DNA from: Flavobacteria bacterium BAL38
GTDB taxonomy: Bacteria; Bacteroidota; Bacteroidia; Flavobacteriales; Flavobacteriaceae
Direction: 5' to 3'
Assembly: GCA_000169355.1 (NCBI GenBank)
Contig: AAXX01000005.1
Coordinates: 1-64,000, forward strand
Length of the DNA: 64,000 nt
Part shown: positions 1 to 64,000 of the stretch, piece after piece
How positions within the stretch are numbered: position 1 is the first letter of the stretch
How the letters are laid out: the number at the start of each line of letters is the position of its first letter
Made by a program: the position numbers and the translations under genes
The notes under the pieces: generated by a model
Databases searched by the model: none
What the model was told of the DNA's origin: nothing
The model's input: only the letters and a program-made list of their open reading frames with translations

Positions 1-177
1 AATAATTAAAAGGATTATACTCTTTTGTACTTGTATACACATCTGTACTGAAAGTGTTTTTAAAAAAGCAATAACAGCATTAATTTCAGTTGCTATTAAA
101 TTCAATTATGGTTCAATTCCTCCAGATCTTAATCTAGTGTCTAGGTTGTTTTTGAAATCAAATTTATAATTGCCTTT
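1..177 (-). pseudogene. Remnant of a di-haem cytochrome c peroxidase C-terminus
   Basis: Read on the minus strand immediately after the stop of the arylsulfotransferase-like gene, about 58 codons translate to a recognisable peroxidase tail: NLDTRLRSGGIEP, then a TAA stop, then LNLIATEINAVIAFLKTLS, then a frame change to STDVYTSTKEYNPFN. The intact peroxidase in this window ends similarly (KPMNLSDNERTELVAFLKTLS). The in-frame stop near 109 and the shift near 50 mean it cannot make this segment as one protein. There is no room for haem domains, so it is a 3' fragment that may continue left of the window. The assignment rests on similarity I can see by eye. Confidence 0.6.
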
Positions 178-1818
178 TTATTTTTTTATATTTTTTTTAA
201 TTATAAATCCATCATTATTTGAAATTTTTAAAAAATATAATCCGCTACTAACGGAATTGATGTCTATATTAATAGAAATATCACCTTGAATGAGGTAGTC
301 GGTTTTTACTATTTGTCCTAATTCATTTATTAATTCAATATTTAAATCACTTTCAATTTGTCTAGTTTCAATATTTATAAATTCTGATGCAGGGTTGGGA
401 TAGATTAAAATATTATCTGAAATTGAATTATTTAAATTAGATAATGTTAAATTACAGTTGGCGGATATAGCATTTGAATTTTCAATAATATTTCCTGATG
501 TTAAATTATGTCCAGTAAATCCAGTATAATCATTAGGATAGAAGTTACATCTAAAAACTAAATTTTGAGTTGGAGTTGTACCTTGATTAATAATACCCGC
601 GTTGACTGGGTTTACGTATTTCCAAACTGTTGTACCGGTGGAATTTACTTCTCTGAAAGTCCCTGTAGGACCTTCACAGAGAAGTACATTTCCATTTGAT
701 AGTTGTTGAGAACCAGAAATATTTTGTGCATAAATATTATTTGGATTACCTGAATTATAAATCCATGAAGTCGTTGAAGGGCCATAAGGAATTGTAGAGG
801 TATAAAGATATCCGTTTACTGGAGGGTTAATAATTTCCACGGTTGTATAATTCCCTCCAGTTCTTCCATTACCGTTATTAAAAATCATGATTTGATTTTG
901 GTATGGAAAACCATTTTCTATCCAATAGGCGTTATGTTGACCGAAAAATTTTTGATCAGCAACTGTTCCATTGTTATAAGCTCTTGGATTTCCCCATCTG
1001 TATAATAAATCACCACCTTTTCCTGAATTCCCTCCTGTATGTGATGCTGCTTGTGTGGTTGTTGTACTATGGTCTATTATCCAAATCTCATCAAACTCAT
1101 GTGAACTTAATATGATTTGATCTAATGTAGGATTGTAATCAATTGAATTTAAATGAATCCAATCAGAATTTGTAGCACTTGCGCTGAAATTGAGATTAAT
1201 TAATTGCGGATTGTTACTTACTGTGCCAAAATTTGGTTTTGAATTATCATAATCTTGAATTAAATGATCCCAAACATGCCATTCCCAAACAATATTTCCG
1301 CCTGTTGCACCAACTGGTTGTATCTCAATAATTTTTTCACTCCATACTGTTGTAGGAACTAAACTTGGGTTTCTTCCTTGAGCAATTGCTTCAGTATTTG
1401 TTTTAGACTCCCAAACAATAGCTAAAACATTCCCGTTTGGTAATGCTTTAATATCATGATGTTGACATTCTGTTGTACTAGAAATTGTATAATTCCAAGT
1501 CACATTCCCGTTCCAATCTATCTTTTGAATTATGCCTCCTTTTCCTCCAGCATTAAAAGTCGTATTATTAGTATTTCCTGAACGAAGTAAAGTTCCGTCA
1601 GGTAAAATATAACAAGATTGTCCAGGTCTATAAGTACTTGGCCAACTTTTAACTTGTTTACCACATTTATCAATTAAATAAGTATTAGTACTTAAAATTG
1701 GAGCAAATAATACATAGCCATCGTCTAAAGTACCAATATCATGCTGAATTAATCCAATAGTTTGTGAATACAATGGTACTATAAAAAACATTAAAATAAA
1801 ATTGAGTGTTTTTTTCAT
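178..1818 (-). CDS. Arylsulfotransferase-like secreted protein with T9SS type A sorting domain
   Basis: The 546-residue protein starts with a signal peptide ending near PLYSQ (residue 19). The middle resembles the arylsulfotransferase (ASST) beta-propeller family: a His-His pair at 120-121 followed by DIKALPNGNVLAI, repeated aromatic/Asp blades, and a YRWGNPRAYNNG segment. The last ~75 residues form a T9SS type A sorting domain beginning YPNPASEF, with the LINELGQ and SGLYFLKI signatures and a basic end, so the protein should cross the outer membrane and be attached or released there. It is the last intact gene of the sigma-factor operon, nine bases after the YHYH gene. Whether it is an active sulfotransferase is unproven; many Bacteroidota members of this family have no known substrate. 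Confidence 0.8.
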   Translation of the reverse strand: MKKTLNFILMFFIVPLYSQTIGLIQHDIGTLDDGYVLFAPILSTNTYLIDKCGKQVKSWPSTYRPGQSCYILPDGTLLRSGNTNNTTFNAGGKGGIIQKIDWNGNVTWNYTISSTTECQHHDIKALPNGNVLAIVWESKTNTEAIAQGRNPSLVPTTVWSEKIIEIQPVGATGGNIVWEWHVWDHLIQDYDNSKPNFGTVSNNPQLINLNFSASATNSDWIHLNSIDYNPTLDQIILSSHEFDEIWIIDHSTTTTQAASHTGGNSGKGGDLLYRWGNPRAYNNGTVADQKFFGQHNAYWIENGFPYQNQIMIFNNGNGRTGGNYTTVEIINPPVNGYLYTSTIPYGPSTTSWIYNSGNPNNIYAQNISGSQQLSNGNVLLCEGPTGTFREVNSTGTTVWKYVNPVNAGIINQGTTPTQNLVFRCNFYPNDYTGFTGHNLTSGNIIENSNAISANCNLTLSNLNNSISDNILIYPNPASEFINIETRQIESDLNIELINELGQIVKTDYLIQGDISINIDINSVSSGLYFLKISNNDGFIIKKNIKK

Positions 1819-1827
1819 TTTTTTGTT

Positions 1828-3171
1828 TTATTTTTTTATAATTACTTTATAAGTTTTACTATTATTTTTACTTGATATTTTTACAAAATATATCCCATTA
1901 TAAACTGAATCAGTTTCAATTATAGATAATGTGCTACCCTGTAAAATTTTACTTTTTTTGATAACTTGGCCAAGTTCAGATATTAATTCAACATCTAAAT
2001 CGCTTTCTGTCATTTTAGATTGTATTGCAATAAATTCAGATGCGGGATTAGGTGCAATCGTAATATCAAAGTTGTTGTTTTCAAATGAATCTGATGAAAG
2101 GGTAGTTGTTCCCCCTGGAATCGATGTAACTGTACCACCTGTTGTAGTGTTTTTTACACCATAAAAGTAAGGACCAACAGCATATGGGTAAGCAGAATTA
2201 TGATTAGCGTCTACAGTTGTAAAATAACAATAAATTCCTGATGGATATTCAGGTGTAATACAAAATCTACCATTATGCTTATCTAAATAATCAGGAGATG
2301 AATTTGTAACAAATTCATAATCTTCTCTGTATCTTCCTAATGGATATGTTGTATTAACTGGAGGACCGTCAGTAACATCAGTGCCATCTGCATAGTGTGT
2401 TCTTGCAGTAATATTTCTCAATTGATAACTCGATTTCATTCTAACTATACCACCTGTACCATCAGTATTTGCATAAGCATATGCTCCATAAATTGGAAAC
2501 CCATCATATGCATACCCTAATAAAGGTGAATGTTGAGATGGATTAATAACATATAACCCATCAGAAGGATAGGTGTCACAAATTGTAGATAGAACTTGTA
2601 AATCTAAATTAAAAGCACTTGGATTTTGATGATGATGGTAATTTCCTTGTGCAGGATGTGCTTTTGAACAATCAAATCCACCTCTTTCTGCAACAATAGC
2701 ATCTCTATTCCAAACGCCATCACCTGTTCCACCAATTGGTCCACCAGCTTCAGCGCCTGTTGAATTTTTATATGAAACCCCATCTCTATAATCAAATAAT
2801 GCTACCCCATTTTTAAAAATTCCTATGTTTCCACCAGTTGTTGCAGTCAAAGTGCCTGTATTTTGTGTAGGAGTTAAAGTTATTCTAAAAATTTTATTTT
2901 GTGCAGTTGCAAGAGATGGGTTTCCATCTAAAAAAGGTCCTGTAATATAAGCTGGAATTCCTGTTGCTGTAACATAAACATAATTAGTGTTATATTGTAC
3001 AGTTTGAACATTTGCAAGTACAGCATCTGTAATTGGTGTTGAATTTCCTGAAACATAATGTCTTCCAGTAATATTAGTAGTATTAACTAACCAATTTGTA
3101 ATAGCTGGGTTTAATTGTGCACTTATAATGAACGAGGTCAATAAGGCTAAAAAAGTAAATGTTTTTTTCAT
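1828..3171 (-). CDS. YHYH-domain secreted protein with T9SS sorting domain
   Basis: The 447-residue protein has a signal peptide ending at FIISAQ (residue 19). The YHYH domain (PF14240 family) shows the namesake motif as NYHHHQNP at 177-184, preceded by AHPAQG, then LLGYAYDGFPIYG at 217-229, the GRFCITPEYPSGIYCYF block at 301-317 and AYPYAVGPYFYG at 327-338. The function of the family is unknown. The His/Tyr/Cys-rich core suggests metal binding, which is inference. A type A sorting domain starts near APNPASEF and is strikingly like that of the neighbouring arylsulfotransferase-like protein. It lies 61 bases after the di-haem peroxidase gene and probably belongs to the same transcription unit. 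Confidence 0.85.
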   Translation of the reverse strand: MKKTFTFLALLTSFIISAQLNPAITNWLVNTTNITGRHYVSGNSTPITDAVLANVQTVQYNTNYVYVTATGIPAYITGPFLDGNPSLATAQNKIFRITLTPTQNTGTLTATTGGNIGIFKNGVALFDYRDGVSYKNSTGAEAGGPIGGTGDGVWNRDAIVAERGGFDCSKAHPAQGNYHHHQNPSAFNLDLQVLSTICDTYPSDGLYVINPSQHSPLLGYAYDGFPIYGAYAYANTDGTGGIVRMKSSYQLRNITARTHYADGTDVTDGPPVNTTYPLGRYREDYEFVTNSSPDYLDKHNGRFCITPEYPSGIYCYFTTVDANHNSAYPYAVGPYFYGVKNTTTGGTVTSIPGGTTTLSSDSFENNNFDITIAPNPASEFIAIQSKMTESDLDVELISELGQVIKKSKILQGSTLSIIETDSVYNGIYFVKISSKNNSKTYKVIIKK

Positions 3172-3232
3172 TTTGTTAGTGTTTATTAAGTTTATTGTAA
3201 TTAATAGTTTGCTTTAATGTTTACTAATTCAT

Positions 3233-4258
3233 TTAATAATTTTTTGGATATGAATACTTTGGATTATAAAGAAACTCTTTGTCAGATAATGTTTTTAAAA
3301 AGGCAACAAGTTCGGTTCTTTCATTATCAGATAAATTCATTGGTTTTTGTAATTGTTTAGATAGTGTATTGCTATGTTTAATTCCTGAATTATAATGTTT
3401 TATAACTTCATTTAAAGTTTTGAATCTTCCGTCATGCATATATGGGAATGTGAATTCGATATTTCGAAGCGTAGGAATTTTAAATTTTAAAGAATCTGAT
3501 TTTATTTGGGTAATCTTCATTCTACCATAATCATTTAATGTTGGATCTACAGATAATCCATTATTTTCAAATGTATCTGAAGTGAATAAAGGTTCTTTAT
3601 GACATGAAGCACAATTTTGTTTAAATATGTTGTATCCTTTTTGTTCCATTTCTGTGAATTTTTCTTCCTTTCGAACTACTTTGTCATATTTTGAATTGGA
3701 AGTTGTTAGCATAACCACAAATTGCGACAAAGCTTTCAAAGTCAACTGTCCAGTAACTTTATCAGTTCCAAAAGCTTTTTTATATAATTCTTTATATTTT
3801 GGAATTTCTTGAAGTTTTTTAACCACATTTTCCATAGTTTCATCCATTTCTACTTCACTAGTAATAGGATGAATATATTGTACATCTAAATGATTAACGC
3901 CACCATCCCACATAAACGTTTTGTTCCAAGCTAAATTTTGTAAAGTCAAAGAGTTTCTAGTTCCAATTTTACCATCTATTCCATGACTCAAATCGTGGTC
4001 TACGTGTGTAAAACCTGTTTGTTGTAAATGACAACTAGCGCATGAAATAGTATTGTCGCGAGAAAGAATGGGATCATAAAATAAATTTCGACCTAATTGA
4101 AAACCTTCTTCTGTTAAAGGATTTTTAGAAAAATCATAAACAGGTTTTGGCCAATTTTTTGTAATATCTAAATAAATAGGAGTAGTATTCCATTTTGAAA
4201 ATGAAAAAAAAACAAATAACATTAGTCCCAAAGTTAATGTGGTTATTATTTTTTTCAT
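3233..4258 (-). CDS. Di-haem cytochrome c peroxidase, MbnH/MauG type
   Basis: The 341-residue exported protein has an N-terminal signal/anchor (residues 4-21) and two c-type haem sites, CASCH at 73-77 and CASCH at 216-220. It also has the family's RNSLTLQNLAW segment (101-111) and MWDGG (116-120). This is the bacterial di-haem peroxidase fold. Its start overlaps the stop of the MbnP-like gene by ATGA, so the two are translationally coupled. That pairing points to MbnH, which in methanotrophs oxidises a tryptophan of MbnP to kynurenine to create a copper site. An ordinary hydrogen-peroxide-reducing CcpA role is the alternative. At 341 residues it is of usual length for the family. Confidence 0.9.
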   Translation of the reverse strand: MKKIITTLTLGLMLFVFFSFSKWNTTPIYLDITKNWPKPVYDFSKNPLTEEGFQLGRNLFYDPILSRDNTISCASCHLQQTGFTHVDHDLSHGIDGKIGTRNSLTLQNLAWNKTFMWDGGVNHLDVQYIHPITSEVEMDETMENVVKKLQEIPKYKELYKKAFGTDKVTGQLTLKALSQFVVMLTTSNSKYDKVVRKEEKFTEMEQKGYNIFKQNCASCHKEPLFTSDTFENNGLSVDPTLNDYGRMKITQIKSDSLKFKIPTLRNIEFTFPYMHDGRFKTLNEVIKHYNSGIKHSNTLSKQLQKPMNLSDNERTELVAFLKTLSDKEFLYNPKYSYPKNY

Positions 4259-4965
4259 TCTATAGAAAATAGTTTAGTTGATAAGTTGGCTATTTTCATC
4301 GCTTCATCTCCAGGAATCATTATGTTATTGGTTGATGTTAAAGAAATTTCAGAAAATAGTTTCTCTAAATCCATGCCAATTTCTATTTGATTTTTAAATT
4401 TGTTATTGAAATTATCATTGCAATAGAGATTGATGTTTCTCATCGCATAGTAAGGTTGCAAATAGCCACCAACATGAAACTGAAATTTATTTTTTCGAGT
4501 TGGGCAACTTGAACTTTTTCCTTCAATTTTTAAATTAATAAAACCACTTTGCCAAGCCCAATACATTCCTTTTGTAGCATCTAAATCGCCTTCTAAAGCA
4601 CCAGAAACACTAGATAAGCTATCTACTCCAATATTAAATTGAACCGATTTTAAAACTTTGTTTTTAAAATTTGAATAAGGGAATGAAAGTGTATTCGTTT
4701 TAGAGTTTTCAATATCTATTAAATGGTAACTGTATTCTTCTTTAAAAACAGAATTATCAACAAAATGAAATTCAAAAGAAGTTAAATAGAATTTAATCGA
4801 TGAAAAACATAAGGTGTCATTTTTTTTTGAAATATAATTAGAATCTAATTCTATAGGCTGTTTATCAAATAATAGATTAATATTCAAATACAAACTATCA
4901 GAATTTTTCTGAGCGTTTGATTGAATGGAAAGAAGCAATAGAAAACCAATTATAATTTTATTCAT
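4255..4965 (-). CDS. MbnP-like copper-binding periplasmic protein
   Basis: The 236-residue protein, from ATG at 4965, has a signal peptide ending near SNAQ (residue 19). It shows the MbnP family signatures: FNIGVDSL (110-117), SGALEGDLDATKGMYWAW (121-138), SGFINLKIEG (140-149) and FQFHVGGY (161-168). Trp136 and Trp138 lie where the family's modified tryptophan is expected; which one would be oxidised is inference. An in-frame start 27 bases upstream exists, but the chosen start gives a clean signal peptide and a short ATGAATAA overlap with the gene before. Its stop overlaps the di-haem peroxidase start. No methanobactin peptide or biosynthesis gene is nearby, so this is the stand-alone MbnP/MbnH arrangement. 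Confidence 0.85.
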   Translation of the reverse strand: MNKIIIGFLLLLSIQSNAQKNSDSLYLNINLLFDKQPIELDSNYISKKNDTLCFSSIKFYLTSFEFHFVDNSVFKEEYSYHLIDIENSKTNTLSFPYSNFKNKVLKSVQFNIGVDSLSSVSGALEGDLDATKGMYWAWQSGFINLKIEGKSSSCPTRKNKFQFHVGGYLQPYYAMRNINLYCNDNFNNKFKNQIEIGMDLEKLFSEISLTSTNNIMIPGDEAMKIANLSTKLFSIE

Positions 4966-5416
4966 CTTTTTTAGGCTTTCTATTTGGAGCAAATATTTTA
5001 GATAATTCTTGCGTTAGTTCATTATAATTATCTAGTTGTTCAGGTTTACATAGTTTTTTTATCTCTAAAAAGTGATTGTAATGCACCAGCTCTATTTCAG
5101 ATTTATAAAGGTATAAACTATTTAAAATACTGTCTGTAACAACTTTATTTTCTGATAAATTTAGCTGTTGATATAGTTTGTTTTTAGAATCTTTAATTTG
5201 ATTATCAAGTCGACTAATATTTGCTTTATGTTTTTTAATAAGTATTTCATATTCAGCTATTTGATTTTTGTTAAAACCTAATTTATGAATTATAATTTCT
5301 TTTGGTTCTTTTTTGGAATCGTTTTTTTGATCATTAAAAAACAAAAAAGAAAGTGTTACCATATTTATTACAAATAAAGCTATTACGGCAATTGTTAATA
5401 CTTTAATTTTGTTCAT
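4958..5416 (-). CDS. Membrane-anchored CpxP/Spy-like periplasmic protein (heavy-metal sensor type)
   Basis: The 152-residue protein has one N-terminal membrane helix (about 8-29) and then a highly charged, all-helical periplasmic domain with KLGFNKNQIAEYEILIKKH (45-63) and a late KLCKPEQLDNYNEL segment. These resemble the LTxxQ-type repeats of CpxP, Spy and the CnrX-like heavy-metal-resistance family. Such proteins sense periplasmic stress or metals, or act as chaperones. Its place directly after a sigma factor and a small membrane protein fits a sensory or anti-sigma role, as in cnrYXH-type systems, but sequence similarity is low. It starts 4 bases after the previous stop and overlaps the MbnP-like start by 8 bases. 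Confidence 0.6.
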   Translation of the reverse strand: MNKIKVLTIAVIALFVINMVTLSFLFFNDQKNDSKKEPKEIIIHKLGFNKNQIAEYEILIKKHKANISRLDNQIKDSKNKLYQQLNLSENKVVTDSILNSLYLYKSEIELVHYNHFLEIKKLCKPEQLDNYNELTQELSKIFAPNRKPKKDE

Positions 5417-5420
5417 TTTT

Positions 5421-5690
5421 TTAATATAATTGATTATTTACAGTTTTTACTATTTCAGCAATACCAGTATTATTTTTATTTTCATTTCTTTTTTGCGATA
5501 AAATTGTAGTATTTAATGTAACAAGCACTACAATTGATGCTGCAACTAACCATTTTGTAAAATTATCTGCAGGTTTATTTTCTTTTATTTTAGATTGAAT
5601 TTTATTTAAAAGAGTATCATTTGGACTTACCTTAGTAATTCCACTTGAAGAGTTTAGTATCTCGTCAATCCAATTTTCTTTTGCTTTCAT
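5421..5690 (-). CDS. Small single-pass membrane protein, probable anti-sigma factor
   Basis: This is an 89-residue protein with about 44 N-terminal cytoplasmic-type residues, one transmembrane helix (about 45-65, WLVAASIVVLVTLNTTIL) and a short charged outer tail. It is immediately downstream of the ECF sigma factor gene (17-base gap) and 4 bases before the CpxP-like gene. Size, topology and position are those of a minimal anti-sigma factor holding the sigma factor at the membrane. There is no recognisable zinc-binding HxxxCxxC motif, so the role comes from context only. Confidence 0.55.
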   Translation of the reverse strand: MKAKENWIDEILNSSSGITKVSPNDTLLNKIQSKIKENKPADNFTKWLVAASIVVLVTLNTTILSQKRNENKNNTGIAEIVKTVNNQLY

Positions 5691-5707
5691 AATAGTTTAG
5701 ACGAAAT

Positions 5708-6259
5708 TTATTTTTTTTTCTTGCGGTATGCATCAAAATTATTTGATAAATTTTCTTTTAAATTGTTTTTTGCTCTAAAAATTAAGGATTCTATAGCCGA
5801 AATACTCATTTGCATTATCTCTGAAACTTCTGTATTTGACAAACCATCGACTTTTGAAAGTATAAAAGCTGTTTTTTGATTTTCGGGCAATAAATTAATT
5901 ACCTGAAATAATATTTTAGCATCTTCTTGTTTTTCTAATAGGATACCTGGGTGTTCAAAGTTTGAAGTGTTTAATAATTCGTGTTCATTTTCACTCTTTC
6001 GCCCAAAAACAAAAAAACGTTTTTTACTATTCTTTTTTTTAATATAATCTAGAGATTGATTAATGGTAATGCGATAAATCCAAGTTTTAAATGTTGAGTT
6101 TTCTTTAAAATTAGATACATTTTCGCTTACTTTAATAAAAACATCTTGTGTGATTTCTTCAGCATTTTCAATGTTTTGAACATAGTTTAATGCAACATTA
6201 TAAACCAAAACTTTATATTGATTATAAATGGTTATAAAAAGCATTGAATTGTTGTTCAT
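5708..6259 (-). CDS. RNA polymerase ECF-family sigma factor
   Basis: This 183-residue sigma-70-family factor has only regions 2 and 4. Region 2 (about 8-75) contains AEEITQDVFIKV and FKTWIYRITINQSLDYIK. Region 4 (about 122-172) contains LPENQKTAFILSKVDGLS followed by an EVSEIMQMSISAIESLIFRA helix-turn-helix. A basic KKKNSKKR linker separates them. It heads the operon that continues into the putative anti-sigma, CpxP-like, MbnP-like and di-haem peroxidase genes, so it probably regulates this set, perhaps with autoregulation. No clear TAnnTTTG promoter is visible upstream, consistent with expression from a dedicated ECF promoter. Confidence 0.9.
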   Translation of the reverse strand: MNNNSMLFITIYNQYKVLVYNVALNYVQNIENAEEITQDVFIKVSENVSNFKENSTFKTWIYRITINQSLDYIKKKNSKKRFFVFGRKSENEHELLNTSNFEHPGILLEKQEDAKILFQVINLLPENQKTAFILSKVDGLSNTEVSEIMQMSISAIESLIFRAKNNLKENLSNNFDAYRKKKK

Positions 6260-6341
6260 ATTTAAATTTATTTTTGTTTGACATTATTTTTCAAAAAAGG
6301 TTTAAATGCAAAGGATTTTTTTTTGAATATTAAAATAGTGC

Positions 6342-6349
6342 TATATTTG
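6342..6349 (+). promoter_or_regulatory. Promoter -7 box of fabG (TATATTTG)
   Basis: TATATTTG matches the Bacteroidota TAnnTTTG box, with a TTTG at 6322-6325 at near-consensus spacing. It lies 37 bases before the fabG start. Confidence 0.55.
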
Positions 6350-6386
6350 ACTTTTATTTGAAACAAACTAATTAAACTAAATATTC

Positions 6387-7133
6387 ATGAAATTATTAGA
6401 AGGAAAAGTAGCTATTATTACAGGTGCTAGCCGTGGAATTGGTAGTGGAATTGCTAAGGTTTTTGCAGAGCAAGGTGCAAATGTAGCATTTACTTACAGT
6501 TCGTCTGTAGAATCAGCAATGTCTTTAGAAAATGAATTAAATGCTTTAGGAATAAAAGCAAAAGGATACAAATCAAACGCAGCTGATTTTAATGAAGCGC
6601 AAAAATTAGTAGATGATGTAATTGCTGAATTTGGTACTATTGATGTATTAATTAATAATGCCGGAATTACAAAAGATAACTTGCTAATGCGTATGTCTGA
6701 AGAAGATTTTGATAAAGTTATTGAAATCAACTTGAAATCGGTTTTCAATATGACAAAAGCAGTGCAAAAAATCATGTTAAAAAACCGTAAAGGTTCAATT
6801 GTTAACATGAGTAGTGTAGTAGGAGTAAAAGGAAATGCAGGTCAAGCCAACTACGCAGCTTCTAAAGCAGGAATGATTGGTTTTACAAAATCTATTGCAT
6901 TAGAATTAGGTTCAAGAAATATTCGTTGTAATGCTATTGCTCCTGGATTTATTGAAACTGAAATGACGGCTAAGTTAAACGAAGATGTAGTAAAAGGTTG
7001 GAGAGAAGCTATTCCGTTAAAACGAGGTGGAACTCCAGAAGATGTAGCAAATGTTTGTGTTTTCTTAGCTTCTGATATGAGTGCTTATGTAACCGGACAA
7101 GTTATTAATGTTGATGGAGGAATGCTTACTTAA
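6387..7133 (+). CDS. fabG: 3-oxoacyl-ACP reductase FabG
   Basis: This 248-residue short-chain dehydrogenase reduces 3-oxoacyl-ACP with NADPH in fatty acid elongation. The Rossmann motif TGASRGIGSGIA is at 11-22, the NNAGIT motif at 89-94, the catalytic Ser in MSSVVG near 140, the YAASK catalytic Tyr/Lys motif near 153-157, and the family end TGQVINVDGGM at the C-terminus. The length is exactly typical of FabG. It stands alone rather than with other fab genes. FabG is hard to separate from other SDR enzymes by sequence, but every diagnostic motif fits. Confidence 0.92.
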   Translation: MKLLEGKVAIITGASRGIGSGIAKVFAEQGANVAFTYSSSVESAMSLENELNALGIKAKGYKSNAADFNEAQKLVDDVIAEFGTIDVLINNAGITKDNLLMRMSEEDFDKVIEINLKSVFNMTKAVQKIMLKNRKGSIVNMSSVVGVKGNAGQANYAASKAGMIGFTKSIALELGSRNIRCNAIAPGFIETEMTAKLNEDVVKGWREAIPLKRGGTPEDVANVCVFLASDMSAYVTGQVINVDGGMLT

Positions 7134-7135
7134 AT

Positions 7136-7168
7136 AGTTTATAAGTTTAACGTTTATAAGTTTAAAAG
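7136..7168. repeat. Left flanking AT-rich repeat of the S23 gene
   Basis: Two tandem copies of GTTTATAAGTTTAA lie here, the second running into AAAAGG. They resemble, as an inverted copy, the sequence at 7581-7605 on the other side of the S23-type gene. Confidence 0.6.
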
Positions 7169-7199
7169 GTATTGCGTTTAGAATTATAGTTTATTAGTT

Positions 7200-7207
7200 T
7201 AAATTTG
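7200..7207 (+). promoter_or_regulatory. Promoter -7 box of the four-helix-bundle gene (TAAATTTG)
   Basis: An exact TAnnTTTG match ends only four bases before the ATG, implying a leaderless or nearly leaderless transcript if it is used. Confidence 0.45.
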
Positions 7208-7211
7208 CGTT

Positions 7212-7580
7212 ATGAGGGTTTTTAGTTTTGAAAAATTAATTGCATGGCAAAAAGGAAGAGAATTAGCATTATTAATTTACAAAACTACGAAGCGATTCCC
7301 TAAAGATGAAACTTTTGGCTTAATAAGTCAAATGAGACGTTGCTCAATTTCTATAGCATCAAATTTAGCAGAAGGCTCTGGTAGGAATTCATTTAAGGAT
7401 AAAGCTCGATTTTCTGAAATAGCTTATGGTTCTTCTTTAGAATTATTAAATCAAGTAATTTTATGTTTTGATTTTGAATACATTAATGAAAATGAGTATA
7501 ATCTAATACGTGAAAAAATTACAGAAGTAAATATGCTTATAGATGGTTTATACAAATCTCAATTGGCAAATATAAAGTAA
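7212..7580 (+). CDS. Four-helix-bundle protein, S23/23S rRNA intervening-sequence family
   Basis: This 122-residue protein belongs to the S23 (23S rRNA intervening-sequence) four-helix-bundle family. It shows FEKLIAWQKGRELALLIYK (6-24), then FGLISQMRRCSISIASNLAEGS with the conserved RR and SNLAEG, and LGSSLEL-type packing late in the chain (FSEIAYGSSLELLNQ). Family members form pentameric basic bundles and are scattered through Bacteroidota genomes, often as isolated genes of unknown role. Here it sits between fabG and a VWA gene, flanked by imperfect AT-rich inverted repeats, which suggests an inserted cassette. No rRNA is near. Confidence 0.88.
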   Translation: MRVFSFEKLIAWQKGRELALLIYKTTKRFPKDETFGLISQMRRCSISIASNLAEGSGRNSFKDKARFSEIAYGSSLELLNQVILCFDFEYINENEYNLIREKITEVNMLIDGLYKSQLANIK

Positions 7581-7605
7581 CTCTTTTAAACTTTTAAACT
7601 ATAAA
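7581..7605. repeat. Right flanking AT-rich repeat of the S23 gene
   Basis: CTCTTTTAAACTTTTAAACT and the ATAAA that follows form an imperfect inverted copy of 7153-7168. Together they bracket the S23-type gene. Confidence 0.55.
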
Positions 7606-9632
7606 TGACAAATAACACAATCTTTCTTCTAATTCTTTCAGTACTAATAGCTGGATTATTGTCGTTTTACCAATATTTGTATAAAGTCAAAAATCAATCA
7701 AAATTGAATTGGTTTTTGACTTTTCTACGTTTTATTAGTCTGTTTTCTATCTTTTTATTACTCATTAATCCAATAATTAGTCGAAAAATTACTGAAATTA
7801 ATAAAACGCCTTTACCTATAGTTATTGATAATTCTAAATCTATTTCCGAATTAAAAGCTACGGAAGAAGCGGGAGAATTGTACAAACAAATAGCTAAAAA
7901 CAAACAAATTACTGAAAAGTATGATGTGCAATTGTTTTCGTTTGATAATGAATTTCAATCCTTAGAACAATTAGATTTTAAAGGAACTCAATCTCATATT
8001 GATGGTGTAGCTAAAAACTTAAAACAGTTATATAGAAACACAACTTATCCTGTTGTTTTATTTACCGATGGAAATCAAACGATGGGAAATGATTATGTGT
8101 TTAGTTTTCAGGAAAATACAAGTGTTTTTCCGGTTGTATTGGGCGATACTACTGCTGTGTTTGATTTAAAAATAAATCAAATAAATGTAAATAAATATGC
8201 TTTTTTAAAGAATAAATTTCCTGTAGAAGTGTTTTTGCAATACAATGGAAATCAGGCTATTTCAACCACTTTTTCCATTCAGAATGGCAATCAAACCATT
8301 CACAAACAAACCGTAACTTTTTCAAAAGATAAAAAAGCACAATCCGTTTCGGTTTTTTTAAATGCAGATAAAGTTGGGATTGCAAAATATACAGCCACAA
8401 TTTCTTCTACTATAAAAGAGAAAAATACATTTAATAACACGAAATATTTTGCAGTTGAAGTTATTGATCAACGTAGTGAAATTGCTTTAATATCAGACAT
8501 AAATCATCCCGATTTAAGTGTTTTAAAAAGAAGTATAGAAACCAATCAACAACGAAAAGTTTCAATTCTAAAACCAAACGATGTTAAGTCGTTACAAGAT
8601 TACAATGTTTTGATTTTGTATCAGCCAAATGCTACTTTTAAATCTATTTTTGAGCAAAATAAAGTGGCTCAAATTAATACTTTTATCATTACAGGAACTA
8701 CTACCGATTTTAATTTTCTAAATCAGGTTCAAGACGATTTGTTTTTTAAGATGTCGGCTCAAAAAGAAGATTATTTAGCAACTTTTGAAACGAATTTTAA
8801 TTTGTTTTCTCAATCCAATATTGGTTTTGAAAATTTCCCTCCATTGGAGCATAAATTCGGACTAATTACTGCAAAAAATAATGTAAATACCTTACTTTCT
8901 GCAAGAATTAGAAATGTTCAAATACAAAATCCAATATTAACTTTTACCGAAAATGGAAGTAAAAGAAAAGCATTTTTGCTTGGAGAAAATATTTGGAAAT
9001 GGCGTTTAGAAAATCATCTTACTAAAAAATCATTTGATGATTTTGATTTATTTACCGATAAGATTATTCAATATTTAGTTTCTAACGCATCCAAGAAAAA
9101 CTTGAATGTTACTTATGAGGCTTTTTATAATTCGGGTGAAAATATTGAAATTACAGCTGAGTATTTTAATAAAAATTACGAGTTTGATGACAAAGCACAA
9201 TTAACTATTCAAGTAATAAATTCAACAACAAAAGCTTCTAAAAAATACGATTTATTAAAGGCAACTAATTCCTTTAAAGTAAATTTAGACGGGTTAGAAG
9301 CCGGGAATTATTCATTTAAAGTTACTGAAAAACAATCAAATACTAACTTTTCAGGAACATTTGAAGTTTTAGATTTTGACATCGAAAAACAATTTGTTAA
9401 TCCAGACAAAGCCCGACTAGAACAACTTGCGGCTAATACAAATGGAGCTGTTTATTATCCTAACCAAATAAATAATTTAGTTCAATTGTTAATTGATAAC
9501 GATAATTATATTCCCACACAAAAAGAAATCATTAAAAAATCGCCACTAATCGATTGGGTTTGGTTACTTATTATTACAGTTTTATCGCTTGCAACAGAGT
9601 GGTTTGTTAGAAAATATAATGGATTATTGTAA
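7605..9632 (+). CDS. Membrane-anchored von Willebrand factor A domain protein
   Basis: This 675-residue protein has two N-terminal membrane helices (about 5-25 and 39-58), a large exported or cytoplasmic domain, and one C-terminal helix (about 652-669, WVWLLIITVLSLATEWFV). A VWA-type fold begins at PLPIVIDNSKSIS, whose DxSxS forms a metal-ion-dependent adhesion site (about 74-78), and VVLFTDGNQTMG supplies the later strand. The architecture resembles the BatA/aerotolerance-like VWA proteins of Bacteroidota, but no neighbouring Bat or MoxR genes are present, so no pathway can be assigned. Its end overlaps the convergent epimerase-like gene by 9 bases. Confidence 0.7.
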   Translation: MTNNTIFLLILSVLIAGLLSFYQYLYKVKNQSKLNWFLTFLRFISLFSIFLLLINPIISRKITEINKTPLPIVIDNSKSISELKATEEAGELYKQIAKNKQITEKYDVQLFSFDNEFQSLEQLDFKGTQSHIDGVAKNLKQLYRNTTYPVVLFTDGNQTMGNDYVFSFQENTSVFPVVLGDTTAVFDLKINQINVNKYAFLKNKFPVEVFLQYNGNQAISTTFSIQNGNQTIHKQTVTFSKDKKAQSVSVFLNADKVGIAKYTATISSTIKEKNTFNNTKYFAVEVIDQRSEIALISDINHPDLSVLKRSIETNQQRKVSILKPNDVKSLQDYNVLILYQPNATFKSIFEQNKVAQINTFIITGTTTDFNFLNQVQDDLFFKMSAQKEDYLATFETNFNLFSQSNIGFENFPPLEHKFGLITAKNNVNTLLSARIRNVQIQNPILTFTENGSKRKAFLLGENIWKWRLENHLTKKSFDDFDLFTDKIIQYLVSNASKKNLNVTYEAFYNSGENIEITAEYFNKNYEFDDKAQLTIQVINSTTKASKKYDLLKATNSFKVNLDGLEAGNYSFKVTEKQSNTNFSGTFEVLDFDIEKQFVNPDKARLEQLAANTNGAVYYPNQINNLVQLLIDNDNYIPTQKEIIKKSPLIDWVWLLIITVLSLATEWFVRKYNGLL

Positions 9633-10475
9633 TAGCTGTATAGTTATTTTTCTTTGAAACAAATCTTCTTTTTCTAGAAAATTAATCCCTTCTTTTTCAA
9701 TTAAGTTTCCATTATGGTTTGTATTATCGGCTAAACCACACCACGGTTCTATACATAAAAAGGGTGCATTTGGTTTGGTCCAAATCCCTACATAAGGAAA
9801 GCCTTCGTAAATAACTTTTAATACAAATTCGTTATTGTGTTTTAGTATAATTTCATCCGATTTTAAATGTTTAAAAACCAATGCATCTTTTTCAAAATGT
9901 AAATAATCCAATTTAATTTCTCCATTATTAGCTTCAATTTCTCGAACTGAGTTGTCAAATTGCTCATTATTCAATTCATGTGAAATCATGGTTTCAGTTT
10001 TATTAAAAACCAAACTATATTCAGAAAATGGATGATCGATTGCAAATGCCGGATGTGCACCAATTGAAAAAGGCATCGAATCTTCAGATTTATTATAAAC
10101 AGAATATGTAATTTCTAAACCTTTTTCGGTTAGTTTGTAATTCAGAAGTAATTCAAAATCAAACGGAAATAAAAGTAATGTTTCTCTAGAACTTACTAAT
10201 GAAAGACTAACAAAGTTTTCTGTTTGTGAAACTATTTTAAAATCAAAATTTCTGGCAAAACCATGTCTTGGTAAATTGTAGCTTTTATCCTGATATGTAA
10301 AAGTGTCATTTTTTAATCGACCCACTATTGGAAACAGAATAGGAGAGGTTTTGTTCCAGTACGTTTCATCAACTGTCCAAATGTAATTTTTACTTTTGCT
10401 GTTTAAACTAATTAATTCGGCACCAATCGTATTAATTGATGCCGAAAATGTAGTATTTGAAATGGTTATAATCAT
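9624..10475 (-). CDS. Aldose 1-epimerase family protein (LacX-like)
   Basis: This 283-residue protein has the galactose-mutarotase-like beta-sandwich pattern. RHGFARNFDF (around 75-84) follows a PILFPIVGRLKN segment, SIGAHPAFAIDHPF (about 137-150) carries a family His, and YVGIWTKPNAPFLCIEPW comes near the C-terminus. These match the LacX-like subfamily of aldose 1-epimerases, which interconvert anomers of a sugar whose identity is unclear. No sugar-utilisation genes surround it. It lies 2 bases downstream of the ABC permease-like gene and may be co-transcribed with it. Confidence 0.85.
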   Translation of the reverse strand: MIITISNTTFSASINTIGAELISLNSKSKNYIWTVDETYWNKTSPILFPIVGRLKNDTFTYQDKSYNLPRHGFARNFDFKIVSQTENFVSLSLVSSRETLLLFPFDFELLLNYKLTEKGLEITYSVYNKSEDSMPFSIGAHPAFAIDHPFSEYSLVFNKTETMISHELNNEQFDNSVREIEANNGEIKLDYLHFEKDALVFKHLKSDEIILKHNNEFVLKVIYEGFPYVGIWTKPNAPFLCIEPWCGLADNTNHNGNLIEKEGINFLEKEDLFQRKITIQLLQ

Positions 10476-10477
10476 AA

Positions 10478-12022
10478 TTAATCTTCTGCTAATCCTTTCC
10501 AGTTTCTAATAATTTTTGATAAAATAAACAATACAATAATAGCCACTATAAAGTTAATGGTAAACATATCTGTAACATGTTCTTTTAACCATTTGTATTC
10601 AGGAGATTCATAGTAACTATAGTCAAATCTATATTGTTCTTTTTTGTAAAAATCTTGAATTAAAAAGTAAATTAAAGGAATTACAGCAACAAATGACCAT
10701 AAAAATAAATTCAATGCTAATCTACTATATTGAATGCTTTTTTTGCTGAAATAAATGAAAAAGAAATACAATATAATTCCAATAATAGTAAATAACATTA
10801 AGTAAAAATATAGATTACCTCCGCTTGCTAAAGCTGCAAAAATGCCATAAATAATATTTAAAACTCCTGTAATTACTATTGCTATTAGCCAACTTTTTCC
10901 AGAAGTTACTCTAAATGAGAAAACTAATAAAGCTAAACCTAAAGCTCCATATAAAAATGCAAGTATGGCTTCAAAATCAAAAAAGTCTTCTGTATGAGCA
11001 TCAGAAACAGTATCGTATTTCTTTTTTAAGACATCTTGTTGAACAAAATATTTGGAATATTTTTTTTCACCATCTCGCACTTTTACAGCATAATCATAAT
11101 TGTTATAGGAATAAGAATCTTCTGTTTCGTACTCTCTTAAATAAGGCTGAATAAATAGATATTCATAAAATTCTGGTGCTTTGTACGTTATTTCAAACCA
11201 TTTATTAGCAGTTAAATTAGTTGCTAAGTTATGCTCTTGTATAAGTTTTAAATAATCGGCTTGTAATTTTTGAACTGCACCGGCATTGTTATTAAATAAC
11301 CAAGTTTTAACTTCAATTCTATTTAAAGAATCTTGTTCATTAGAAATTACTGAAAAATCATATGTATTTCTATTTAATAATGAATATTCATCGTATTTTT
11401 TTCCTTTAAATAAGATGTAATCTTTACGAACATATGCATTTCCGTCCATTTCAACAGCTTCAACAGCATATTCAGTATTGTTATAATTTTGATTTGATTT
11501 TTCTTGCGGAATCACATTTCCTAAACTATCAATTAATCCAGAAGCTAAAGAATCTAATTCGGTTTGAGCAAAACTTCCATCAATAAAATAATCTGCAGTA
11601 CTAATGGTTTTACATCTTTTTGTTGTTTCTTCTAAAGAAAAATAACTTTTTTGATGCCATTGTTTAGCAACTGAAAACGGAATATAAAATGTAATAAGCA
11701 ATAAAATAATTGTGAATATTTGCATTAATTCATAAAACAAACTGTATTTTGATTTGCTGTAAAAAGATTTTAAAGAATTGTTTTTTAGATAATTAACTAA
11801 CCATAAAATAAATATCACGATGATTATTAAAACACCAAACATTATTGATGTTGCCTTAATGTCAATATTATTTCGATTAGAAAAGTCGATAGTTCCGTCT
11901 ATATAGCCTAAGCCAAAAAAGATAAGATGAAGTAATAATCCAATTGCTATCATTGGAATAAATTTTGTATTCCAAAGTAACGGATATTTAAGAAGTAGTG
12001 TTTTTTGTATATTTTTAAACAT
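10478..12022 (-). CDS. ABC-transporter permease-like integral membrane protein
   Basis: This 514-residue protein has several hydrophobic helices, at about 24-43, 60-80, 92-112, and five or more in the C-terminal half (from about 350). A hydrophilic extramembrane loop of roughly 200 residues lies between the two groups. It directly follows an ABC ATPase gene (13-base gap), so it is the likely membrane partner. There is no clear match to a named permease family; the layout fits ABC-2-type exporters of Bacteroidota. The substrate is unknown. Confidence 0.65.
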   Translation of the reverse strand: MFKNIQKTLLLKYPLLWNTKFIPMIAIGLLLHLIFFGLGYIDGTIDFSNRNNIDIKATSIMFGVLIIIVIFILWLVNYLKNNSLKSFYSKSKYSLFYELMQIFTIILLLITFYIPFSVAKQWHQKSYFSLEETTKRCKTISTADYFIDGSFAQTELDSLASGLIDSLGNVIPQEKSNQNYNNTEYAVEAVEMDGNAYVRKDYILFKGKKYDEYSLLNRNTYDFSVISNEQDSLNRIEVKTWLFNNNAGAVQKLQADYLKLIQEHNLATNLTANKWFEITYKAPEFYEYLFIQPYLREYETEDSYSYNNYDYAVKVRDGEKKYSKYFVQQDVLKKKYDTVSDAHTEDFFDFEAILAFLYGALGLALLVFSFRVTSGKSWLIAIVITGVLNIIYGIFAALASGGNLYFYLMLFTIIGIILYFFFIYFSKKSIQYSRLALNLFLWSFVAVIPLIYFLIQDFYKKEQYRFDYSYYESPEYKWLKEHVTDMFTINFIVAIIVLFILSKIIRNWKGLAED

Positions 12023-12035
12023 GATATTTTATTTT

Positions 12036-13178
12036 TTAGTTCACAAAAAAGCGACGTGTTGAGTTTGAAATATTTCGCATATAGGTTAAAGGAATTGCTT
12101 GATTGATAACAACTTTTAAGAAATCATTCATTTCAATATTTTCAGGAAAAGTAGCAATAAAAGTTCCTCCGTTTTGTTCTAGCGAAATCATATTTGCAGC
12201 AGCAAAAGCTTGTTTTAAATCACTTAAATTTAATGAACTTTCAAACTCAATAATACAATTTTTAGCAACATCATTTTCGGTATTTAAATTTTTCTGAGAT
12301 CCTCGTTTTAAGAAAACTACCTGATTTGATGTTTTTTCTACCTCATACAATTGTTGCGAACTTAATACAATGGCAATAGGTCTAAAGGCAGAATTGGCAA
12401 TGTTTCTAAAATCATCTAAAATGGTTTGTTGTGCTAAAATATCTAAGTTTGCCAATGGTTCATCTATTAATAAAATTTTTGGTTTTCGAAGTAACATCCT
12501 TGCCAATTCAAAGCGCATTTTATATCCAGATGATAAGTTATTCCAGTAATGTTTTCTGAATTTTCGTAAACCTAAACGAGTAATAACTAAATCGACAATT
12601 AGGTTGTTTTCTTCTGGAGAATATCCATAACAACTAGCAGTAAATTCTAAATTCTCATACATAGAACCGCGCCATGTATCAGTTCTTTGAGGAATGTAGA
12701 CTAATTTGGTTCGTAAATCGTATGCATCATCATACTGAAATTGATAATTTATGTTTCCAGATGTTGGATGTAATTCACCACATAAACTACGAAGTAGAGT
12801 AGTTTTTCCGTTTCCGTTTTCACCAACTAAACCTATAATTTCACCTGTTTTGATGTCTAAATTTATTGGACCTAAACCAAAAGAGGCATTGTAGACTTTT
12901 TGTAAATTATGAACAGAAATAATGGTTTGATGGTTGTGACATTCTTTTTTGCTTAAAAAGTCGTGCAGTTCATCTAACAGGGTTTTTAACCGTGTTTTTT
13001 TATCTTCGTCTTCTTGTTCATTGTTATCTAACCAATTCAAAAACGCATTGGTTTTGGTATAAAAACCAATGTTTTCTGTGTCTAAAGTAAAATCGATTAC
13101 TCGTTTTATGGTTTGATTGAAGTCGTTAAATTCGAGAAGTTCTTGTACTTCATGGAATTGTTTTTCAAATTCGGTCAT
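12036..13178 (-). CDS. ABC transporter ATP-binding protein
   Basis: The 380-residue protein has an N-terminal extension of about 85 residues before the ATPase domain. Walker A is GENGNGKT (119-126), the signature is LSSGYKMRFELARM, and Walker B is KILLIDEPLANLD; a GSQKNLN-type C-terminal region follows. The signature LSSGY differs from the canonical LSGGQ, a change often seen in exporter ATPases. It is located between a GNAT acetyltransferase gene (5-base gap) and its presumed permease partner, in one operon. The extension is not a second ATPase and its role is unknown. Confidence 0.85.
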   Translation of the reverse strand: MTEFEKQFHEVQELLEFNDFNQTIKRVIDFTLDTENIGFYTKTNAFLNWLDNNEQEDEDKKTRLKTLLDELHDFLSKKECHNHQTIISVHNLQKVYNASFGLGPINLDIKTGEIIGLVGENGNGKTTLLRSLCGELHPTSGNINYQFQYDDAYDLRTKLVYIPQRTDTWRGSMYENLEFTASCYGYSPEENNLIVDLVITRLGLRKFRKHYWNNLSSGYKMRFELARMLLRKPKILLIDEPLANLDILAQQTILDDFRNIANSAFRPIAIVLSSQQLYEVEKTSNQVVFLKRGSQKNLNTENDVAKNCIIEFESSLNLSDLKQAFAAANMISLEQNGGTFIATFPENIEMNDFLKVVINQAIPLTYMRNISNSTRRFFVN

Positions 13179-13183
13179 ATCTT

Positions 13184-13744
13184 TTATTTTATAAAATTTC
13201 GTTTAAGTATGCTATAAATTACAGTATCGGTAAATTCATTGTTGTAATAAAAATTCTCTTTAAAATGCGCTTCTTTTACAAATCCATTTTTTATTAAAAC
13301 ACGTTCAGAACTTGCATGTCTCGAATCAATTACTGCTTCAATCGTGTGAAAATCCAAGGTATTGAAAGCAAAATCTAATAACGTTTTCACCGCTTCTGTT
13401 ACATAGCCTTTTCCCCAATGTTCGGGTATAATCATATAGCCGAGTTCGGTTCTAAAGTGCTCAGGTTGTGTTCTGTAAAACCCCATAATTCCAATGCATT
13501 TATCGTTTTCTTTTTCGGTTACCGCCCAATTGATGTCGAGGTTTTCGTCAATTTTATCGTTAATCACTTTAATGTGAGCTAAAGCACCTTCTATATTTTC
13601 AATCAAAGGTCTCGGAATATATTGCATTGTTTTTGTATTTCCTCTAAGAACTAAAACTTCTGGAGCATCTTTATCTGTTAATTTTCTAAAACGTAAACGT
13701 TCAGATTCTAGTATTGGAAAAGGAGAGAAATTAAGTTGTAACAT
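13184..13744 (-). CDS. GNAT-family N-acetyltransferase (RimJ/RimL type)
   Basis: This 186-residue acetyltransferase has the RimJ/RimL layout. It opens with LESERLRFRKLTDKDAPEVL, continues through CIGIMGFYRTQ, has the acetyl-CoA loop region ELGYMIIPEHWGKGYVTEA (about 120-138) and ends ERVLIKNGFVKEAHFKEN. The family acetylates protein N-termini, small amines or antibiotics; the substrate cannot be told. It is the first gene of a short run with the ABC ATPase and permease, which hints at co-expression but not at function. Confidence 0.88.
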   Translation of the reverse strand: MLQLNFSPFPILESERLRFRKLTDKDAPEVLVLRGNTKTMQYIPRPLIENIEGALAHIKVINDKIDENLDINWAVTEKENDKCIGIMGFYRTQPEHFRTELGYMIIPEHWGKGYVTEAVKTLLDFAFNTLDFHTIEAVIDSRHASSERVLIKNGFVKEAHFKENFYYNNEFTDTVIYSILKRNFIK

Positions 13745-13767
13745 TATTTTTTTTAATTTGAATCTTG

Positions 13768-14376
13768 TTATTGAGCTTGAAATTGCTCTTGGATAGCTTT
13801 ATCGTGTCTTTTACTAAATAAAATCAACATACTAATTGCTCCAATAGTTGCATACAACATATCTGATTGAGTGTCCCAAACGTAGCCTTGGGTTCCTAAA
13901 AAAGCATCGCCACCATCTCCAGTACATAAAGAAACACCCCATTCTAACCATTCGTATGCTGCACTAATTGCTAAACAAATACTAACGATAACGAAGTTAA
14001 AGAATCTAGGATTGGAAATTACATTTTTTCTTATAAATAATTCTCTGGTAATCATGGCTGGAACAAAACCTTGAGCAAAATGGCCCACTTTGTCATAATT
14101 GTTTCGGGTTTGATCAAATGTTTCTTTTATCCAATCAAATAAAGGGACTTCTGCATATGTATAATGTCCACCAAGAAATAAAATATAACAATGAATAAGA
14201 ATAAAGAAATAAGTAAAATTTGTAAATGGGAACTTTTTATAAGTAAAAGCTAAAATCAGGAAACCGATAATTGTAGGTAAAACTTCTAAAAACCAAGTAA
14301 AGTATTCTTTAGGATAAACTCCGGAAATTACTAACCCAACTATAAATAAGAGGGAGTAAAGTTGTATTTTTTTCAT
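13768..14376 (-). CDS. DUF2238/YjdF-family inner-membrane protein
   Basis: This 202-residue integral membrane protein has about five or six helices. The family features are HYTYAEVPLFDWIKETF (about 70-86), the NYDKVGHFAQGFVPAM segment with conserved Asp, His and Gln, AAYEWLEWGVS and the GTQGYVWDTQSDMLYATIGA block. These match the YjdF (DUF2238) family, whose function is unknown; acidic and histidine residues in membrane segments suggest a transport or redox role, which is inference. It lies 10 bases downstream of the MFS transporter gene and is likely co-transcribed. Confidence 0.85.
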   Translation of the reverse strand: MKKIQLYSLLFIVGLVISGVYPKEYFTWFLEVLPTIIGFLILAFTYKKFPFTNFTYFFILIHCYILFLGGHYTYAEVPLFDWIKETFDQTRNNYDKVGHFAQGFVPAMITRELFIRKNVISNPRFFNFVIVSICLAISAAYEWLEWGVSLCTGDGGDAFLGTQGYVWDTQSDMLYATIGAISMLILFSKRHDKAIQEQFQAQ

Positions 14377-14386
14377 TTAGTTGATT

Positions 14387-15631
14387 TTATTCATTAAAAT
14401 CTAAGTCTTTATTATGGGTTTCGTCTATTGTTAAGGTGGCATAAATACCTAGTCCAAAAGCAAATACTCCCACAATGCAAGCTGCAATAATTACGCCATT
14501 ATTAATTTTAAGACTATCAAAGGCTATTAACATAACAGGGACTAATCCTCTAACCATATTTGGAATGGTCGTTGTAGCTGTACTTCTAATATTTGTTCCA
14601 AATTGTTCAGCTCCAACCGTTACAAACATAGCCCAATAGCCAGTTCCTAAGCCTAACCATGCACAATAAAAGTAATACATGTTTTCTGTTTTTGTTCCGC
14701 CAAAAAGCATTAAACCAATTCCTACAAGTGTAAACAGCATCATGTAGAAAATAGCTTTCTTTCTAGAATGAAGCCAATGCGAAATAAAACCGCTAGTAAA
14801 ATCTCCTACAGAAATTCCAACATAAGCCCACATTATAGCTTTTCCGGGTTGAATGGATTCAATTCCTAAAACAGGTGCAAATTGATTGCCCATTACTGCT
14901 AAAATTCCAATGCAAAACCAGGTCGGTAATCCAATTGCAATACACTTTATGTATTTTACAAAGCGATTCCAATTGGTAAAAAACGAAAAGAAATTCCCTT
15001 TTTTAATATTACTGTCGTGTCTAATATCATTGTAAATGCCCGATTCTGCTACACTTATTCGCAATACTAAAAGCATTAAGCCTAAAGCACCTCCAATAAA
15101 ATAGGCAATAGTCCAATCTCCAGCAAGTTCAACTGTTAATTGCGCTACCACTGCTCCAAGCAAACCAAAACCAGCAACTATGGAAGTTCCAATAGCTCGT
15201 AAATGTTTTGGTAACGATTCAGAGACTAAAGTAATTCCGGCTCCAAGTTCACCAGCCAAGCCAATTCCCGCAATAAAGCGCAACCAGGCATATAACATGG
15301 TTTTGTCTTCAACAGGAAAATGAGGTAAGAAACCACAAGCAATATTAGCTATAGAATAAACTAAAATAGATCCAAATAAAACAGAAAGACGCCCTTTTTT
15401 ATCACCTAAAACTCCCCAAAGAATTCCTCCTAAAAGCAAACCAACCATTTGAAAATTCAGAATTAATGTTCCTGCCGTGTCTATGTCTAAATTTAAATCT
15501 TTTAAACTTGGAACACGAACAATTCCAAAAAGTAATAAATCATATATGTCAACAAAGTAGCCTAATGCAGCTACAATTACAGGAAAAGACAACAAATGTT
15601 TTAATTTTTCTTTAGTTGTGAAATTTGACAT
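14387..15631 (-). CDS. Major facilitator superfamily transporter
   Basis: The 414-residue protein has twelve predicted helices. The MFS loop 2-3 motif appears as GVLGDKKGRLSVL (about 79-91) and its second-half counterpart is in the SHWLHSRKKAIFYM region; the helix-4 RFIAGIGLAGELGAGITL motif is of the sugar/organic-acid transporter type. It probably moves a small organic solute with protons; the substrate is unknown. Its upstream region (15632-15805) is shared with the divergent M28 peptidase gene. Confidence 0.88.
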   Translation of the reverse strand: MSNFTTKEKLKHLLSFPVIVAALGYFVDIYDLLLFGIVRVPSLKDLNLDIDTAGTLILNFQMVGLLLGGILWGVLGDKKGRLSVLFGSILVYSIANIACGFLPHFPVEDKTMLYAWLRFIAGIGLAGELGAGITLVSESLPKHLRAIGTSIVAGFGLLGAVVAQLTVELAGDWTIAYFIGGALGLMLLVLRISVAESGIYNDIRHDSNIKKGNFFSFFTNWNRFVKYIKCIAIGLPTWFCIGILAVMGNQFAPVLGIESIQPGKAIMWAYVGISVGDFTSGFISHWLHSRKKAIFYMMLFTLVGIGLMLFGGTKTENMYYFYCAWLGLGTGYWAMFVTVGAEQFGTNIRSTATTTIPNMVRGLVPVMLIAFDSLKINNGVIIAACIVGVFAFGLGIYATLTIDETHNKDLDFNE

Positions 15632-15761
15632 TTATGAAGTTTTGTTAGTTAATTTGGTAAAAATAAATATTATCTGAATAAAATTGAATTGGTTTGAAAT
15701 TTAAATTTAACATTTTTACTAGAGTTAGCTTAACAAAGTTGTTTTGTTTTGTGTTAATTCT

Positions 15762-15794
15762 TTTGTGTACTTACAATTTGAATTACTAAATTTG
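15762..15794 (+). promoter_or_regulatory. Promoter of the M28 peptidase gene (TTTG-N21-TAAATTTG)
   Basis: TTTG at 15762-15765 and TAAATTTG at 15787-15794 are separated by 21 bases, a full match to the flavobacterial consensus, and lie 11 bases before the start. Confidence 0.7.
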
Positions 15795-15805
15795 AAATAA
15801 AAATT

Positions 15806-17164
15806 ATGATGAAAAAATATTATGTATTGTTTATGATGCTTTTAGGTGGTTTTGTTTTTTCGCAAACCGACGCTAGAGTTTATGATATCATAACCGAAGT
15901 GTCATCTAAAAGAATTGAGAATGATATTAAAACGTTAGCCAATTTTGGTACAAGAAATACATTTAGCGATACTATTTCTACTAAAAGAGGAATAGGCGCT
16001 GCAAGACGATGGATTAAATCTGAATTTGAAACTATTTCCAAAGATTGTTCTAATTGCTTAGACGTTTTTTATCAAAAAGATTATGTAACCACAAATGATG
16101 GTGAACGAGTTCCAAAAGACACATGGATTGTAAATGTTGTGGCGGTTCAAAAAGGTACAAAAAACAGCAATCGTTACGTGATTATGACAGGTGATATTGA
16201 TAGTAGAAATTCAGATCCAATCGATTTTACTAAAGATGCTCCTGGTGCAAATGATAATGCTTCTGGAATGGCAGGAACAATTGAAGCTGCAAGAGTTTTA
16301 TCGAAGTATAAATTTGATTATAACATTGTATATCTAGGATTATCGGGTGAGGAGCAAGGTTTGTTTGGTGGAAAAGGTTTTGCCGAATACGCAAAAAAGA
16401 ATAATTGGGATATTATTGGAGTTCTAAACAATGATATGATTGGAAATATTGAAGGAGTTGATGGTGTAATTGATAATCGCACTTTCAGAATTTTCTCTGA
16501 ACCTACACCAATTACTGAAACGGAAAAAGAGAAAAATAATAGACGTTTTTATGGTGGAGAAGTAGATGGTATTTCACGTCAATTAGCAAGATACATTCAT
16601 AAATTAACCACTACCTATATGCCTGAAATGAATCCGATGATGGTATATCGATTGGATAGATTTGGTAGAGGAGGACATCACCGACCTTTTAATGATTTAG
16701 GTTTTTCGGGTGTACGAATTATGGAAGCACATGAAAATTATAATCGCCAACATCAAGATTTACGAACTGAAAATGGAATTAAATATGGTGATGTTATTGA
16801 AGGTGTTAATTTTGAATGTGCAAAAAAATTAACTGCTGTAAACGCAATTACATTAGCCAGTTTAGCATGGGCAACACCTGAACCTAAAAATGTAAAAATT
16901 GGAGGTATTGTACAACCCAACACCAAATTAAAATGGGATAAGGTTTCTGATGAAAATATAATTGGATATAAAATTTATTGGCGCTTAACCACTTCACCAC
17001 AATGGGAATTTAGTCGTTTTGTAGGCGATGTAGATAATTTTGAATTAGAAGGAATTGTTATTGATAATTATTATTTTGGAGTAGCTTCTGTTTCTAAATC
17101 TGGTCACGAAAGTGTGGTGGTTTTTCCAAATGATATTATAAGAACTACTTTTAAGAGAAAGTAA
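15806..17164 (+). CDS. M28-family metallopeptidase with C-terminal fibronectin-like domain
   Basis: The 452-residue secreted protein has a signal peptide ending at FVFSQ (residue 20). The M28 catalytic domain contains GDIDSRNSD (129-137), APGANDNASGMAG (145-157), GLSGEEQGLFGG (178-189), NNDMIGN (208-214) and a late RQHQD His. These supply the zinc ligands and catalytic Glu, except that the usual first His (HxD) is Asp130 here. A fibronectin-type-III-like domain follows (KWDKVSDENIIGYKIYWR). It is probably an extracellular or periplasmic aminopeptidase acting in protein degradation. The ATG ATG start leaves the exact first residue uncertain by one codon. Confidence 0.85.
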   Translation: MMKKYYVLFMMLLGGFVFSQTDARVYDIITEVSSKRIENDIKTLANFGTRNTFSDTISTKRGIGAARRWIKSEFETISKDCSNCLDVFYQKDYVTTNDGERVPKDTWIVNVVAVQKGTKNSNRYVIMTGDIDSRNSDPIDFTKDAPGANDNASGMAGTIEAARVLSKYKFDYNIVYLGLSGEEQGLFGGKGFAEYAKKNNWDIIGVLNNDMIGNIEGVDGVIDNRTFRIFSEPTPITETEKEKNNRRFYGGEVDGISRQLARYIHKLTTTYMPEMNPMMVYRLDRFGRGGHHRPFNDLGFSGVRIMEAHENYNRQHQDLRTENGIKYGDVIEGVNFECAKKLTAVNAITLASLAWATPEPKNVKIGGIVQPNTKLKWDKVSDENIIGYKIYWRLTTSPQWEFSRFVGDVDNFELEGIVIDNYYFGVASVSKSGHESVVVFPNDIIRTTFKRK

Positions 17165-17169
17165 TTTAA

Positions 17170-17209
17170 AAAAAAAAGAAACACCGATTAAACTTTAACC
17201 GGTGTTTCT
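17170..17209 (-). terminator. Rho-independent terminator of clpB
   Basis: The stem AGAAACACCG/CGGTGTTTCT (17177-17186 with 17200-17209) is followed, on the minus strand, by a long T-run. It lies between the convergent M28 and clpB genes. Confidence 0.88.
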
Positions 17210-17271
17210 CAAACTAAAACAATCTAACTCATTTTAACCCATGAATTAAGGGGGTTTATGGTAGTTTTAAA

Positions 17272-19875
17272 TTATTTCACTAATTCACTTTCATTTCTAA
17301 AAACCAATTGACCATCAAAACTGTCTAATAAAATAATGCTGTCAACAGTTACTTTTCCTGCTAAAATTTCTTTTGAAAGTTGGTTTAAAACTTCACGTTG
17401 AATAACTCGTTTTACTGGTCGTGCGCCATATTGTGGATCGTAACCTTTCTGAGCTAAATAATCTATGGCTTCTTGAGTTGCATCCATCGTAATGTTTTGA
17501 TGCGCTAACATTTTGGTTACACCTTTTAGTTGTAAACTTACAATTTGTTTAATATTGGCTTCAGTTAAGGGTGTAAACATTACAATTTCATCTATTCTAT
17601 TTATAAACTCAGGTCGAACGGTTTGTTTTAATACACCTAAAACTTCTATTTTTGCGGCTTCGGTAGCTGCTTCTACAGAACCTTTCAAGTTTTCAAATTT
17701 TTCTTGTATAATAGCGCTTCCCATATTGGAAGTCATGATGATGATTGTGTTTTTAAAATCCGCAACACGACCTTTGTTATCTGTTAATCGACCTTCATCT
17801 AAAACTTGTAATAATATATTAAAAGTATCAGGATGAGCTTTTTCAATTTCATCTAATAATACTACAGAATACGGTTTTCTTCTTACCGCTTCAGTCAATT
17901 GTCCGCCTTCGTCATAACCTACATATCCTGGAGGTGCACCCACTAATCTGCTTACAGAATGGCGTTCTTGGTATTCACTCATGTCAATTCGAGTCATCGC
18001 TTTTTCATCATCAAATAAATATTCGGCTAATGCTTTTGCTAATTCTGTTTTACCCACACCAGTAGTTCCTAAGAACAAGAACGAACCGATAGGTTTTTTC
18101 ATATCTTGTAAACCAGCACGACTTCTACGAACAGCATCACTTACGGCTTCAATAGCTTCTTCTTGTCCCACAACTCTATGATGCAATTCATCTTCCAATT
18201 TTAAAAGTTTTTCTCGTTCACCTTGTAGCATTTTCATTACGGGAATTCCGGTCCATTTGGCAACAACTTCGGCAATATCTTCTCGAGTTACTTCTTCTTT
18301 TATTAAAGAGGTTCCCGATTGATTTTCAGCTAATTGTATTTGTAAAACATCTAGTCGTTCTTGTGCTTCTTTAATTTTTCCGTAACGAATTTCGGCTACT
18401 TTTCCATAATCACCATTGCGTTCTGCTTGTTCTGCTTCGGTTTTAAAATCTTCAATTTCTTGTTTTACGTTTTGAATATTATCTACCACATCTTTTTCAG
18501 ATTTCCATTTGGTAAAAATTTCGTTTCGCTCTTCTTTTAAATTGGCCAAATCCATTCCCAAACCTTTCAATTTGGTTTCGTCATTTTCACGTTTAATTGC
18601 TTCCATTTCAATTTCCAACTGCATAATTTTTCTATCCAAAACATCCAATTCTTCTGGTTTTGAATTGATTTCCATACGCAATTTAGAAGCCGCTTCATCC
18701 ATTAAATCTATTGCTTTATCTGGAAGAAAACGATTGGTAATATAACGTTGTGATAATTCGACAGCCGCAATAATAGCATCATCTTTAATACGCACTTTAT
18801 GATGGGTTTCGTATTTTTCTTTGATACCTCGCAAAATTGAAATTGCACTTTCAGTATCGGGTTCATCTACTAAAACTTTTTGAAAACGTCGTTCCAATGC
18901 TTTGTCTTTTTCAAAATATTTTTGGTATTCGTCTAAAGTTGTTGCTCCAATGGCACGTAATTCGCCACGAGCCAAAGCAGGTTTTAAAATATTAGCAGCA
19001 TCCATGGCACCTTCGCCACCACCTGCGCCAACAAGTGTGTGAATTTCGTCAATAAAAAGTACGATATCGCCTTCGGCAGAAGTTACTTCTTTTACCACTG
19101 CTTTTAATCGTTCTTCAAACTCTCCTTTGTATTTTGCCCCAGCGATTAAAGCACCCATATCTAATGAGTAGACAATTTTGTCTTTTAGATTTTCTGGAAC
19201 ATCACCATCAACAATTCGGTGTGCTAAACCCTCAGCAATGGCTGTTTTACCAACACCAGGTTCACCAACCAACATTGGATTGTTTTTGGTACGGCGCGTT
19301 AAAATTTGTAAAACTCTACGAATTTCTTCATCACGACCGATTACTGGATCTAATTTGCCACTTTTTGCTAATACATTAAGGTTTTTAGCATATTTATTCA
19401 GTGAATTGTATGTTTCTTCCGCCGAAGCTGATGTTACACGTTCTCCTTTGCGCATTTCTGAAATTGCAGCTTCTAATCCGTTGTAAGTAGCTCCTTGATC
19501 TTTTAAAATTTGCGCGACTTTACTCTTTGATTTAAAAATAGCTAAAAGTAAATGTTCGATAGAAACGAATTCATCATTCATTTTTTTAGCAATGATTTCC
19601 GCTTCGTTCATTGCAGTTCCTGCATCGCGAGAGAATTGCATTTCTCCTCCAGATACTTTTGGAAAACTTTGAATGGTGCTATCTAATACCTTTTTGAAGA
19701 GCTCAATATTAATGTTGAGTTTTTTCAAAATGAAAGGTGTTACATTTTCATCTACTTCTAGAACGCCTTTAAAAATATGTTCGTTTTCGACTTGTTGTTG
19801 TCCAAAACTTTGAGCAATTTGCTGAGCTTGTTGCAAAGCTTCTTGCGATTTGATTGTGAATTTGTTGATGTTCAT
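17272..19875 (-). CDS. clpB: ATP-dependent disaggregase ClpB
   Basis: This 867-residue cytoplasmic Hsp100 works with DnaK/DnaJ to pull proteins out of aggregates. The order is an N-terminal Clp repeat domain (about 1-150), the first AAA+ domain with [13 protein letters not shown] and [19 protein letters not shown], a coiled-coil middle domain rich in Glu/Lys, and the second AAA+ domain with [32 protein letters not shown] and the C-terminal [13 protein letters not shown]. The start at 19875 is chosen because [18 protein letters not shown] is the conserved beginning; an in-frame start 51 bases earlier adds a non-conserved tail. Its upstream region holds repeated GTCA-n3-TGAC palindromes. Confidence 0.97.
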
Positions 19876-19909
19876 AGTTGCTTTGTTTTTGTTGCTTACT
19901 ATATGAATC

Positions 19910-20004
19910 GTCAATATGTATTCCAATGTTAATAATCGGTCAATATGACTGATTTTGAATGGTTTTATATTTAAAATAATGTCAAAATGACTTAAAAAGT
20001 GTCA
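19910..20004 (-). promoter_or_regulatory. Candidate stress operator: repeated GTCA-n3-TGAC sites upstream of clpB
   Basis: Two perfect 4-3-4 palindromes, GTCAATATGAC (19939-19949) and GTCAAAATGAC (19981-19991), are joined by a partial copy GTCAATATGTA (19910-19920) and a half site GTCA (20001-20004). No gene overlaps them. The role is inferred from position. Confidence 0.45.
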
Positions 20005-20032
20005 TTTTTTTGAATTTTAAATTCTCGTAAGC

Positions 20033-20064
20033 AAAAAAAAAGACAGTATTTTAATACTGTCTTT
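20033..20064 (-). terminator. Rho-independent terminator of the lipoprotein gene
   Basis: The stem AAAGACAGTATT/AATACTGTCTTT (20039-20050 with 20053-20064) is followed by eight T on the minus strand. Confidence 0.88.
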
Positions 20065-20085
20065 AATTCTTAATCTATATAAAAC

Positions 20086-21267
20086 TTACCTTCTAAACAT
20101 ATTATTGGTAATAATGCCTTTTAGTTTTGCTTTTAAATCTTCGCCAGTATCATAAACCATTTGTTCATTACTTGGAAAAGGAACGGCTCTACGATCAAAA
20201 AACTGGTAATAATTTTCTTCACAGGCACGTTTATCTCCGTTATAGTTAGCGTAGATGTAATCAAAAATAAATTCGCTTGTTACAGGAAAAGCATCAATTA
20301 ATTGGTTGGTTCTAAAATCAATATAATCTACTTTAGCGGTAACTTGGCACGATTTAAACTGTGTAAATTCGTAAATACTAACGGTAATCGTTTTCATGTT
20401 ATCCACTTTAATAGCATTGCCTAAACTGTCTTTAACTACATTTCCGTTGGCGTCTAACAAAGTTTTAGTTCCGTCCTTAATTTGTTTTTCTTTGATAAAT
20501 TGTTTTTCTCTCACTTGTTCTGGAGAAATATTAATTTGTCTAAAGTTCACGATCATACCAAAATCATAGTTGATGTTTTTTTGTTTATTGTTATGGTAAA
20601 CCGTCCATTTATCATTTATTCCATACGTGCTAAAATCCAATAAATCGTCTTGTAAACGCGTTGGAATTACCATATTCGTTTCATTTTTGGTATAAACATG
20701 AACAAAGTCGGTTCCTTTAAATTGGGCTTCATCCATTAAACTACGAACATCTTTATAGTTTGGATTTAATCTATCTAAGTAAGCTAAATCATCATAGGCT
20801 TGTCTAAAGTCCATTTTATTTTTAGACAGTAATAATTTTTTTGCATTAGCATATAAAAATCCAGATAAATTATTTTTACTACTTATTAATTCATCTGAAT
20901 AGTCATCCATAGGAAAAATAGCATTTCTACCTTCTTTAATTAATTGTAATGGTAAAACAGGCTTAATGCGTTCTTGACGATTGTGAAGTTGAGTATATAA
21001 GTTAAAAACCCTTTCATAGTTAGCCGGATTATTCTCTTTAATCAATAAGTTTAATGATTCTAAATCGCGTTGCTTTGCCTTAGCAAAAGCTTCTTCTAAC
21101 AAATACACATAATCTTGGTTTCCTTTAGAGTTTTTATTGGTTCTTAAGCCTTCTAAAGCTCGATTGATAGCGCCATCATAATCGCCATTACTTAGCATAG
21201 ATTGTGTTTGCTTCACACCACATGAAACAACAATAAGCGATAAAAATAATAAAGTAATTTTCTTCAT
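20086..21267 (-). CDS. Outer-membrane-type lipoprotein of unknown function
   Basis: The 393-residue protein has a lipoprotein signal LSLIVVSC with the modified Cys at 16. The N-terminal half is helical with TPR-like features (SNGDYDGAINRALEGLRTN and YVYLLEEAFAKAKQRD), and the C-terminal half is probably beta-rich (YHNNKQKNINYDFGMIVN, VTVSIYEFTQFKSCQVTAKV). I do not recognise a named family with certainty. Similar lipoproteins are widespread in Flavobacteriia. It has its own promoter box and terminator, so it is probably transcribed alone. An envelope role is likely from the signal only. Confidence 0.7.
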   Translation of the reverse strand: MKKITLLFLSLIVVSCGVKQTQSMLSNGDYDGAINRALEGLRTNKNSKGNQDYVYLLEEAFAKAKQRDLESLNLLIKENNPANYERVFNLYTQLHNRQERIKPVLPLQLIKEGRNAIFPMDDYSDELISSKNNLSGFLYANAKKLLLSKNKMDFRQAYDDLAYLDRLNPNYKDVRSLMDEAQFKGTDFVHVYTKNETNMVIPTRLQDDLLDFSTYGINDKWTVYHNNKQKNINYDFGMIVNFRQINISPEQVREKQFIKEKQIKDGTKTLLDANGNVVKDSLGNAIKVDNMKTITVSIYEFTQFKSCQVTAKVDYIDFRTNQLIDAFPVTSEFIFDYIYANYNGDKRACEENYYQFFDRRAVPFPSNEQMVYDTGEDLKAKLKGIITNNMFRR

Positions 21268-21283
21268 AAAAAGGTTATTTTGA

Positions 21284-21291
21284 CAAAGATA
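21284..21291 (-). promoter_or_regulatory. Promoter -7 box of the lipoprotein gene (TATCTTTG)
   Basis: An exact TAnnTTTG match on the minus strand lies 16 bases before the ATG. Confidence 0.5.
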
Positions 21292-21410
21292 AAATTTTTT
21301 CGGGGCTAATTGTATTGTTGATTCGTTTTTTTAAATCTTGAGACTAGCTGAACCTTTTATCTTTTTGTTTTTTTTCATAAAACAAAAAGGATGCCACTTC
21401 TAAAAGGCTT

Positions 21411-21443
21411 AAAAAAAAACTCCGAAATTAAATTTCGGAGTTT
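21411..21443 (-). terminator. Rho-independent terminator of the fumarylacetoacetase gene
   Basis: AAACTCCGAAATT/AATTTCGGAGTTT (21417-21429 with 21431-21443) is followed by a T-run on the minus strand, 20 bases past the stop. Confidence 0.85.
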
Positions 21444-21463
21444 ACTAGTAAATAAATATCAGT

Positions 21464-22744
21464 TTAAAATTTCAAATCAACTGCTGGTAAAAGTTTACTC
21501 GAAACTTCTCCAAAACCGATTCTGAAATTATCTTTTTGGCAAAATCCTCTAACAATTACAGTATCGTTGTCGTTTATGAATTTTCTTTCTGTGCCATCGT
21601 TCATTTTAATTGGTTTTTGACCGCCCCAAGTTAATTCGAGCATTGAACCAAAAGAATCTTCTGTTGGTCCAGAAATCGTTCCACTTCCCATCATGTCTCC
21701 TGAATTCACTCTACATCCATTAATGGTATGATGCGCCAATTGTTGCGCCATAGACCAATACATGTATTTGAAGTTGGAACGAGAAACTACAGTTTCTTCT
21801 GAATTTTCAGGATGAATTATAACTTCTAAATTAATGTCAAATGCTTTTTTACCTTTTTGTTGTAAGTAAGGCAATGGTTCTGGGGATTGTTCAGGTCCTT
21901 TTACACGGAATGGTTCTAACGCATCCATTGTTACAATCCAAGGAGAAATTGACGAGGCAAAGTTTTTTGCTAGGAATGGGCCAAGTGGCACATATTCCCA
22001 TTTTTGAATATCACGAGCACTCCAATCGTTAAATAAAACCATACCAAATATATGATCTTCTGCATCTTCAACTGGAATAGGTTCTCCCATTAAATTAGCA
22101 TCAGTTGTAATAAATGCAGTTTCTAATTCAAAATCGACTAATCTAGAAGGTCCAAAAACAGGAGTTGTTTCTCCGTTTGGTAACGTTTGTCCGTAAGGTC
22201 TGTGTACTGGAATTCCTGAAGGAACAATTGTAGAACTTCTTCCGTGATAACCTACCGGTATATGTAACCAGTTTGGTAATAATGCATTTTCTGGATCACG
22301 AAACATTTTTCCTACGTTAGTTGCATGTTCTTTAGAGCTGTAAAAATCGGTATAATCACCAATTTGAACAGGTAAAAGCATTTCAATATCTTCTACTTTA
22401 AAAATTACAACATCTCTATGTTTTTTGTTGTCTCTTAATTTTGAATTATTTTCATCAAAAAGTTCAGCTAAACGATTACGAACTAATCGCCAAGTTTTCT
22501 TTCCGTCAGAATAAATCGTTTAAAGTATCTTGCATGACATATCGTCTGTTAATTCAATACCTTCAAATACCCTAATTGTTGTAATGCGCCCATATCAATT
22601 GCGCAATTTCCATTCGAGTTCCAATGGTTATAACGTCATCTTTGTAATAAAAACACCAAAAGGAATGTTTTGAATAGGGAAGTCGCTGTTTTCTGGTACA
22701 GGAATCCATGATTTTCTGTTAATATCGTTTGCGATAATTGGCAT
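21464..22744 (-). pseudogene. fahA: Fumarylacetoacetase, N-terminal part interrupted by six single-base deletions
   Basis: Fumarylacetoacetase performs the last step of tyrosine catabolism, splitting fumarylacetoacetate. An uninterrupted 305-codon reading frame (ATG at 22381) carries the catalytic part, with GYHGRSSTIVPSG, DFELETAFIT and GSGTISGPTEDSFGSMLELT. The true start is ATG at 22744: MPIIANDINRKSWIPVPENS and following residues are typical of the family. Between about 22643 and 22507 the frame breaks six times, each repaired by restoring one base (for example ACAAAGATGAC for ACAAAAGATGAC, encoding TKDD). The restored text reads IGTR-GNCAIDMGALQQLGY. Otherwise nothing is decayed, so an assembly error is as likely as a real pseudogene. 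Confidence 0.85.
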
Positions 22745-22781
22745 AAATATATTGTTAGTTTGTTGTTGAAAAATTATGAAT

Positions 22782-22789
22782 CAAATATA
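22782..22789 (-). promoter_or_regulatory. Promoter -7 box of the fumarylacetoacetase gene (TATATTTG)
   Basis: An exact TAnnTTTG match on the minus strand, 37 bases before the ATG at 22744 and divergent from the glyA promoter. It supports 22744 as the real gene start. Confidence 0.55.
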
Positions 22790-22821
22790 AAATTATCTAT
22801 CAATGTAACAAACCTTTTTTG

Positions 22822-22829
22822 TAATTTTG
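22822..22829 (+). promoter_or_regulatory. Promoter -7 box of glyA (TAATTTTG)
   Basis: An exact TAnnTTTG match lies 27 bases before the glyA ATG. Confidence 0.55.
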
Positions 22830-22856
22830 ACCTAATTTTAACGAATATTTATTGCA

Positions 22857-24131
22857 ATGCAACGCGACGAACAAATTTTTGACCTAATTCTTGACGAACA
22901 AGATAGACAAATTCACGGAATTGAATTAATTGCTTCTGAAAACTTTGTAAGTGACCAAGTGATGGAAGCTGCTGGTTCATGTTTAACAAACAAATATGCC
23001 GAAGGCTATCCTGGTAAACGTTACTATGGTGGTTGTGAAGTGGTAGATGTTGTGGAACAAATTGCTATTGATAGAGCTAAAGCTTTATTTGGAGCAGCAT
23101 ATGTAAATGTACAACCACATTCTGGATCTCAGGCAAATACAGCGGTTTTTGCAGCTTGTTTAAAACCAGGAGATACTATTTTAGGGTTTGATTTATCTCA
23201 TGGAGGGCATTTAACACATGGTTCTCCTGTAAATTTTTCGGGTAAATTATACAATCCTGTTTTTTATGGTGTAGAAGAAGAAACAGGTGTTTTAAATTAT
23301 GATAAAATTCAAGAAATTGCTTTAGCAAGTAAACCCAAAATGATTATTGCAGGAGCTTCGGCTTATTCTCGTGATATGGATTTTGCCCGTTTCAGAGCAA
23401 TAGCAGATAGCGTTGGTGCTTTATTGTTAGCCGATATTTCACATCCAGCAGGTTTAATTGCAAAAGGCTTATTAAACGATCCAATTCCACATTGTCATAT
23501 TGTTACAACAACTACACATAAAACCTTAAGAGGACCAAGAGGTGGAATGATTATGATGGGCCAAGACTTTGAAAATCCTTGGGGATTAACTACTCCAAAA
23601 GGAGAAATCAGAATGATGAGTCATGTATTAGATATGTCAGTTTTTCCTGGAAATCAAGGAGGACCATTAATGCACATTATTGCTGCTAAAGCCGTTGCTT
23701 TTGGAGAATGTTTAACCGATGAGTTTTTCCGTTATGCAATGCAAGTTAAAAGTAATGCTCAAGCTATGGCAGAAGCATTTAATAAAAGAGGTTATAAATT
23801 GATTTCTGGTGGTACTGATAATCACATGATGTTAATTGATTTAAGAAATAAAGGAATTTCAGGTAAAGATGCTGAAAATGCATTAGTGAAAGCTGAGATT
23901 ACAGTAAATAAAAATATGGTACCATTTGATGATAAATCACCATTTGTTACTTCTGGTATTCGTGTAGGAACTCCAGCTATAACCACTCGTGGTTTAGTAG
24001 AAGAAGATATGGAAACGGTTGTTGCTTTAATCGATAAAGTGTTAATGAACTATACTGATGAAGCTGTTTTAGAACAAGTTGCTGATGAAGTAAACGAATT
24101 AATGAGTGAAAGAGCTATGTTTGTTTTCTAA
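22857..24131 (+). CDS. glyA: Serine hydroxymethyltransferase
   Basis: This 424-residue PLP enzyme interconverts serine and glycine with tetrahydrofolate, feeding one-carbon metabolism. The start [18 protein letters not shown] leads into [20 protein letters not shown] and [18 protein letters not shown], then [15 protein letters not shown]. The PLP lysine lies in [13 protein letters not shown] near residue 222, and [14 protein letters not shown] near the C-terminus contacts substrate. The length is standard. It is transcribed alone, between its own promoter and a strong terminator, divergent from fumarylacetoacetase. Confidence 0.98.
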
Positions 24132-24150
24132 AACTTACAATTTTAAAATA

Positions 24151-24187
24151 AAAAAACTCCTGAATATTTAAATTCAGGAGTTTTTTG
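24151..24187 (+). terminator. Bidirectional Rho-independent terminator, glyA / M28 peptidase
   Basis: AAAACTCCTGAAT/ATTCAGGAGTTTT (24153-24165 with 24172-24184) has T on the plus side and an A-run on the other, so it can serve both convergent genes. Confidence 0.9.
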
Positions 24188-24209
24188 TTTTGTATAATAT
24201 TCAATATTG

Positions 24210-25235
24210 TTATTTTCCGTCTTTATCAACTAGTATTCGTTCTTCTCTATTTGCAATTTCCCAAGCCAATGCAAATGCTAATTGAGCACGTTTTGCTAAA
24301 GCATCATATTCAATTTTATCTGGAGTATCACTAGGTAAGTGGTAATCAGCATGAATTCCGTTAAAGAAGAAAATAGAAGGAATTCCGTGTTTTGCAAAAT
24401 TATAATGGTCAGAACGATAGTAAATTCTTTCTGGATCGTTTCTGTCATTGTATTTATAATCTAATTCCATCTTAGTGTATTTAGCATTAGCTGCTTCATT
24501 AAGAGTGTGTAATTCACTACTTAACCTATCAGAACCAATTACATAAATATAATTGTTAGTAGCTGGATGAAGTGTATCTCTACGTCCAATCATATCAATA
24601 TTGATATCGGCAACAGTATTTTTAAGAGGAAATAACGGATTTTCAGAATAAAATCTTGATCCATGTAAGCCATGTTCTTCTCCGGTTACATGTAAGAATA
24701 AAATAGAACGTTTAGGTCCGTGTCCGTTTTTCTCAGCTTCTTTAAAAGCTTGAGCAATTTCTAACAAAGCAACAGTTCCCGAACCATCATCATCAGCACC
24801 ATTAAAAACTTCACCATTTTTCATTCCTACGTGATCATAATGAGCAGAAATAACAACAATTTCATCTGGTTTTTCTGATCCTTTAATAAAAGCCCAAATG
24901 TTTTCAGAATCATTTAATTTTGGTGCAAATCCTCTTTTCATAAATTCAGAAGGTACTTTTTGGTACCAATCTGTTGCTGCATCAGGATAACTTAATCCCG
25001 CTTTTTTGTATTCATTAATTAAATATTGGCCTGCTTTTTTCTGACCCTGTTCACCAGTATTTCTGCCTTCCATTTCGTCACCAGCAACAATATATAAGTG
25101 TTTACTTAGTTCTGCCGCTGTTATTGTATTTATATAATCACCAGCTTCTGCAGGTTTCTTTGCTGTTTTTTGTGCACTTGTACAACTCGAAAGTAACAAT
25201 GATAAAACGGCACCTGAAAACAATATTTTTTTCAT
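24210..25235 (-). CDS. M28-family aminopeptidase lipoprotein
   Basis: The 341-residue protein has a lipoprotein signal (LSLLLSSC, Cys about 18). The M28 zinc-peptidase motifs are intact: ISAHYDHVG with the first His/Asp ligands, FNGADDDGSGTVALLEIA, VTGEEHGLHGS with the catalytic Glu, NIDMIGR and YYRSDHYNFAKHGIPSIFFF with the last His ligand. It is a cell-envelope aminopeptidase, probably trimming peptides outside the cytoplasm. Unlike the other M28 protein in this window it keeps the canonical first His ligand. It is probably a single-gene unit. Confidence 0.9.
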   Translation of the reverse strand: MKKILFSGAVLSLLLSSCTSAQKTAKKPAEAGDYINTITAAELSKHLYIVAGDEMEGRNTGEQGQKKAGQYLINEYKKAGLSYPDAATDWYQKVPSEFMKRGFAPKLNDSENIWAFIKGSEKPDEIVVISAHYDHVGMKNGEVFNGADDDGSGTVALLEIAQAFKEAEKNGHGPKRSILFLHVTGEEHGLHGSRFYSENPLFPLKNTVADINIDMIGRRDTLHPATNNYIYVIGSDRLSSELHTLNEAANAKYTKMELDYKYNDRNDPERIYYRSDHYNFAKHGIPSIFFFNGIHADYHLPSDTPDKIEYDALAKRAQLAFALAWEIANREERILVDKDGK

Positions 25236-25268
25236 AGTTCGATGTTTTGTTTTTTATAAAGTTTAAAA

Positions 25269-25276
25269 CAAATATA
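25269..25276 (-). promoter_or_regulatory. Promoter -7 box of the M28 lipoprotein gene (TATATTTG)
   Basis: An exact TAnnTTTG match on the minus strand, 33 bases before the start. Confidence 0.55.
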
Positions 25277-25370
25277 GTATTTAGTCGTTAAACTTGTTTT
25301 ATTATTACAAGCATTTAAACATTTTAACACATTCTAATTATAATTTATAAATTTGATTAGTTGTGTAACT

Positions 25371-25895
25371 TTATTTAAGTTCAATTTTGTCTAGTAGTAA
25401 TTTAAAAGATTCATTTTTTTTGTTACCGATTAAAAATACAATTTCTTCAAAAGAATCATTATTAAAATTAGGCAAATTAAGCCTTCTACCTCTGTAAGAT
25501 GGATATAAATCGGTTAGTTTAATGTCTATAGTTTGCCATTCACCGGTAGTTTGAAATGTAGTTATATAAGAAAAATAAGATTCGTTTTTGTCTTTAATTC
25601 TAAATTGATAAGCTTTTCCATCTCCTTTTAAACGAATACATACTATACTTTCTGAATTTACATTAATCTTATTAAAAGTATGGCGTACGGAAGAAAATCC
25701 GCCATTATTTTCAAGAGAAATAGCACCTTCAAATACACCATTCCCATCATTATTAATAGAAAAACGCCCTTGAGATAAACCGCCCATAACGCCATCATCT
25801 ATAATTTTCCAATTACTAATAGATGAGCTTTTGTTAAAATCGAAAATTATTGTGGTGTTCATAATTGTTAATAGTAGAAGTAAAGTAAGTTTCAT
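25371..25895 (-). CDS. CIA30-family (NADH dehydrogenase assembly factor 30-like) protein
   Basis: The 174-residue protein belongs to the CIA30/NDUFAF1-like beta-sandwich family. It shows NWKIIDDGVMGGLSQGRFSI (conserved DDxVMGGxS), GVFEGAISLENNGGFSSVR, and later FRIKDKNESYFSYITTF and WQTIDIKLTDLYPSYRGR. In bacteria the family is poorly characterised and probably binds carbohydrates or cofactors; no complex I genes are here. The start MKLTLLLLLTI at 25895 gives a short signal-like N-terminus, while an in-frame start 60 bases upstream adds a basic stretch. Export is therefore possible but not certain. Confidence 0.8.
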   Translation of the reverse strand: MKLTLLLLLTIMNTTIIFDFNKSSSISNWKIIDDGVMGGLSQGRFSINNDGNGVFEGAISLENNGGFSSVRHTFNKINVNSESIVCIRLKGDGKAYQFRIKDKNESYFSYITTFQTTGEWQTIDIKLTDLYPSYRGRRLNLPNFNNDSFEEIVFLIGNKKNESFKLLLDKIELK

Positions 25896-26007
25896 AGTTA
25901 ATCGTTTATACTTTAAAAGTAAATAAATAGAATTCTTCTTTAAAAGATTTAACACTCTTTTATATTGTGTTTTACATTCTAAAAACGCTAACCTAAGATT
26001 TTAACTA

Positions 26008-27771
26008 TTAAATTATCAGTCTAACACCACCTAATTCTTCAATTTTGTATGGAAATTTATTACTTGGAGAACCAATAAACATAAAGTTAACAGGGATGTT
26101 CCATTTTACCGATAATTCTTGAATCAATTCAGGTGTAAACTTTCCTTCTAAAATAATAAGTTCAATATCAATTTCAGGATATTCTCTGTCTAAAAAGTCA
26201 ATTTCTTGTTTTAAATTGGACGGACCCGTTTGTCCTTTTTCTAAAACCGTTACAATTTTAATTTTTTTAGTATGTTCATTACGCTCAATGTACAGCATTA
26301 CTTTGTTTAAAGTAGCAATATTATCTCCTTTAGTAAAAAATATAAATTCTTGTTGATTAATTTTATTTAAAACTTTTTTAATTGCTCTATCTGAATTCAC
26401 TGAAAATTTTCGAATTGGATCAAAAAAAGCATCTAATATTTTTAATATAGCCTTCAATAAAATAGTTCTATTTAGCATTACCGCTATAAATAAAATAGTA
26501 GGCACAAAATAAATTGAAAACACGAATAAATTACTTGGTAAATTATCTTTTGGAGGCATTACTACATTTCCCCAAAGTGCAATTAAAACAGCAATAATAG
26601 CAACAATTACTGATAACCAACCCGCTTTTTCTGGTCTAGGCAATGAATTTCTTTTTATTTTAAGTAAAATGTTACCAATGCCAAACAGTGCCATTACTGA
26701 TAAAAATGAAATGGTATACACACCCGCTAATAAGCGCACATCTCCGTTTGTAATTAATAAGACAGAAACAGAAAGAATTAAAAATAGTATTACAATTCTG
26801 TAAGAACTTCCTTTTTTGTTTTTCTTTAAGAAGAAAGGGGGAAGAATTCTATCTAATGTCATTCGTTCTAATAAGCCTGTAACGCCTACAAAACTTGTTA
26901 AAACAGCTCCACTTAATACTAAAAAGGCATCTATTGCAATTAATGAAGCAATCCAATGACCACCAACATGTTCGCCCATTTGTATTAATAATGTATTTTG
27001 ATAATCATTACTTTGTAACAATGGAATTGCAAATAATGCTAGAGCAAAAATGGCCATTAAGGGATTAATAATACTCACAATAGACCACATGTTTCTTAAC
27101 GTTTTTGGAAAAACGCCTTTTTCTTGTTCTTCAACAAAATTAGCAGAACTTTCAAATCCAGAAACGCCTAACATAGAGGCTGCAAATCCAAGAAAAATTG
27201 CGGTAGAAATACTTCCACCTGTTGTAGGAAAATGCCAGTTTTCAAAAAAAGTACCAACACCGTTTTGAATTAAATAATAGATTACAAATCCGCTCAAAAT
27301 GGCTAATGATGTTAGATGAAAAATAAAAATTCCAATTGCTACTTTTGCAGATTCGGTAATTCCTATTATAGCTAGTAACGCAAAAACACAAAGTAAAACA
27401 ATGGTAATGGGTATTATTGGTAAAACAGGAATTAGATGATGTAAATAATGAATACCTTCATTTGCAGAAATCACAGCAGTTGCCATGTAAGATAACAATG
27501 TTAAAGTCGCCGCTAAAGATGCTGTTCCTTTGCTAGTTGTATTTAAAAGAGCATTGTATGCACCACCATTTAAAGGAAGAGCACCTACAACTTCACCATA
27601 AATTTTTCGGAATAAAAAAAGCACTAACGATACAATTAGTAATGTAATCCATGCATATTGTCCTGCGAATGAAATTGCTAATGCGGAAACATATAAAACA
27701 GATGAACTAATATCATTTCCACAAATAGCAGTTGAAGCTAACTGATTTAATTTTTTATGGGTATTACTCAT
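26008..27771 (-). CDS. APC-superfamily amino-acid permease
   Basis: The 587-residue protein has about twelve membrane helices in residues 10-440, with the APC features GNDISSSVLYV (unwound helix 1) and EVVGALPLNGGAYNALLN (helix 2). VSGFESSANFVEEQEKG (helix 6) matches the substrate-binding unwinding site. A soluble C-terminal domain of about 120 residues follows (TKGDNIATLNKVMLYIERNE onward), resembling the universal-stress-like regulatory tails of some APC transporters. It should import an amino acid or polyamine by proton symport; the substrate is unknown. Confidence 0.85.
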   Translation of the reverse strand: MSNTHKKLNQLASTAICGNDISSSVLYVSALAISFAGQYAWITLLIVSLVLFLFRKIYGEVVGALPLNGGAYNALLNTTSKGTASLAATLTLLSYMATAVISANEGIHYLHHLIPVLPIIPITIVLLCVFALLAIIGITESAKVAIGIFIFHLTSLAILSGFVIYYLIQNGVGTFFENWHFPTTGGSISTAIFLGFAASMLGVSGFESSANFVEEQEKGVFPKTLRNMWSIVSIINPLMAIFALALFAIPLLQSNDYQNTLLIQMGEHVGGHWIASLIAIDAFLVLSGAVLTSFVGVTGLLERMTLDRILPPFFLKKNKKGSSYRIVILFLILSVSVLLITNGDVRLLAGVYTISFLSVMALFGIGNILLKIKRNSLPRPEKAGWLSVIVAIIAVLIALWGNVVMPPKDNLPSNLFVFSIYFVPTILFIAVMLNRTILLKAILKILDAFFDPIRKFSVNSDRAIKKVLNKINQQEFIFFTKGDNIATLNKVMLYIERNEHTKKIKIVTVLEKGQTGPSNLKQEIDFLDREYPEIDIELIILEGKFTPELIQELSVKWNIPVNFMFIGSPSNKFPYKIEELGGVRLII

Positions 27772-27793
27772 TTTTTGATTTTTTTCTGAATCT

Positions 27794-27801
27794 CAAATTT
27801 A
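27794..27801 (-). promoter_or_regulatory. Promoter -7 box of the APC permease gene (TAAATTTG)
   Basis: An exact TAnnTTTG match on the minus strand, 22 bases before the ATG. Confidence 0.5.
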
Positions 27802-27852
27802 CCAAATTTTAATGGGTAGACCTAAAAATGTTAAAATTTAGAATCATGAAAA

Positions 27853-27895
27853 ATAGAAAATCCCAAATTCTATTTATGAAATGGATTTGGGATTT
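27853..27895 (-). terminator. Terminator of the trp operon
   Basis: AAATCCCAAAT/ATTTGGGATTT (27858-27868 with 27885-27895) encloses a 16-base loop; the minus strand continues into TCTATTTTTC. It lies five bases after the trpA stop. Confidence 0.75.
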
Positions 27896-27899
27896 GTTC

Positions 27900-28664
27900 T
27901 TATTTTTTTATTAATTCAATAAAATTTTTCATGGATTCTATTTTGTTCTTTCTTAAAAACGTTATAAAAGCACTCCCAATAATCGCTCCTTTTTGATATT
28001 GTGTAGCTTGCGTGAAGGTTTCATTGTCTTTTATTCCAAAACCTACAATTTGCGGATTTTTCAAGTTCAAATCAGCAATTCTTTTGAAATATTCTTTTTG
28101 TTCTGTTCCAAATCCAGATTGACTTCCCGTAACTGCAGCCGAACTCACCATGTAAATAAAACTATCTGAAATAGCATCGATTTGTTGAATGCGTTCGAAA
28201 GAAGTTTGTGGTGTAATTAGGAAAACATTTTTTAAACCATATTTTTCAAAAATAGCTTTGTATTCATTTTCATAAACATATAATGGTAAATCAGGAATTA
28301 TTAAACCGTCGATACCAACTTCGGCACATTTCTGACAAAATTTCTCCATTCCAAATTGCATCATCGGATTAAAATATCCCATAATAATCAACGGAATTTG
28401 AACGGTTTTTCGAATATCTTTTAATTGTTTGAATAGGAGTGAAGTCGTCATTCCGTTTTCAATAGCAATAGTCGAACTTTCTTGAATGGTAGGTCCATCG
28501 GCTAACGGATCGGAAAATGGTAACCCAATTTCAATCATATCCACACCATTTTTTTCCAGTTCTTGAATAATGGAAACCGTATCATTTAATTTGGGATAAC
28601 CTGCTGTAAAATAAATAGATAGCAGTTTTTTATCTTCTTGTAATTTTTGGTTGATTCTATTCAT
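27900..28664 (-). CDS. trpA: Tryptophan synthase alpha subunit
   Basis: This 254-residue TIM-barrel subunit cleaves indole-3-glycerol phosphate and passes indole to TrpB. The catalytic Glu and Asp sit in MIEIGLPFSDPLADGPTIQ (about 45-63). GYFNPMMQFG, GLIIPDLPLY and VTGSQSGFGTE fit the family, and VGFGIKDNE forms the phosphate site. It is the last gene of the trp operon, 32 bases after trpB. Confidence 0.97.
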   Translation of the reverse strand: MNRINQKLQEDKKLLSIYFTAGYPKLNDTVSIIQELEKNGVDMIEIGLPFSDPLADGPTIQESSTIAIENGMTTSLLFKQLKDIRKTVQIPLIIMGYFNPMMQFGMEKFCQKCAEVGIDGLIIPDLPLYVYENEYKAIFEKYGLKNVFLITPQTSFERIQQIDAISDSFIYMVSSAAVTGSQSGFGTEQKEYFKRIADLNLKNPQIVGFGIKDNETFTQATQYQKGAIIGSAFITFLRKNKIESMKNFIELIKK

Positions 28665-28672
28665 GTTATTTT

Positions 28673-28700
28673 TAGCTAATCACTTTTTACTAATTACTAT
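28673..28700. repeat. Short dispersed repeat (ATTAGTAAAAAGT-type), copy 1
   Basis: The trpB-trpA gap, read on the minus strand, contains AATTAGTAAAAAGTGATTAG. A close relative lies downstream of porQ at 59121-59150. Confidence 0.45.
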
Positions 28701-29890
28701 TCACTCAAATTAAAATAATCGATATACGTATTCAAATCCTTATCGCCTCTTCCTGATAAGTTAATAACCACAATATCATTTGGTTGGAAATGTTTTTTAT
28801 CCAAAACCGAAAAAGCGTGTGCTGTTTCTATGGCAGGAATAATGCCTTCTTTTTTTGAAATTTCTAATCCTGATTGCATGGCTTCTGAATCGGTGATTGC
28901 AATAAATTCAGCGCGTTTGGTGTCGTGTAAATGCGCATGAAGCGGACCCACACCAGGATAATCCAATCCAGCAGAAATAGAGTAAGGCTCAGTAATTTGT
29001 CCGTCTTCGGTTTGCATTAATAAAGTTTTACTTCCGTGTATGATGCCAATTTTTCCCAAAACAGAAGTCGCCGCACTTTCTCCAGAATTTACACCATGAC
29101 CAGCGGCTTCCACAGCAATTAATTTTACTGATTCTTCATCTAAAAATTCGTAAAAAGCACCAGCAGCATTACTTCCGCCACCCACACAAGCAATCACGTA
29201 ATCTGGATTTTCTCTGCCTTCTTGTGTTAGAAGTTGGGATTTAATTTCTTTTGATATCACACTTTGAAAACGGGCAACCATATCGGGATAAGGATGAGGT
29301 CCAACCACAGAACCAATAATATAAAACGTATCAATCGGATTGTTGATCCAATCGCGAATGGCTTCATTGGTGGCATCCTTCAACGTTTTTGAACCCGAAG
29401 TGGCTGGACGAACTTCTGCTCCCAACATTTTCATTCGAGCTACGTTTGGTGCTTGTCTTTTAATGTCGACTTCACCCATATACACAATGCATTCCAAACC
29501 CATTAAAGCGCAAACGGTTGCCGTTGCAACACCGTGTTGACCAGCGCCAGTTTCGGCAATAATTCTAGTTTTTCCTATGCGTTTGGCAACTAAAATTTGG
29601 CCAATCGTATTGTTTATTTTGTGTGCGCCTGTATGACACAAATCTTCTCGCTTCAAGTAGATTTTGGTGTTGTATTTTTCTGATAAACGTTTGGCAAAAT
29701 ATAATGGCGTAGGTCGACCAACAAATTGCTGTAATAAGTCATTAAATTCTTCTTGAAATGAAGATTCAGCCATTATTTTTAAGTAATTTTCTTTTAATTC
29801 TTCCACATTTGGGTATAACATTTCAGGAATAAAAGCGCCTCCAAATTGGCCGTAAAAGCCGTTTTCGTCAACATTATATTTTGTGTTCAT
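28697..29890 (-). CDS. trpB: Tryptophan synthase beta subunit
   Basis: This 397-residue PLP enzyme joins indole and serine to make tryptophan. It begins [17 protein letters not shown], with the PLP lysine in [14 protein letters not shown] (about 87-100) and [20 protein letters not shown] next. The phosphate loop is [12 protein letters not shown], the GVNSGESAA and [16 protein letters not shown] segments form the active site and subunit interface, and [11 protein letters not shown] closes it. The length is standard. Its start overlaps trpF by 17 bases. Confidence 0.98.
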
Positions 29891-30515
29891 AAAGCAATTT
29901 TTTAAATTTTTCTAATTCAATTTTATTTTTCAAGCCAGGTTTTGTTTCAAATTGGCTGTTTACGTCGATAGCGATACATTTTTCAGCAACTTTGTTTTTT
30001 TGGAACTCAATAATAGCTTCTATTTCATTTATTCCAATGCCACCACTTAAGAAAAACGGTTTGTCAAATGGATATTTTTCCAACAGGTTCCAATCGAAAG
30101 TAACGCCGTTTCCACCTGGAAGTTTTCCTTTGGTATCAAAAAGGAAATAATCAACCATTGGAAGAAATTTTTCTAAAACGCTGAAATCAAAATTAGTACC
30201 AATGGAAAATACTTTGATAATTTCGACATTCAGGTGTTTGATTTCGGTACAAAAACTTGCGGATTCATTGCCATGTAATTGTAGGACATCTAGTTCATAT
30301 TGCTTTACTTTTGAAATAATTTCTTGTATGGATGAATTTACAAAAACTCCGACTTTTTTGATAGATTTTGGAATTTCAGGAATTGTTTCTAAATTCATAT
30401 ACCGACTCGATTTTTCCCAGAAAATAAAACCCAAATAATCAGGATGTAAAGTTGAAATATCTTGAATATTCTCTGGATATTTCATTCCACAAATTTTCAG
30501 TTTTACGTTTTTCAT
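29874..30515 (-). CDS. trpF: Phosphoribosylanthranilate isomerase
   Basis: This 213-residue TIM-barrel enzyme carries out the third step after chorismate, converting N-(5-phosphoribosyl)anthranilate. It starts [13 protein letters not shown] with the catalytic Cys in KICGM, continues [14 protein letters not shown] and VGVFVNSS, and has QLHGNES, FLFDTKG with the catalytic Asp, and FLSGGIG. It is a separate polypeptide, not fused to TrpC. Its end overlaps the trpB start, indicating translational coupling. Confidence 0.95.
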
Positions 30516-30528
30516 AATCTTATATTTT

Positions 30529-30650
30529 TACCACATAGAAACATAGTTTTTAGATTTATTTTGTCTAGATATTTCACTTTTTTAAGATTTTACAGCCTAT
30601 GTTTACTGAGAATTCCTCTTACATTTTTAATCTATATTTCTATGTAGTTA
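30529..30650. repeat. Palindromic insertion in the trpC-trpF gap
   Basis: The ends CCACATAGAAACATAG (30531-30546) and CTATATTTCTATGTAGTTA (30632-30650) are inverted copies around about 85 bases; a further CTATGTTT lies at 30597-30604. It has MITE-like architecture and fills nearly the whole gap. Confidence 0.65.
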
Positions 30651-30653
30651 ATT

Positions 30654-31439
30654 TTAAAAAATTAAGTTGGTTATAAAACTTTTAGCTTCCAACCCAGGAT
30701 TTTCCGTTTTCATAAAGTGTTCTCCCATTAAAAATCCTTGATAACCAAATTGTTGTAATTCTTTCACTGCTTCAATAGAACTAATGCCACTTTCTGAAAC
30801 TTTTACAAATTCGTCTGGAATTTTAGAAGCTAATTCTTTGCTGTAATCTAAATTCACTTCAAAGGTTTTTAAATTGCGATTGTTTACACCAATCATATCC
30901 AAACTTGGCATAATCGATTTTTCTAATTCTTCCAAATTGTGCACTTCTAATAGTACTTCTAATCCTAAACTTTGAGCAAATTCTGAAAGTTGTTTGATTT
31001 CATTTCGAGTTAAAACGGCTGAAATTAGTAAAATAACATCGGCTCCGTTGGCTTTGGCTTCTAGAATTTGATATTCGTCAACAATGAATTCTTTTTGTAA
31101 TAATGGAATATTTACAGTAGCTTTTGCTAATAATAAATCATCTAAACTTCCACCAAAATACTTGGAATCGGTTAAAACTGAAATCCCACAAACTCCAGCA
31201 TTTTGGTATCCTAAAACCACATCTTCAACGGAATGATTGTTATTGATAATCGATTTCGAAGGCGAACGACGTTTATGCTCCGCAATAATTCCTGAAACGC
31301 TGTTTTTTAATAATTTACTTAACGAATACGTTCGAGAGTTGAACAAAACAGAAGCTTCCAATTGCGAAACAGGTATAATGCTTTTCTTTAATTGCACTTC
31401 TCGCTTTTTATCGATGATTATTTTATCTAAGATATTCAT
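30654..31439 (-). CDS. trpC: Indole-3-glycerol phosphate synthase
   Basis: This 261-residue TIM-barrel enzyme closes the indole ring. It opens MNILDKIIIDKKREVQLKK, then SGIIAEHKRRSPSKSIIN with the catalytic lysine, and ISVLTDSKYFGGSLDDL. LLQKEFIVDEYQI has the second catalytic Lys, LLEVHNLEEL the catalytic Glu, and GVNNRNLKTFEVNL and VSESGIS the ligand-binding ends of strands. The length is standard. It is the fourth gene of the operon. Confidence 0.97.
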   Translation of the reverse strand: MNILDKIIIDKKREVQLKKSIIPVSQLEASVLFNSRTYSLSKLLKNSVSGIIAEHKRRSPSKSIINNNHSVEDVVLGYQNAGVCGISVLTDSKYFGGSLDDLLLAKATVNIPLLQKEFIVDEYQILEAKANGADVILLISAVLTRNEIKQLSEFAQSLGLEVLLEVHNLEELEKSIMPSLDMIGVNNRNLKTFEVNLDYSKELASKIPDEFVKVSESGISSIEAVKELQQFGYQGFLMGEHFMKTENPGLEAKSFITNLIF

Positions 31440-31449
31440 GGTTACTTAT

Positions 31450-31507
31450 TTTGTGTCACATCGAGCGGATTCGAGATGTTCGTATGTTCTCGACTGCGCT
31501 CGAATGG
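31450..31507. repeat. Dispersed palindromic repeat in the trpD-trpC gap
   Basis: Two inverted halves, TGTCACATCGAGCGGATTCG and TTCTCGACTGCGCTCGAATG, form the TCGA-rich repeat. A related half lies at 33214-33236. Confidence 0.6.
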
Positions 31508-31514
31508 ATAAATT

Positions 31515-32507
31515 TTAGTTACTTATTTCGATTAATTTTTTCATTTTTTCTAATGCTTTTCCGCTTACTAAACTTTCTTGCGCTTTTGCTATAGCTTCAT
31601 CATAATTCGATTTTTCAATGGTTTGAATGGCGATGGCAGCATTAACACAAACCACATTGTTTTGAGCCGTTGATCCTTTTCCAGAAATGACATCGTAGAA
31701 AATTTTAGCAGATTCATCTATTGTTGTTCCTCCTTTTATGGATTCTAGTTTACATTCGGGTAATTTGAAATCGGATGGTTTTAAAATCTGTTCGGATGTG
31801 TTGGAAATGATTTTCACTTCATCGGTCAATGAAACTTCGTCAAACCCACTCAATCCATGTAAGATGGAATAGTTAGTGGTCGTGTTTTGGTATAAATACG
31901 CATACATTCGAGCCAATTCTAAACTAAAAACACCAACCATTTGATTTTTTGGAAAGGAAGGATTTACCATTGGCCCCAACATATTAAAAAAAGTTTTCAC
32001 ACCTAATTCTTTTCGAATCGGACCCACATTTTTCATAGCAGGGTGGAAGAGTGGCGCGTGCAAAATAGCAATATTAGTTTCTTCGATGGATTTAGTTAGA
32101 AAATCGGAATCGTTAGTAAATTTCACCCCCATTTTTTCCATCACATTACTCGATCCTGAAATTGAAGACACGCCATAATTGCCGTGTTTTGCCACTTTAA
32201 TTCCGGCACCAGCTACGATAAAAGAAGCTAAAGTTGAAATATTAAAAGTGTCTTTTCCATCGCCACCAGTTCCACACAAATCAATAGTATTGTAAGCGGA
32301 AAAATCAACGGGAATACACAATTCTAACAAAGCTTCACGGAAACCAGATAATTCTTCTATAGTAATACTTCGCATCATATAAACCGTCATAAAAGCAGCC
32401 ATTTGACTTGGATTATAACTTCCAGAAGAAATATTGACCAATACGTCTTTGGCTTCTTCTTTGGTTAAGATTTCGTGATTAATTAATCGATTTAATATGT
32501 TTTTCAT
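31515..32507 (-). CDS. trpD: Anthranilate phosphoribosyltransferase
   Basis: This 330-residue enzyme transfers phosphoribose from PRPP to anthranilate. It starts with the helical LINHEILTKEEAKDVL domain. The PRPP and magnesium sites are DLCGTGGDGKDTFNIST and KHGNYGVSSISGSSNVMEKMG, followed by GPMVNPSFPKNQMVGV and HGLSGFDEVSLTDEV. It is a single-function protein with no TrpG fusion and normal length. A 75-base gap holding a palindromic repeat separates it from trpC. Confidence 0.97.
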   Translation of the reverse strand: MKNILNRLINHEILTKEEAKDVLVNISSGSYNPSQMAAFMTVYMMRSITIEELSGFREALLELCIPVDFSAYNTIDLCGTGGDGKDTFNISTLASFIVAGAGIKVAKHGNYGVSSISGSSNVMEKMGVKFTNDSDFLTKSIEETNIAILHAPLFHPAMKNVGPIRKELGVKTFFNMLGPMVNPSFPKNQMVGVFSLELARMYAYLYQNTTTNYSILHGLSGFDEVSLTDEVKIISNTSEQILKPSDFKLPECKLESIKGGTTIDESAKIFYDVISGKGSTAQNNVVCVNAAIAIQTIEKSNYDEAIAKAQESLVSGKALEKMKKLIEISN

Positions 32508-32551
32508 TTGAATTTTTTATAAACTGAACACTTCTAACTGACTACTGAATA

Positions 32552-33115
32552 CTAATTCAAAAGCCAATTTTCTAGGATTTTTTTTCCGAAAGGAGTTAAC
32601 ACACTTTCAGGATGATATTGAACTCCTCTAATATCTAAATGAGCATGTTTCATCGACATGATTTCACCATTTTCATCAACAGAAGTTACGATTAAATCAG
32701 CTGGAAGGTTTTCGTTGGAAACGACCCATGAATGGTAACGTCCCACTTCAATGTCATTAGGTAAATCGTTGAAAATGAAATCATCTTCCGTTTTAGTGAC
32801 TTGAGTTGCCACACCGTGATAGACTTTTTCTAGGTTGGTTAAAGTGCCACCGAAAACTTCTCCTATAGCTTGTAAACCTAAACAAACTCCGAAAATACTT
32901 TTTGTAGCAGCATATTTTTTGATAACCTCTTTTAATAAGCCGGCTTCATCTGGAATGCCTGGACCTGGCGAAAGTAATATTTTATCGAATTTTTCTAATT
33001 CATTCAATTCAAATTCATCGTTTCTAAAAACGGTTACTTGAACATTCAAATCCTCTAAATAGTGGACTAAATTGTAGGTAAAACTATCGTAATTGTCTAT
33101 AACTGCTATTTTCAT
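32552..33115 (-). CDS. trpG: Anthranilate synthase component II (glutamine amidotransferase)
   Basis: This 187-residue class I glutamine amidotransferase releases ammonia from glutamine for TrpE. NYDSFTYNLVHYLEDL starts the chain, LSPGPGIPDEAG holds the oxyanion region, the catalytic Cys is in FGVCLGLQAIGEVFGG, and the His and Glu of the triad are in GVQYHPESVLTPFG. The length is normal. Some bacteria share this subunit between TrpE and PabB, and no second copy is in the window. Confidence 0.96.
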   Translation of the reverse strand: MKIAVIDNYDSFTYNLVHYLEDLNVQVTVFRNDEFELNELEKFDKILLSPGPGIPDEAGLLKEVIKKYAATKSIFGVCLGLQAIGEVFGGTLTNLEKVYHGVATQVTKTEDDFIFNDLPNDIEVGRYHSWVVSNENLPADLIVTSVDENGEIMSMKHAHLDIRGVQYHPESVLTPFGKKILENWLLN

Positions 33116-33209
33116 TTCTTTAATTTTTTTTCAATTTCAAGGGCAAATTCAATTTTAAAATTCAAGTTCATTTTTTTTGGAACACAGATTTTAAAAATTT
33201 GAAAATTTA

Positions 33210-33239
33210 AAAAGTCTCGACTACGCTCGACTTGACAAT
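33210..33239. repeat. Dispersed TCGA-rich repeat half in the trpE-trpG gap
   Basis: GTCTCGACTACGCTCGACTT and the TGACA after it match one arm of the repeat at 31450-31507 with few changes. Confidence 0.5.
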
Positions 33240-33267
33240 TTGTTATTGAACTTGTTCTTGCATTTGT

Positions 33268-34668
33268 TTATATGTTTTCTGCTAAATCTAAAGCTTTTTG
33301 CAAAGCGCCTAACTTGTTGTACACTTCTTGCATTTCGTTTTCTTCGGAGGAACTTTCTACAATTCCGGCTCCAGCTTGAAAATGTAAGGTGTGATTTTTA
33401 CTTAAAAAGGAACGAATCATAATGGCGTGATTGAAATTGCCTTCAAAATCAAGTACTCCAATTGCACCACCGTAGAAACTTCGATTAGATTTCTCAATAT
33501 TTTCAATTAATTGCATGGCTTTTATTTTCGGGGCTCCCGTTAAAGTTCCTGCAGGAAATGTTTTGGCAACTAATTCCATAAAAGTATGATTTTCTTTTAA
33601 TTTTCCTGATACTTTTGATACCAAATGAATCACGTGAGAGAAAAATTGAACTTCCTTGTATTTCTCTACTTTAACTTCGTTACAACTTCGGCTTAAATCG
33701 TTTCTTGCTAAATCGACTAACATGACGTGTTCGCTGTTTTCTTTGGCGTCTTGACCTAACCTTTTGGCTAATTCGGCATCTTGTTCGTCGTTTCCGGTTC
33801 GTTTGAATGTGCCTGCGATAGGATGAATTTCGGCATAGTTATTTTTAATTACCAATTGCGCTTCTGGTGATGAACCAAATATTTTGAAATTTCCATAATC
33901 GAAATAGAACAAATACGGTGAAGGGTTAATACTTCGTAAAGCACGATATACATTGAATTCATCACCTTTAAAGCTTTGTGAAAATCGTCTAGAAAGCACC
34001 AATTGGAAAACATCGCCACGTAAACAATGTTTTTTGGCTAGTGAAACGTAGTTTTTGAATTCGTCATCGGTTAAGTTTGAAGTGCCGTTTCCTGATTTTT
34101 GAAACGAAAATGAAGCAAAGTTTTTCGATTGTAATAATTGTTCAATTTCAGCGATATTGTTGCTTCCGTCAAAACTATGACAAAATAAATACGCTTCGTT
34201 TTTGAAATGATTGATGGCAATAATATTTTGATAAACAGCGTAATAGATTTCAGGAATTTCATTTTCTGTTGATTTTTTTGCAATCGATACTTTTTCAAAA
34301 TATTGAATGGCATCGTAACTTATGTAACCAAATAATCCTTGTGTAATAAATTTGAAATCCGACTTTTCAGTTAGAAATTGCTTTGAGAAATTTTCAATTT
34401 CTTTAGCCACGTTTACAGCTGCATCAATTGGTATAATTTCTGAAAAACCATCTGGAAAATTTGTTTCAATTTTTTGATTTTCCACTTTAATAGAAGCAAT
34501 TGGATTGAAACAGATGTAAGAAAAACTGTTGTCATTCGCATGATAATCAGAACTTTCTAACAAAATACTATTAGGAAACTTATCGCGAATTTTTAAGTTA
34601 ACACTTACTGGCGTAATAGTGTCAGCTAGAATTTGTTTGTAATTAGTATGTAACTTGTATTTTTTCAT
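33268..34668 (-). CDS. trpE: Anthranilate synthase component I
   Basis: This 466-residue chorismate-utilising enzyme makes anthranilate using ammonia from TrpG. The N-terminal feedback domain contains LLESSDYHANDNSFSYIC (the Trp-binding LESS motif). The catalytic domain shows NPSPYLFYFDYGNF, GSSPEAQLVI, HPIAGTFKRTGNDEQDAELA, VDLARNDLSR, TFPAGTLTGAPKIKAMQLI and QAGAGIVESSSEENEMQEV. The LESS motif and its operon place support TrpE rather than PabB. It is the first structural gene after the leader and attenuator. Confidence 0.97.
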   Translation of the reverse strand: MKKYKLHTNYKQILADTITPVSVNLKIRDKFPNSILLESSDYHANDNSFSYICFNPIASIKVENQKIETNFPDGFSEIIPIDAAVNVAKEIENFSKQFLTEKSDFKFITQGLFGYISYDAIQYFEKVSIAKKSTENEIPEIYYAVYQNIIAINHFKNEAYLFCHSFDGSNNIAEIEQLLQSKNFASFSFQKSGNGTSNLTDDEFKNYVSLAKKHCLRGDVFQLVLSRRFSQSFKGDEFNVYRALRSINPSPYLFYFDYGNFKIFGSSPEAQLVIKNNYAEIHPIAGTFKRTGNDEQDAELAKRLGQDAKENSEHVMLVDLARNDLSRSCNEVKVEKYKEVQFFSHVIHLVSKVSGKLKENHTFMELVAKTFPAGTLTGAPKIKAMQLIENIEKSNRSFYGGAIGVLDFEGNFNHAIMIRSFLSKNHTLHFQAGAGIVESSSEENEMQEVYNKLGALQKALDLAENI

Positions 34669-34689
34669 ATTTGTTTAATTTTTGGCAAT

Positions 34690-34722
34690 AAAAAAAGGCT
34701 TGTCGTGATTGACAAGCCTTTT
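34690..34722 (-). terminator. trp attenuator (Rho-independent terminator before trpE)
   Basis: AAAAGGCTTGTC/GACAAGCCTTTT (34693-34704 with 34711-34722, six-base loop) is followed by T7 on the minus strand. It lies between the Trp-rich leader peptide and trpE, 21 bases from the trpE start, so transcripts must read through it to express the operon. Confidence 0.88.
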
Positions 34723-34762
34723 CTATGTATTTGGTTTTAAATGATACTATAGCAGGATTCGC

Positions 34763-34819
34763 TCACGAAGTTCGACGTAAGTTAGACCACCACCAAGTAT
34801 TGTTTAAAATTGAAATCAT
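34763..34819 (-). CDS. trpL: trp operon leader peptide
   Basis: This 18-residue open frame reads MISILNNTWWWSNLRRTS, with three consecutive tryptophan codons. It begins at ATG 34819 and lies between the promoter-like elements and the terminator. Ribosome stalling at the Trp codons when charged tRNA-Trp is scarce would disturb the hairpin CTTACG/CGTGAG (34762-34781) that overlaps its last codons, and so affect the attenuator. The peptide itself has no expected function. Three adjacent Trp codons at this place are very unlikely by chance, although the antiterminator pairing I can find is weak. Confidence 0.85.
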   Translation of the reverse strand: MISILNNTWWWSNLRRTS

Positions 34820-34837
34820 TTTCTTAATTGTATGTTG

Positions 34838-34870
34838 CAAATATTTCGAATAAAATTTTGAATAAACAAA
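34838..34870 (-). promoter_or_regulatory. Probable trp operon promoter
   Basis: On the minus strand, TTTG (34867-34870), 21 bases, then AATATTTG (34838-34845), one mismatch from TAnnTTTG. The start of transcription would fall about 10-15 bases before the leader ATG. Confidence 0.5.
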
Positions 34871-34874
34871 TTTT

Positions 34875-37277
34875 TTAATACAAACTTGGATATTTTGTTG
34901 GATTTGCCTCATTCATAATCGCATATACTTTCTCAAAAATGTCTTCTGTTGAAGGTTTTGAGAAGTAATCTCCATCGGTTCCATATGCAGGACGGTGTGC
35001 TTTTGAAGCCAATGTTTGTGGTGCGCTATCTAAATGTTGGTAGGCTTTTTGATTTTCTATAATTTCTTGTAAAATATAAGCACTTGCTCCACCAGGAACA
35101 TCTTCGTCAATTACTAATAAACGACTTGTTTTTGCTACCGATTTTACAATATCATGATTAATATCGAAAGGTAATAACGATTGTATATCAATAATTTCAG
35201 CGCTAATTCCAACAGATTCTAACTCGTTTGCCGCTTGTTCAACTAAACGTAAAGTAGATCCGTAAGAAACTAATGTGATATCCGTTCCTTGTTTAATAGT
35301 TTCAACCACTCCGATAGGTGTTTTGAATTCACCTAAATTTGTTGGCATTTTTTCTTTTAAACGGTAACCATTTAAACATTCGATTACTAATGCGGGTTCA
35401 TCTGATTCTAACAAAGCATTATAAAAACCAGCAGCTTTGGTCATGTTTCTAGGAACTAAAACGTGAATTCCTCTAATAGCATTGATAATCATACCCATTG
35501 GTGAACCTGAATGCCAAACACCTTCTAAACGGTGACCACGAGTTCTTATAATTAACGGTGCTTTTTGACGACCAGCTGTTCTGTATTGTAATGTTGCTAA
35601 ATCATCACTCATGATTTGGATAGCGTACAACAAATAATCTAAATATTGAATTTCAGCAATTGGACGTAATCCACGCATTGCCATTCCAATTCCTTGACCT
35701 AAAATAGTAGCTTCACGAATTCCCACATCGGCAACGCGTAATTCTCCATATTTTTCTTGCATGCCTTCTAAACCTTGGTTTACATCACCAATGTTTCCTG
35801 CATCTTCTCCAAAAATTAGCGTTTCTGGATATTTTGAAAAAATAGCATCAAAATTATCTCTTAAAACCAAACGAGCATCAACATCTTCTACTGAAGCATC
35901 ATAAATAGGTAAAACTTCTTTTGCATTTAAAACGTTTTTGTCTGAATGCGAAAATAAGTGCGAACTAAATTTTGGTTGAATTTTTTCTAAATAATTTTCA
36001 ATCCATGAAGCTAAATTTACGCGTGAATTTTCTTTAATAATCATGCGTAACGCTTTCCTAGAAGCAACTAAAAGATCTTTTCGAATAGGTTCTTTAATCG
36101 ATGCAATGTCATTTGCAATTTTATCCATAAAAACTTTATTATCACTTTGAGCTGCTATGTTATTTAGTAATGAAACTAATTCTTGTTGTTCTGCTTTTAT
36201 TGGTGCTGTAAAGTTTGTCCAAGCGGCTTTTTTGCCTTCTAAAACGTCTTTTTTAGCTTTAGTATCAATTTCATCTAACTCTTCTAAAGTAGCAATATTG
36301 TTTTCAATTAACCAATTTTTCATTTTAGCCAAACAATCAAATTCACTTTCCCAAGCCAAACGATTTGCATTTTTGTAGCGCTCGTGACTTCCAGAAGTTG
36401 AGTGACCTTGTGGTTGCGTTAATTCTTGAACATGCACTAAAACTGGAACATGTTCTTCACGCGCAATTTGCGATGCTTTTTGATACGTTTCGACTAAAGA
36501 TGGGTAATCCCAACCTTTAACGCGTAAGATTTCATAACCTTTATTATTTTCATCACGTTGAAATCCTTTTAAGATTTCTGAGATGTTTTCTTTAGTTGTT
36601 TGATGACGAGCGTGAACCGAAATTCCGTATTCGTCGTCCCAAACACTCATTACCATTGGTACTTGTAAAACACCAGCAGCATTAATAGTTTCAAAGAATA
36701 AACCTTCAGAAGTTGAAGCATTTCCGATGGTTCCCCAAGCCACTTCATTTCCGTTTTCAGAAAAATTAGTTTGGTTAATTCCAGAAACATTTCGGTATAT
36801 TTTAGAAGCCTGAGCCAATCCTAATAAACGAGGCATTTGCCCAGCAGTAGGTGAAATATCAGAACTCGAATTTTTTTGTTGGGTTAAGTTTTTCCAATTT
36901 CCGTTTTCGTCTAATGAATGTGTTGCGAAGTGACCGCCCATTTGGCGTCCAGCACTCATTGGGTCAAAATTTATATCGGTATGACCATATAAGCCGGCAA
37001 AAAAATGCTCGATATTTAATTCGCCAATTGCCATCATAAAAGTTTGATCGCGGTAGTATCCAGAACGGAAATCTCCATTTTGAAATGCTTTTGCTAATGC
37101 TAATTGCGGTACTTCTTTACCGTCACCAAAAATACCAAATTTAGCTTTGCCAGTAAGCACTTCTTTTCTTCCAAGAAGGCTACATTCTCTACTAATTTTT
37201 GCAATTTTATAATCGTTGATGACTTCTTTTTTGAAATCTTCAAAAGAAACTACCTCTGGTGTTGTTGCTACTTTCAT
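34875..37277 (-). CDS. Fused 2-oxo acid dehydrogenase E1 component (alpha and beta)
   Basis: The 800-residue protein joins the E1 alpha and beta chains of a thiamine-diphosphate-dependent dehydrogenase. The alpha part (about 20-380) has the ThDP region WGTIGNASTSEGLFFETIN and QPQGHSTSGSHERYK. The beta part (about 470-800) has LIFGEDAGNIGDVNQGLEG, VGIREATILGQGIGMAMRG, RTRGHRLEGVWHSGSPMG and LVIDEDVPGGASAYILQEI. It decarboxylates a 2-oxo acid and passes the acyl group to an E2 lipoamide carrier. Substrate could be branched-chain 2-oxo acids or pyruvate; sequence alone does not decide, and no E2 or E3 is adjacent. Fused E1 is common in Bacteroidota. Confidence 0.92.
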   Translation of the reverse strand: MKVATTPEVVSFEDFKKEVINDYKIAKISRECSLLGRKEVLTGKAKFGIFGDGKEVPQLALAKAFQNGDFRSGYYRDQTFMMAIGELNIEHFFAGLYGHTDINFDPMSAGRQMGGHFATHSLDENGNWKNLTQQKNSSSDISPTAGQMPRLLGLAQASKIYRNVSGINQTNFSENGNEVAWGTIGNASTSEGLFFETINAAGVLQVPMVMSVWDDEYGISVHARHQTTKENISEILKGFQRDENNKGYEILRVKGWDYPSLVETYQKASQIAREEHVPVLVHVQELTQPQGHSTSGSHERYKNANRLAWESEFDCLAKMKNWLIENNIATLEELDEIDTKAKKDVLEGKKAAWTNFTAPIKAEQQELVSLLNNIAAQSDNKVFMDKIANDIASIKEPIRKDLLVASRKALRMIIKENSRVNLASWIENYLEKIQPKFSSHLFSHSDKNVLNAKEVLPIYDASVEDVDARLVLRDNFDAIFSKYPETLIFGEDAGNIGDVNQGLEGMQEKYGELRVADVGIREATILGQGIGMAMRGLRPIAEIQYLDYLLYAIQIMSDDLATLQYRTAGRQKAPLIIRTRGHRLEGVWHSGSPMGMIINAIRGIHVLVPRNMTKAAGFYNALLESDEPALVIECLNGYRLKEKMPTNLGEFKTPIGVVETIKQGTDITLVSYGSTLRLVEQAANELESVGISAEIIDIQSLLPFDINHDIVKSVAKTSRLLVIDEDVPGGASAYILQEIIENQKAYQHLDSAPQTLASKAHRPAYGTDGDYFSKPSTEDIFEKVYAIMNEANPTKYPSLY

Positions 37278-37306
37278 AAGCCGTTTATCCGAATTTGATA
37301 TTTAAA

Positions 37307-37314
37307 CAAATTTA
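37307..37314 (-). promoter_or_regulatory. Promoter -7 box of the fused E1 gene (TAAATTTG)
   Basis: An exact TAnnTTTG match on the minus strand, 29 bases before the ATG. Confidence 0.5.
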
Positions 37315-37460
37315 ATTAAAACCAGTAATAAAACAATAGATAGTATAATATTTTTTTAATTATTATTAAATTATCAATAGTTTTAATTTGAAAAACGCAA
37401 TCAATTCATTAAAAATTGCAGTTATGTTGTGAAATTCTTATTTAAATAGATAAAAAACTA

Positions 37461-40277
37461 TTAAAGCCATTTTCTTGTAAATAATGAAATTAATGTTTTT
37501 GGACTTAAGGTAACTACAAATCGAATTTGCTGGCCATAATTAGGATCGTTTAAAGAGAACCCGTTTGAAGAATATACTGGTAAAAATAACTCAAAATAAT
37601 CCGGTACTAAATTCAAATGAAAACCAGAATCATAAACAAATTTTGGATTGTGAAATTTGTTTTTTAACATTCCAACATCGCCATAGATTTGAACCCAATT
37701 CCAAATATTAAATGTTCCATTTACAGTTGTAATCCATTGATTAGCAAATCTTGTGTCTAATTTAGACTTAAATCCGCCTTCTCCATAAACATATTGCTGA
37801 CTATAAATTCCTGTAGTTTCACTTCTTCCTAATAAATTATAATCAAACATGTAATCGTTTGGTCTATCTAAACCAAAACTAAAAAAATCGGTATTTGTAC
37901 TATTATACATAAAAGCTCCGGCATAAAAGCGGAAACTAATTTGTCTATTATTTTCAAACAATTTTCTGTAATGAAGCTCTGTTGCTACTTTTCCAAATGA
38001 ATTGGATAATTGTAAATCGTTTAAAATTGAAAAGTGTTTTGTTCCTTCAGATTGGAAATTGCCATATTTTGCATTAAAAATGTTATAATTTTGAGTGTTT
38101 TCAGTAACAAATGGTGATGCTTCTCTGTTAATATATACTTGTCTTAATTGAATAAATTCATTTTTATTAGTTCTTAAATTTTTGTCTCGAAATAAAAACT
38201 GAACAGTGGGAACAAAATCGGTATAAGTTGCATCTTGAGCATAATGAAACTGACTTCCTCTGATAATATATTTAATGCGATATAATTTTCCTTCATCTCT
38301 TATATTATCTTCTACTACAAAAGATGCTTTTCCAACAAATTTTCCTGTATTAGATGAAAACATAGGAGTTGCACTAAATGTAAAAGGCTTGTTTAAAACA
38401 GAACGATTACTTAGCTTAATTCCTACAGCAATTCCATCATATGCATTGAATTCTACTTCAGGTACATAAAAAATTTGATTATAATATGGTTCTTCTAAAT
38501 CTCTCATAAAATTAAATTTTATAGGACGATTGTTAAAGAAAAATCCTTTTAATGATTTCCAGTTATTTCTTAAGTTGTATTCTGGCACTTCATTATTGTA
38601 ATTCAATGTTAGTTTATCTGCTCCTAATCTTGGAATTACAAATGTAGAATCTGTTTTAATGTTGGTTACCCAAATTTTATTAATAACTTGGTTATCTTTT
38701 AATTGATAAAGTGAAATAGGAACATTAGTATTTGTTCTGTTTATGATATTTACTGAAATAGAATCATTAGTTTTAGTTACTTTTCCAAATTTGTAATCAA
38801 TTAAATCTCTTGACTCTATAACGGTTCTAAAAAACCAATTGATATCTTTTTGACTATTTTTTACTAAAACGGTTTCAAACTGTCGCGAATTGGTTCCAAA
38901 ATATTGATTTTCTTGAATAAATTCTTTAATACTGTTATGAACAATATTGTTTTCTAAATAACTATCTAGATATTTTAAACTTAAACCCGCTCTGTATTTA
39001 CTTGCAATTTGTTCGTTAAATTTTATTAATCTATTCTTTGGCTCATTAAGTGCTTGATCTAAGTTTTTACGTGCCATTAGCATATATAAATAGCTGTATT
39101 GTTCATTAAAACTTAAATTGATGAAGTGATATGATTTTAATATTTTTAAACTAGCAATGTTTCCTGTCATTTTTAAGTCAGGATAATATTCATCTACATA
39201 TTGCATCATGATGAACATTTGAATTCCATCATAAATCCAATAATCACGTCTTTGATTTAAGTTTAAATTTTCTTTTAAATAATTATTTAAATAGGTTTTT
39301 AGAAATTTTAATTCATAAATTAAATTATTTGAAAACGGACTTAAAAAACTGGGAAGTTGATTTAATCCATAAAAAGGTTGTCTCGAATAATCTTCTTGAG
39401 TTATTATTATTTTAGTTGAAATAGGTAATCCTAATTTTGCAGCGGTAAAACGACTTATTTTATCAAAAATCACAGCTTTATCAATATCATTTACTCTATT
39501 ATCTTCTATTCCACAACTTACTTCAATAATTTCATTTTTATAGTTTTGAAAGGTGTTTTTTGGTTCAATTGTTAATGTAGCTTCAGATTTGTTGTTTGCT
39601 TTTAATGTGATTGTTTTTGTATTTGAAGAATTTACACTGTTGATTTCCTGTAAATTACTAGATAATGAGTAATCGGATGGTAATTCAAATTCAATATCAA
39701 AATCTGAAAAAGCATTTGGAATATCATCAATATTTTCATTACTTAATTTAATAAATTGCTTATGTTCAAATCGTGAAGGATTCAAATACCAATTTTTTAA
39801 AATGATTCTTCCATTATTGTCATAACCATATTTTGTAAACTTAGAATCCGGAATTTTTACTTCATAAATAAAGGTAAAAGTTTGTTTTGTACAAGGCAAA
39901 ATAGGTTCGTTTAATTCAACCTTTATTAAATCAATATTTCCATCAGAGCGACTCCATTTAAGAGGTTTAAAATTGGTATCAATCATGTTTTTAACATCGG
40001 TAAAACCTCTTTCTTTTTCTGTTGCTAAATGAAAGGCTCTTATGTATTCATCAGAAAAACGTTTTGCTAAAGCGGACGATTTTGATGAAAAAGCATTATT
40101 CCAATCGTTTAAAATAATATATTTTAAAGTATCATTACTTGTATTATTGTAGGTTAAAACTTGATTTACCAATAGTATCTTTTCTTCAATATTAATCTTA
40201 ACAGACATTTTTGAAGAATGCTGAGAAAAAATCAAAAGTGGAACTACTAAAAAAACTATTTTGATTAAAAATTTCAA
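37461..40277 (-). CDS. Pseudo-M1-peptidase with predicted outer-membrane beta-barrel
   Basis: The 938-residue exported protein has a signal peptide ending near PLLIFSQ (19). Residues about 20-500 resemble an M1-type aminopeptidase: RIILKNWYLNP (157-167), LIYELKFLKTYLNNYL (319-334) where HExxH is expected, and DYWIYDGIQMFIMM (345-358) for the usual LNEGFA helix. Both His and the second Glu ligand are replaced, so it should not bind zinc there. Residues about 590-938 alternate polar/aromatic strands and end TRKWL, as in outer-membrane barrels. It may be a structural or binding protein rather than a protease. Confidence 0.65.
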   Translation of the reverse strand: MKFLIKIVFLVVPLLIFSQHSSKMSVKINIEEKILLVNQVLTYNNTSNDTLKYIILNDWNNAFSSKSSALAKRFSDEYIRAFHLATEKERGFTDVKNMIDTNFKPLKWSRSDGNIDLIKVELNEPILPCTKQTFTFIYEVKIPDSKFTKYGYDNNGRIILKNWYLNPSRFEHKQFIKLSNENIDDIPNAFSDFDIEFELPSDYSLSSNLQEINSVNSSNTKTITLKANNKSEATLTIEPKNTFQNYKNEIIEVSCGIEDNRVNDIDKAVIFDKISRFTAAKLGLPISTKIIITQEDYSRQPFYGLNQLPSFLSPFSNNLIYELKFLKTYLNNYLKENLNLNQRRDYWIYDGIQMFIMMQYVDEYYPDLKMTGNIASLKILKSYHFINLSFNEQYSYLYMLMARKNLDQALNEPKNRLIKFNEQIASKYRAGLSLKYLDSYLENNIVHNSIKEFIQENQYFGTNSRQFETVLVKNSQKDINWFFRTVIESRDLIDYKFGKVTKTNDSISVNIINRTNTNVPISLYQLKDNQVINKIWVTNIKTDSTFVIPRLGADKLTLNYNNEVPEYNLRNNWKSLKGFFFNNRPIKFNFMRDLEEPYYNQIFYVPEVEFNAYDGIAVGIKLSNRSVLNKPFTFSATPMFSSNTGKFVGKASFVVEDNIRDEGKLYRIKYIIRGSQFHYAQDATYTDFVPTVQFLFRDKNLRTNKNEFIQLRQVYINREASPFVTENTQNYNIFNAKYGNFQSEGTKHFSILNDLQLSNSFGKVATELHYRKLFENNRQISFRFYAGAFMYNSTNTDFFSFGLDRPNDYMFDYNLLGRSETTGIYSQQYVYGEGGFKSKLDTRFANQWITTVNGTFNIWNWVQIYGDVGMLKNKFHNPKFVYDSGFHLNLVPDYFELFLPVYSSNGFSLNDPNYGQQIRFVVTLSPKTLISLFTRKWL

Positions 40278-40392
40278 TTGATTTATTGGTTTTATTGTTA
40301 GATGACAAATTAAGTAAAAAGTTGCTTCAAATAGCTGAAAAAAAATGAAAATATACTTAAATTAATCTTAAATTTTCAAAGTATATACTTAA

Positions 40393-40427
40393 TTGAATTT
40401 AGTTTCAACTTAATATTCGTAATTTTG
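40393..40427 (+). promoter_or_regulatory. Promoter of the secreted endonuclease gene (TAATTTTG)
   Basis: TAATTTTG at 40420-40427 matches TAnnTTTG; TTG at 40393-40395 is 24 bases before it, slightly beyond usual spacing. It is 16 bases before the start. Confidence 0.5.
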
Positions 40428-40443
40428 AGTAAAATAGTTTTTT

Positions 40444-42441
40444 ATGTCTAAAAAAATACTTACTCTTATATTTCTTTTATTAGGAATTTCAATTTACTCT
40501 CAAATTGTTATTAATGAGATAGATGCGGATACGCCAGGTACAGATCAATTAGAATTTGTTGAATTGAAATCTGCTACGCCAAATTTCTCTTTGGATGGTT
40601 ATGTTTTGGTGTTTTATAATGAAACGAACACTTCTTGCTATTATGCTTTTGATTTAGATGGATATACAACAGATATAAATGGTATAGCTCATTTTGGGAA
40701 TAGTTTAGTATCTCCAACACCTATTGGACTTTTTCCAAACAATAAAATTCAAAATGGACCTGATATTGTAGCAATTTATCTTGGAAATGAATCTGATTTT
40801 CAATTTGCTGTTCAACCTGGAACAATAGCAACAACTTCAAATTTGATAGATGCTCTTGCGTACAATAATACTACTTCGGTGCCAACAAATTTAATGTCGA
40901 TATTAGGTGTTACAGTTTGCTCAAATGAAAATGCTAATGGCTTAAAAGATTCTCATTCTATTCAAAGAAAGAATGATGGAACTTATGAAGTTAAATTACC
41001 TACACCAGGTTTGAATAATGATGGTTCTGGTATTCCAATTAATTATATAACAGTTTCTTTTTCTCAAACTAGTTTTAATGAAGGAGATAGTTTTAATATT
41101 ACTTTTACAACGAGTCAACCCGTTCAGAATGAAAACTTAATTATGAATTTTACATTAGCCAATGGGAATTTCACTAATCTAGATTTTTCAGGCGGTTTAA
41201 CAGTTATGATACCGGTTGGGCAAACAACTACACAAAATGGAATTATCATTGCTAATGATGGTATTGATGAAGGTGATGAAGAAATGAAATTTGTTTTGCA
41301 ATCGTTGCCCGTTGGATACGTTTCTTATAATAATAACACAATTTATAGAGTTTATGATGCTAACTTTGCAACAGATCCATGGGGAACTCCATTAAATCCT
41401 ACCTATAATATAGTAACTCCAACTATTCCATTAGGATATTATGATTCTCTCGAAGGTTTATCTGGAGTAGCATTAAAACAAGAATTGCAGAATATTATTG
41501 CAAATCCGGGTGTTGTTAGATTGCATAGTTATGCCGATATATGGGAAATTTTAAGATCTTCTGATAGAAACCCAAACAATAATAATCAGGTTTGGTGTAT
41601 TTATACCGAGCAGCCTTTTTCTAAATTAGACCAACAAAACACAAGTAGTATTGTGGGTAAATGGAATAGAGAACATATTTTTTGTCAATCAAGAGGAGGA
41701 TTTGATGTGGCTAATGGCGATACAGCAGATGGTATAAATGTTTGGTTACCTACAAGTGCTGCAACAACTATAGATGGTGTTTCAGATGCACATCACATTA
41801 GGGCAGTAAGTGGGCAGGAAAACTCTTCTAGAAACAATAAAAATTACGGAACAGTTGCTTCTTCTACTGTTTACAATGGACCTTCAGGAACCCAAGGTTC
41901 ATGGCGTGGAGATGTTGCAAGAGCTTTGTTTTATATGGCTGTTCGTTTTGATGGGTTACATGTTGTTAATGGAGATCCAAGTGAGTATTTACCAAGTACA
42001 ACAACTGCATCTGGGAATATTGGTGACTTAGCGACTTTATTAACCTGGAATACTTCAGATACAAGAGACGATTTTGAAATGAATCGTAACAATTATATTT
42101 ATACGTGGCAAATGAACAGAAATCCTTTTGTGGATTATCCAAATTTAGCAGATTATATTTTTGGAGCTAATTTTGGTCAACAATGGTTTTCAACTTTATC
42201 TACTCAAAATCCAATTGAAAATAGAGTAGCGGTTTACCCAAATCCAGCTTCTGACTATTTAATTGTTTCTGGTTTAGAAGGAAGTTCAAAAGTAGAAATT
42301 TATACCATTACAGGGCAATTGGTTCAAACTGAAAATTTTGATAATGAAATTCAACTTAATTTGGATTTACATGCTGGAATGTATTTGGTAAAAGTAACTA
42401 ATGGAACGGAGTCTACAACTAAAAAGATTATTATTAAATAG
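40444..42441 (+). CDS. T9SS-secreted endonuclease I with lamin-tail-like domain
   Basis: The 665-residue protein has a signal peptide (ending SIYSQ, residue 20), then a lamin-tail-like domain (IVINEIDADTPGTDQLEFVE, about 21-170) and a Calx-beta-like domain (about 200-300, IIANDGIDEGDEEMKFVL). The endonuclease I domain (about 320-570) carries NREHIFCQSRG near 406, SDAHHIRAV near 448 and NNKNYG. These hold the His and Asn residues of the beta-beta-alpha metal nuclease. A type A sorting domain starts VYPNPASDYL and ends KKIIIK. It should act outside the cell, degrading DNA for nutrients or biofilm turnover. Confidence 0.88.
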   Translation: MSKKILTLIFLLLGISIYSQIVINEIDADTPGTDQLEFVELKSATPNFSLDGYVLVFYNETNTSCYYAFDLDGYTTDINGIAHFGNSLVSPTPIGLFPNNKIQNGPDIVAIYLGNESDFQFAVQPGTIATTSNLIDALAYNNTTSVPTNLMSILGVTVCSNENANGLKDSHSIQRKNDGTYEVKLPTPGLNNDGSGIPINYITVSFSQTSFNEGDSFNITFTTSQPVQNENLIMNFTLANGNFTNLDFSGGLTVMIPVGQTTTQNGIIIANDGIDEGDEEMKFVLQSLPVGYVSYNNNTIYRVYDANFATDPWGTPLNPTYNIVTPTIPLGYYDSLEGLSGVALKQELQNIIANPGVVRLHSYADIWEILRSSDRNPNNNNQVWCIYTEQPFSKLDQQNTSSIVGKWNREHIFCQSRGGFDVANGDTADGINVWLPTSAATTIDGVSDAHHIRAVSGQENSSRNNKNYGTVASSTVYNGPSGTQGSWRGDVARALFYMAVRFDGLHVVNGDPSEYLPSTTTASGNIGDLATLLTWNTSDTRDDFEMNRNNYIYTWQMNRNPFVDYPNLADYIFGANFGQQWFSTLSTQNPIENRVAVYPNPASDYLIVSGLEGSSKVEIYTITGQLVQTENFDNEIQLNLDLHAGMYLVKVTNGTESTTKKIIIK

Positions 42442-42474
42442 AAAAAAGGTCAGATTTTAATCTGACCTTTTTCT
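42442..42474. terminator. Bidirectional terminator, endonuclease / glmM
   Basis: AAAAAGGTCAGATT/AATCTGACCTTTTT (42443-42456 with 42459-42472) has A/T-runs on both sides and lies between the stops of convergent genes. Confidence 0.9.
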
Positions 42475-42477
42475 ATT

Positions 42478-43875
42478 TTAAATACCTGCAATTTCTTTAA
42501 GTTCCTTTACAAATCTTTCGGCTAAAATATCGGCTTCTGATTGTGTTGGTGCTTCAGTATAAATTCTGATAATAGGTTCCGTGTTTGATTTTCTCAAATG
42601 TACCCATTCAGTTGGAAAATCGATTTTTACTCCGTCAATAGTCGTAATATTTTCCGATTTGTATTTTTCGGTTAACGTAGCTAAAACATTATCTACATCA
42701 ATTTGAGGGGTTAACTCAATTTTATTTTTACTCATGTAATATTGTGGATACGAAGCTCTTATTTCGGCAACCGTTTTATCTTGATTTGCTAAATAAGTTA
42801 AAAATAAAGCAACTCCCACCATACTATCTCTTCCATAGTGCGATGATGGATAGATAATTCCGCCATTTCCTTCACCGCCAATTATAGCATTTGTTTTCTT
42901 CATTAATTCTACCACATTTACTTCGCCTACAGCACTTGCTTGGTAGGTTCCGCCATGTTTTTCGGTAATATCGCGCAATGCTCTAGAAGACGACATGTTT
43001 GAAACTGTATTTCCTGGAGTTTTCGATAAAACATAATCGGCAACGGCTACTAAAGTATATTCTTCTCCAAACATTTCACCATCGTTTGAAATAAAAGCTA
43101 ATCTATCTACGTCAGGATCTACTACAATTCCAAAATCGGCTTTTTCTTCAATAACCAATTTACAAATATCTCCTAAATGCTCTTTTAAAGGTTCTGGATT
43201 ATGAGGAAAATGGCCATTTGGTTCACAGTACAATTTTACTACTTCAACTCCCATTTGTTCTAACAAATTAGGAATTATAATTCCTCCAGATGAATTTACT
43301 CCATCAACAACCACTTTAAATTTTTTCGTTTTAACCAAATCAGCATCAACTAAAGGTAATTCTAGCACTTCATCAATATGAATATCCATGTAAGCGTTGT
43401 TTTCTATAACTTCTCCTAAATTATCAACATCAGAAAAATCAAATGCTTCATTTTCGGCAATTTCTAAAATTAATTCACCTTCTTTTCCACTTAAAAATTC
43501 ACCTTTTTCGTTTAATAATTTAAGCGCATTCCATTGTTTTGGATTGTGAGATGCAGTTAAAATGATTCCACCATCAGCTTGTTCTAAAGGAACAGCAATT
43601 TCTACTGTTGGTGTTGTAGATAGACCTAAATCAATTACATCAATTCCTAATCCTACCAGTGTATTCATAACTAAATTATGAATCATTGGTCCAGAAATTC
43701 GAGCATCTCTGCCTATAACTACTTTTAAACGCTCGTTCGTTTTGGAAGCGTGTCTTATTTTTAAAAATGAACCATAAGCTGAGGCAAATTTTACGGCGTC
43801 AACTGGAGTTAAATTATCTCCAACAGCTCCACCAATGGTGCCTCGAATTCCTGATATAGATTTTATTAATGTCAT
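42478..43875 (-). CDS. glmM: Phosphoglucosamine mutase / phosphohexomutase
   Basis: This 465-residue alpha-D-phosphohexomutase probably converts glucosamine-6-phosphate to the 1-phosphate for peptidoglycan. The start is SISGIRGTIGG. The catalytic phosphoserine is in GGIILTASHNPKQWNALK (about 101), magnesium is bound by DPDVDRLAF, the sugar loop is GGEGNGGIIYP, and the phosphate loop is RKSNTEPIIRIYTEAP. Bacteroidota members are often called GlmM, but phosphomannomutase or phosphoglucomutase activity cannot be excluded from sequence. Confidence 0.88.
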   Translation of the reverse strand: MTLIKSISGIRGTIGGAVGDNLTPVDAVKFASAYGSFLKIRHASKTNERLKVVIGRDARISGPMIHNLVMNTLVGLGIDVIDLGLSTTPTVEIAVPLEQADGGIILTASHNPKQWNALKLLNEKGEFLSGKEGELILEIAENEAFDFSDVDNLGEVIENNAYMDIHIDEVLELPLVDADLVKTKKFKVVVDGVNSSGGIIIPNLLEQMGVEVVKLYCEPNGHFPHNPEPLKEHLGDICKLVIEEKADFGIVVDPDVDRLAFISNDGEMFGEEYTLVAVADYVLSKTPGNTVSNMSSSRALRDITEKHGGTYQASAVGEVNVVELMKKTNAIIGGEGNGGIIYPSSHYGRDSMVGVALFLTYLANQDKTVAEIRASYPQYYMSKNKIELTPQIDVDNVLATLTEKYKSENITTIDGVKIDFPTEWVHLRKSNTEPIIRIYTEAPTQSEADILAERFVKELKEIAGI

Positions 43876-43931
43876 TTAATTATTTTTAAAAGTTATGAGT
43901 TTAAAGTTTAGTGTTAATATAATTTGTACTA

Positions 43932-43939
43932 CAAATATA
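43932..43939 (-). promoter_or_regulatory. Promoter -7 box of glmM (TATATTTG)
   Basis: An exact TAnnTTTG match on the minus strand, 56 bases before the start. Confidence 0.5.
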
Positions 43940-44066
43940 AAAGTTAGCAATTGGATTTCGATAAAAATCGGAAAGATTTTTATATATTTACTATTGAATT
44001 TTTACCAAAAAAAAATAAAAACCATTTTTAAGCCATTAAACTCTAAATTTCAAATCTAATTTCAGT

Positions 44067-44660
44067 ATGAATTATCTCGCTCATGTTTACTTGTCAGGAA
44101 ATAACGATTTATTAAAAATTGGTAATTTCATGGCAGATAGTATAAAAGGTAATGATTATGAAAATTTTGCGCCAGAACTAAAAAAAGGTATTTTGTTACA
44201 TCGACATATTGATAGTTTTACTGATTTCCATCCAATTTACAGAAAAAGTAAACATCGGTTACACGAAAAATACGGACATTATTCTGGGGTTATTATGGAT
44301 ATTTTGTACGATCATTTTTTGGCTAAAAACTGGAGTAATTATTCAGACGAGAAATTAGAAAAATATGCTAATGATTTTTATAAATTATTAGAAACGAATA
44401 GAAACATTCTAACGGATAGAATAATTGCCATGATGCCTTATATGATTGCTAGAAACTGGTTTGTAAGTTATGCCACAATTGAAGGAATGAAAATGATATT
44501 ATTTCAAATGGATTATAAAACTAAGCATAGAGTAAATATGCAAGAAGCAATTGTAGAGTTACAAGAGTTTTATTTAGAATTTGAATCTGAGTTTTTTGTT
44601 TTTTTTGAGGAATTAATAATTTCTTGCCAATTAAGATTAATTGAATTAAATAGTTTGTAA
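44067..44660 (+). CDS. acpH: Acyl carrier protein phosphodiesterase (AcpH family)
   Basis: This 197-residue HD-superfamily protein belongs to the AcpH family (DUF479), whose E. coli member removes 4'-phosphopantetheine from acyl carrier protein. It shows MNYLAHVYLSGNNDLLKIGN (conserved His5/6-type ligand), then NFMADSIKG, HRHIDSFTDFHP, the GVIMDILYDHFLAKNW segment with the metal Asp and His, and a long helical end. The length matches the family. The role in this organism is inferred from the family; regulation is not visible. Confidence 0.85.
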   Translation: MNYLAHVYLSGNNDLLKIGNFMADSIKGNDYENFAPELKKGILLHRHIDSFTDFHPIYRKSKHRLHEKYGHYSGVIMDILYDHFLAKNWSNYSDEKLEKYANDFYKLLETNRNILTDRIIAMMPYMIARNWFVSYATIEGMKMILFQMDYKTKHRVNMQEAIVELQEFYLEFESEFFVFFEELIISCQLRLIELNSL

Positions 44661-44712
44661 ACTTTTTTGTTCTAATTAGAAATGACTAAATTCGCATTTT
44701 AACTCATATTAA

Positions 44713-46530
44713 ATGCCTAGAAATAAATCATTTTCTTTAAAAACGTTTTTATATAGATCTTTTAGACGTTTAGAGCGGTTTATTTTCCTTTTAAAATCGC
44801 TTTTAACGCCGCGACAATTTATATATGTATCTTGTGTTTTAGTCGGAATTTCTTCCGCATTAGCCGTTATTGTTTTAAAAACATTTGCACATTGGGTTTT
44901 TAAATCGTCTCAAAAATTAGATGATATTTTACATCTTCCATATAGTAATAGTACGCTTCCTATAATTGGAATTATTATTACGGTAATCATTGTAAAAAAA
45001 GTTTTAGATGATTCTATTGAAAAAGGAACTTCTCAAATTATGTATTCGGTGGCAAAAAAACGCGGAATCATGCCTCGTAAACAAATGTTTGCACAAATTA
45101 TCACAAGTTCGTTTACTGTAGGAATGGGTGGAAGTGCCGGGTTAGAATCTCCAATTACCATTACAGGTGCTGCTTTTGGAAGTAACTATGCACAAAATTA
45201 CAGATTAAGTTATAAAGATAGAACACTTTTATTAGCTTGTGGTGTTGCTGCCGGAATAGGTGCTGCTTTTAATGCTCCAATTGCTGGAGTTTTGTTTGCA
45301 GTAGAAGTTGTTTTAGCAGAAATTAGTATTACAGCTTTTATTCCAATTATGATTAGTGCTGCAACTGGAGCACTAATTTCTACTGTTGTTTTGAATGAAA
45401 ATATTTTATTTTCGTTTAAAAAAGTTCAATTTTTTGATTTTCATAATTTACCATATTATATTTTATTGGGTGTTTTAAGCGGATTTGTATCTATTAATTA
45501 CGCAAGAACTTTTAGAAAGGTTGAACATTATTTCTCAAAATTAAAATTTAATTATATTAATAAAGCTTTATTTGGAGCTGGTATTTTAGGGGTTTTAATT
45601 TTCTTTTTTCCATCATTGTTTGGAGAAGGGTATGAAAGTATTAAGTTTTTGGCAGATAATCAATCCAGAGAATTAGTTCAAAATACTGTTTTTGAGCGCT
45701 TTCAAGATTCATCATGGATTTTGCTCATTTTTGTTAGTTTAACAATGCTAATTAAAGTTTATGCAACGAGTTTAACATTAGGAGCAGGAGGTAATGGAGG
45801 TAATTTTGCACCATCTCTTTTTGTAGGTTCTTACTTGGGATTCTCTATGGCTTCTTTTTTAAATTTAATTGGCGTTACAAAACTTCCAGTTGGGAATTTT
45901 ACTTTAGTAGGAATGGCTGGTATTTTGAGCGGATTGTTTCATGCTCCTTTAACGGCTATTTTCTTAATTGCTGAAATTACTGGAGGCTATAATTTAATGA
46001 TTCCTTTAATGATTGTTTCTTCTGTAAGTTTTGCAATATCTAAACGATTTGAACCTCATTCATTTGATATTAAAAATTTGGCAGATAAAGGGGAAGTTTT
46101 TACAGATAATAGAGATACAAATATTTTAAATTCTATAGATGTGTCAAAACTAATTCAGATAGATTTTAAGGCGATAACTTTAAAACCAGATTTGGAAGAA
46201 TTAGTAGAAAAAATTCAACAATCTGATGCTGATATTTTTCCGGTTTTAGATGATAAAAATAGTTTGTTAGGACTTGTTTTATTAGATGAAATTCGTCCCA
46301 TAGTGTTTTCTCAGTTCAAAGTAAAATATACTGCTGTAGAAGAAATAATGCAGCAGCCAAAAGAAATTATTTTTTATGATGAAACTCTAGAAACCATAAT
46401 GGATAAATTTGATTCGTCTGAATGTAAAGTGTTACCTGTTTTAAAAGATGGTTTTTTCTTAGGTTTTATTAATAAACAATTAGTTTTAGAAAAATACAGA
46501 CACCGATTGAAATCAATGATTATTGAGTAA
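44713..46530 (+). CDS. ClC-family chloride channel/antiporter with CBS pair
   Basis: The 605-residue protein has about ten to twelve membrane helices. It has the ClC selectivity motifs GMGGSAGLESP (gating Glu, with GLESP in place of the common GREGP), GAAFNAPIAGVLFAVEV, and GGNGGNFAPSLFVGS. Two CBS domains (about 470-600; SDADIFPVLDDKNSLLGLV and SECKVLPVLKDGFFLGFI) form the cytoplasmic regulatory tail. It should move chloride or fluoride/nitrate, with or without proton exchange. It lies 52 bases after the AcpH gene and may be co-transcribed. Confidence 0.92.
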   Translation: MPRNKSFSLKTFLYRSFRRLERFIFLLKSLLTPRQFIYVSCVLVGISSALAVIVLKTFAHWVFKSSQKLDDILHLPYSNSTLPIIGIIITVIIVKKVLDDSIEKGTSQIMYSVAKKRGIMPRKQMFAQIITSSFTVGMGGSAGLESPITITGAAFGSNYAQNYRLSYKDRTLLLACGVAAGIGAAFNAPIAGVLFAVEVVLAEISITAFIPIMISAATGALISTVVLNENILFSFKKVQFFDFHNLPYYILLGVLSGFVSINYARTFRKVEHYFSKLKFNYINKALFGAGILGVLIFFFPSLFGEGYESIKFLADNQSRELVQNTVFERFQDSSWILLIFVSLTMLIKVYATSLTLGAGGNGGNFAPSLFVGSYLGFSMASFLNLIGVTKLPVGNFTLVGMAGILSGLFHAPLTAIFLIAEITGGYNLMIPLMIVSSVSFAISKRFEPHSFDIKNLADKGEVFTDNRDTNILNSIDVSKLIQIDFKAITLKPDLEELVEKIQQSDADIFPVLDDKNSLLGLVLLDEIRPIVFSQFKVKYTAVEEIMQQPKEIIFYDETLETIMDKFDSSECKVLPVLKDGFFLGFINKQLVLEKYRHRLKSMIIE

Positions 46531-46613
46531 TTTCAATTGCAAAATCAATCTCAATAACAATTTCAAAATTAAAATCTTAAAACAATTTTTCTGAACACAT
46601 ATTAAAGAAATCA

Positions 46614-46711
46614 GATATTTATTAAAAATATAACATTTGATATCTAATTTCGTATGTAAAAAACCTTAATATCGGATAATATGTTTTTTTAATACAAACG
46701 ATATTAATATC
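46614..46711 (+). promoter_or_regulatory. Candidate operator of the Fic gene: GATATTAATATC palindrome and half sites
   Basis: A perfect 12-base palindrome at 46700-46711 overlaps the -7 box TATCTTTG (46708-46715). Half sites GATATT (46614-46619), GATATC (46639-46644) and TAATATC (46667-46673) lie upstream. Confidence 0.4.
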
Positions 46712-46715
46712 TTTG
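46708..46715 (+). promoter_or_regulatory. Promoter -7 box of the Fic gene (TATCTTTG)
   Basis: An exact TAnnTTTG match, 19 bases before the ATG, partly within the palindrome. Confidence 0.55.
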
Positions 46716-46734
46716 TGTCATAAAATAAATAAAT

Positions 46735-47697
46735 ATGTGGAATATCGATTTATCTTACCGAGAAGAATTTCAATCAACTTTCGATAGATTGTATGATAAA
46801 CTAGCTGTGCTTAATCAAAATAGACCACTTCCATATTCCGCTATTTCAAAAATTAAAGAGTCACTTTCTATAGAATGGACCTATAATTCTAATAGTATTG
46901 AAGGTAATACACTTTCACTTCGAGAAACACAAATGGTACTTCAAGAGGGCATTACTGTTAAAGGAAAATCGTTGCGAGAACACTTTGAAGCAAAAAATCA
47001 CGAACATGCAATTAATTATTTATATCAAATTATTAATGATGATTATGTTTTAAGAAGTATTGATGTTTTATCACTCCATGGTTCAGTATTGCGTACTATT
47101 GAAGATGATTTTGCAGGGAGAATTAGAAATGCTGGTGTAAGAATTACTGGAGCTAATTTTATGCCGCCTAATGCAAATAAAGTTTCTGACTTGTTAGATG
47201 AATTAATTCTATTTGTAAATGAAAATCCGTTACAATTAAATGATATTGAGTTGGCAACTATTTTTCATCATAAATTAGTTTGGATTCATCCTTTTTTTGA
47301 TGGAAATGGAAGAACGGTTCGTTTAGCTATGAATTTATTACTCATGCGAAAAGGTTTTCCGCCAGCCATCATCTTAAAAAACGATAGAAAAAAATATTAT
47401 GATGCATTAAATCAGGCTAATAATGGTAATTATCAAAAATTAACGTTATTAATGTGTCAAGCTTTAGAAAGAACGGTTAATATTTATCTAACTTCTATTC
47501 CTAGCGAAAATGATGAAGATTATCAGTCGATAGCAAATATCGTTAGTGAACCTAATTCACCTTATAGTCAAGAATACGTTAGTCTATTAGCGCGTCAAGG
47601 AAAAATTGATGCCTATAAAGAAGGTAGAAATTGGGTTACCACAAAAAAAGCAATTAATGATTACATCAATAATAGACAGAGAAAGCGTTTGCTATAA
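46735..47697 (+). CDS. Fic-family protein (putative AMP transferase) with C-terminal DNA-binding domain
   Basis: The 320-residue protein has the Fic catalytic motif HPFFDGNGR at 185-193. A class II inhibitory motif, SNSIEGN at 52-58 (Ser52, Glu56), lies N-terminal to the core; its Glu blocks ATP from productive binding, so activity is regulated. A C-terminal winged helix-turn-helix-like segment (YSQEYVSLLARQGKIDAYKEG, then NWVTTKKAINDYI) suggests DNA binding. Such proteins AMPylate target proteins, often as toxin-like or housekeeping enzymes; the target is unknown. No partner antitoxin gene is adjacent, fitting built-in inhibition. An operator-like palindrome overlaps its promoter. Confidence 0.9.
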   Translation: MWNIDLSYREEFQSTFDRLYDKLAVLNQNRPLPYSAISKIKESLSIEWTYNSNSIEGNTLSLRETQMVLQEGITVKGKSLREHFEAKNHEHAINYLYQIINDDYVLRSIDVLSLHGSVLRTIEDDFAGRIRNAGVRITGANFMPPNANKVSDLLDELILFVNENPLQLNDIELATIFHHKLVWIHPFFDGNGRTVRLAMNLLLMRKGFPPAIILKNDRKKYYDALNQANNGNYQKLTLLMCQALERTVNIYLTSIPSENDEDYQSIANIVSEPNSPYSQEYVSLLARQGKIDAYKEGRNWVTTKKAINDYINNRQRKRLL

Positions 47698-47711
47698 CGC
47701 TTTCTTTTTTT
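47680..47711 (+). terminator. Rho-independent terminator of the Fic gene
   Basis: AGAAAGCG/CGCTTTCT (47680-47687 with 47698-47705) is followed by T-run and overlaps the stop codon. Confidence 0.85.
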
Positions 47712-47755
47712 ATTTTCTTCACAGTTGTCTACTATAAAAATCAGTTTGAAATCAG

Positions 47756-47763
47756 TATCTTTG
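47756..47763 (+). promoter_or_regulatory. Promoter -7 box of uvrA (TATCTTTG)
   Basis: An exact TAnnTTTG match only 16 bases before the ATG at 47780; an in-frame TTG at 47768 would leave no leader at all. Confidence 0.5.
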
Positions 47764-47779
47764 CGTTTTGCCAAAAATT

Positions 47780-50614
47780 ATGCAACATACAACTGAAGAA
47801 ACTATCGAAATTATTGGTGCCAGAGCCCATAATCTTAAAAATATTGATGTATCCATTCCGCGTGAAAAACTAGTAGTTATTACAGGTTTATCGGGTTCCG
47901 GAAAATCGTCTTTAGCATTTGATACAATCTATGCTGAAGGTCAGCGAAGATATATAGAAACGTTCTCTGCTTATGCGCGTCAGTTTTTGGGCGGATTAGA
48001 GCGTCCTGATGTGGATAAAATCGACGGACTTTCGCCTGTAATTGCTATTGAGCAAAAAACGACAAGCAAATCGCCGCGATCAACCGTTGGAACAATCACA
48101 GAAATATACGACTTTTTAAGGTTATTGTATGCTAGAGGAGCAGATGCTTATAGCTACAATTCGGGAGAAAAAATGGTTTCGTATTCTGATGATCAAATAA
48201 AGCAGTTAATTGTTGAAGATTTTAATGGAAAACGCATTAACATTTTGGCGCCAGTTGTTCGTTCTCGTAAAGGACATTATCGCGAATTATTTGAGCAAAT
48301 TGCAAAACAAGGTTTCCTGAAAGTTCGTGTGAATGGACAAATACGTGATTTAGAATTCGGCATGAAAGTCGATCGTTATAAAACACACGATATTGAAATT
48401 GTTATTGATAGAATGGCTATTGATACCGAAGAAGACACAAATAAACGTTTATCGGAAAGCATCAAAACAGCTATGTATCATGGTGATGATGTAATGATGG
48501 TAATTGAACAAGAAAGCCAAGAAGTACGCTTTTATAGCCGTAATTTAATGTGTCCTTCTTCCGGAATTTCATATCCAAATCCAGAACCCAATAATTTTTC
48601 ATTCAATTCGCCAAAAGGAGCTTGTTCTAGTTGTAACGGATTAGGAACTGTGAATGAAATCAATCTTCAAAAAATAATTCCAAATCCAAAAACGTCAATT
48701 AAAAATGGTGGTTTTGCACCTTTGGGCGAATATAAAAGTTCTTGGATTTTTAAGCAATTGGAAATTATTGCACAAAAATATGATTTCAAAATAACCGATG
48801 CTATTGCCGATATTCCGCAAGATGCAATGAATATGATTTTGTATGGCGGAAATGAAAAATTCTCAGTCGTATCAAAGGTTATGGGGATTACTAAAGATTA
48901 TAAAATTGATTTTGAAGGAATTTCAAACTTCATTAAAAACCAATACGATAATTCCGATTCGGCAAGTATTAAACGTTGGGCAAAAGAATTTATGGACGAA
49001 AATGAATGTCCAGAATGTAAAGGAACACGTTTAAGAAAAGAATCATTGTATTTCAAATTAAACGGAAAAAATATTGGCGAATTAGTTCAAATGGATATTG
49101 CCGAATTATCGGAATGGTTTGCTGATTTAGATAATCATTTATCTGAAAAACAAAAAGTTATCGCAGTCGAGGTTGTTAAAGAAATTACAGCCAGATTACA
49201 ATTTTTGTTAGATGTTGGTTTGAATTATTTATCACTAAATCGTAGTTCAAAATCGCTTTCGGGTGGCGAGGCGCAACGTATTCGATTGGCTACACAAATT
49301 GGTTCGCAATTGGTTGGAGTTTTGTATATTTTAGATGAACCAAGTATTGGTTTGCACCAAAGAGACAATGAAAGATTGATTAAATCTTTAGAAAGTTTAC
49401 GCGATATCGGCAATTCCGTAATCGTGGTAGAACATGATAAAGATATGATTGAACGTGCTGATTATGTGATTGATATTGGTCCGAAAGCAGGCCGTTTTGG
49501 AGGTCAAATCATTAGTAAAGGAACACCAAAAGAATTATTGAAAGAAGATACGATTACCGCACAATATTTAAACGGTAAAATGAAGATTGAAGTGCCAAAA
49601 ACGCGTAGACAAGGCAACGGAAAGTCAATTAAATTATCAGGTGCTACAGGAAATAATTTAAAAAATGTTTCCATCGAAATTCCGTTAGGGAAATTAGTCT
49701 GTGTAACCGGTGTTTCGGGAAGTGGAAAATCAACATTGATTAACGAAACCTTGTATCCGATATTAAATACGCATTTTTTCAATGCGGTAAAGAAACCACA
49801 ACCTTACAAGAAAATCGAAGGTTTAGAGCATATTGACAAAGTAATCGACATTGACCAAAGTCCTATTGGAAGAACACCACGTTCTAATCCAGCGACTTAT
49901 ACGGATGTGTTTTCAGAAATCAGAAGTTTATACACGCAAACGCCTGAAGCAATGATTCGTGGTTATAAACCAGGAAGATTTAGTTTTAATGTAAAAGGAG
50001 GTCGTTGTGAAACCTGTGAAGGATCGGGTGTGAGAACGATTGAAATGAGCTTTTTACCTGATGTTTATGTGGAATGTGAAACCTGTATGGGAAAACGATT
50101 CAACAGAGAAACATTGGAAATTCGTTACAAAGGAAAATCGATTTCAGATGTATTGAATATGACAGTAGATGAAGCGGTTGAATTCTTTGAAAATATTCCG
50201 AAAATCTATCGAAAAGTAAAAACGATTCAGGATGTAGGATTAGGTTATATTACATTAGGTCAACAAAGTACAACACTTTCTGGTGGAGAAGCCCAACGAA
50301 TTAAATTGGCAACCGAATTATCAAAAAAAGATACAGGAAATACCTTTTATATTTTAGATGAACCTACAACAGGTTTGCATTTTGAAGACATTCGAGTTTT
50401 GATGGATGTAATTAATGTATTGGTTGAAAAAGGAAACACAGTGTTAATTATCGAGCATAATTTAGATGTTGTAAAATTAGCTGATTACGTAATTGATATT
50501 GGTTACGAAGGTGGAAAAGGTGGTGGAGAGGTTGTAGCAAAAGGAACTCCCGAAGAAATTGTAAAAAATAAAAAGAGTTATACTGCACAGTTTTTGAAAA
50601 AAGAATTATCTTAG
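47780..50614 (+). CDS. uvrA: Excinuclease ABC subunit A
   Basis: This 944-residue ABC-type ATPase finds DNA damage with UvrB in nucleotide excision repair. Two ABC modules carry Walker [10 protein letters not shown] (36-44) and [12 protein letters not shown] (around 656), signature motifs [16 protein letters not shown] and [16 protein letters not shown], and Walker [16 protein letters not shown] and [13 protein letters not shown]. Zinc-binding CPSSG/CSSCNG and [14 protein letters not shown] clusters are present. The length is standard. The ATG at 47780 is preferred to an in-frame TTG 12 bases earlier because it agrees with the -7 box. Confidence 0.97.
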
Positions 50615-50703
50615 CAATCTAATTACTACACACAACAACACTGCTAAAAATGTAATTAAAATAACCTAATAGTTTGTTTATAAACAAATTAACTTAAATT
50701 ATT

Positions 50704-51429
50704 ATGGCAGCAGATCAATACGAAAACGAAGATCACAGAATTCAAGAGAAATTCAAACAAAAAACATGGAACGAAATACGTTCAAATGATTCTTGGGCAA
50801 TTTTTAAAATTATGTCTGAGTTTGTAAATGGTTATGAATCAATGGGAAGAATAGGTCCTTGTGTCTCTATTTTTGGTTCGGCAAGAACAAAACCAGAAGA
50901 TAAAAACTATTTATTAGCAGAAAAAATCGCTTTTAAAATCAGTAAAGCTGGTTATGGTGTAATTACGGGTGGTGGTCCTGGAATCATGGAAGCTGGTAAC
51001 AAAGGAGCGCATTATGGAGGCGGAATTTCGGTAGGTTTAAATATTGAATTGCCTTTTGAGCAACACTTTAATCCGTATATCGATAAAGATAAAAACTTAA
51101 ATTTCGATTACTTCTTCGTAAGAAAAGTAATGTTTGTAAAATATTCGCAAGGTTTCGTGGTTATGCCAGGAGGTTTCGGAACATTAGACGAGTTATTCGA
51201 AGCGGTAACATTGATTCAGACTAAGAAAATTGGAAAATTTCCTATTATTTTAGTAGGTTCAGAATTTTGGTCTGGATTATTAGATTGGATTAAAACCGTT
51301 ATGATTGACAAAATGAAAAATGCCAATCCAGATGATTTAAATTTAATTCAAATTGTAGATACCGAAGATGAGGTGTTAGATGCTTTAGATAATTTCTACA
51401 AAAAATACAATTTATCACCTAACTTCTAA
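50704..51429 (+). CDS. LOG-family nucleotide phosphoribohydrolase (TIGR00730)
   Basis: This 241-residue Rossmann-fold protein belongs to the LOG family (cytokinin-activating / nucleotide 5'-monophosphate hydrolase). The chain runs SIFGSARTKPED, GVITGGGPGIMEAGNKGA and the catalytic PGGFGTLDELFEAVTLIQT with PGGxGTxxE. The family cleaves the ribose-phosphate from nucleotides; the natural bacterial substrate is often unknown. It lies 89 bases downstream of uvrA, with no functional link visible. Confidence 0.9.
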   Translation: MAADQYENEDHRIQEKFKQKTWNEIRSNDSWAIFKIMSEFVNGYESMGRIGPCVSIFGSARTKPEDKNYLLAEKIAFKISKAGYGVITGGGPGIMEAGNKGAHYGGGISVGLNIELPFEQHFNPYIDKDKNLNFDYFFVRKVMFVKYSQGFVVMPGGFGTLDELFEAVTLIQTKKIGKFPIILVGSEFWSGLLDWIKTVMIDKMKNANPDDLNLIQIVDTEDEVLDALDNFYKKYNLSPNF

Positions 51430-51435
51430 AAAGCT

Positions 51436-51463
51436 AAAAGTCCTTCATTTGAAGGACTTTTTT
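51436..51463 (+). terminator. Rho-independent terminator of the LOG-family gene
   Basis: AAAAGTCCTTC/GAAGGACTTTT (51436-51446 with 51451-51461) is followed by T; it overlaps the end of the convergent hydrolase gene. Confidence 0.85.
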
Positions 51464-52325
51464 ATTTTAAAATGAATTCTCTTATTTTTTGAATTACGGT
51501 TTCATCGCCTAAAATCTTACGATGACCTAAACCTTCGGTTATCATGATTTCAGATTGTTTCAAATGCTTTTGAATATTGTAAGCTGCCTTTATCGATACA
51601 TCATCGTCATTTTTATCATGAATAACTAATACAGGAATATTTGTTTTTTCAGCTGCTTTGTAAGCGGAATAATCGTCCATTTTTCCACCATATTTCGTTT
51701 CAAAATAATCTCTTAATTTAATTCCAAATTCAGGTTTTAATTTTAGTTTAAGTATAAAATCATCAATGATGTCTTGAATAATATCGCCACTTCCTATTGT
51801 TACCGCTTTTTTAACTTGAAGATTTTGTTTAATTGCATTTAAAACCGACATACCACCAAGAGAATGTCCTATTGCAAATTCAAATGGTCCAAATTGTTTG
51901 TCGATTTCTAAAATAGAAGCAATAAATTCAATCATAATAGATGAATTTCCTTTCGATTTTCCATGTGCTGGTGCATCAAAACTAATGGTCATATAACCCA
52001 TTTTTAGCATTTCATCTGCTATTTTAACTAATTGTGTTCCTCTACCAGACCAACCATGAACTAGTAAGATTTTCTTTTCACTCTTTCCATATTCATAAAC
52101 CACAATTTCTTTTTGAATTTCAGGAACTAAAATACTTTTTTGAACGCTTTCACGTTCCATATGTAGTTCTCGTTTGGGTAATTTGTGTTTTATTGGCGTT
52201 GTAAAAAGTTTGGCTGCAAACTTTGTGGTAAGAGAAGGTGAAACAGCTTGCAAAAATTTTGCTGTAAACAAAATAGCTTTTGGAATTTCAATTACTTGAG
52301 CTTGTTTTTGTTTGTTTTTTGGCAT
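51462..52325 (-). CDS. Alpha/beta-hydrolase fold protein
   Basis: The 287-residue protein has the alpha/beta-hydrolase fold: LLVHGWSGRGTQ (oxyanion HGW), the SFDAPAHGKS segment, the nucleophile elbow GHSLGGMS (Ser about 148), PVLVIHDKNDDDV with the acid, and a late GHRKILGD His. The catalytic triad is therefore complete. It is probably a serine esterase or lipase-like enzyme of unknown substrate, cytoplasmic because no signal peptide is seen. It is convergent with the LOG gene. Confidence 0.88.
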   Translation of the reverse strand: MPKNKQKQAQVIEIPKAILFTAKFLQAVSPSLTTKFAAKLFTTPIKHKLPKRELHMERESVQKSILVPEIQKEIVVYEYGKSEKKILLVHGWSGRGTQLVKIADEMLKMGYMTISFDAPAHGKSKGNSSIMIEFIASILEIDKQFGPFEFAIGHSLGGMSVLNAIKQNLQVKKAVTIGSGDIIQDIIDDFILKLKLKPEFGIKLRDYFETKYGGKMDDYSAYKAAEKTNIPVLVIHDKNDDDVSIKAAYNIQKHLKQSEIMITEGLGHRKILGDETVIQKIREFILK

Positions 52326-52444
52326 TGTATTAATTTTTCTGCAAGTTACAACTTATAAAAATCTGACTTAAAAATAGAATATAAATTATAGTTAAAAATC
52401 AAACTAAAAGGAATAGTATCTTATAAGTTCAAATTAAAAAAATG

Positions 52445-52452
52445 TAAATTTG
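52445..52452 (+). promoter_or_regulatory. Promoter -7 box of the M48 peptidase gene (TAAATTTG)
   Basis: An exact TAnnTTTG match, 20 bases before the ATG at 52473. Confidence 0.55.
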
Positions 52453-52472
52453 TCAAAATAAATTATTTGATT

Positions 52473-53291
52473 ATGAATATAAAATTTAAAATCGTTACTC
52501 TTTTTGTTTTAGCTTTAGTTGTATCTTGTGCTAAGAACCCTTTTACGGGAAAAAGTACCTTGGCTTTAGTTCCAAATAGCGAAATTTTGCCTTCAGCTTT
52601 TCAGCAATACAATCAGTTTCTGTCTGAAAATAAAGTAATCAACGGCACTTCAGATGCTAAGAGAGTAGAAACTGTTGGTACTAAAATTAAAGTAGCAGCC
52701 GAAAGATGGTTAAATGCTAATGGAAATACAGGGTATTTAGATGGTTATGCTTGGGAATATAAATTAGTTGACAGTAAAGAGGTGAATGCTTGGTGCATGC
52801 CAGGTGGAAAAATTGTGTTTTATACAGGTATTATGCCAATTTGTAAAGACGATTCAGGAATGGCTACTGTAATGGGACATGAAGTGGCGCATGCATTAGC
52901 AAATCATGGACAACAAAGAATGAGTGCAGGTGTATTACAACAAGCAGGAGCTGCTGGGTTGGCTGTGGCTACGGGTAATAAATCTCAAGAAACGCAACAA
53001 TTGGCTATGACTGCGTATGGAGCAACTACTCAATTTGGAGGGATGTTACCTTTCAGTAGATCGCACGAAAGCGAAGCCGACATGATTGGTTTAACTTTAA
53101 TGGCAATTGCAGGATACAATCCGGATACTGCTGTAGCATTTTGGGAAAGAATGGCAGCACAATCAGGGGGTCAATCTCCACCAGAATTTATGAGTACTCA
53201 CCCAAGTAATGCTACACGTATTGCAAAAATTAAAGAATTAATTCCTCAGGCTAAAGCAGAAGCAGCCAAGTTTGGCGTTACGTTTAAATAA
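52473..53291 (+). CDS. M48-family metallopeptidase lipoprotein (LoiP/BepA-like)
   Basis: The 272-residue protein has a lipoprotein signal ending VVSC (Cys19). The M48 zinc motif HEVAHALANHG (about 136-146) is followed by the SHESEADMIGLTLM third-ligand Glu and ends with MSTHPSNATRIAKI. It is probably an envelope protease for misfolded outer-membrane proteins, similar to LoiP or the M48 domain of BepA. The ATG at 52473 is used because it follows the -7 box and gives a clean signal; an in-frame TTG lies six bases earlier. Confidence 0.92.
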   Translation: MNIKFKIVTLFVLALVVSCAKNPFTGKSTLALVPNSEILPSAFQQYNQFLSENKVINGTSDAKRVETVGTKIKVAAERWLNANGNTGYLDGYAWEYKLVDSKEVNAWCMPGGKIVFYTGIMPICKDDSGMATVMGHEVAHALANHGQQRMSAGVLQQAGAAGLAVATGNKSQETQQLAMTAYGATTQFGGMLPFSRSHESEADMIGLTLMAIAGYNPDTAVAFWERMAAQSGGQSPPEFMSTHPSNATRIAKIKELIPQAKAEAAKFGVTFK

Positions 53292-53313
53292 TTAAAAAAA
53301 ACTATTATATTTG

Positions 53314-53338
53314 AATCCCAACATTGTTGGGATTTTTT
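53314..53338 (+). terminator. Rho-independent terminator of the M48 gene
   Basis: AATCCCAAC/GTTGGGATT (53314-53322 with 53326-53334) is followed by a T-run. Confidence 0.85.
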
Positions 53339-53355
53339 ATTTTAAAACAAATGCT

Positions 53356-54645
53356 ATGCAAAAACTTCAAAAAGGCGATTCAAAACTGCTAAACGCTTGG
53401 GCTTTTTATGATTGGGCAAATTCGGTTTACGCTTTGGTTATTTCTTCTACAATTTTTCCTTTGTATTATGGTGCTTTGTTTCGTCAAAAAAACATTGAAG
53501 AAATTGTATTGTTTGGTTTTTCAGTTCGAAGCGAAGCTTTAATAAGTTATGTAACCGCATTAGGTTTTTTAATTATTGCTTTTATATCGCCATTATTATC
53601 TGGAATTGCCGATTATATGGGAAATAAGAAGTTTTTCTTGAAACTTTTCTGTTACATTGGAACTATCTCTTGTATGTCATTGTACTTCTTTTCTTTAGAT
53701 ACAGTGGTTTTAAGTTTGGTTTTTTATTTATTAGCATTAATAGGTTTTTGGGGAAGTTTGGTGTTTTATAATTCGTATTTACCCGATATTGCTCATAAAG
53801 AACAACAAGATGCAATTAGTGCAAAAGGATTTAGTTTAGGGTATGCCGGCAGTGTTGTTTTATTACTTGTTTGTTTAGGAATGGTAATGTTAGTTGATGA
53901 TTCTCATAAACTTCAAATGATGCGTTATTCCTTTATTTTAGTTGGAATTTGGTGGATGGGTTTTAGTCAGTATACCTATTATTACTTACCTAACAACAAA
54001 AATGAAAACAAACTTCATAAAAATATTATTTTTAATGGCTTTAAAGAGTTATTAAAAGTTTGGAAACAAATAAAAGAATTAAAAGCCTTGCGACGTTATT
54101 TAGGTGCTTTCTTCGTTTACAGTATGGCAGTACAAACTATTATGATTATTGCCGCTTATTTTGGGGAAAAAGAAGTGCAGTGGGGAAGTGATAGTAATAG
54201 ATTTATTGGATTGATTATAAGTATATTAGTAATTCAAATTGTGGCAATTAGTGGTGCGTTGATTACTTCAAGATTAGTTCTAAAATATGGAAATATTAAA
54301 GTATTAATACTTTTAAATTTCTCTTGGATTTTAATTTGTACGTATGCTTATTTTGTAATCACACCAATTGATTTTTACATAGCTGCATTTTTCGTAGGAT
54401 TAGTTATGGGAGGAATTCAATCTTTGTCGCGTTCCACATATTCTAAATTTATACCTGATGGAACAAACGATACAACTTCTTTTTTTAGTTTTTATGATGT
54501 AGCAGAAAAAATAGGAATTGTAATCGGCATGTTTACTTACGGATTTATTGCAGATGTAACAGGTAAAATTCAAAATGCCATTTTATTTTTAATTTTATTT
54601 TTTGTTGTTGGGCTACTTTTATTACTCAGAGTACCCAATAAATAA
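53356..54645 (+). CDS. MFS transporter of the UMF1/Atg22-like family
   Basis: The 429-residue protein has about twelve helices. The start MQKLQKGDSKLLNAWAFYDW leads to the family's WAFYDWANSVYA. It continues SPLLSGIADYMGNKK (loop 2-3), FYNSYLPDIA, RRYLGAFFVYSMAVQTI, and GLVMGGIQSLSRSTYSKFIP in the second half. These are typical of the UMF1 (Atg22-like) group, which probably exports amino acids or solutes; the substrate is unknown. The TTG used by an extended frame is inside the preceding terminator, so the ATG at 53356 is preferred. Confidence 0.9.
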   Translation: MQKLQKGDSKLLNAWAFYDWANSVYALVISSTIFPLYYGALFRQKNIEEIVLFGFSVRSEALISYVTALGFLIIAFISPLLSGIADYMGNKKFFLKLFCYIGTISCMSLYFFSLDTVVLSLVFYLLALIGFWGSLVFYNSYLPDIAHKEQQDAISAKGFSLGYAGSVVLLLVCLGMVMLVDDSHKLQMMRYSFILVGIWWMGFSQYTYYYLPNNKNENKLHKNIIFNGFKELLKVWKQIKELKALRRYLGAFFVYSMAVQTIMIIAAYFGEKEVQWGSDSNRFIGLIISILVIQIVAISGALITSRLVLKYGNIKVLILLNFSWILICTYAYFVITPIDFYIAAFFVGLVMGGIQSLSRSTYSKFIPDGTNDTTSFFSFYDVAEKIGIVIGMFTYGFIADVTGKIQNAILFLILFFVVGLLLLLRVPNK

Positions 54646-54655
54646 AATATCTTTT

Positions 54656-54663
54656 TATATTTG
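54656..54663 (+). promoter_or_regulatory. Promoter -7 box of the lipocalin-like gene (TATATTTG)
   Basis: An exact TAnnTTTG match, 20 bases before the ATG. Confidence 0.5.
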
Positions 54664-54683
54664 AGGACTTTTAAAATTTAATT

Positions 54684-55214
54684 ATGAAATCTATAAAATC
54701 AATTTTATCACTTTTAGTTTTATCAATAGCATTTGTAACTATTTCATGTGATAATGAACCTATTGATCCAGCAATTGATATTTCATCAAGTTCATCGATT
54801 ACCGGAACTTATTACATGACTGCTTTTAATTCTTCAATTCCTACCGATTTGAATGGAGACGGTTCTGCTTCAACTAATCAAATGAATGAAACTAATTGTT
54901 TTAATGGTAGTTTCATTACGCTGAACAGTAATAATACTTTTGTTGCGGATAGTAAAGGAATTGATATTAATACAAATGGAACAACTTCAACAATTGAATG
55001 TTTTGATGAAGGAAATTTCACTGGAACTTGGGCTTTATCAGGTAATCAATTATCAATAACTTATATAGACGGAGGCGTTGAATATACAGATGTTGCAACT
55101 TTATCTGGAAATACGATAGTTTCAACAGTTCAAAATGGAGAAGTTGTAGGAACTACTTCGGGTGGAGAACCAATTTATTTGACATCAAATCTTCAAATAG
55201 TTTTTACCAAATAA
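54684..55214 (+). CDS. Lipocalin-like lipoprotein
   Basis: The 176-residue protein has a lipoprotein signal (AFVTISC, Cys22). It then resembles the small lipocalin-like domains of Bacteroidota: SSSITGTYYMTAFNSSIP, SFITLNSNNTFVADSKG, NFTGTWALSGNQLSITYIDG and LSGNTIVSTVQNG, consistent with a beta barrel that closes on itself. Its ligand and role are unknown. It is a stand-alone gene between promoter box and terminator. Confidence 0.75.
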   Translation: MKSIKSILSLLVLSIAFVTISCDNEPIDPAIDISSSSSITGTYYMTAFNSSIPTDLNGDGSASTNQMNETNCFNGSFITLNSNNTFVADSKGIDINTNGTTSTIECFDEGNFTGTWALSGNQLSITYIDGGVEYTDVATLSGNTIVSTVQNGEVVGTTSGGEPIYLTSNLQIVFTK

Positions 55215-55235
55215 ACAATTGATGTAATATAATTT

Positions 55236-55262
55236 AAATCCCGATTGTTTCGGGATTTTTTT
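55236..55262 (+). terminator. Rho-independent terminator of the lipocalin-like gene
   Basis: AAATCCCG/CGGGATTT (55236-55243 with 55251-55258) is followed by a T-run. Confidence 0.85.
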
Positions 55263-55323
55263 ATGGCATACATCTTGAACTATTACTTTTGAAATTACTA
55301 TTTAAAATCATTTTATAAATTGA

Positions 55324-55338
55324 TTATCAGTTTGATAA
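55324..55338 (+). promoter_or_regulatory. Perfect palindrome over the lon promoter (TTATCA-GTT-TGATAA)
   Basis: This 6-3-6 palindrome covers the TTTG -33 element (55331-55334) of the lon promoter. It shares the core TCA-n3-TGA with the palindromes upstream of clpB. The function is inferred. Confidence 0.4.
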
Positions 55339-55358
55339 CGATTTTCTATGTAAATTTG
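55331..55358 (+). promoter_or_regulatory. Promoter of lon (TTTG-N16-TAAATTTG)
   Basis: TTTG (55331-55334) and TAAATTTG (55351-55358) match the consensus with spacing one short of the usual range. The leader to the ATG at 55409 is about 50 bases minus the start offset. Confidence 0.6.
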
Positions 55359-55408
55359 AAAAGTAGTTGTTTTTATTTAACACTGACAAAAAGACCATAA
55401 ATATTATT

Positions 55409-57871
55409 ATGCCAAATCAAAAAATACTAGCGCTTGACAATTTGTCACTTCAAGAAATGGATCCAGACGCAGAATTAATTCCATTAATGACGCCAGAGGA
55501 TGAAGAAGAAATGAATAATGAGGCTTTGCCTAAAGATATTGCTATTTTACCTTTACGAAACACTGTTTTATTTCCTGGTGTTGTAATTCCTATTACAGCC
55601 GGAAGAGATAAATCGATTAAATTAATTAATGATGCCAATGCCAAAGGAAAAATTATTGGTGTTGTAGCACAAATTGATGAAAATGAAGAAGATCCAACAC
55701 CAAATGATGTACATCATATTGGTACGGTAGCGCGAATTATGCGTGTTCTTAAAATGCCTGATGGAAATACAACCGTAATTCTTCAAGGGAAAAAACGTTT
55801 TGAAGTAGAAGCTTTTACACAGGAAGAACCTTATTTAAAAGCTACAATTAAAGAAGTTTCAGAGGAACGCCCAGACGATAAAAATGTAGAATTCAAAACG
55901 ATTGTTGATGCAATAAAAGAATTAGCAATTCAAATCATAAAGGAAAGTCCAAATATTCCTACAGAGGCTACTTTCGCTATTAAAAACATTGAAAGTAATC
56001 CGTTTTTAATCAATTTTGTTTCATCTAACATGAATCTTTCAGTTGATGAAAAACAAAAGTTATTATCGATTCCTAATTTAAAAGATCGAGCGCTTGAAAC
56101 TTTACGTTTTATGAACTTAGAGCTTCAAAAATTAGAAGTTCGAAACGATATTCAGTCTAAAGTTCGTTTTGATTTAGATCAACAACAACGCGAATATTTC
56201 TTACAGCAACAAATGAAAACCATCCAAGAGGAATTGGGCGGTGTTTCGTATGAAGCTGAAATTGAGGAAATGCGCGCTAAAGGTTTAAAGAAAAAATGGG
56301 ACGATAATACGGCAAAACATTTTGAAAAAGAATTGTCTAAATTGCAACGAACCAATCCAAACTCTCCTGATTTTGGAATTCAACGCAATTATATTGAGTT
56401 GTTTTTAGAATTACCTTGGAACGAATTTACCAAAGATAATTTCGATTTAAAACGCGCGCAAAAAATCTTAGATAGAGATCATTACGGATTAGAAGAAGTA
56501 AAAAAACGTATTATCGAACATTTAGCAGTTTTGAAACTGAGAAATGATATGAAATCGCCAATTCTTTGTTTGTACGGACCTCCAGGTGTGGGAAAAACTT
56601 CCATTGGAAAGTCGGTTGCAGAAGCATTAGGTAGAGAATATATCCGAATGTCTCTTGGTGGTTTACGTGACGAAGCAGAAATTCGTGGTCACCGTAAAAC
56701 TTATATTGGTGCAATGCCAGGACGAATTCTTCAAAACATTAAAAAAGCCAAAACATCAAATCCAGTATTTGTTTTAGATGAAATAGATAAATTATCTTCT
56801 AGTCATAATGGCGATCCTTCTTCTGCTTTATTAGAAGTTTTAGATCCAGAGCAAAACAAAGAATTCCATGATAATTTCTTGGAATTAGGGTACGATTTGT
56901 CTAAAGTAATGTTTATTGCTACTTCAAATAGTTTATCTCCAATTCAACCAGCGCTTCGTGATCGTATGGAAATCATCGAAATGACGGGTTATACGATTGA
57001 AGAAAAAATTGAAATTGCAAAGACACATTTGTTGCCTAAACAATTAAAAGAACACGGATTAACGGCTAAAGATTTACAAATTGGTAAAAAACAATTAGAA
57101 AAAATCGTAGTAGGTTATACGCGTGAATCGGGTGTGCGTGGTTTAGAGAAGAAAATTGCTCAAGTGGTGCGTCATGCAGCAAAATCAATTGCTATGGAGG
57201 AACCGTATAATGTTAAAGTTTCGGATGCTGATATTTTAGAAGTATTGAAATCGCCTCGAATGGAACGCGATAAATACGAAAATAATGATGTGGCTGGAGT
57301 TGTTACAGGTTTAGCATGGACATCTGTAGGCGGTGATATTTTATTTATCGAATCTTTAATTTCAAAAGGAAAAGGCAGCATGACCATGACCGGAAATTTA
57401 GGAATTGTAATGAAAGAATCGGTTACAATTGCTTTAGAGTACATTCGTGCTAACGCTGAAAATTTAGGAATAGAACCAGAGGTTTTAAATAATTATAATA
57501 TTCATATTCACGTGCCAGAAGGAGCCACTCCAAAAGATGGTCCTAGTGCCGGAATTGCTATGTTAACTTCAATGGTATCTTCATTTACTCAAAAAAGAAT
57601 TAAGAAAAATATTGCCATGACAGGAGAAATAACGCTTCGTGGAAAAGTGTTGCCTGTTGGCGGAATTAAAGAAAAAATATTGGCAGCTAAAAGAGCCAAC
57701 ATTAAAGAAATTATTTTGTGTAAAGAAAACAAACGTGATATTGAAGAAATTAAACCCGATTACATTGAAGGTTTAACATTTCATTACGTGGATAAAATGA
57801 GTGAAGTTTTAGCTATTGCAATCACGGATCAGAAGGTTAAAAATGCTAAAGTTTTAGAAACTAAAAAGTAA
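55409..57871 (+). CDS. lon: ATP-dependent protease Lon
   Basis: The 820-residue serine protease degrades damaged and regulatory proteins. An N-terminal substrate-binding domain ([17 protein letters not shown] onward) is followed by a coiled-coil region, the AAA+ domain with [19 protein letters not shown] and [11 protein letters not shown], and the protease domain with the catalytic Ser in [10 protein letters not shown] and Lys in [13 protein letters not shown]. The ATG at 55409 ([12 protein letters not shown]) is chosen because an upstream in-frame extension starts with TTG and is not conserved. The 5' region holds a promoter and a palindrome. Confidence 0.96.
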
Positions 57872-57889
57872 TTTTAAAAACAATATTCT

Positions 57890-58031
57890 AAGGAGAGGTT
57901 GTATAGAAAGTTGTGATTATGTCATTCTGAATTTATTTCAGAATCTAAATTTTTGATATTCAATTATTTATAGAAGCTGAAACGAGTTCAGCTTGACAAC
58001 AATAGACTTTTAGGACACCCTCTTCTTTTTT
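57890..58031 (+). repeat. Composite palindromic repeat downstream of lon, possibly its terminator
   Basis: Nested inverted repeats ATTCTGAA/TTCAGAAT (57924-57931, 57937-57944) and AAGCTGAA/TTCAGCTT (57974-57981, 57987-57994) lie inside imperfect outer arms (AAGGAGAGGTTGT and ACACCCTCTTCT) that end in T7. It has the look of a dispersed repeat that can fold as a terminator. Confidence 0.6.
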
Positions 58032-58094
58032 TGTTTACTAACTGATATAATTTTATCTTCGCAGTTGCGTTATAAGTAAGATTAACAACATAAA

Positions 58095-59111
58095 ATGCTA
58101 AGAAAAACTCTATTCCTTTTATTATTTCTGCTATCGGCTACTGGTTTTAGTCAAATAGGAGGTAAAAGTGTATATCAGTTTTTAAATTTAGCACAATCTC
58201 CCAGACAAGCTGCTTTAGGTGGAAAAACGGTTACAGTAGTTGATTACGATGTTAATCAGGCATTTTATAATCCGGCTACAATTAATATTAAAATGCACAA
58301 TCGTTTATCTGCAAATTACGGAAGTTATTATGGCGAAGTGTCCTACGGAACGGCTGCTTACGCGTATACTTATGACCGACATTTACAAACCTTTCACGCA
58401 GGAATTAGTTATGTTAATTACGGAACTTTTGAAGGTAGAGACGAATTTGGTAATTTAACATCCGATTTTACAGGGAGTGAAGCTGCATTATCGCTTGGTT
58501 ATGCTTATAATTTGCCATGGACAGATATGTATGTGGGTGCCAACGCAAAATTAATTTCATCTACATTAGAAAGTTATAATTCATGGGGAGCTGCAGTAGA
58601 TTTAGGATTTTTATATGTTGATTATGATAACGACATTAATTATGGGTTAACGGTTAGAAATTTAGGATTTCAAATTAAACCTTATGAAGATACCAATGAA
58701 AAACTTCCTTTAGCTATAGATGCTGGAATTTCACAATTAATGGAAAACGTTCCTATTCGTTGGCACATGACTTTTGAAAATTTGCAACAATGGAATATTG
58801 CTTTTTCAAACCCAAATAGAGCAGAAGGTAGTTTGGATGGAGGTTCTGAAGAAGAAAAAGTGTCTTTTTTTAACAATGCTTTACGCCATTTAATTTTAGG
58901 AGCTGAATTGTTTCCAGAAAAAGGCTTTAATATTAGATTAGGGTATAATTTTAGAAGAAGTGAAGAGTTACGAATTTTAGAGCAACGAAATTTCTCTGGA
59001 ATTTCCGTTGGTTTTGGAATTCGATTTGGAAAGGTTAAATTTGATTATTCGTATTCAAGATATACCGTAGCAGCCAATACCAGTTTGTTTGGTTTGATGA
59101 TTGATTTGTAG
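58095..59111 (+). CDS. porQ: T9SS outer-membrane component PorQ
   Basis: The 338-residue protein has a signal peptide (LLSATGFSQ, residue 20) and then a PorV/FadL-like beta-barrel pattern. Early segments are LNLAQSPRQAALGGKTVTVV and NQAFYNPATI, and the end is RYTVAANTSLFGLMIDL. This matches PorQ, a member of the T9SS attachment complex (with PorV, PorU, PorZ) that processes cargo carrying sorting domains like those in this window. It is followed by cmk, as in other Flavobacteriia, with a small lipoprotein gene between. Other T9SS genes are not in the window. Confidence 0.9.
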   Translation: MLRKTLFLLLFLLSATGFSQIGGKSVYQFLNLAQSPRQAALGGKTVTVVDYDVNQAFYNPATINIKMHNRLSANYGSYYGEVSYGTAAYAYTYDRHLQTFHAGISYVNYGTFEGRDEFGNLTSDFTGSEAALSLGYAYNLPWTDMYVGANAKLISSTLESYNSWGAAVDLGFLYVDYDNDINYGLTVRNLGFQIKPYEDTNEKLPLAIDAGISQLMENVPIRWHMTFENLQQWNIAFSNPNRAEGSLDGGSEEEKVSFFNNALRHLILGAELFPEKGFNIRLGYNFRRSEELRILEQRNFSGISVGFGIRFGKVKFDYSYSRYTVAANTSLFGLMIDL

Positions 59112-59120
59112 TAGAAGTTG

Positions 59121-59150
59121 AGTGATTAGTAAAAAGTAATTAGCTTAAAT
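59121..59150. repeat. Short dispersed repeat (ATTAGTAAAAAGT-type), copy 2
   Basis: GTGATTAGTAAAAAGTAATT followed by AGCTTAAA is nearly the same as the trpB-trpA gap sequence (28673-28700, minus strand). Confidence 0.45.
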
Positions 59151-59189
59151 GAACTTCATTATTCATAAAGTAATACTTAAAAAACTTTT

Positions 59190-59510
59190 ATGACTTATAT
59201 GTTTAAAAAGGCAAAAATTAAATTTGAAATGAGATTGTTGTTTTTTCCAATATTTTGCTTTTTGATGTTGTCTTGTCAGATTAATGAAAATGATTTGCAT
59301 AACTCAACTTGGAAGATTTATAAAAAGAATTCATATGAATTTAGAGATGTAATTTCATTTGATAATATGGTTTTAATGAATGATACAATATTTTTAAATG
59401 AAGAACCAGTTTATCAAATTATAGCTTATAGAAATAGATATTTTATGGATGAATTTCTTACTATTAAAAATTTAAAAACTCATAATTCAGCGACTTACAT
59501 TAAAAAATAA
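59190..59510 (+). CDS. Small lipoprotein of unknown function
   Basis: The 106-residue protein has a lipobox LMLSC (Cys29 from this start). A start at the internal MRLLFFPIFCFLM would give a shorter, more typical lipoprotein signal, so the true first residue is uncertain. The mature part is short, beta-like and Asn/Tyr-rich (STWKIYKKNSYEFRDVISFD) with no family I recognise. It lies between porQ and cmk; it may be a lineage-specific insertion into that conserved pair. Confidence 0.55.
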   Translation: MTYMFKKAKIKFEMRLLFFPIFCFLMLSCQINENDLHNSTWKIYKKNSYEFRDVISFDNMVLMNDTIFLNEEPVYQIIAYRNRYFMDEFLTIKNLKTHNSATYIKK

Positions 59511-59534
59511 TTCGCTCATTTATGGCAAAAAAAT

Positions 59535-60218
59535 ATGAAAAAAATTACCATAGCAATAGACGGTTTTTCGTCGACAGGAAAAAGTACATTAGCAAAGCAA
59601 TTGGCTGCAGCATTAGGTTACGTTTATGTTGATACCGGTGCAATGTATCGCGCTGTAGCGTATTTTGCGATGCAACACAACTTGGTTTCTGAAACACATT
59701 TAGACAAAGCCAGTTTGATTGCTCAATTGCCAACGATTAATTTGCGTTTTCAATTCAATCCTACTTTAGGATTTGCCGAAATGTATTTGAATAACGAAAA
59801 TATTGAGATGCAAATCAGAACTATCGAAGTATCTCGTATGGTGAGTAAAGTGGCTGAAATTTCTGAAGTTCGTGCTAAATTAGTAGAACAACAGCAAGAA
59901 ATGGGTATAGATAAAGGTATTGTGATGGATGGAAGAGATATTTGTACCGTTGTTTTTCCTGACGCTGAATTAAAATTATTCATGACCGCAAGTTCAAAAA
60001 CGAGAGCACAACGAAGATTTGATGAATTGGTAGAAAAAGGACAACACGTTACCTTTGACGAAGTACTTCAAAACGTGGAAGAGCGTGATTATATTGATAC
60101 CCACAGAGACGATTCGCCACTTGTAAAAGCGGATGATGCTATTGAAATTGATAATTCATCACTCAGTAAAAAAGAGCAATTTGAATTGGTTTTAAAGTTG
60201 GTGAAGGAGAAATTATAA
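59535..60218 (+). CDS. cmk: Cytidylate kinase
   Basis: This 227-residue enzyme phosphorylates CMP and dCMP with ATP. The P-loop is IDGFSSTGKSTLAKQLA (8-24), TGAMYRAVAYFA contains the nucleotide-binding Tyr/Arg, and GIVMDGRDICTVVFPDAELKLFM and RAQRRFDELVEKG contact CMP. The C-terminal YIDTHRDDSPLVKADDAIEI closes it. The length is standard. The nearby ATG at 59523 is in another frame and not used. Confidence 0.97.
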   Translation: MKKITIAIDGFSSTGKSTLAKQLAAALGYVYVDTGAMYRAVAYFAMQHNLVSETHLDKASLIAQLPTINLRFQFNPTLGFAEMYLNNENIEMQIRTIEVSRMVSKVAEISEVRAKLVEQQQEMGIDKGIVMDGRDICTVVFPDAELKLFMTASSKTRAQRRFDELVEKGQHVTFDEVLQNVEERDYIDTHRDDSPLVKADDAIEIDNSSLSKKEQFELVLKLVKEKL

Positions 60219-60253
60219 CTTCTAAATAAACACATTTCATTAAGTTTTACATT

Positions 60254-61060
60254 ATGAAAAAAATACTACTTTTTATATTTTTTTATACAAGTGTTTGCTT
60301 AGGACAACCATTAGACACTATTAGTAAAATAGAATTTTTTTACGGATATGGAGCTCAGTGTTTTCCTCTTGATGGTGTTTATGCTAGGTCTGAAAAATTT
60401 ATTTTTAAAAAATTAGAAGATGGTAATTTTGAATTAACAACATATCAAAAGTTGTGGAATATTTCAAGACAGAATGCAACAAAATTCAGTAAAGATTCTT
60501 CAATTACAAATCTCAGCAAAAAGTGTGATTCAAAGATTCTATTAGATTTAATGAAAAATTTGAATACAGACAAGCAAAATTTTTCATTTGCATTTTTAAA
60601 ATCAAAAATCAAAAAACCATCAAAGCGCAGAATTATAAAATTATCAAAGAAAATGGATAAATTTTATAAAGTAGATTGTTATGATTTTTTTGATTGTGAA
60701 TACAGAAATGAAATAATTGATTCTATTCAAAGTTTTGAGCATTTTGATAAATATGTTTCATCTATTAATTTATCTAAAAATCAAATGATTACTATTGGCT
60801 ACTACAATTTTGCAAGAATAATAATTACATCAAAAAACAATATTACATCATATGATTTTTCTTTTGTAAATAATGCTATTGGGCAGCCAATAATAAAAAA
60901 TTTCAACGAAAATTATATGGCTGACTATGCCTATGTTAATCTTTTAGCGAATGAAATAATAAGAGATTTGATTCCTAAAAATTCTATAACTTACAAAGCT
61001 TTTGATTTAAAAAAAGTAACAGATGATTATATTCGGTGGTATTTAGGTAATAATTATTAG
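60254..61060 (+). CDS. Uncharacterised secreted protein
   Basis: The 268-residue protein has a signal peptide (FFYTSVCLGQ, residue 18) and no family I recognise. The mature part is Lys- and Asn-rich with scattered Trp/Tyr (WNISRQNATKFSKDSS, YIRWYLGNNY at the end). It begins 36 bases after cmk and its end is convergent with the mlaD-like gene. Codon use is like its neighbours. Nothing supports a function beyond export. Confidence 0.65.
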   Translation: MKKILLFIFFYTSVCLGQPLDTISKIEFFYGYGAQCFPLDGVYARSEKFIFKKLEDGNFELTTYQKLWNISRQNATKFSKDSSITNLSKKCDSKILLDLMKNLNTDKQNFSFAFLKSKIKKPSKRRIIKLSKKMDKFYKVDCYDFFDCEYRNEIIDSIQSFEHFDKYVSSINLSKNQMITIGYYNFARIIITSKNNITSYDFSFVNNAIGQPIIKNFNENYMADYAYVNLLANEIIRDLIPKNSITYKAFDLKKVTDDYIRWYLGNNY

Positions 61061-61084
61061 ATTTTGTAAACGTTTTTTTAAATT

Positions 61085-62059
61085 CTATTTCTCTTGCTTC
61101 GCCTTCTCCTTCGCTTGTTTTTTGAAATAACCTCTAAACAAAAAGTTGTGTTTTAGTGCTTCTAAATTTTCATTTAGTTTGTAGCTTGCTTCGTTTAAAT
61201 TTATCATGGTAGAATCTATTTTTTTAACCAAATTAGGATCATTAGATAAATAATTCAGCGCCCCTTTTCCTTCTTTGATGTTGGTAATGGTAGTATTCAA
61301 ATTGGTCACTACTTTGTCAATTTCGCCACTCGATTTTTCTAAATTATCAATAATTGTTTTTACTTTAATGGCAACTTCTTTATCTTTTAAAACGCCAATT
61401 ACATTGTCTTTTTGATTCAAATCAGCAATCATTTTATTTAAATTAGCCACAGATGCAGTGGTTCCCTTTGTGGTTTCCTTTAAATAATTCATTGTAGCTT
61501 TTAAATCTTGCGCCATTAATGAATCTCGAATAAGTACACCAACGGTTCCATTTCCTTTGTTGATTTCATGCGTTATTTTTAATAAGTCGGCTGTTAAAAG
61601 TGCTGCGTTTTTGTTGGTTACATCTAATGTTTTTAGCATTTCATCTGTGCTAGATTTACTATAAGATTGAATAATATCGCCAGGAATAACAGCATTTTCA
61701 TTTCCTTTTCCTGGAATAATATTAATAATCATATTACCCACTAATCCGTCAGAACCTATCGTGGCTATGGCATCTTTTTTAATATGTATTAGCATTTTAT
61801 CTTCAATAGCCATCGATACATTTATAGTTGTATCATTCACCATTTCAATGCTCTTAACGGTTCCAATATCCATTCCGGCATATCTAACGTTATTTCCTAC
61901 TTGTAAGCCGCTTACATTGCCAAAAACCGCTTTTAGGTTACTTGTGTTGCCAAATAAATTTTGCTTATTTCCCACAAAATAAATCGCTGCTAAAAAAAAT
62001 AGCGAACCTATAATGATAAATAAACCCAATCGTATTTTTTGTTGATCTGTTTTTTCCAT
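61085..62059 (-). CDS. mlaD: MlaD-family MCE protein
   Basis: This 324-residue MCE-domain protein has an N-terminal membrane helix (about 10-29, LGLFIIIGSLFFLAAIYFVG). The MCE domain follows (about 40-115; LKAVFGNVSGLQVGNNVRYA and GMDIGTVKSIEM). A helical tail runs from about 130, with TNKNAALLTADLLKITHEIN. Homologues form periplasmic hexamers or tubes carrying phospholipids between the membranes. It is the last gene of mlaEFD and is longer than E. coli MlaD because of the tail. The symbol is by homology. Confidence 0.9.
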   Translation of the reverse strand: MEKTDQQKIRLGLFIIIGSLFFLAAIYFVGNKQNLFGNTSNLKAVFGNVSGLQVGNNVRYAGMDIGTVKSIEMVNDTTINVSMAIEDKMLIHIKKDAIATIGSDGLVGNMIINIIPGKGNENAVIPGDIIQSYSKSSTDEMLKTLDVTNKNAALLTADLLKITHEINKGNGTVGVLIRDSLMAQDLKATMNYLKETTKGTTASVANLNKMIADLNQKDNVIGVLKDKEVAIKVKTIIDNLEKSSGEIDKVVTNLNTTITNIKEGKGALNYLSNDPNLVKKIDSTMINLNEASYKLNENLEALKHNFLFRGYFKKQAKEKAKQEK

Positions 62060-62065
62060 ACTATT

Positions 62066-62809
62066 TTATTTAAAAAAGGCTTGCACTTTCGGATCGTTTG
62101 AAGCGTTTAATTCATCAAAAGTTCCTTCAATATAGTTAATTCCATCAATCAACAAAACCATTCGATTTGCGATTGCTTTGGCACAATCTACATCATGCGT
62201 AATGATAATAGAGGAAGTATTGTATTTTTCTTGAATGGATTGCATCAAAAGTATAATTTCTTTTGAAGTTATAGGATCTAAACCTGTTGTAGGTTCATCG
62301 TATAAAATTATTTTTGGTTTTAGTATTAAGGTTCTAGCTAAGGCAATTCTACGTTTCATTCCACCCGAAAGTTCATTTGGCATTAAGTCAATTGCGCTTG
62401 CTAAACCTACACTTTCTAATGCTTCCATAACTAACGGAGTAGTGTCTTCAATTTTGCCAAATTTTTTGGTGTGTCTTCGTAATGGGAATTCTAAATTTTC
62501 TCGCACCGACATTGAATCATATAAGGCACTTCCTTGAAAAAGAAAGCCAATTTCGGTGCGAAGTTCGTCAATTTCCTCGCGTTCAAGCGTATTAATTTCT
62601 TTGTTCATTACAAAAATAGAGCCACTATCGGGTGTTTCTAATCCAATAACACATTTAATCATCACCGATTTTCCAGAACCTGATTTTCCCATTACTACCA
62701 AGTTTTCTCCTTCGTTTAAAACCATATGAAAGCCATTTAAAACGGTGTTGGTTCCAAAAGTTTTATGCAAATCTTTTATTACTATTATGGGCTCTTTTTT
62801 TGTTTCCAT
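62066..62809 (-). CDS. mlaF: MlaF-family ABC ATPase
   Basis: This 247-residue ATPase energises retrograde phospholipid transport. Walker A is GKSGSGKSVMIKCVIG, the signature is LSGGMKRRIALARTL, and Walker B is KIILYDEPTTGLDPITS. The closing IITHDVDCAKAIANRM is the H-loop. The start METKKEPIIVIKD lies one base after the mlaE stop; an alternative start 12 bases earlier overlaps mlaE. The symbol is by homology with the E. coli system. Confidence 0.93.
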   Translation of the reverse strand: METKKEPIIVIKDLHKTFGTNTVLNGFHMVLNEGENLVVMGKSGSGKSVMIKCVIGLETPDSGSIFVMNKEINTLEREEIDELRTEIGFLFQGSALYDSMSVRENLEFPLRRHTKKFGKIEDTTPLVMEALESVGLASAIDLMPNELSGGMKRRIALARTLILKPKIILYDEPTTGLDPITSKEIILLMQSIQEKYNTSSIIITHDVDCAKAIANRMVLLIDGINYIEGTFDELNASNDPKVQAFFK

Positions 62810-62810
62810 A

Positions 62811-63596
62811 TTACATGTCATAAAAAATGTTGGTTACAAAAACGGCAATAAAATCAATTACAAATAGTAGCATAGAGGTATAAACAACTGCTTCATTGGC
62901 TGCTTTTCCAACGCCAGCCGTACCTTTTTTACAATAATACCCTTTGTAGCAACCTATTAATCCAATGGCAAAACCAAAGAAAAATGTTTTTAAAGTTGCC
63001 GGAATAAGATCGCTAAATTCTAATATATTAAAAACCTGATTAAAGTAAAGTTGAAACGATACATTGTCTTTAACATTTTCCACTAAATAGGAACCATAGA
63101 TGGCTAACACGTCGCCAAAAATAACTAACAGCGGCAACATTAGACTAGTAGCTAGAATTCGGGTTATGACTAAATATTTAAACGGATTGGTGCCTGAAAC
63201 TTCCATAGCATCTATTTGTTCGGTAACTTTCATAGAACCTAATTCGGCTCCAATACCCGACCCAATTCTTCCCGCGCAAATTAAAGCGGTGATGATTGGA
63301 CCAATTTCTCTAATTATAGAAACACTCACCATGGAAGCCATCCATGAAACCGCACCAAACTCTTGCAAGGTAGGTCGCGACTGTAACGTGAAAACCAATC
63401 CAATAATAAATCCCGTTACCCCAACTAAAAATAGCGAACGGTTACCAATAAAATAGCATTGGCGTAAGAACTCTTTAAATTCGTAAGGGGGTTTCCAAAA
63501 TTCTTTAAAAAACCGACCTGCAAAATAGGAGATTTCTCCAATCTCAATTAAGAAAGCTTTTATCACTTTAATTATGTTGTCGAAATATTTTTTCAT
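62811..63596 (-). CDS. mlaE: MlaE-family ABC permease
   Basis: This 261-residue inner-membrane protein belongs to the MlaE (DUF140) family, with about five helices. It shows LVGVTGFIIGLVFTLQSRPT, the conserved SIIREIGPIITALICAGRIGSG segment, GAELGSMKVTEQIDAMEVSG and a late KGYYCKKGTAGVGKA loop followed by ANEAVVYTSMLLFVIDF. The start MKKYFDNIIKV at 63596 gives the family-like beginning; an in-frame ATG 45 bases upstream adds an unusual tail. It is the first gene of mlaEFD. Confidence 0.93.
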   Translation of the reverse strand: MKKYFDNIIKVIKAFLIEIGEISYFAGRFFKEFWKPPYEFKEFLRQCYFIGNRSLFLVGVTGFIIGLVFTLQSRPTLQEFGAVSWMASMVSVSIIREIGPIITALICAGRIGSGIGAELGSMKVTEQIDAMEVSGTNPFKYLVITRILATSLMLPLLVIFGDVLAIYGSYLVENVKDNVSFQLYFNQVFNILEFSDLIPATLKTFFFGFAIGLIGCYKGYYCKKGTAGVGKAANEAVVYTSMLLFVIDFIAVFVTNIFYDM

Positions 63597-63681
63597 AATT
63601 TTAGATGATAACTTAGTTTTAAGTCTTTCAAATTTAATCAATTTAGATTGTAATTGTTGTTTTTTAATAGATTACTTATTT

Positions 63682-63715
63682 AAAAAAAATCCGATTTGAA
63701 TACAAATCGGATTTT
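63682..63715 (-). terminator. Rho-independent terminator of the repeat-protein gene
   Basis: AAAATCCGATTTG/CAAATCGGATTTT (63686-63698 with 63703-63715) is followed by T on the minus strand, downstream of the partial gene at the right edge. Confidence 0.88.
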
Positions 63716-63780
63716 AGTTTCATTTTAAAAACTCCTATAGATATGGTTAGTCACATTTAAATATTTTTATTTTACTTCGT

Positions 63781-64000
63781 TTAAAAGGCAGTTTTTTTAT
63801 TAGTTCTTGAATTATTTTTTACCGCTGGTCTAGTCGCTGGTTTTGTAGTCGGTCTAGTTGCAGGTCTAGTCGCCGGTTTCGTTGCCGGTTTCGCTGACGG
63901 TCTAGTTGATGGTTTTGTAGTCGGTCTTGTTGCAGGTCTTGTCGCCGGTTTTGTTGTTGGTCTAGTAGATGGTCTAGTAGATGGTCTAGTTGAGTTGTTA
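63781..64000 (-). CDS. Protein with C-terminal (Ser/Ala/Thr)-Thr-(Arg/Lys)-Pro repeats (partial)
   Basis: The 72 codons visible before the stop encode a basic four-residue repeat, for example TRPSTRPSTRPTTKPATRP, running for about 50 residues, and then a tail rich in Asn, Lys and Arg that ends KKTAF. The DNA shows a 12-base period (GGTCTAGTTGCA-like on the plus strand). The start is outside the window, so the main domain is unseen. A disordered, basic nucleic-acid- or surface-binding tail is possible; such tails occur on RNA helicases and ribosome-associated proteins, but I do not assign one. Confidence 0.7.
   Translation of the reverse strand, partial: NNSTRPSTRPSTRPTTKPATRPATRPTTKPSTRPSAKPATKPATRPATRPTTKPATRPAVKNNSRTNKKTAF

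Follow-up and report, generated by a model that had tools for sequence, protein, structure and literature searches.

A conserved flavobacterial operon that joins a metal-sensor-like switch, an MbnP/MbnH-like pair and T9SS-tailed proteins and points to copper handling

Seven genes of Flavobacteria bacterium BAL38 are best explained as an operon for copper handling in the cell envelope, with regulation resembling that of CnrYXH; we give this explanation about an even chance. The window analyzed (the whole 64,000-nucleotide stretch) starts at the first base of its contig, and the stretch past the ASST-like gene lies beyond the contig end. The open reading frames of the window include seven closely packed minus-strand genes, separated by 17 bases (sigma factor and membrane protein), 4 bases (membrane protein and sensor), 61 bases (MbnH and YHYH) and 9 bases (YHYH and ASST-like) or overlapping by 8 bases (sensor and MbnP; ATGAATAA) and 4 bases (MbnP and MbnH; ATGA). 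These coordinates, with gaps of 4 to 61 bases and both overlaps, confirm the seven-gene minus-strand operon proposed in the first-pass annotation, and the gene identities given there were borne out by Pfam and NCBIfam matches of the parts. The start of MbnP was called at a TTG at 4992; the first ATG, at 4965, was adopted. The features, in the order of transcription, are:

6280..6303, minus strand: candidate ECF promoter, AAC-N17-GTC, starting 43 bases before the sigma gene begins
5708..6259, minus strand: ECF sigma factor, 183 aa (Sigma70_r2, Sigma70_r4_2, TIGR02937)
5421..5690, minus strand: short membrane protein, 89 aa, likely a CnrY-type anti-sigma factor (size, hydrophobic stretch, gene position)
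4958..5416, minus strand: CnrX/Spy-like periplasmic sensor with an N-terminal anchor, 152 aa (PF13801 in relatives, profile matches)
4255..4965, minus strand: MbnP-family protein with a signal peptide-like start, 236 aa (PF20243, fold, WxW)
3233..4258, minus strand: MbnH/MauG-like di-haem enzyme, 341 aa (CCP_MauG, TIGR04039 below cut-off, two CXXCH)
1828..3171, minus strand: YHYH protein with a T9SS sorting tail, 447 aa (PF14240, TIGR04183)
178..1818, minus strand: ASST-like protein with a T9SS sorting tail, 546 aa, accessory gene (PF05935, TIGR04183)

The MbnP-family protein matched PF20243 at 1.7e-46 (158.9 bits; cut-off, 27), and its AF2 model (pLDDT 91) resembled the solved Methylosinus MbnP (7l6g) with a Z of 17.5 over 206 residues and an rmsd of 2.8, the next entry having a Z of 5.1. 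Both Trp residues of the WxW motif were kept in all 56 aligned MbnP proteins, and the motif and a conserved His aligned with 7l6g when the wider profile (A6) was used (E 0.0019); the PDB search with the narrower profile (A2) matched no MbnP. In Methylosinus, an MbnH-type enzyme makes kynurenine in the WxW motif of MbnP, and the biochemistry of this pair is reportedly the subject of work by Manesis in 2021. Weighing against the copper-handling explanation are a score of 31 bits for the equivalog TIGR04052, whose cut-off is 140 bits, the absence of the lipobox and the His-rich C-terminus, both of which the common Bacteroidota MbnP has, and a count of three Cys residues, 7l6g being named as a four-Cys protein.

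The adjacent MbnH-like protein matched CCP_MauG of Pfam at 1e-56, and MbnH (TIGR04039) was its top NCBIfam model at 226.2 bits, under the cut-off of 362.85 bits. The haem motifs C73/C76/H77 and C216/C219/H220 and also Y289 were present in 61 of 61 aligned MbnH-like proteins. Opposite Tyr289, the alignments have a Met in 1iqc, a classic peroxidase, and a Tyr in 6e1c. The match to MauG ended at residue 291 of the query and 296 of the chain, which, read from these alignment ends, would place Tyr289 at MauG 294, the haem-ligand Tyr at the distal position. A genome search for MbnB (PF05114) gave no match at E 0.001, which fits the earlier statement that methanobactin genes are absent.

The regulatory genes resemble those of CnrYXH-type systems in that the genes for an ECF sigma factor, a small membrane protein and a sensor adjoin, in the window and in relatives. 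The sigma factor matched Sigma70_r2 (1.4e-16) and Sigma70_r4_2 (3.7e-13) and scored 99 bits with the sigma70-ECF model TIGR02937 (cut-off, 42.9). The short membrane protein has one hydrophobic stretch, seen in the alignment, and a Pfam search of 22 aligned members gave nothing better than E 0.006; its size, this stretch and its place between the sigma factor and the sensor make it likely that it is a CnrY-type anti-sigma factor. The window's own sensor matched no Pfam family above cut-off. Metal_resist (PF13801) was matched by 22 of 30 proteins of the sensor alignment at E <=0.1 (best 2.4e-9), the window's own protein not being among them, and the sensor profile matched Spy (3oeo, 2.6e-4, the best) and NccX (4clv, 0.083) in the PDB. 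These matches back the claim of sensor regulation in the form of a metal-sensor-like regulator. His63 and Cys123 were found in 43 and 42 of 43 aligned sensors, and an alignment of 35 gave 35 for His63, 29 for His115 and 34 for Cys123. Weighing against the copper-handling explanation, the sensor has a conserved Cys and no conserved Met (n = 35; the comparison with Met123 of CnrX is one of conservation), and its class is widespread, with 133 of 296 Bacteroidota genomes matching at 1e-5. In CnrX, Met123 is described as required, the Met123Cys exchange having abolished the Ni response.

Of 34 non-redundant regions upstream of the operon, 9 contained AAC-N17-GTC and 0 to 1 contained each alternative spacing between 10 and 24, in a spacing test that was picked post hoc after the sequences had been inspected. 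The strict form was absent from the other 25 regions, and among 15 YHYH loci lacking the sigma factor the motif lay upstream of MbnP in only 2. A stricter motif gave 6 matches genome-wide and 5 in the reversed control and thus was not enriched, so no regulon could be read from it.

Both proteins encoded downstream of MbnH carry sorting tails above the TIGR04183 cut-off of 23 bits (YHYH, 45.3 bits; ASST-like, 42.8 bits), the YHYH tail matches solved T9SS tails, and the T9SS gene SprA is present in the genome (3018 bits), in support of their earlier designation as T9SS cargo. The YHYH protein matched PF14240 at 2.7e-57 (194.3 bits; cut-off, 25). His172, 179, 180, 181, 214 and 299 were each found in 48 of 48 aligned proteins, as was W154. 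The fold search with the YHYH model returned, at E <=0.001, chains of T9SS tails and DUF3244 only, and the His region of the model had a pLDDT <50; for these reasons we make no fold claim for the YHYH domain. The searches made found no solved relative of YHYH. Apart from a single hydrolase prediction, considered below, the literature search found, among the papers listed, no function for YHYH and no link of YHYH to copper, and the papers that it returned for YHYH and copper were unrelated by title. The ASST-like protein matched Arylsulfotrans (PF05935) at 7.8e-26; its PDB matches were confined to the tail region and included no solved AssT, and catalytic residues could not be placed.

Relatives were surveyed at 80 loci found by MbnH, with YHYH counted within 7 kb. 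The profiles for YHYH and ASST-like proteins were built without tails because the shared sorting tail confuses the two. MbnP adjoined MbnH in 75 of the 80 loci, 42 of 80 had the sigma factor and sensor as well, 51 had YHYH, and 32 had MbnP, sigma factor, sensor and YHYH all with MbnH. Conservation of gene order, one of three refutation tests set beforehand, was thus found. The complete set, sigma factor through YHYH, is carried by the cultured Flavobacterium species F. amnicola (L043), F. terrisoli (L055) and F. sedimenticola (L058). Thirteen loci with upstream room had YHYH and no sigma factor or sensor <=4.5 kb away; in one locus (L040) the sigma factor and sensor sit farther upstream than that. 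YHYH and MbnP adjoined in 8 of 13 genomes having MbnP and a full-length YHYH, and 9 of 22 genomes had a full-length YHYH without MbnP. The 13 loci and these 9 genomes weigh against the copper-handling explanation.

The ASST-like gene, which had been proposed as a member of the module, was near MbnH in 6 of the 80 loci, one of them with a 62-aa fragment, and is an accessory gene outside the conserved core. Its slot is held in some relatives by CotH-like T9SS proteins, in three loci by AhpC/TSA-cluster genes, in four (L036, L040, L042, and L050) by a SCO1 cluster and a second-YHYH cluster, and in three (L034, L048, and L113) by a T9SS multicopper oxidase cluster, one member of each of these clusters having been checked with Pfam. 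The second class of YHYH was examined in 10 genomes hand-picked from short matches; in 9 of 10 loci it lay <=1 kb from the copper chaperone SCO1 on the same strand. Among loci without MbnP, L126 has a run of sigma factor, membrane protein, sensor, YHYH and SCO1, to which a run in L040 is similar, and YHYH was once paired with a T9SS multicopper oxidase. The SCO1-linked YHYH is of a different subclass from the operon YHYH, and the inference from one to the other is indirect. Recurrent neighbors tested with Pfam (a subset of clusters) included no TonB receptor and no efflux pump except an MMPL-family gene, which one lineage has upstream, beside household genes, in 11 loci. Of the proposed copper module, then, the copper part has become more likely because SCO1 and multicopper oxidase genes occupy the slot and YHYH pairs with SCO1 elsewhere, and the ASST-like part did not stand.

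In the mechanism that we favor, the anchored CnrX/Spy-like sensor, judged by its family and its conserved His and Cys, would detect a soft metal, most likely copper, in the periplasm and would weaken the hold that the small membrane protein has on the ECF sigma factor. The freed sigma factor would transcribe its own operon from the AAC-N17-GTC promoter, a motif found in a minority of relatives. The MbnH-like enzyme would oxidize the first Trp of the WxW motif, as in Methylosinus, and the periplasmic MbnP would thereby become able to bind Cu(I). As the tails and SprA suggest, T9SS would send YHYH and, in BAL38, the ASST-like protein to the cell surface, where YHYH may bind copper, as its gene associations indicate, and would most likely bind it or pass it on through the invariant His residues. 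In nine loci a second di-haem gene follows the YHYH gene, as MbnH follows MbnP. This and the invariant W154 suggest a reading in which MauG-type chemistry has a second client in YHYH, itself a copper protein of the cell surface. Under a copper-sensing ECF switch, the operon would then use Trp oxidation to mature a pair of copper sites, one periplasmic and the other T9SS-exported; we regard this extension as unlikely.

If the operon behaves like CnrYXH, it would be turned on by an excess of metal; it may instead be under starvation control. Copper scavenging of the kind carried out by CorA/CorB and MopE/SACCP, with the operon on at scarce copper and surface YHYH and periplasmic MbnP gathering copper for SCO1 and oxidases, strikes us as somewhat unlikely. 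CorA/CorB is described as copper-repressed and surface-linked, CorA having a kynurenine copper site (PMC3912023), and the SCO1 neighbors in relatives, like the MbnPH-Sco-TonB operons described in Proteobacteria (PMC9426467), fit delivery. However, the known CnrX-type sensor is described as being turned on by the presence of metal and not by its lack, and the lack of a TonB receptor among the tested neighbor clusters also argues against scavenging.

A role in envelope or oxidative stress, with the sensor acting like Spy/CpxP in folding or redox sensing, MbnH working as a peroxidase and copper involved only incidentally, would accord with Spy as the top PDB match of the sensor profile, with a sensor Cys that could act as a redox switch and with the AhpC/TSA-cluster genes in the slot. 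It is quite improbable given the Tyr in place of the peroxidase Met, the invariant WxW of MbnP and the SCO1 and multicopper oxidase neighbors. We consider it very doubtful that YHYH is a secreted metal-dependent hydrolase of an operon whose subject is not copper but a system of surface enzymes requiring a di-haem-matured partner. A jumbo-phage study (PMC7824862) predicts YHYH to be such an enzyme, with three His residues and an Asp, and the slot is shared by ASST-like and CotH-like T9SS proteins, but in loci without MbnP it is SCO1, and once a T9SS multicopper oxidase, with which YHYH pairs.

Each part of the operon belongs to a known kind. The MbnP fold, the WxW motif and an overlapping or abutting di-haem gene are shared with Methylosinus trichosporium MbnP/MbnH (7l6g); in contrast to the methanobactin-associated pair, the BAL38 genome has no MbnB match, both proteins fall under the NCBIfam cut-offs, and the operon adds the sigma/sensor trio and a T9SS YHYH gene. 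As in CnrYXH of Cupriavidus metallidurans, a small membrane protein, an anchored sensor and an ECF sigma factor are encoded together upstream of effectors, but the order in BAL38 is sigma-Y-X, Cys and not Met is conserved, the operon contains no RND efflux genes, and the sensor similarity is weak, as the E value for NccX indicates. In methanotroph CorA/CorB and MopE/SACCP, a copper protein whose site contains kynurenine is described as encoded with a MauG-like di-haem protein, surface-associated and without methanobactin; CorA and MopE are stated not to be markedly similar to MbnP (PMC3621798), and the accessible descriptions of these systems mention no sensor trio or T9SS tail. The bp2923/CruR-type operons of Proteobacteria are likewise regulated copper operons, in which MbnPH-like genes occur with SCO-type chaperones, including ScoC, and with PCuAC; they are described as having upstream-ORF control and TonB receptors, and the accessible text does not mention YHYH or T9SS (PMC9426467). 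The literature search did not find the combination of these operon parts, nor, by title, anything on such an operon.

This conserved flavobacterial operon joins a metal-sensor-like switch, an enzyme pair of a kind known to build copper sites and proteins predicted to reach the cell surface, and points to copper handling. It takes MbnP/MbnH, a pair known chiefly from methanobactin producers, into Bacteroidota loci that are under sensor control and also encode such surface proteins. YHYH is now tied to copper genes through two neighborhoods, MbnP/MbnH and, for the second subclass, SCO1, which makes its role testable.

Pfam and NCBIfam profile matches agreed with the families that the first-pass annotation had named for the seven genes of the operon:

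178-6259, minus strand: ECF sigma factor, small membrane protein (likely a CnrY-type anti-sigma factor), CnrX/Spy-like sensor, MbnP, MbnH, full-length YHYH protein (PF14240) with a T9SS tail, ASST-like protein

By ORF call, the genes are separated by gaps of 17, 4, 61, and 9 bases or overlap by 8 and 4 bases, and this spacing fits a single transcript. A divergent gene at 6387 lies 127 bases upstream of the sigma factor gene start. The genome (G000) comprises 2.81 Mb in 14 contigs and, since position 1 of the window is also position 1 of its contig (C10), the sequence visible downstream of the operon ends there. Other features of the window were:

7212-7580: gene for a 122-aa protein, flanked by the gene at 6387 and a 675-aa gene at 7605; its cluster occurred in the window and five loci and was missing from the others, and we take the protein to resemble four-helix 23S rRNA intervening-sequence proteins
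34711-34839, minus strand: Bacteroidetes tryptophan peptide leader RNA (81.8 bits)

The operon is real and conserved. Relatives were collected by searching public genomes once with MbnH as the query, so MbnH is present by construction in the best 80 of 89 loci that were compared; neighboring genes, which were not so selected, were counted with profiles lacking the sorting tail. The closest named loci among these 80 were from Flavobacterium. MbnP and MbnH were no more than 200 bases apart in 75 of the 80, and the sigma factor, sensor, and MbnP lay within 4.5 kb upstream of MbnH in 42 (39 of the 67 loci with more than 3.5 kb upstream), 38 of which also had the small membrane protein. A same-strand YHYH gene occurred within 7 kb in 51 of the 80 and was the adjacent gene in 40; among the 72 loci for which over 1.5 kb of downstream sequence was present, it occurred in 48. 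MbnP, sigma factor, sensor, and YHYH occurred together in 32. Nineteen loci had neither the upstream genes nor YHYH; fifteen of these had a common-type MbnP and a recurrent downstream gene (cluster c2), and another, L054, had a partial sensor truncated by the contig end. No sigma factor or sensor was found within 4.5 kb in 13 YHYH loci with upstream room, those of L040 being further upstream. Six loci with the sigma factor, small membrane protein, sensor, and downstream room had no same-strand, full-length YHYH: L036 and L050 had the second YHYH class, L064 had a divergent YHYH, and none was found in L088, L089, and L090. The ASST-like gene was detected in only six of the best 80 of 89 loci, one copy being a 62-aa fragment. 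This fragment (L044:7218-7406, after YHYH) looks like an accessory gene in decay.

The MbnP model (AF2, pLDDT 91) closely matched Methylosinus MbnP: six chains of 7l6g ranked first in Foldseek, and VIA-align gave a Z of 17.5 over 206 residues, compared to 5.1 for the next entry. A WxW motif, one His, and a Met two places before WxW were invariant in all 56 sequences counted, and a further Met was found in 52 of the 56. Aligned with twelve sequences of the common type, four operon-type sequences lacked the N-terminal lipobox-like Cys and the His-rich C-terminus of the common type, and the operon type therefore looks like a distinct subfamily. The operon MbnP was also under the NCBIfam equivalog cut-off. 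Across the phylum, MbnP was detected in 78 and YHYH in 34 of 296 genomes; in the window's family, 36 of 199 genomes matched MbnP at all and five did so better than 1e-20, and the operon type looks rare there. The second MbnP/MbnH pair of G000 (contig C11:73512-75095; L114:7345-9537) is of the common type, and the sigma factor, sensor, and YHYH profiles had no match in the 19 kb taken around it. This pair is followed by genes for a 325-aa protein that matched no Pfam family and for a haem peroxidase (PF00141) of 774 aa.

A downstream gene of about 300 aa recurs in 15 common-type loci (L094-L097, L099-L104, L106, L107, L109, L111, and L112) and in many cases has CDICGCG close to the start. Another 13-locus group has, in the vicinity of the pair, a small protein containing a CNGKC-like motif; the one member of each group that was tested had no Pfam match. 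The MbnP of L121:2411-3394 has a T9SS sorting domain at its C-terminus (33.9 bits, cut-off 27) and those of L090:6018-7001 and L108:3397-4377 have weaker, below-cut-off T9SS ends, with MbnH next in all three. Judged by these tails, surface MbnP is possible.

MbnH kept both CXXCH motifs and Tyr289 in 61 of 61 sequences, W111 in 60, and W117 in 58. Tyr289 aligns with Met in the classic peroxidase 1iqc, with Tyr in 6e1c and, judged by alignment end positions, with MauG residue 294, a haem-ligand Tyr. This alignment speaks for an enzyme of the MauG/MbnH type rather than a classic peroxidase. In L050:10001-11029 (Flavobacterium gelidilacus), the MbnH frame is split into two ORFs and may be broken or misread. 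A second MauG-like gene directly follows YHYH in L037, L038, L039, L043, L051, L052, L053, L055, and L058. The eight complete second di-haem genes kept both CXXCH motifs and the distal Tyr, and W111 was not kept. The position of this gene and its conserved residues suggest that YHYH may be a client of the second enzyme.

One member of each cluster following MbnH was tested by Pfam, and this slot contained SCO1/SenC, EF-hand, second YHYH, MORN, T9SS multicopper oxidase, AhpC/TSA, T9SS CotH, and second MauG-like proteins. YHYH matches of at least 150 bits were found in 22 of 296 genomes, 13 of which also had MbnP; in eight of the 13 (G000, G401, G393, G409, G241, G224, G306, and G210), the two genes shared a strand and lay no more than 3 kb apart. 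Twenty more YHYH places from the 296 genomes were examined, 10 of the short class and 10 full-length (from 14 genomes with full-length YHYH without nearby MbnP). Nine of the 10 short-class loci had a same-strand SCO1 no more than 1 kb away, with L134 the exception. L126 has a run of sigma factor, small membrane protein, sensor, YHYH, and SCO1 with MbnP absent, and the run of L040 is similar. Among the full-length loci, L143 has an adjoining multicopper oxidase and AhpC, L144 adjoins an ASST-like gene, and L140 has MbnH at the contig edge. The remaining seven had none of the profiles directly adjacent, and in one of them, L145, a multicopper oxidase was matched on the opposite strand at a distance of about 4 kb. 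YHYH Cys168, Cys198, and six His were kept in 48 of 48 sequences. Sequence comparison with solved structures gave no convincing E-value (best 0.28), and fold-search matches with E up to 0.001 were confined to the tail. PMC7824862 predicts a metal-dependent hydrolase, and no other functional proposal for YHYH was found in the open-licence literature.

The sensor profile matched the solved structures of Spy (2.6e-4) and a VirG-like protein (4.6e-4) and, weakly, NccX over its length (0.083). Metal_resist matches at E up to 0.1 were found in 22 of 30 aligned sensors, and the sensor of L126 was over the cut-off. His63 and Phe116 were invariant and Cys123 nearly so; His63 and Cys123 were also present in five further relatives, the SCO1-type L126 among them, whereas L040 had no Cys. 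In the CnrYXH system, as described in PMC7689651 and PMC4803752, the sigma factor is released through CnrY when CnrX binds metal. Sensor matches were found in 133 of the 296 phylum genomes, a breadth that counts against copper specificity. A candidate promoter, AAC-N17-GTC, starts 43 bases before the sigma factor start here and 39-53 bases before it in eight relatives. This motif, chosen post hoc and carried mostly by Flavobacterium, occurred in nine of 34 non-redundant upstream regions, compared to zero to one when other spacings between 10 and 24 were tried and zero to three in 50 shuffles. An MMPL-family membrane protein gene lies upstream of the sigma factor gene in 11 loci (e.g., L065, L068, L071, and L085), perhaps as lineage synteny only; in L065, it is on the same strand, with nucleotidyl transferase and polyprenyl synthetase genes intervening.

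Neither the combination of this operon with a T9SS-tailed YHYH nor the tie between YHYH and SCO1 was found in the open-licence literature. The core MbnP/MbnH pair and the control logic are of kinds already known. Copper handling is the best reading of the operon, one that we consider about equally likely to be right or wrong.
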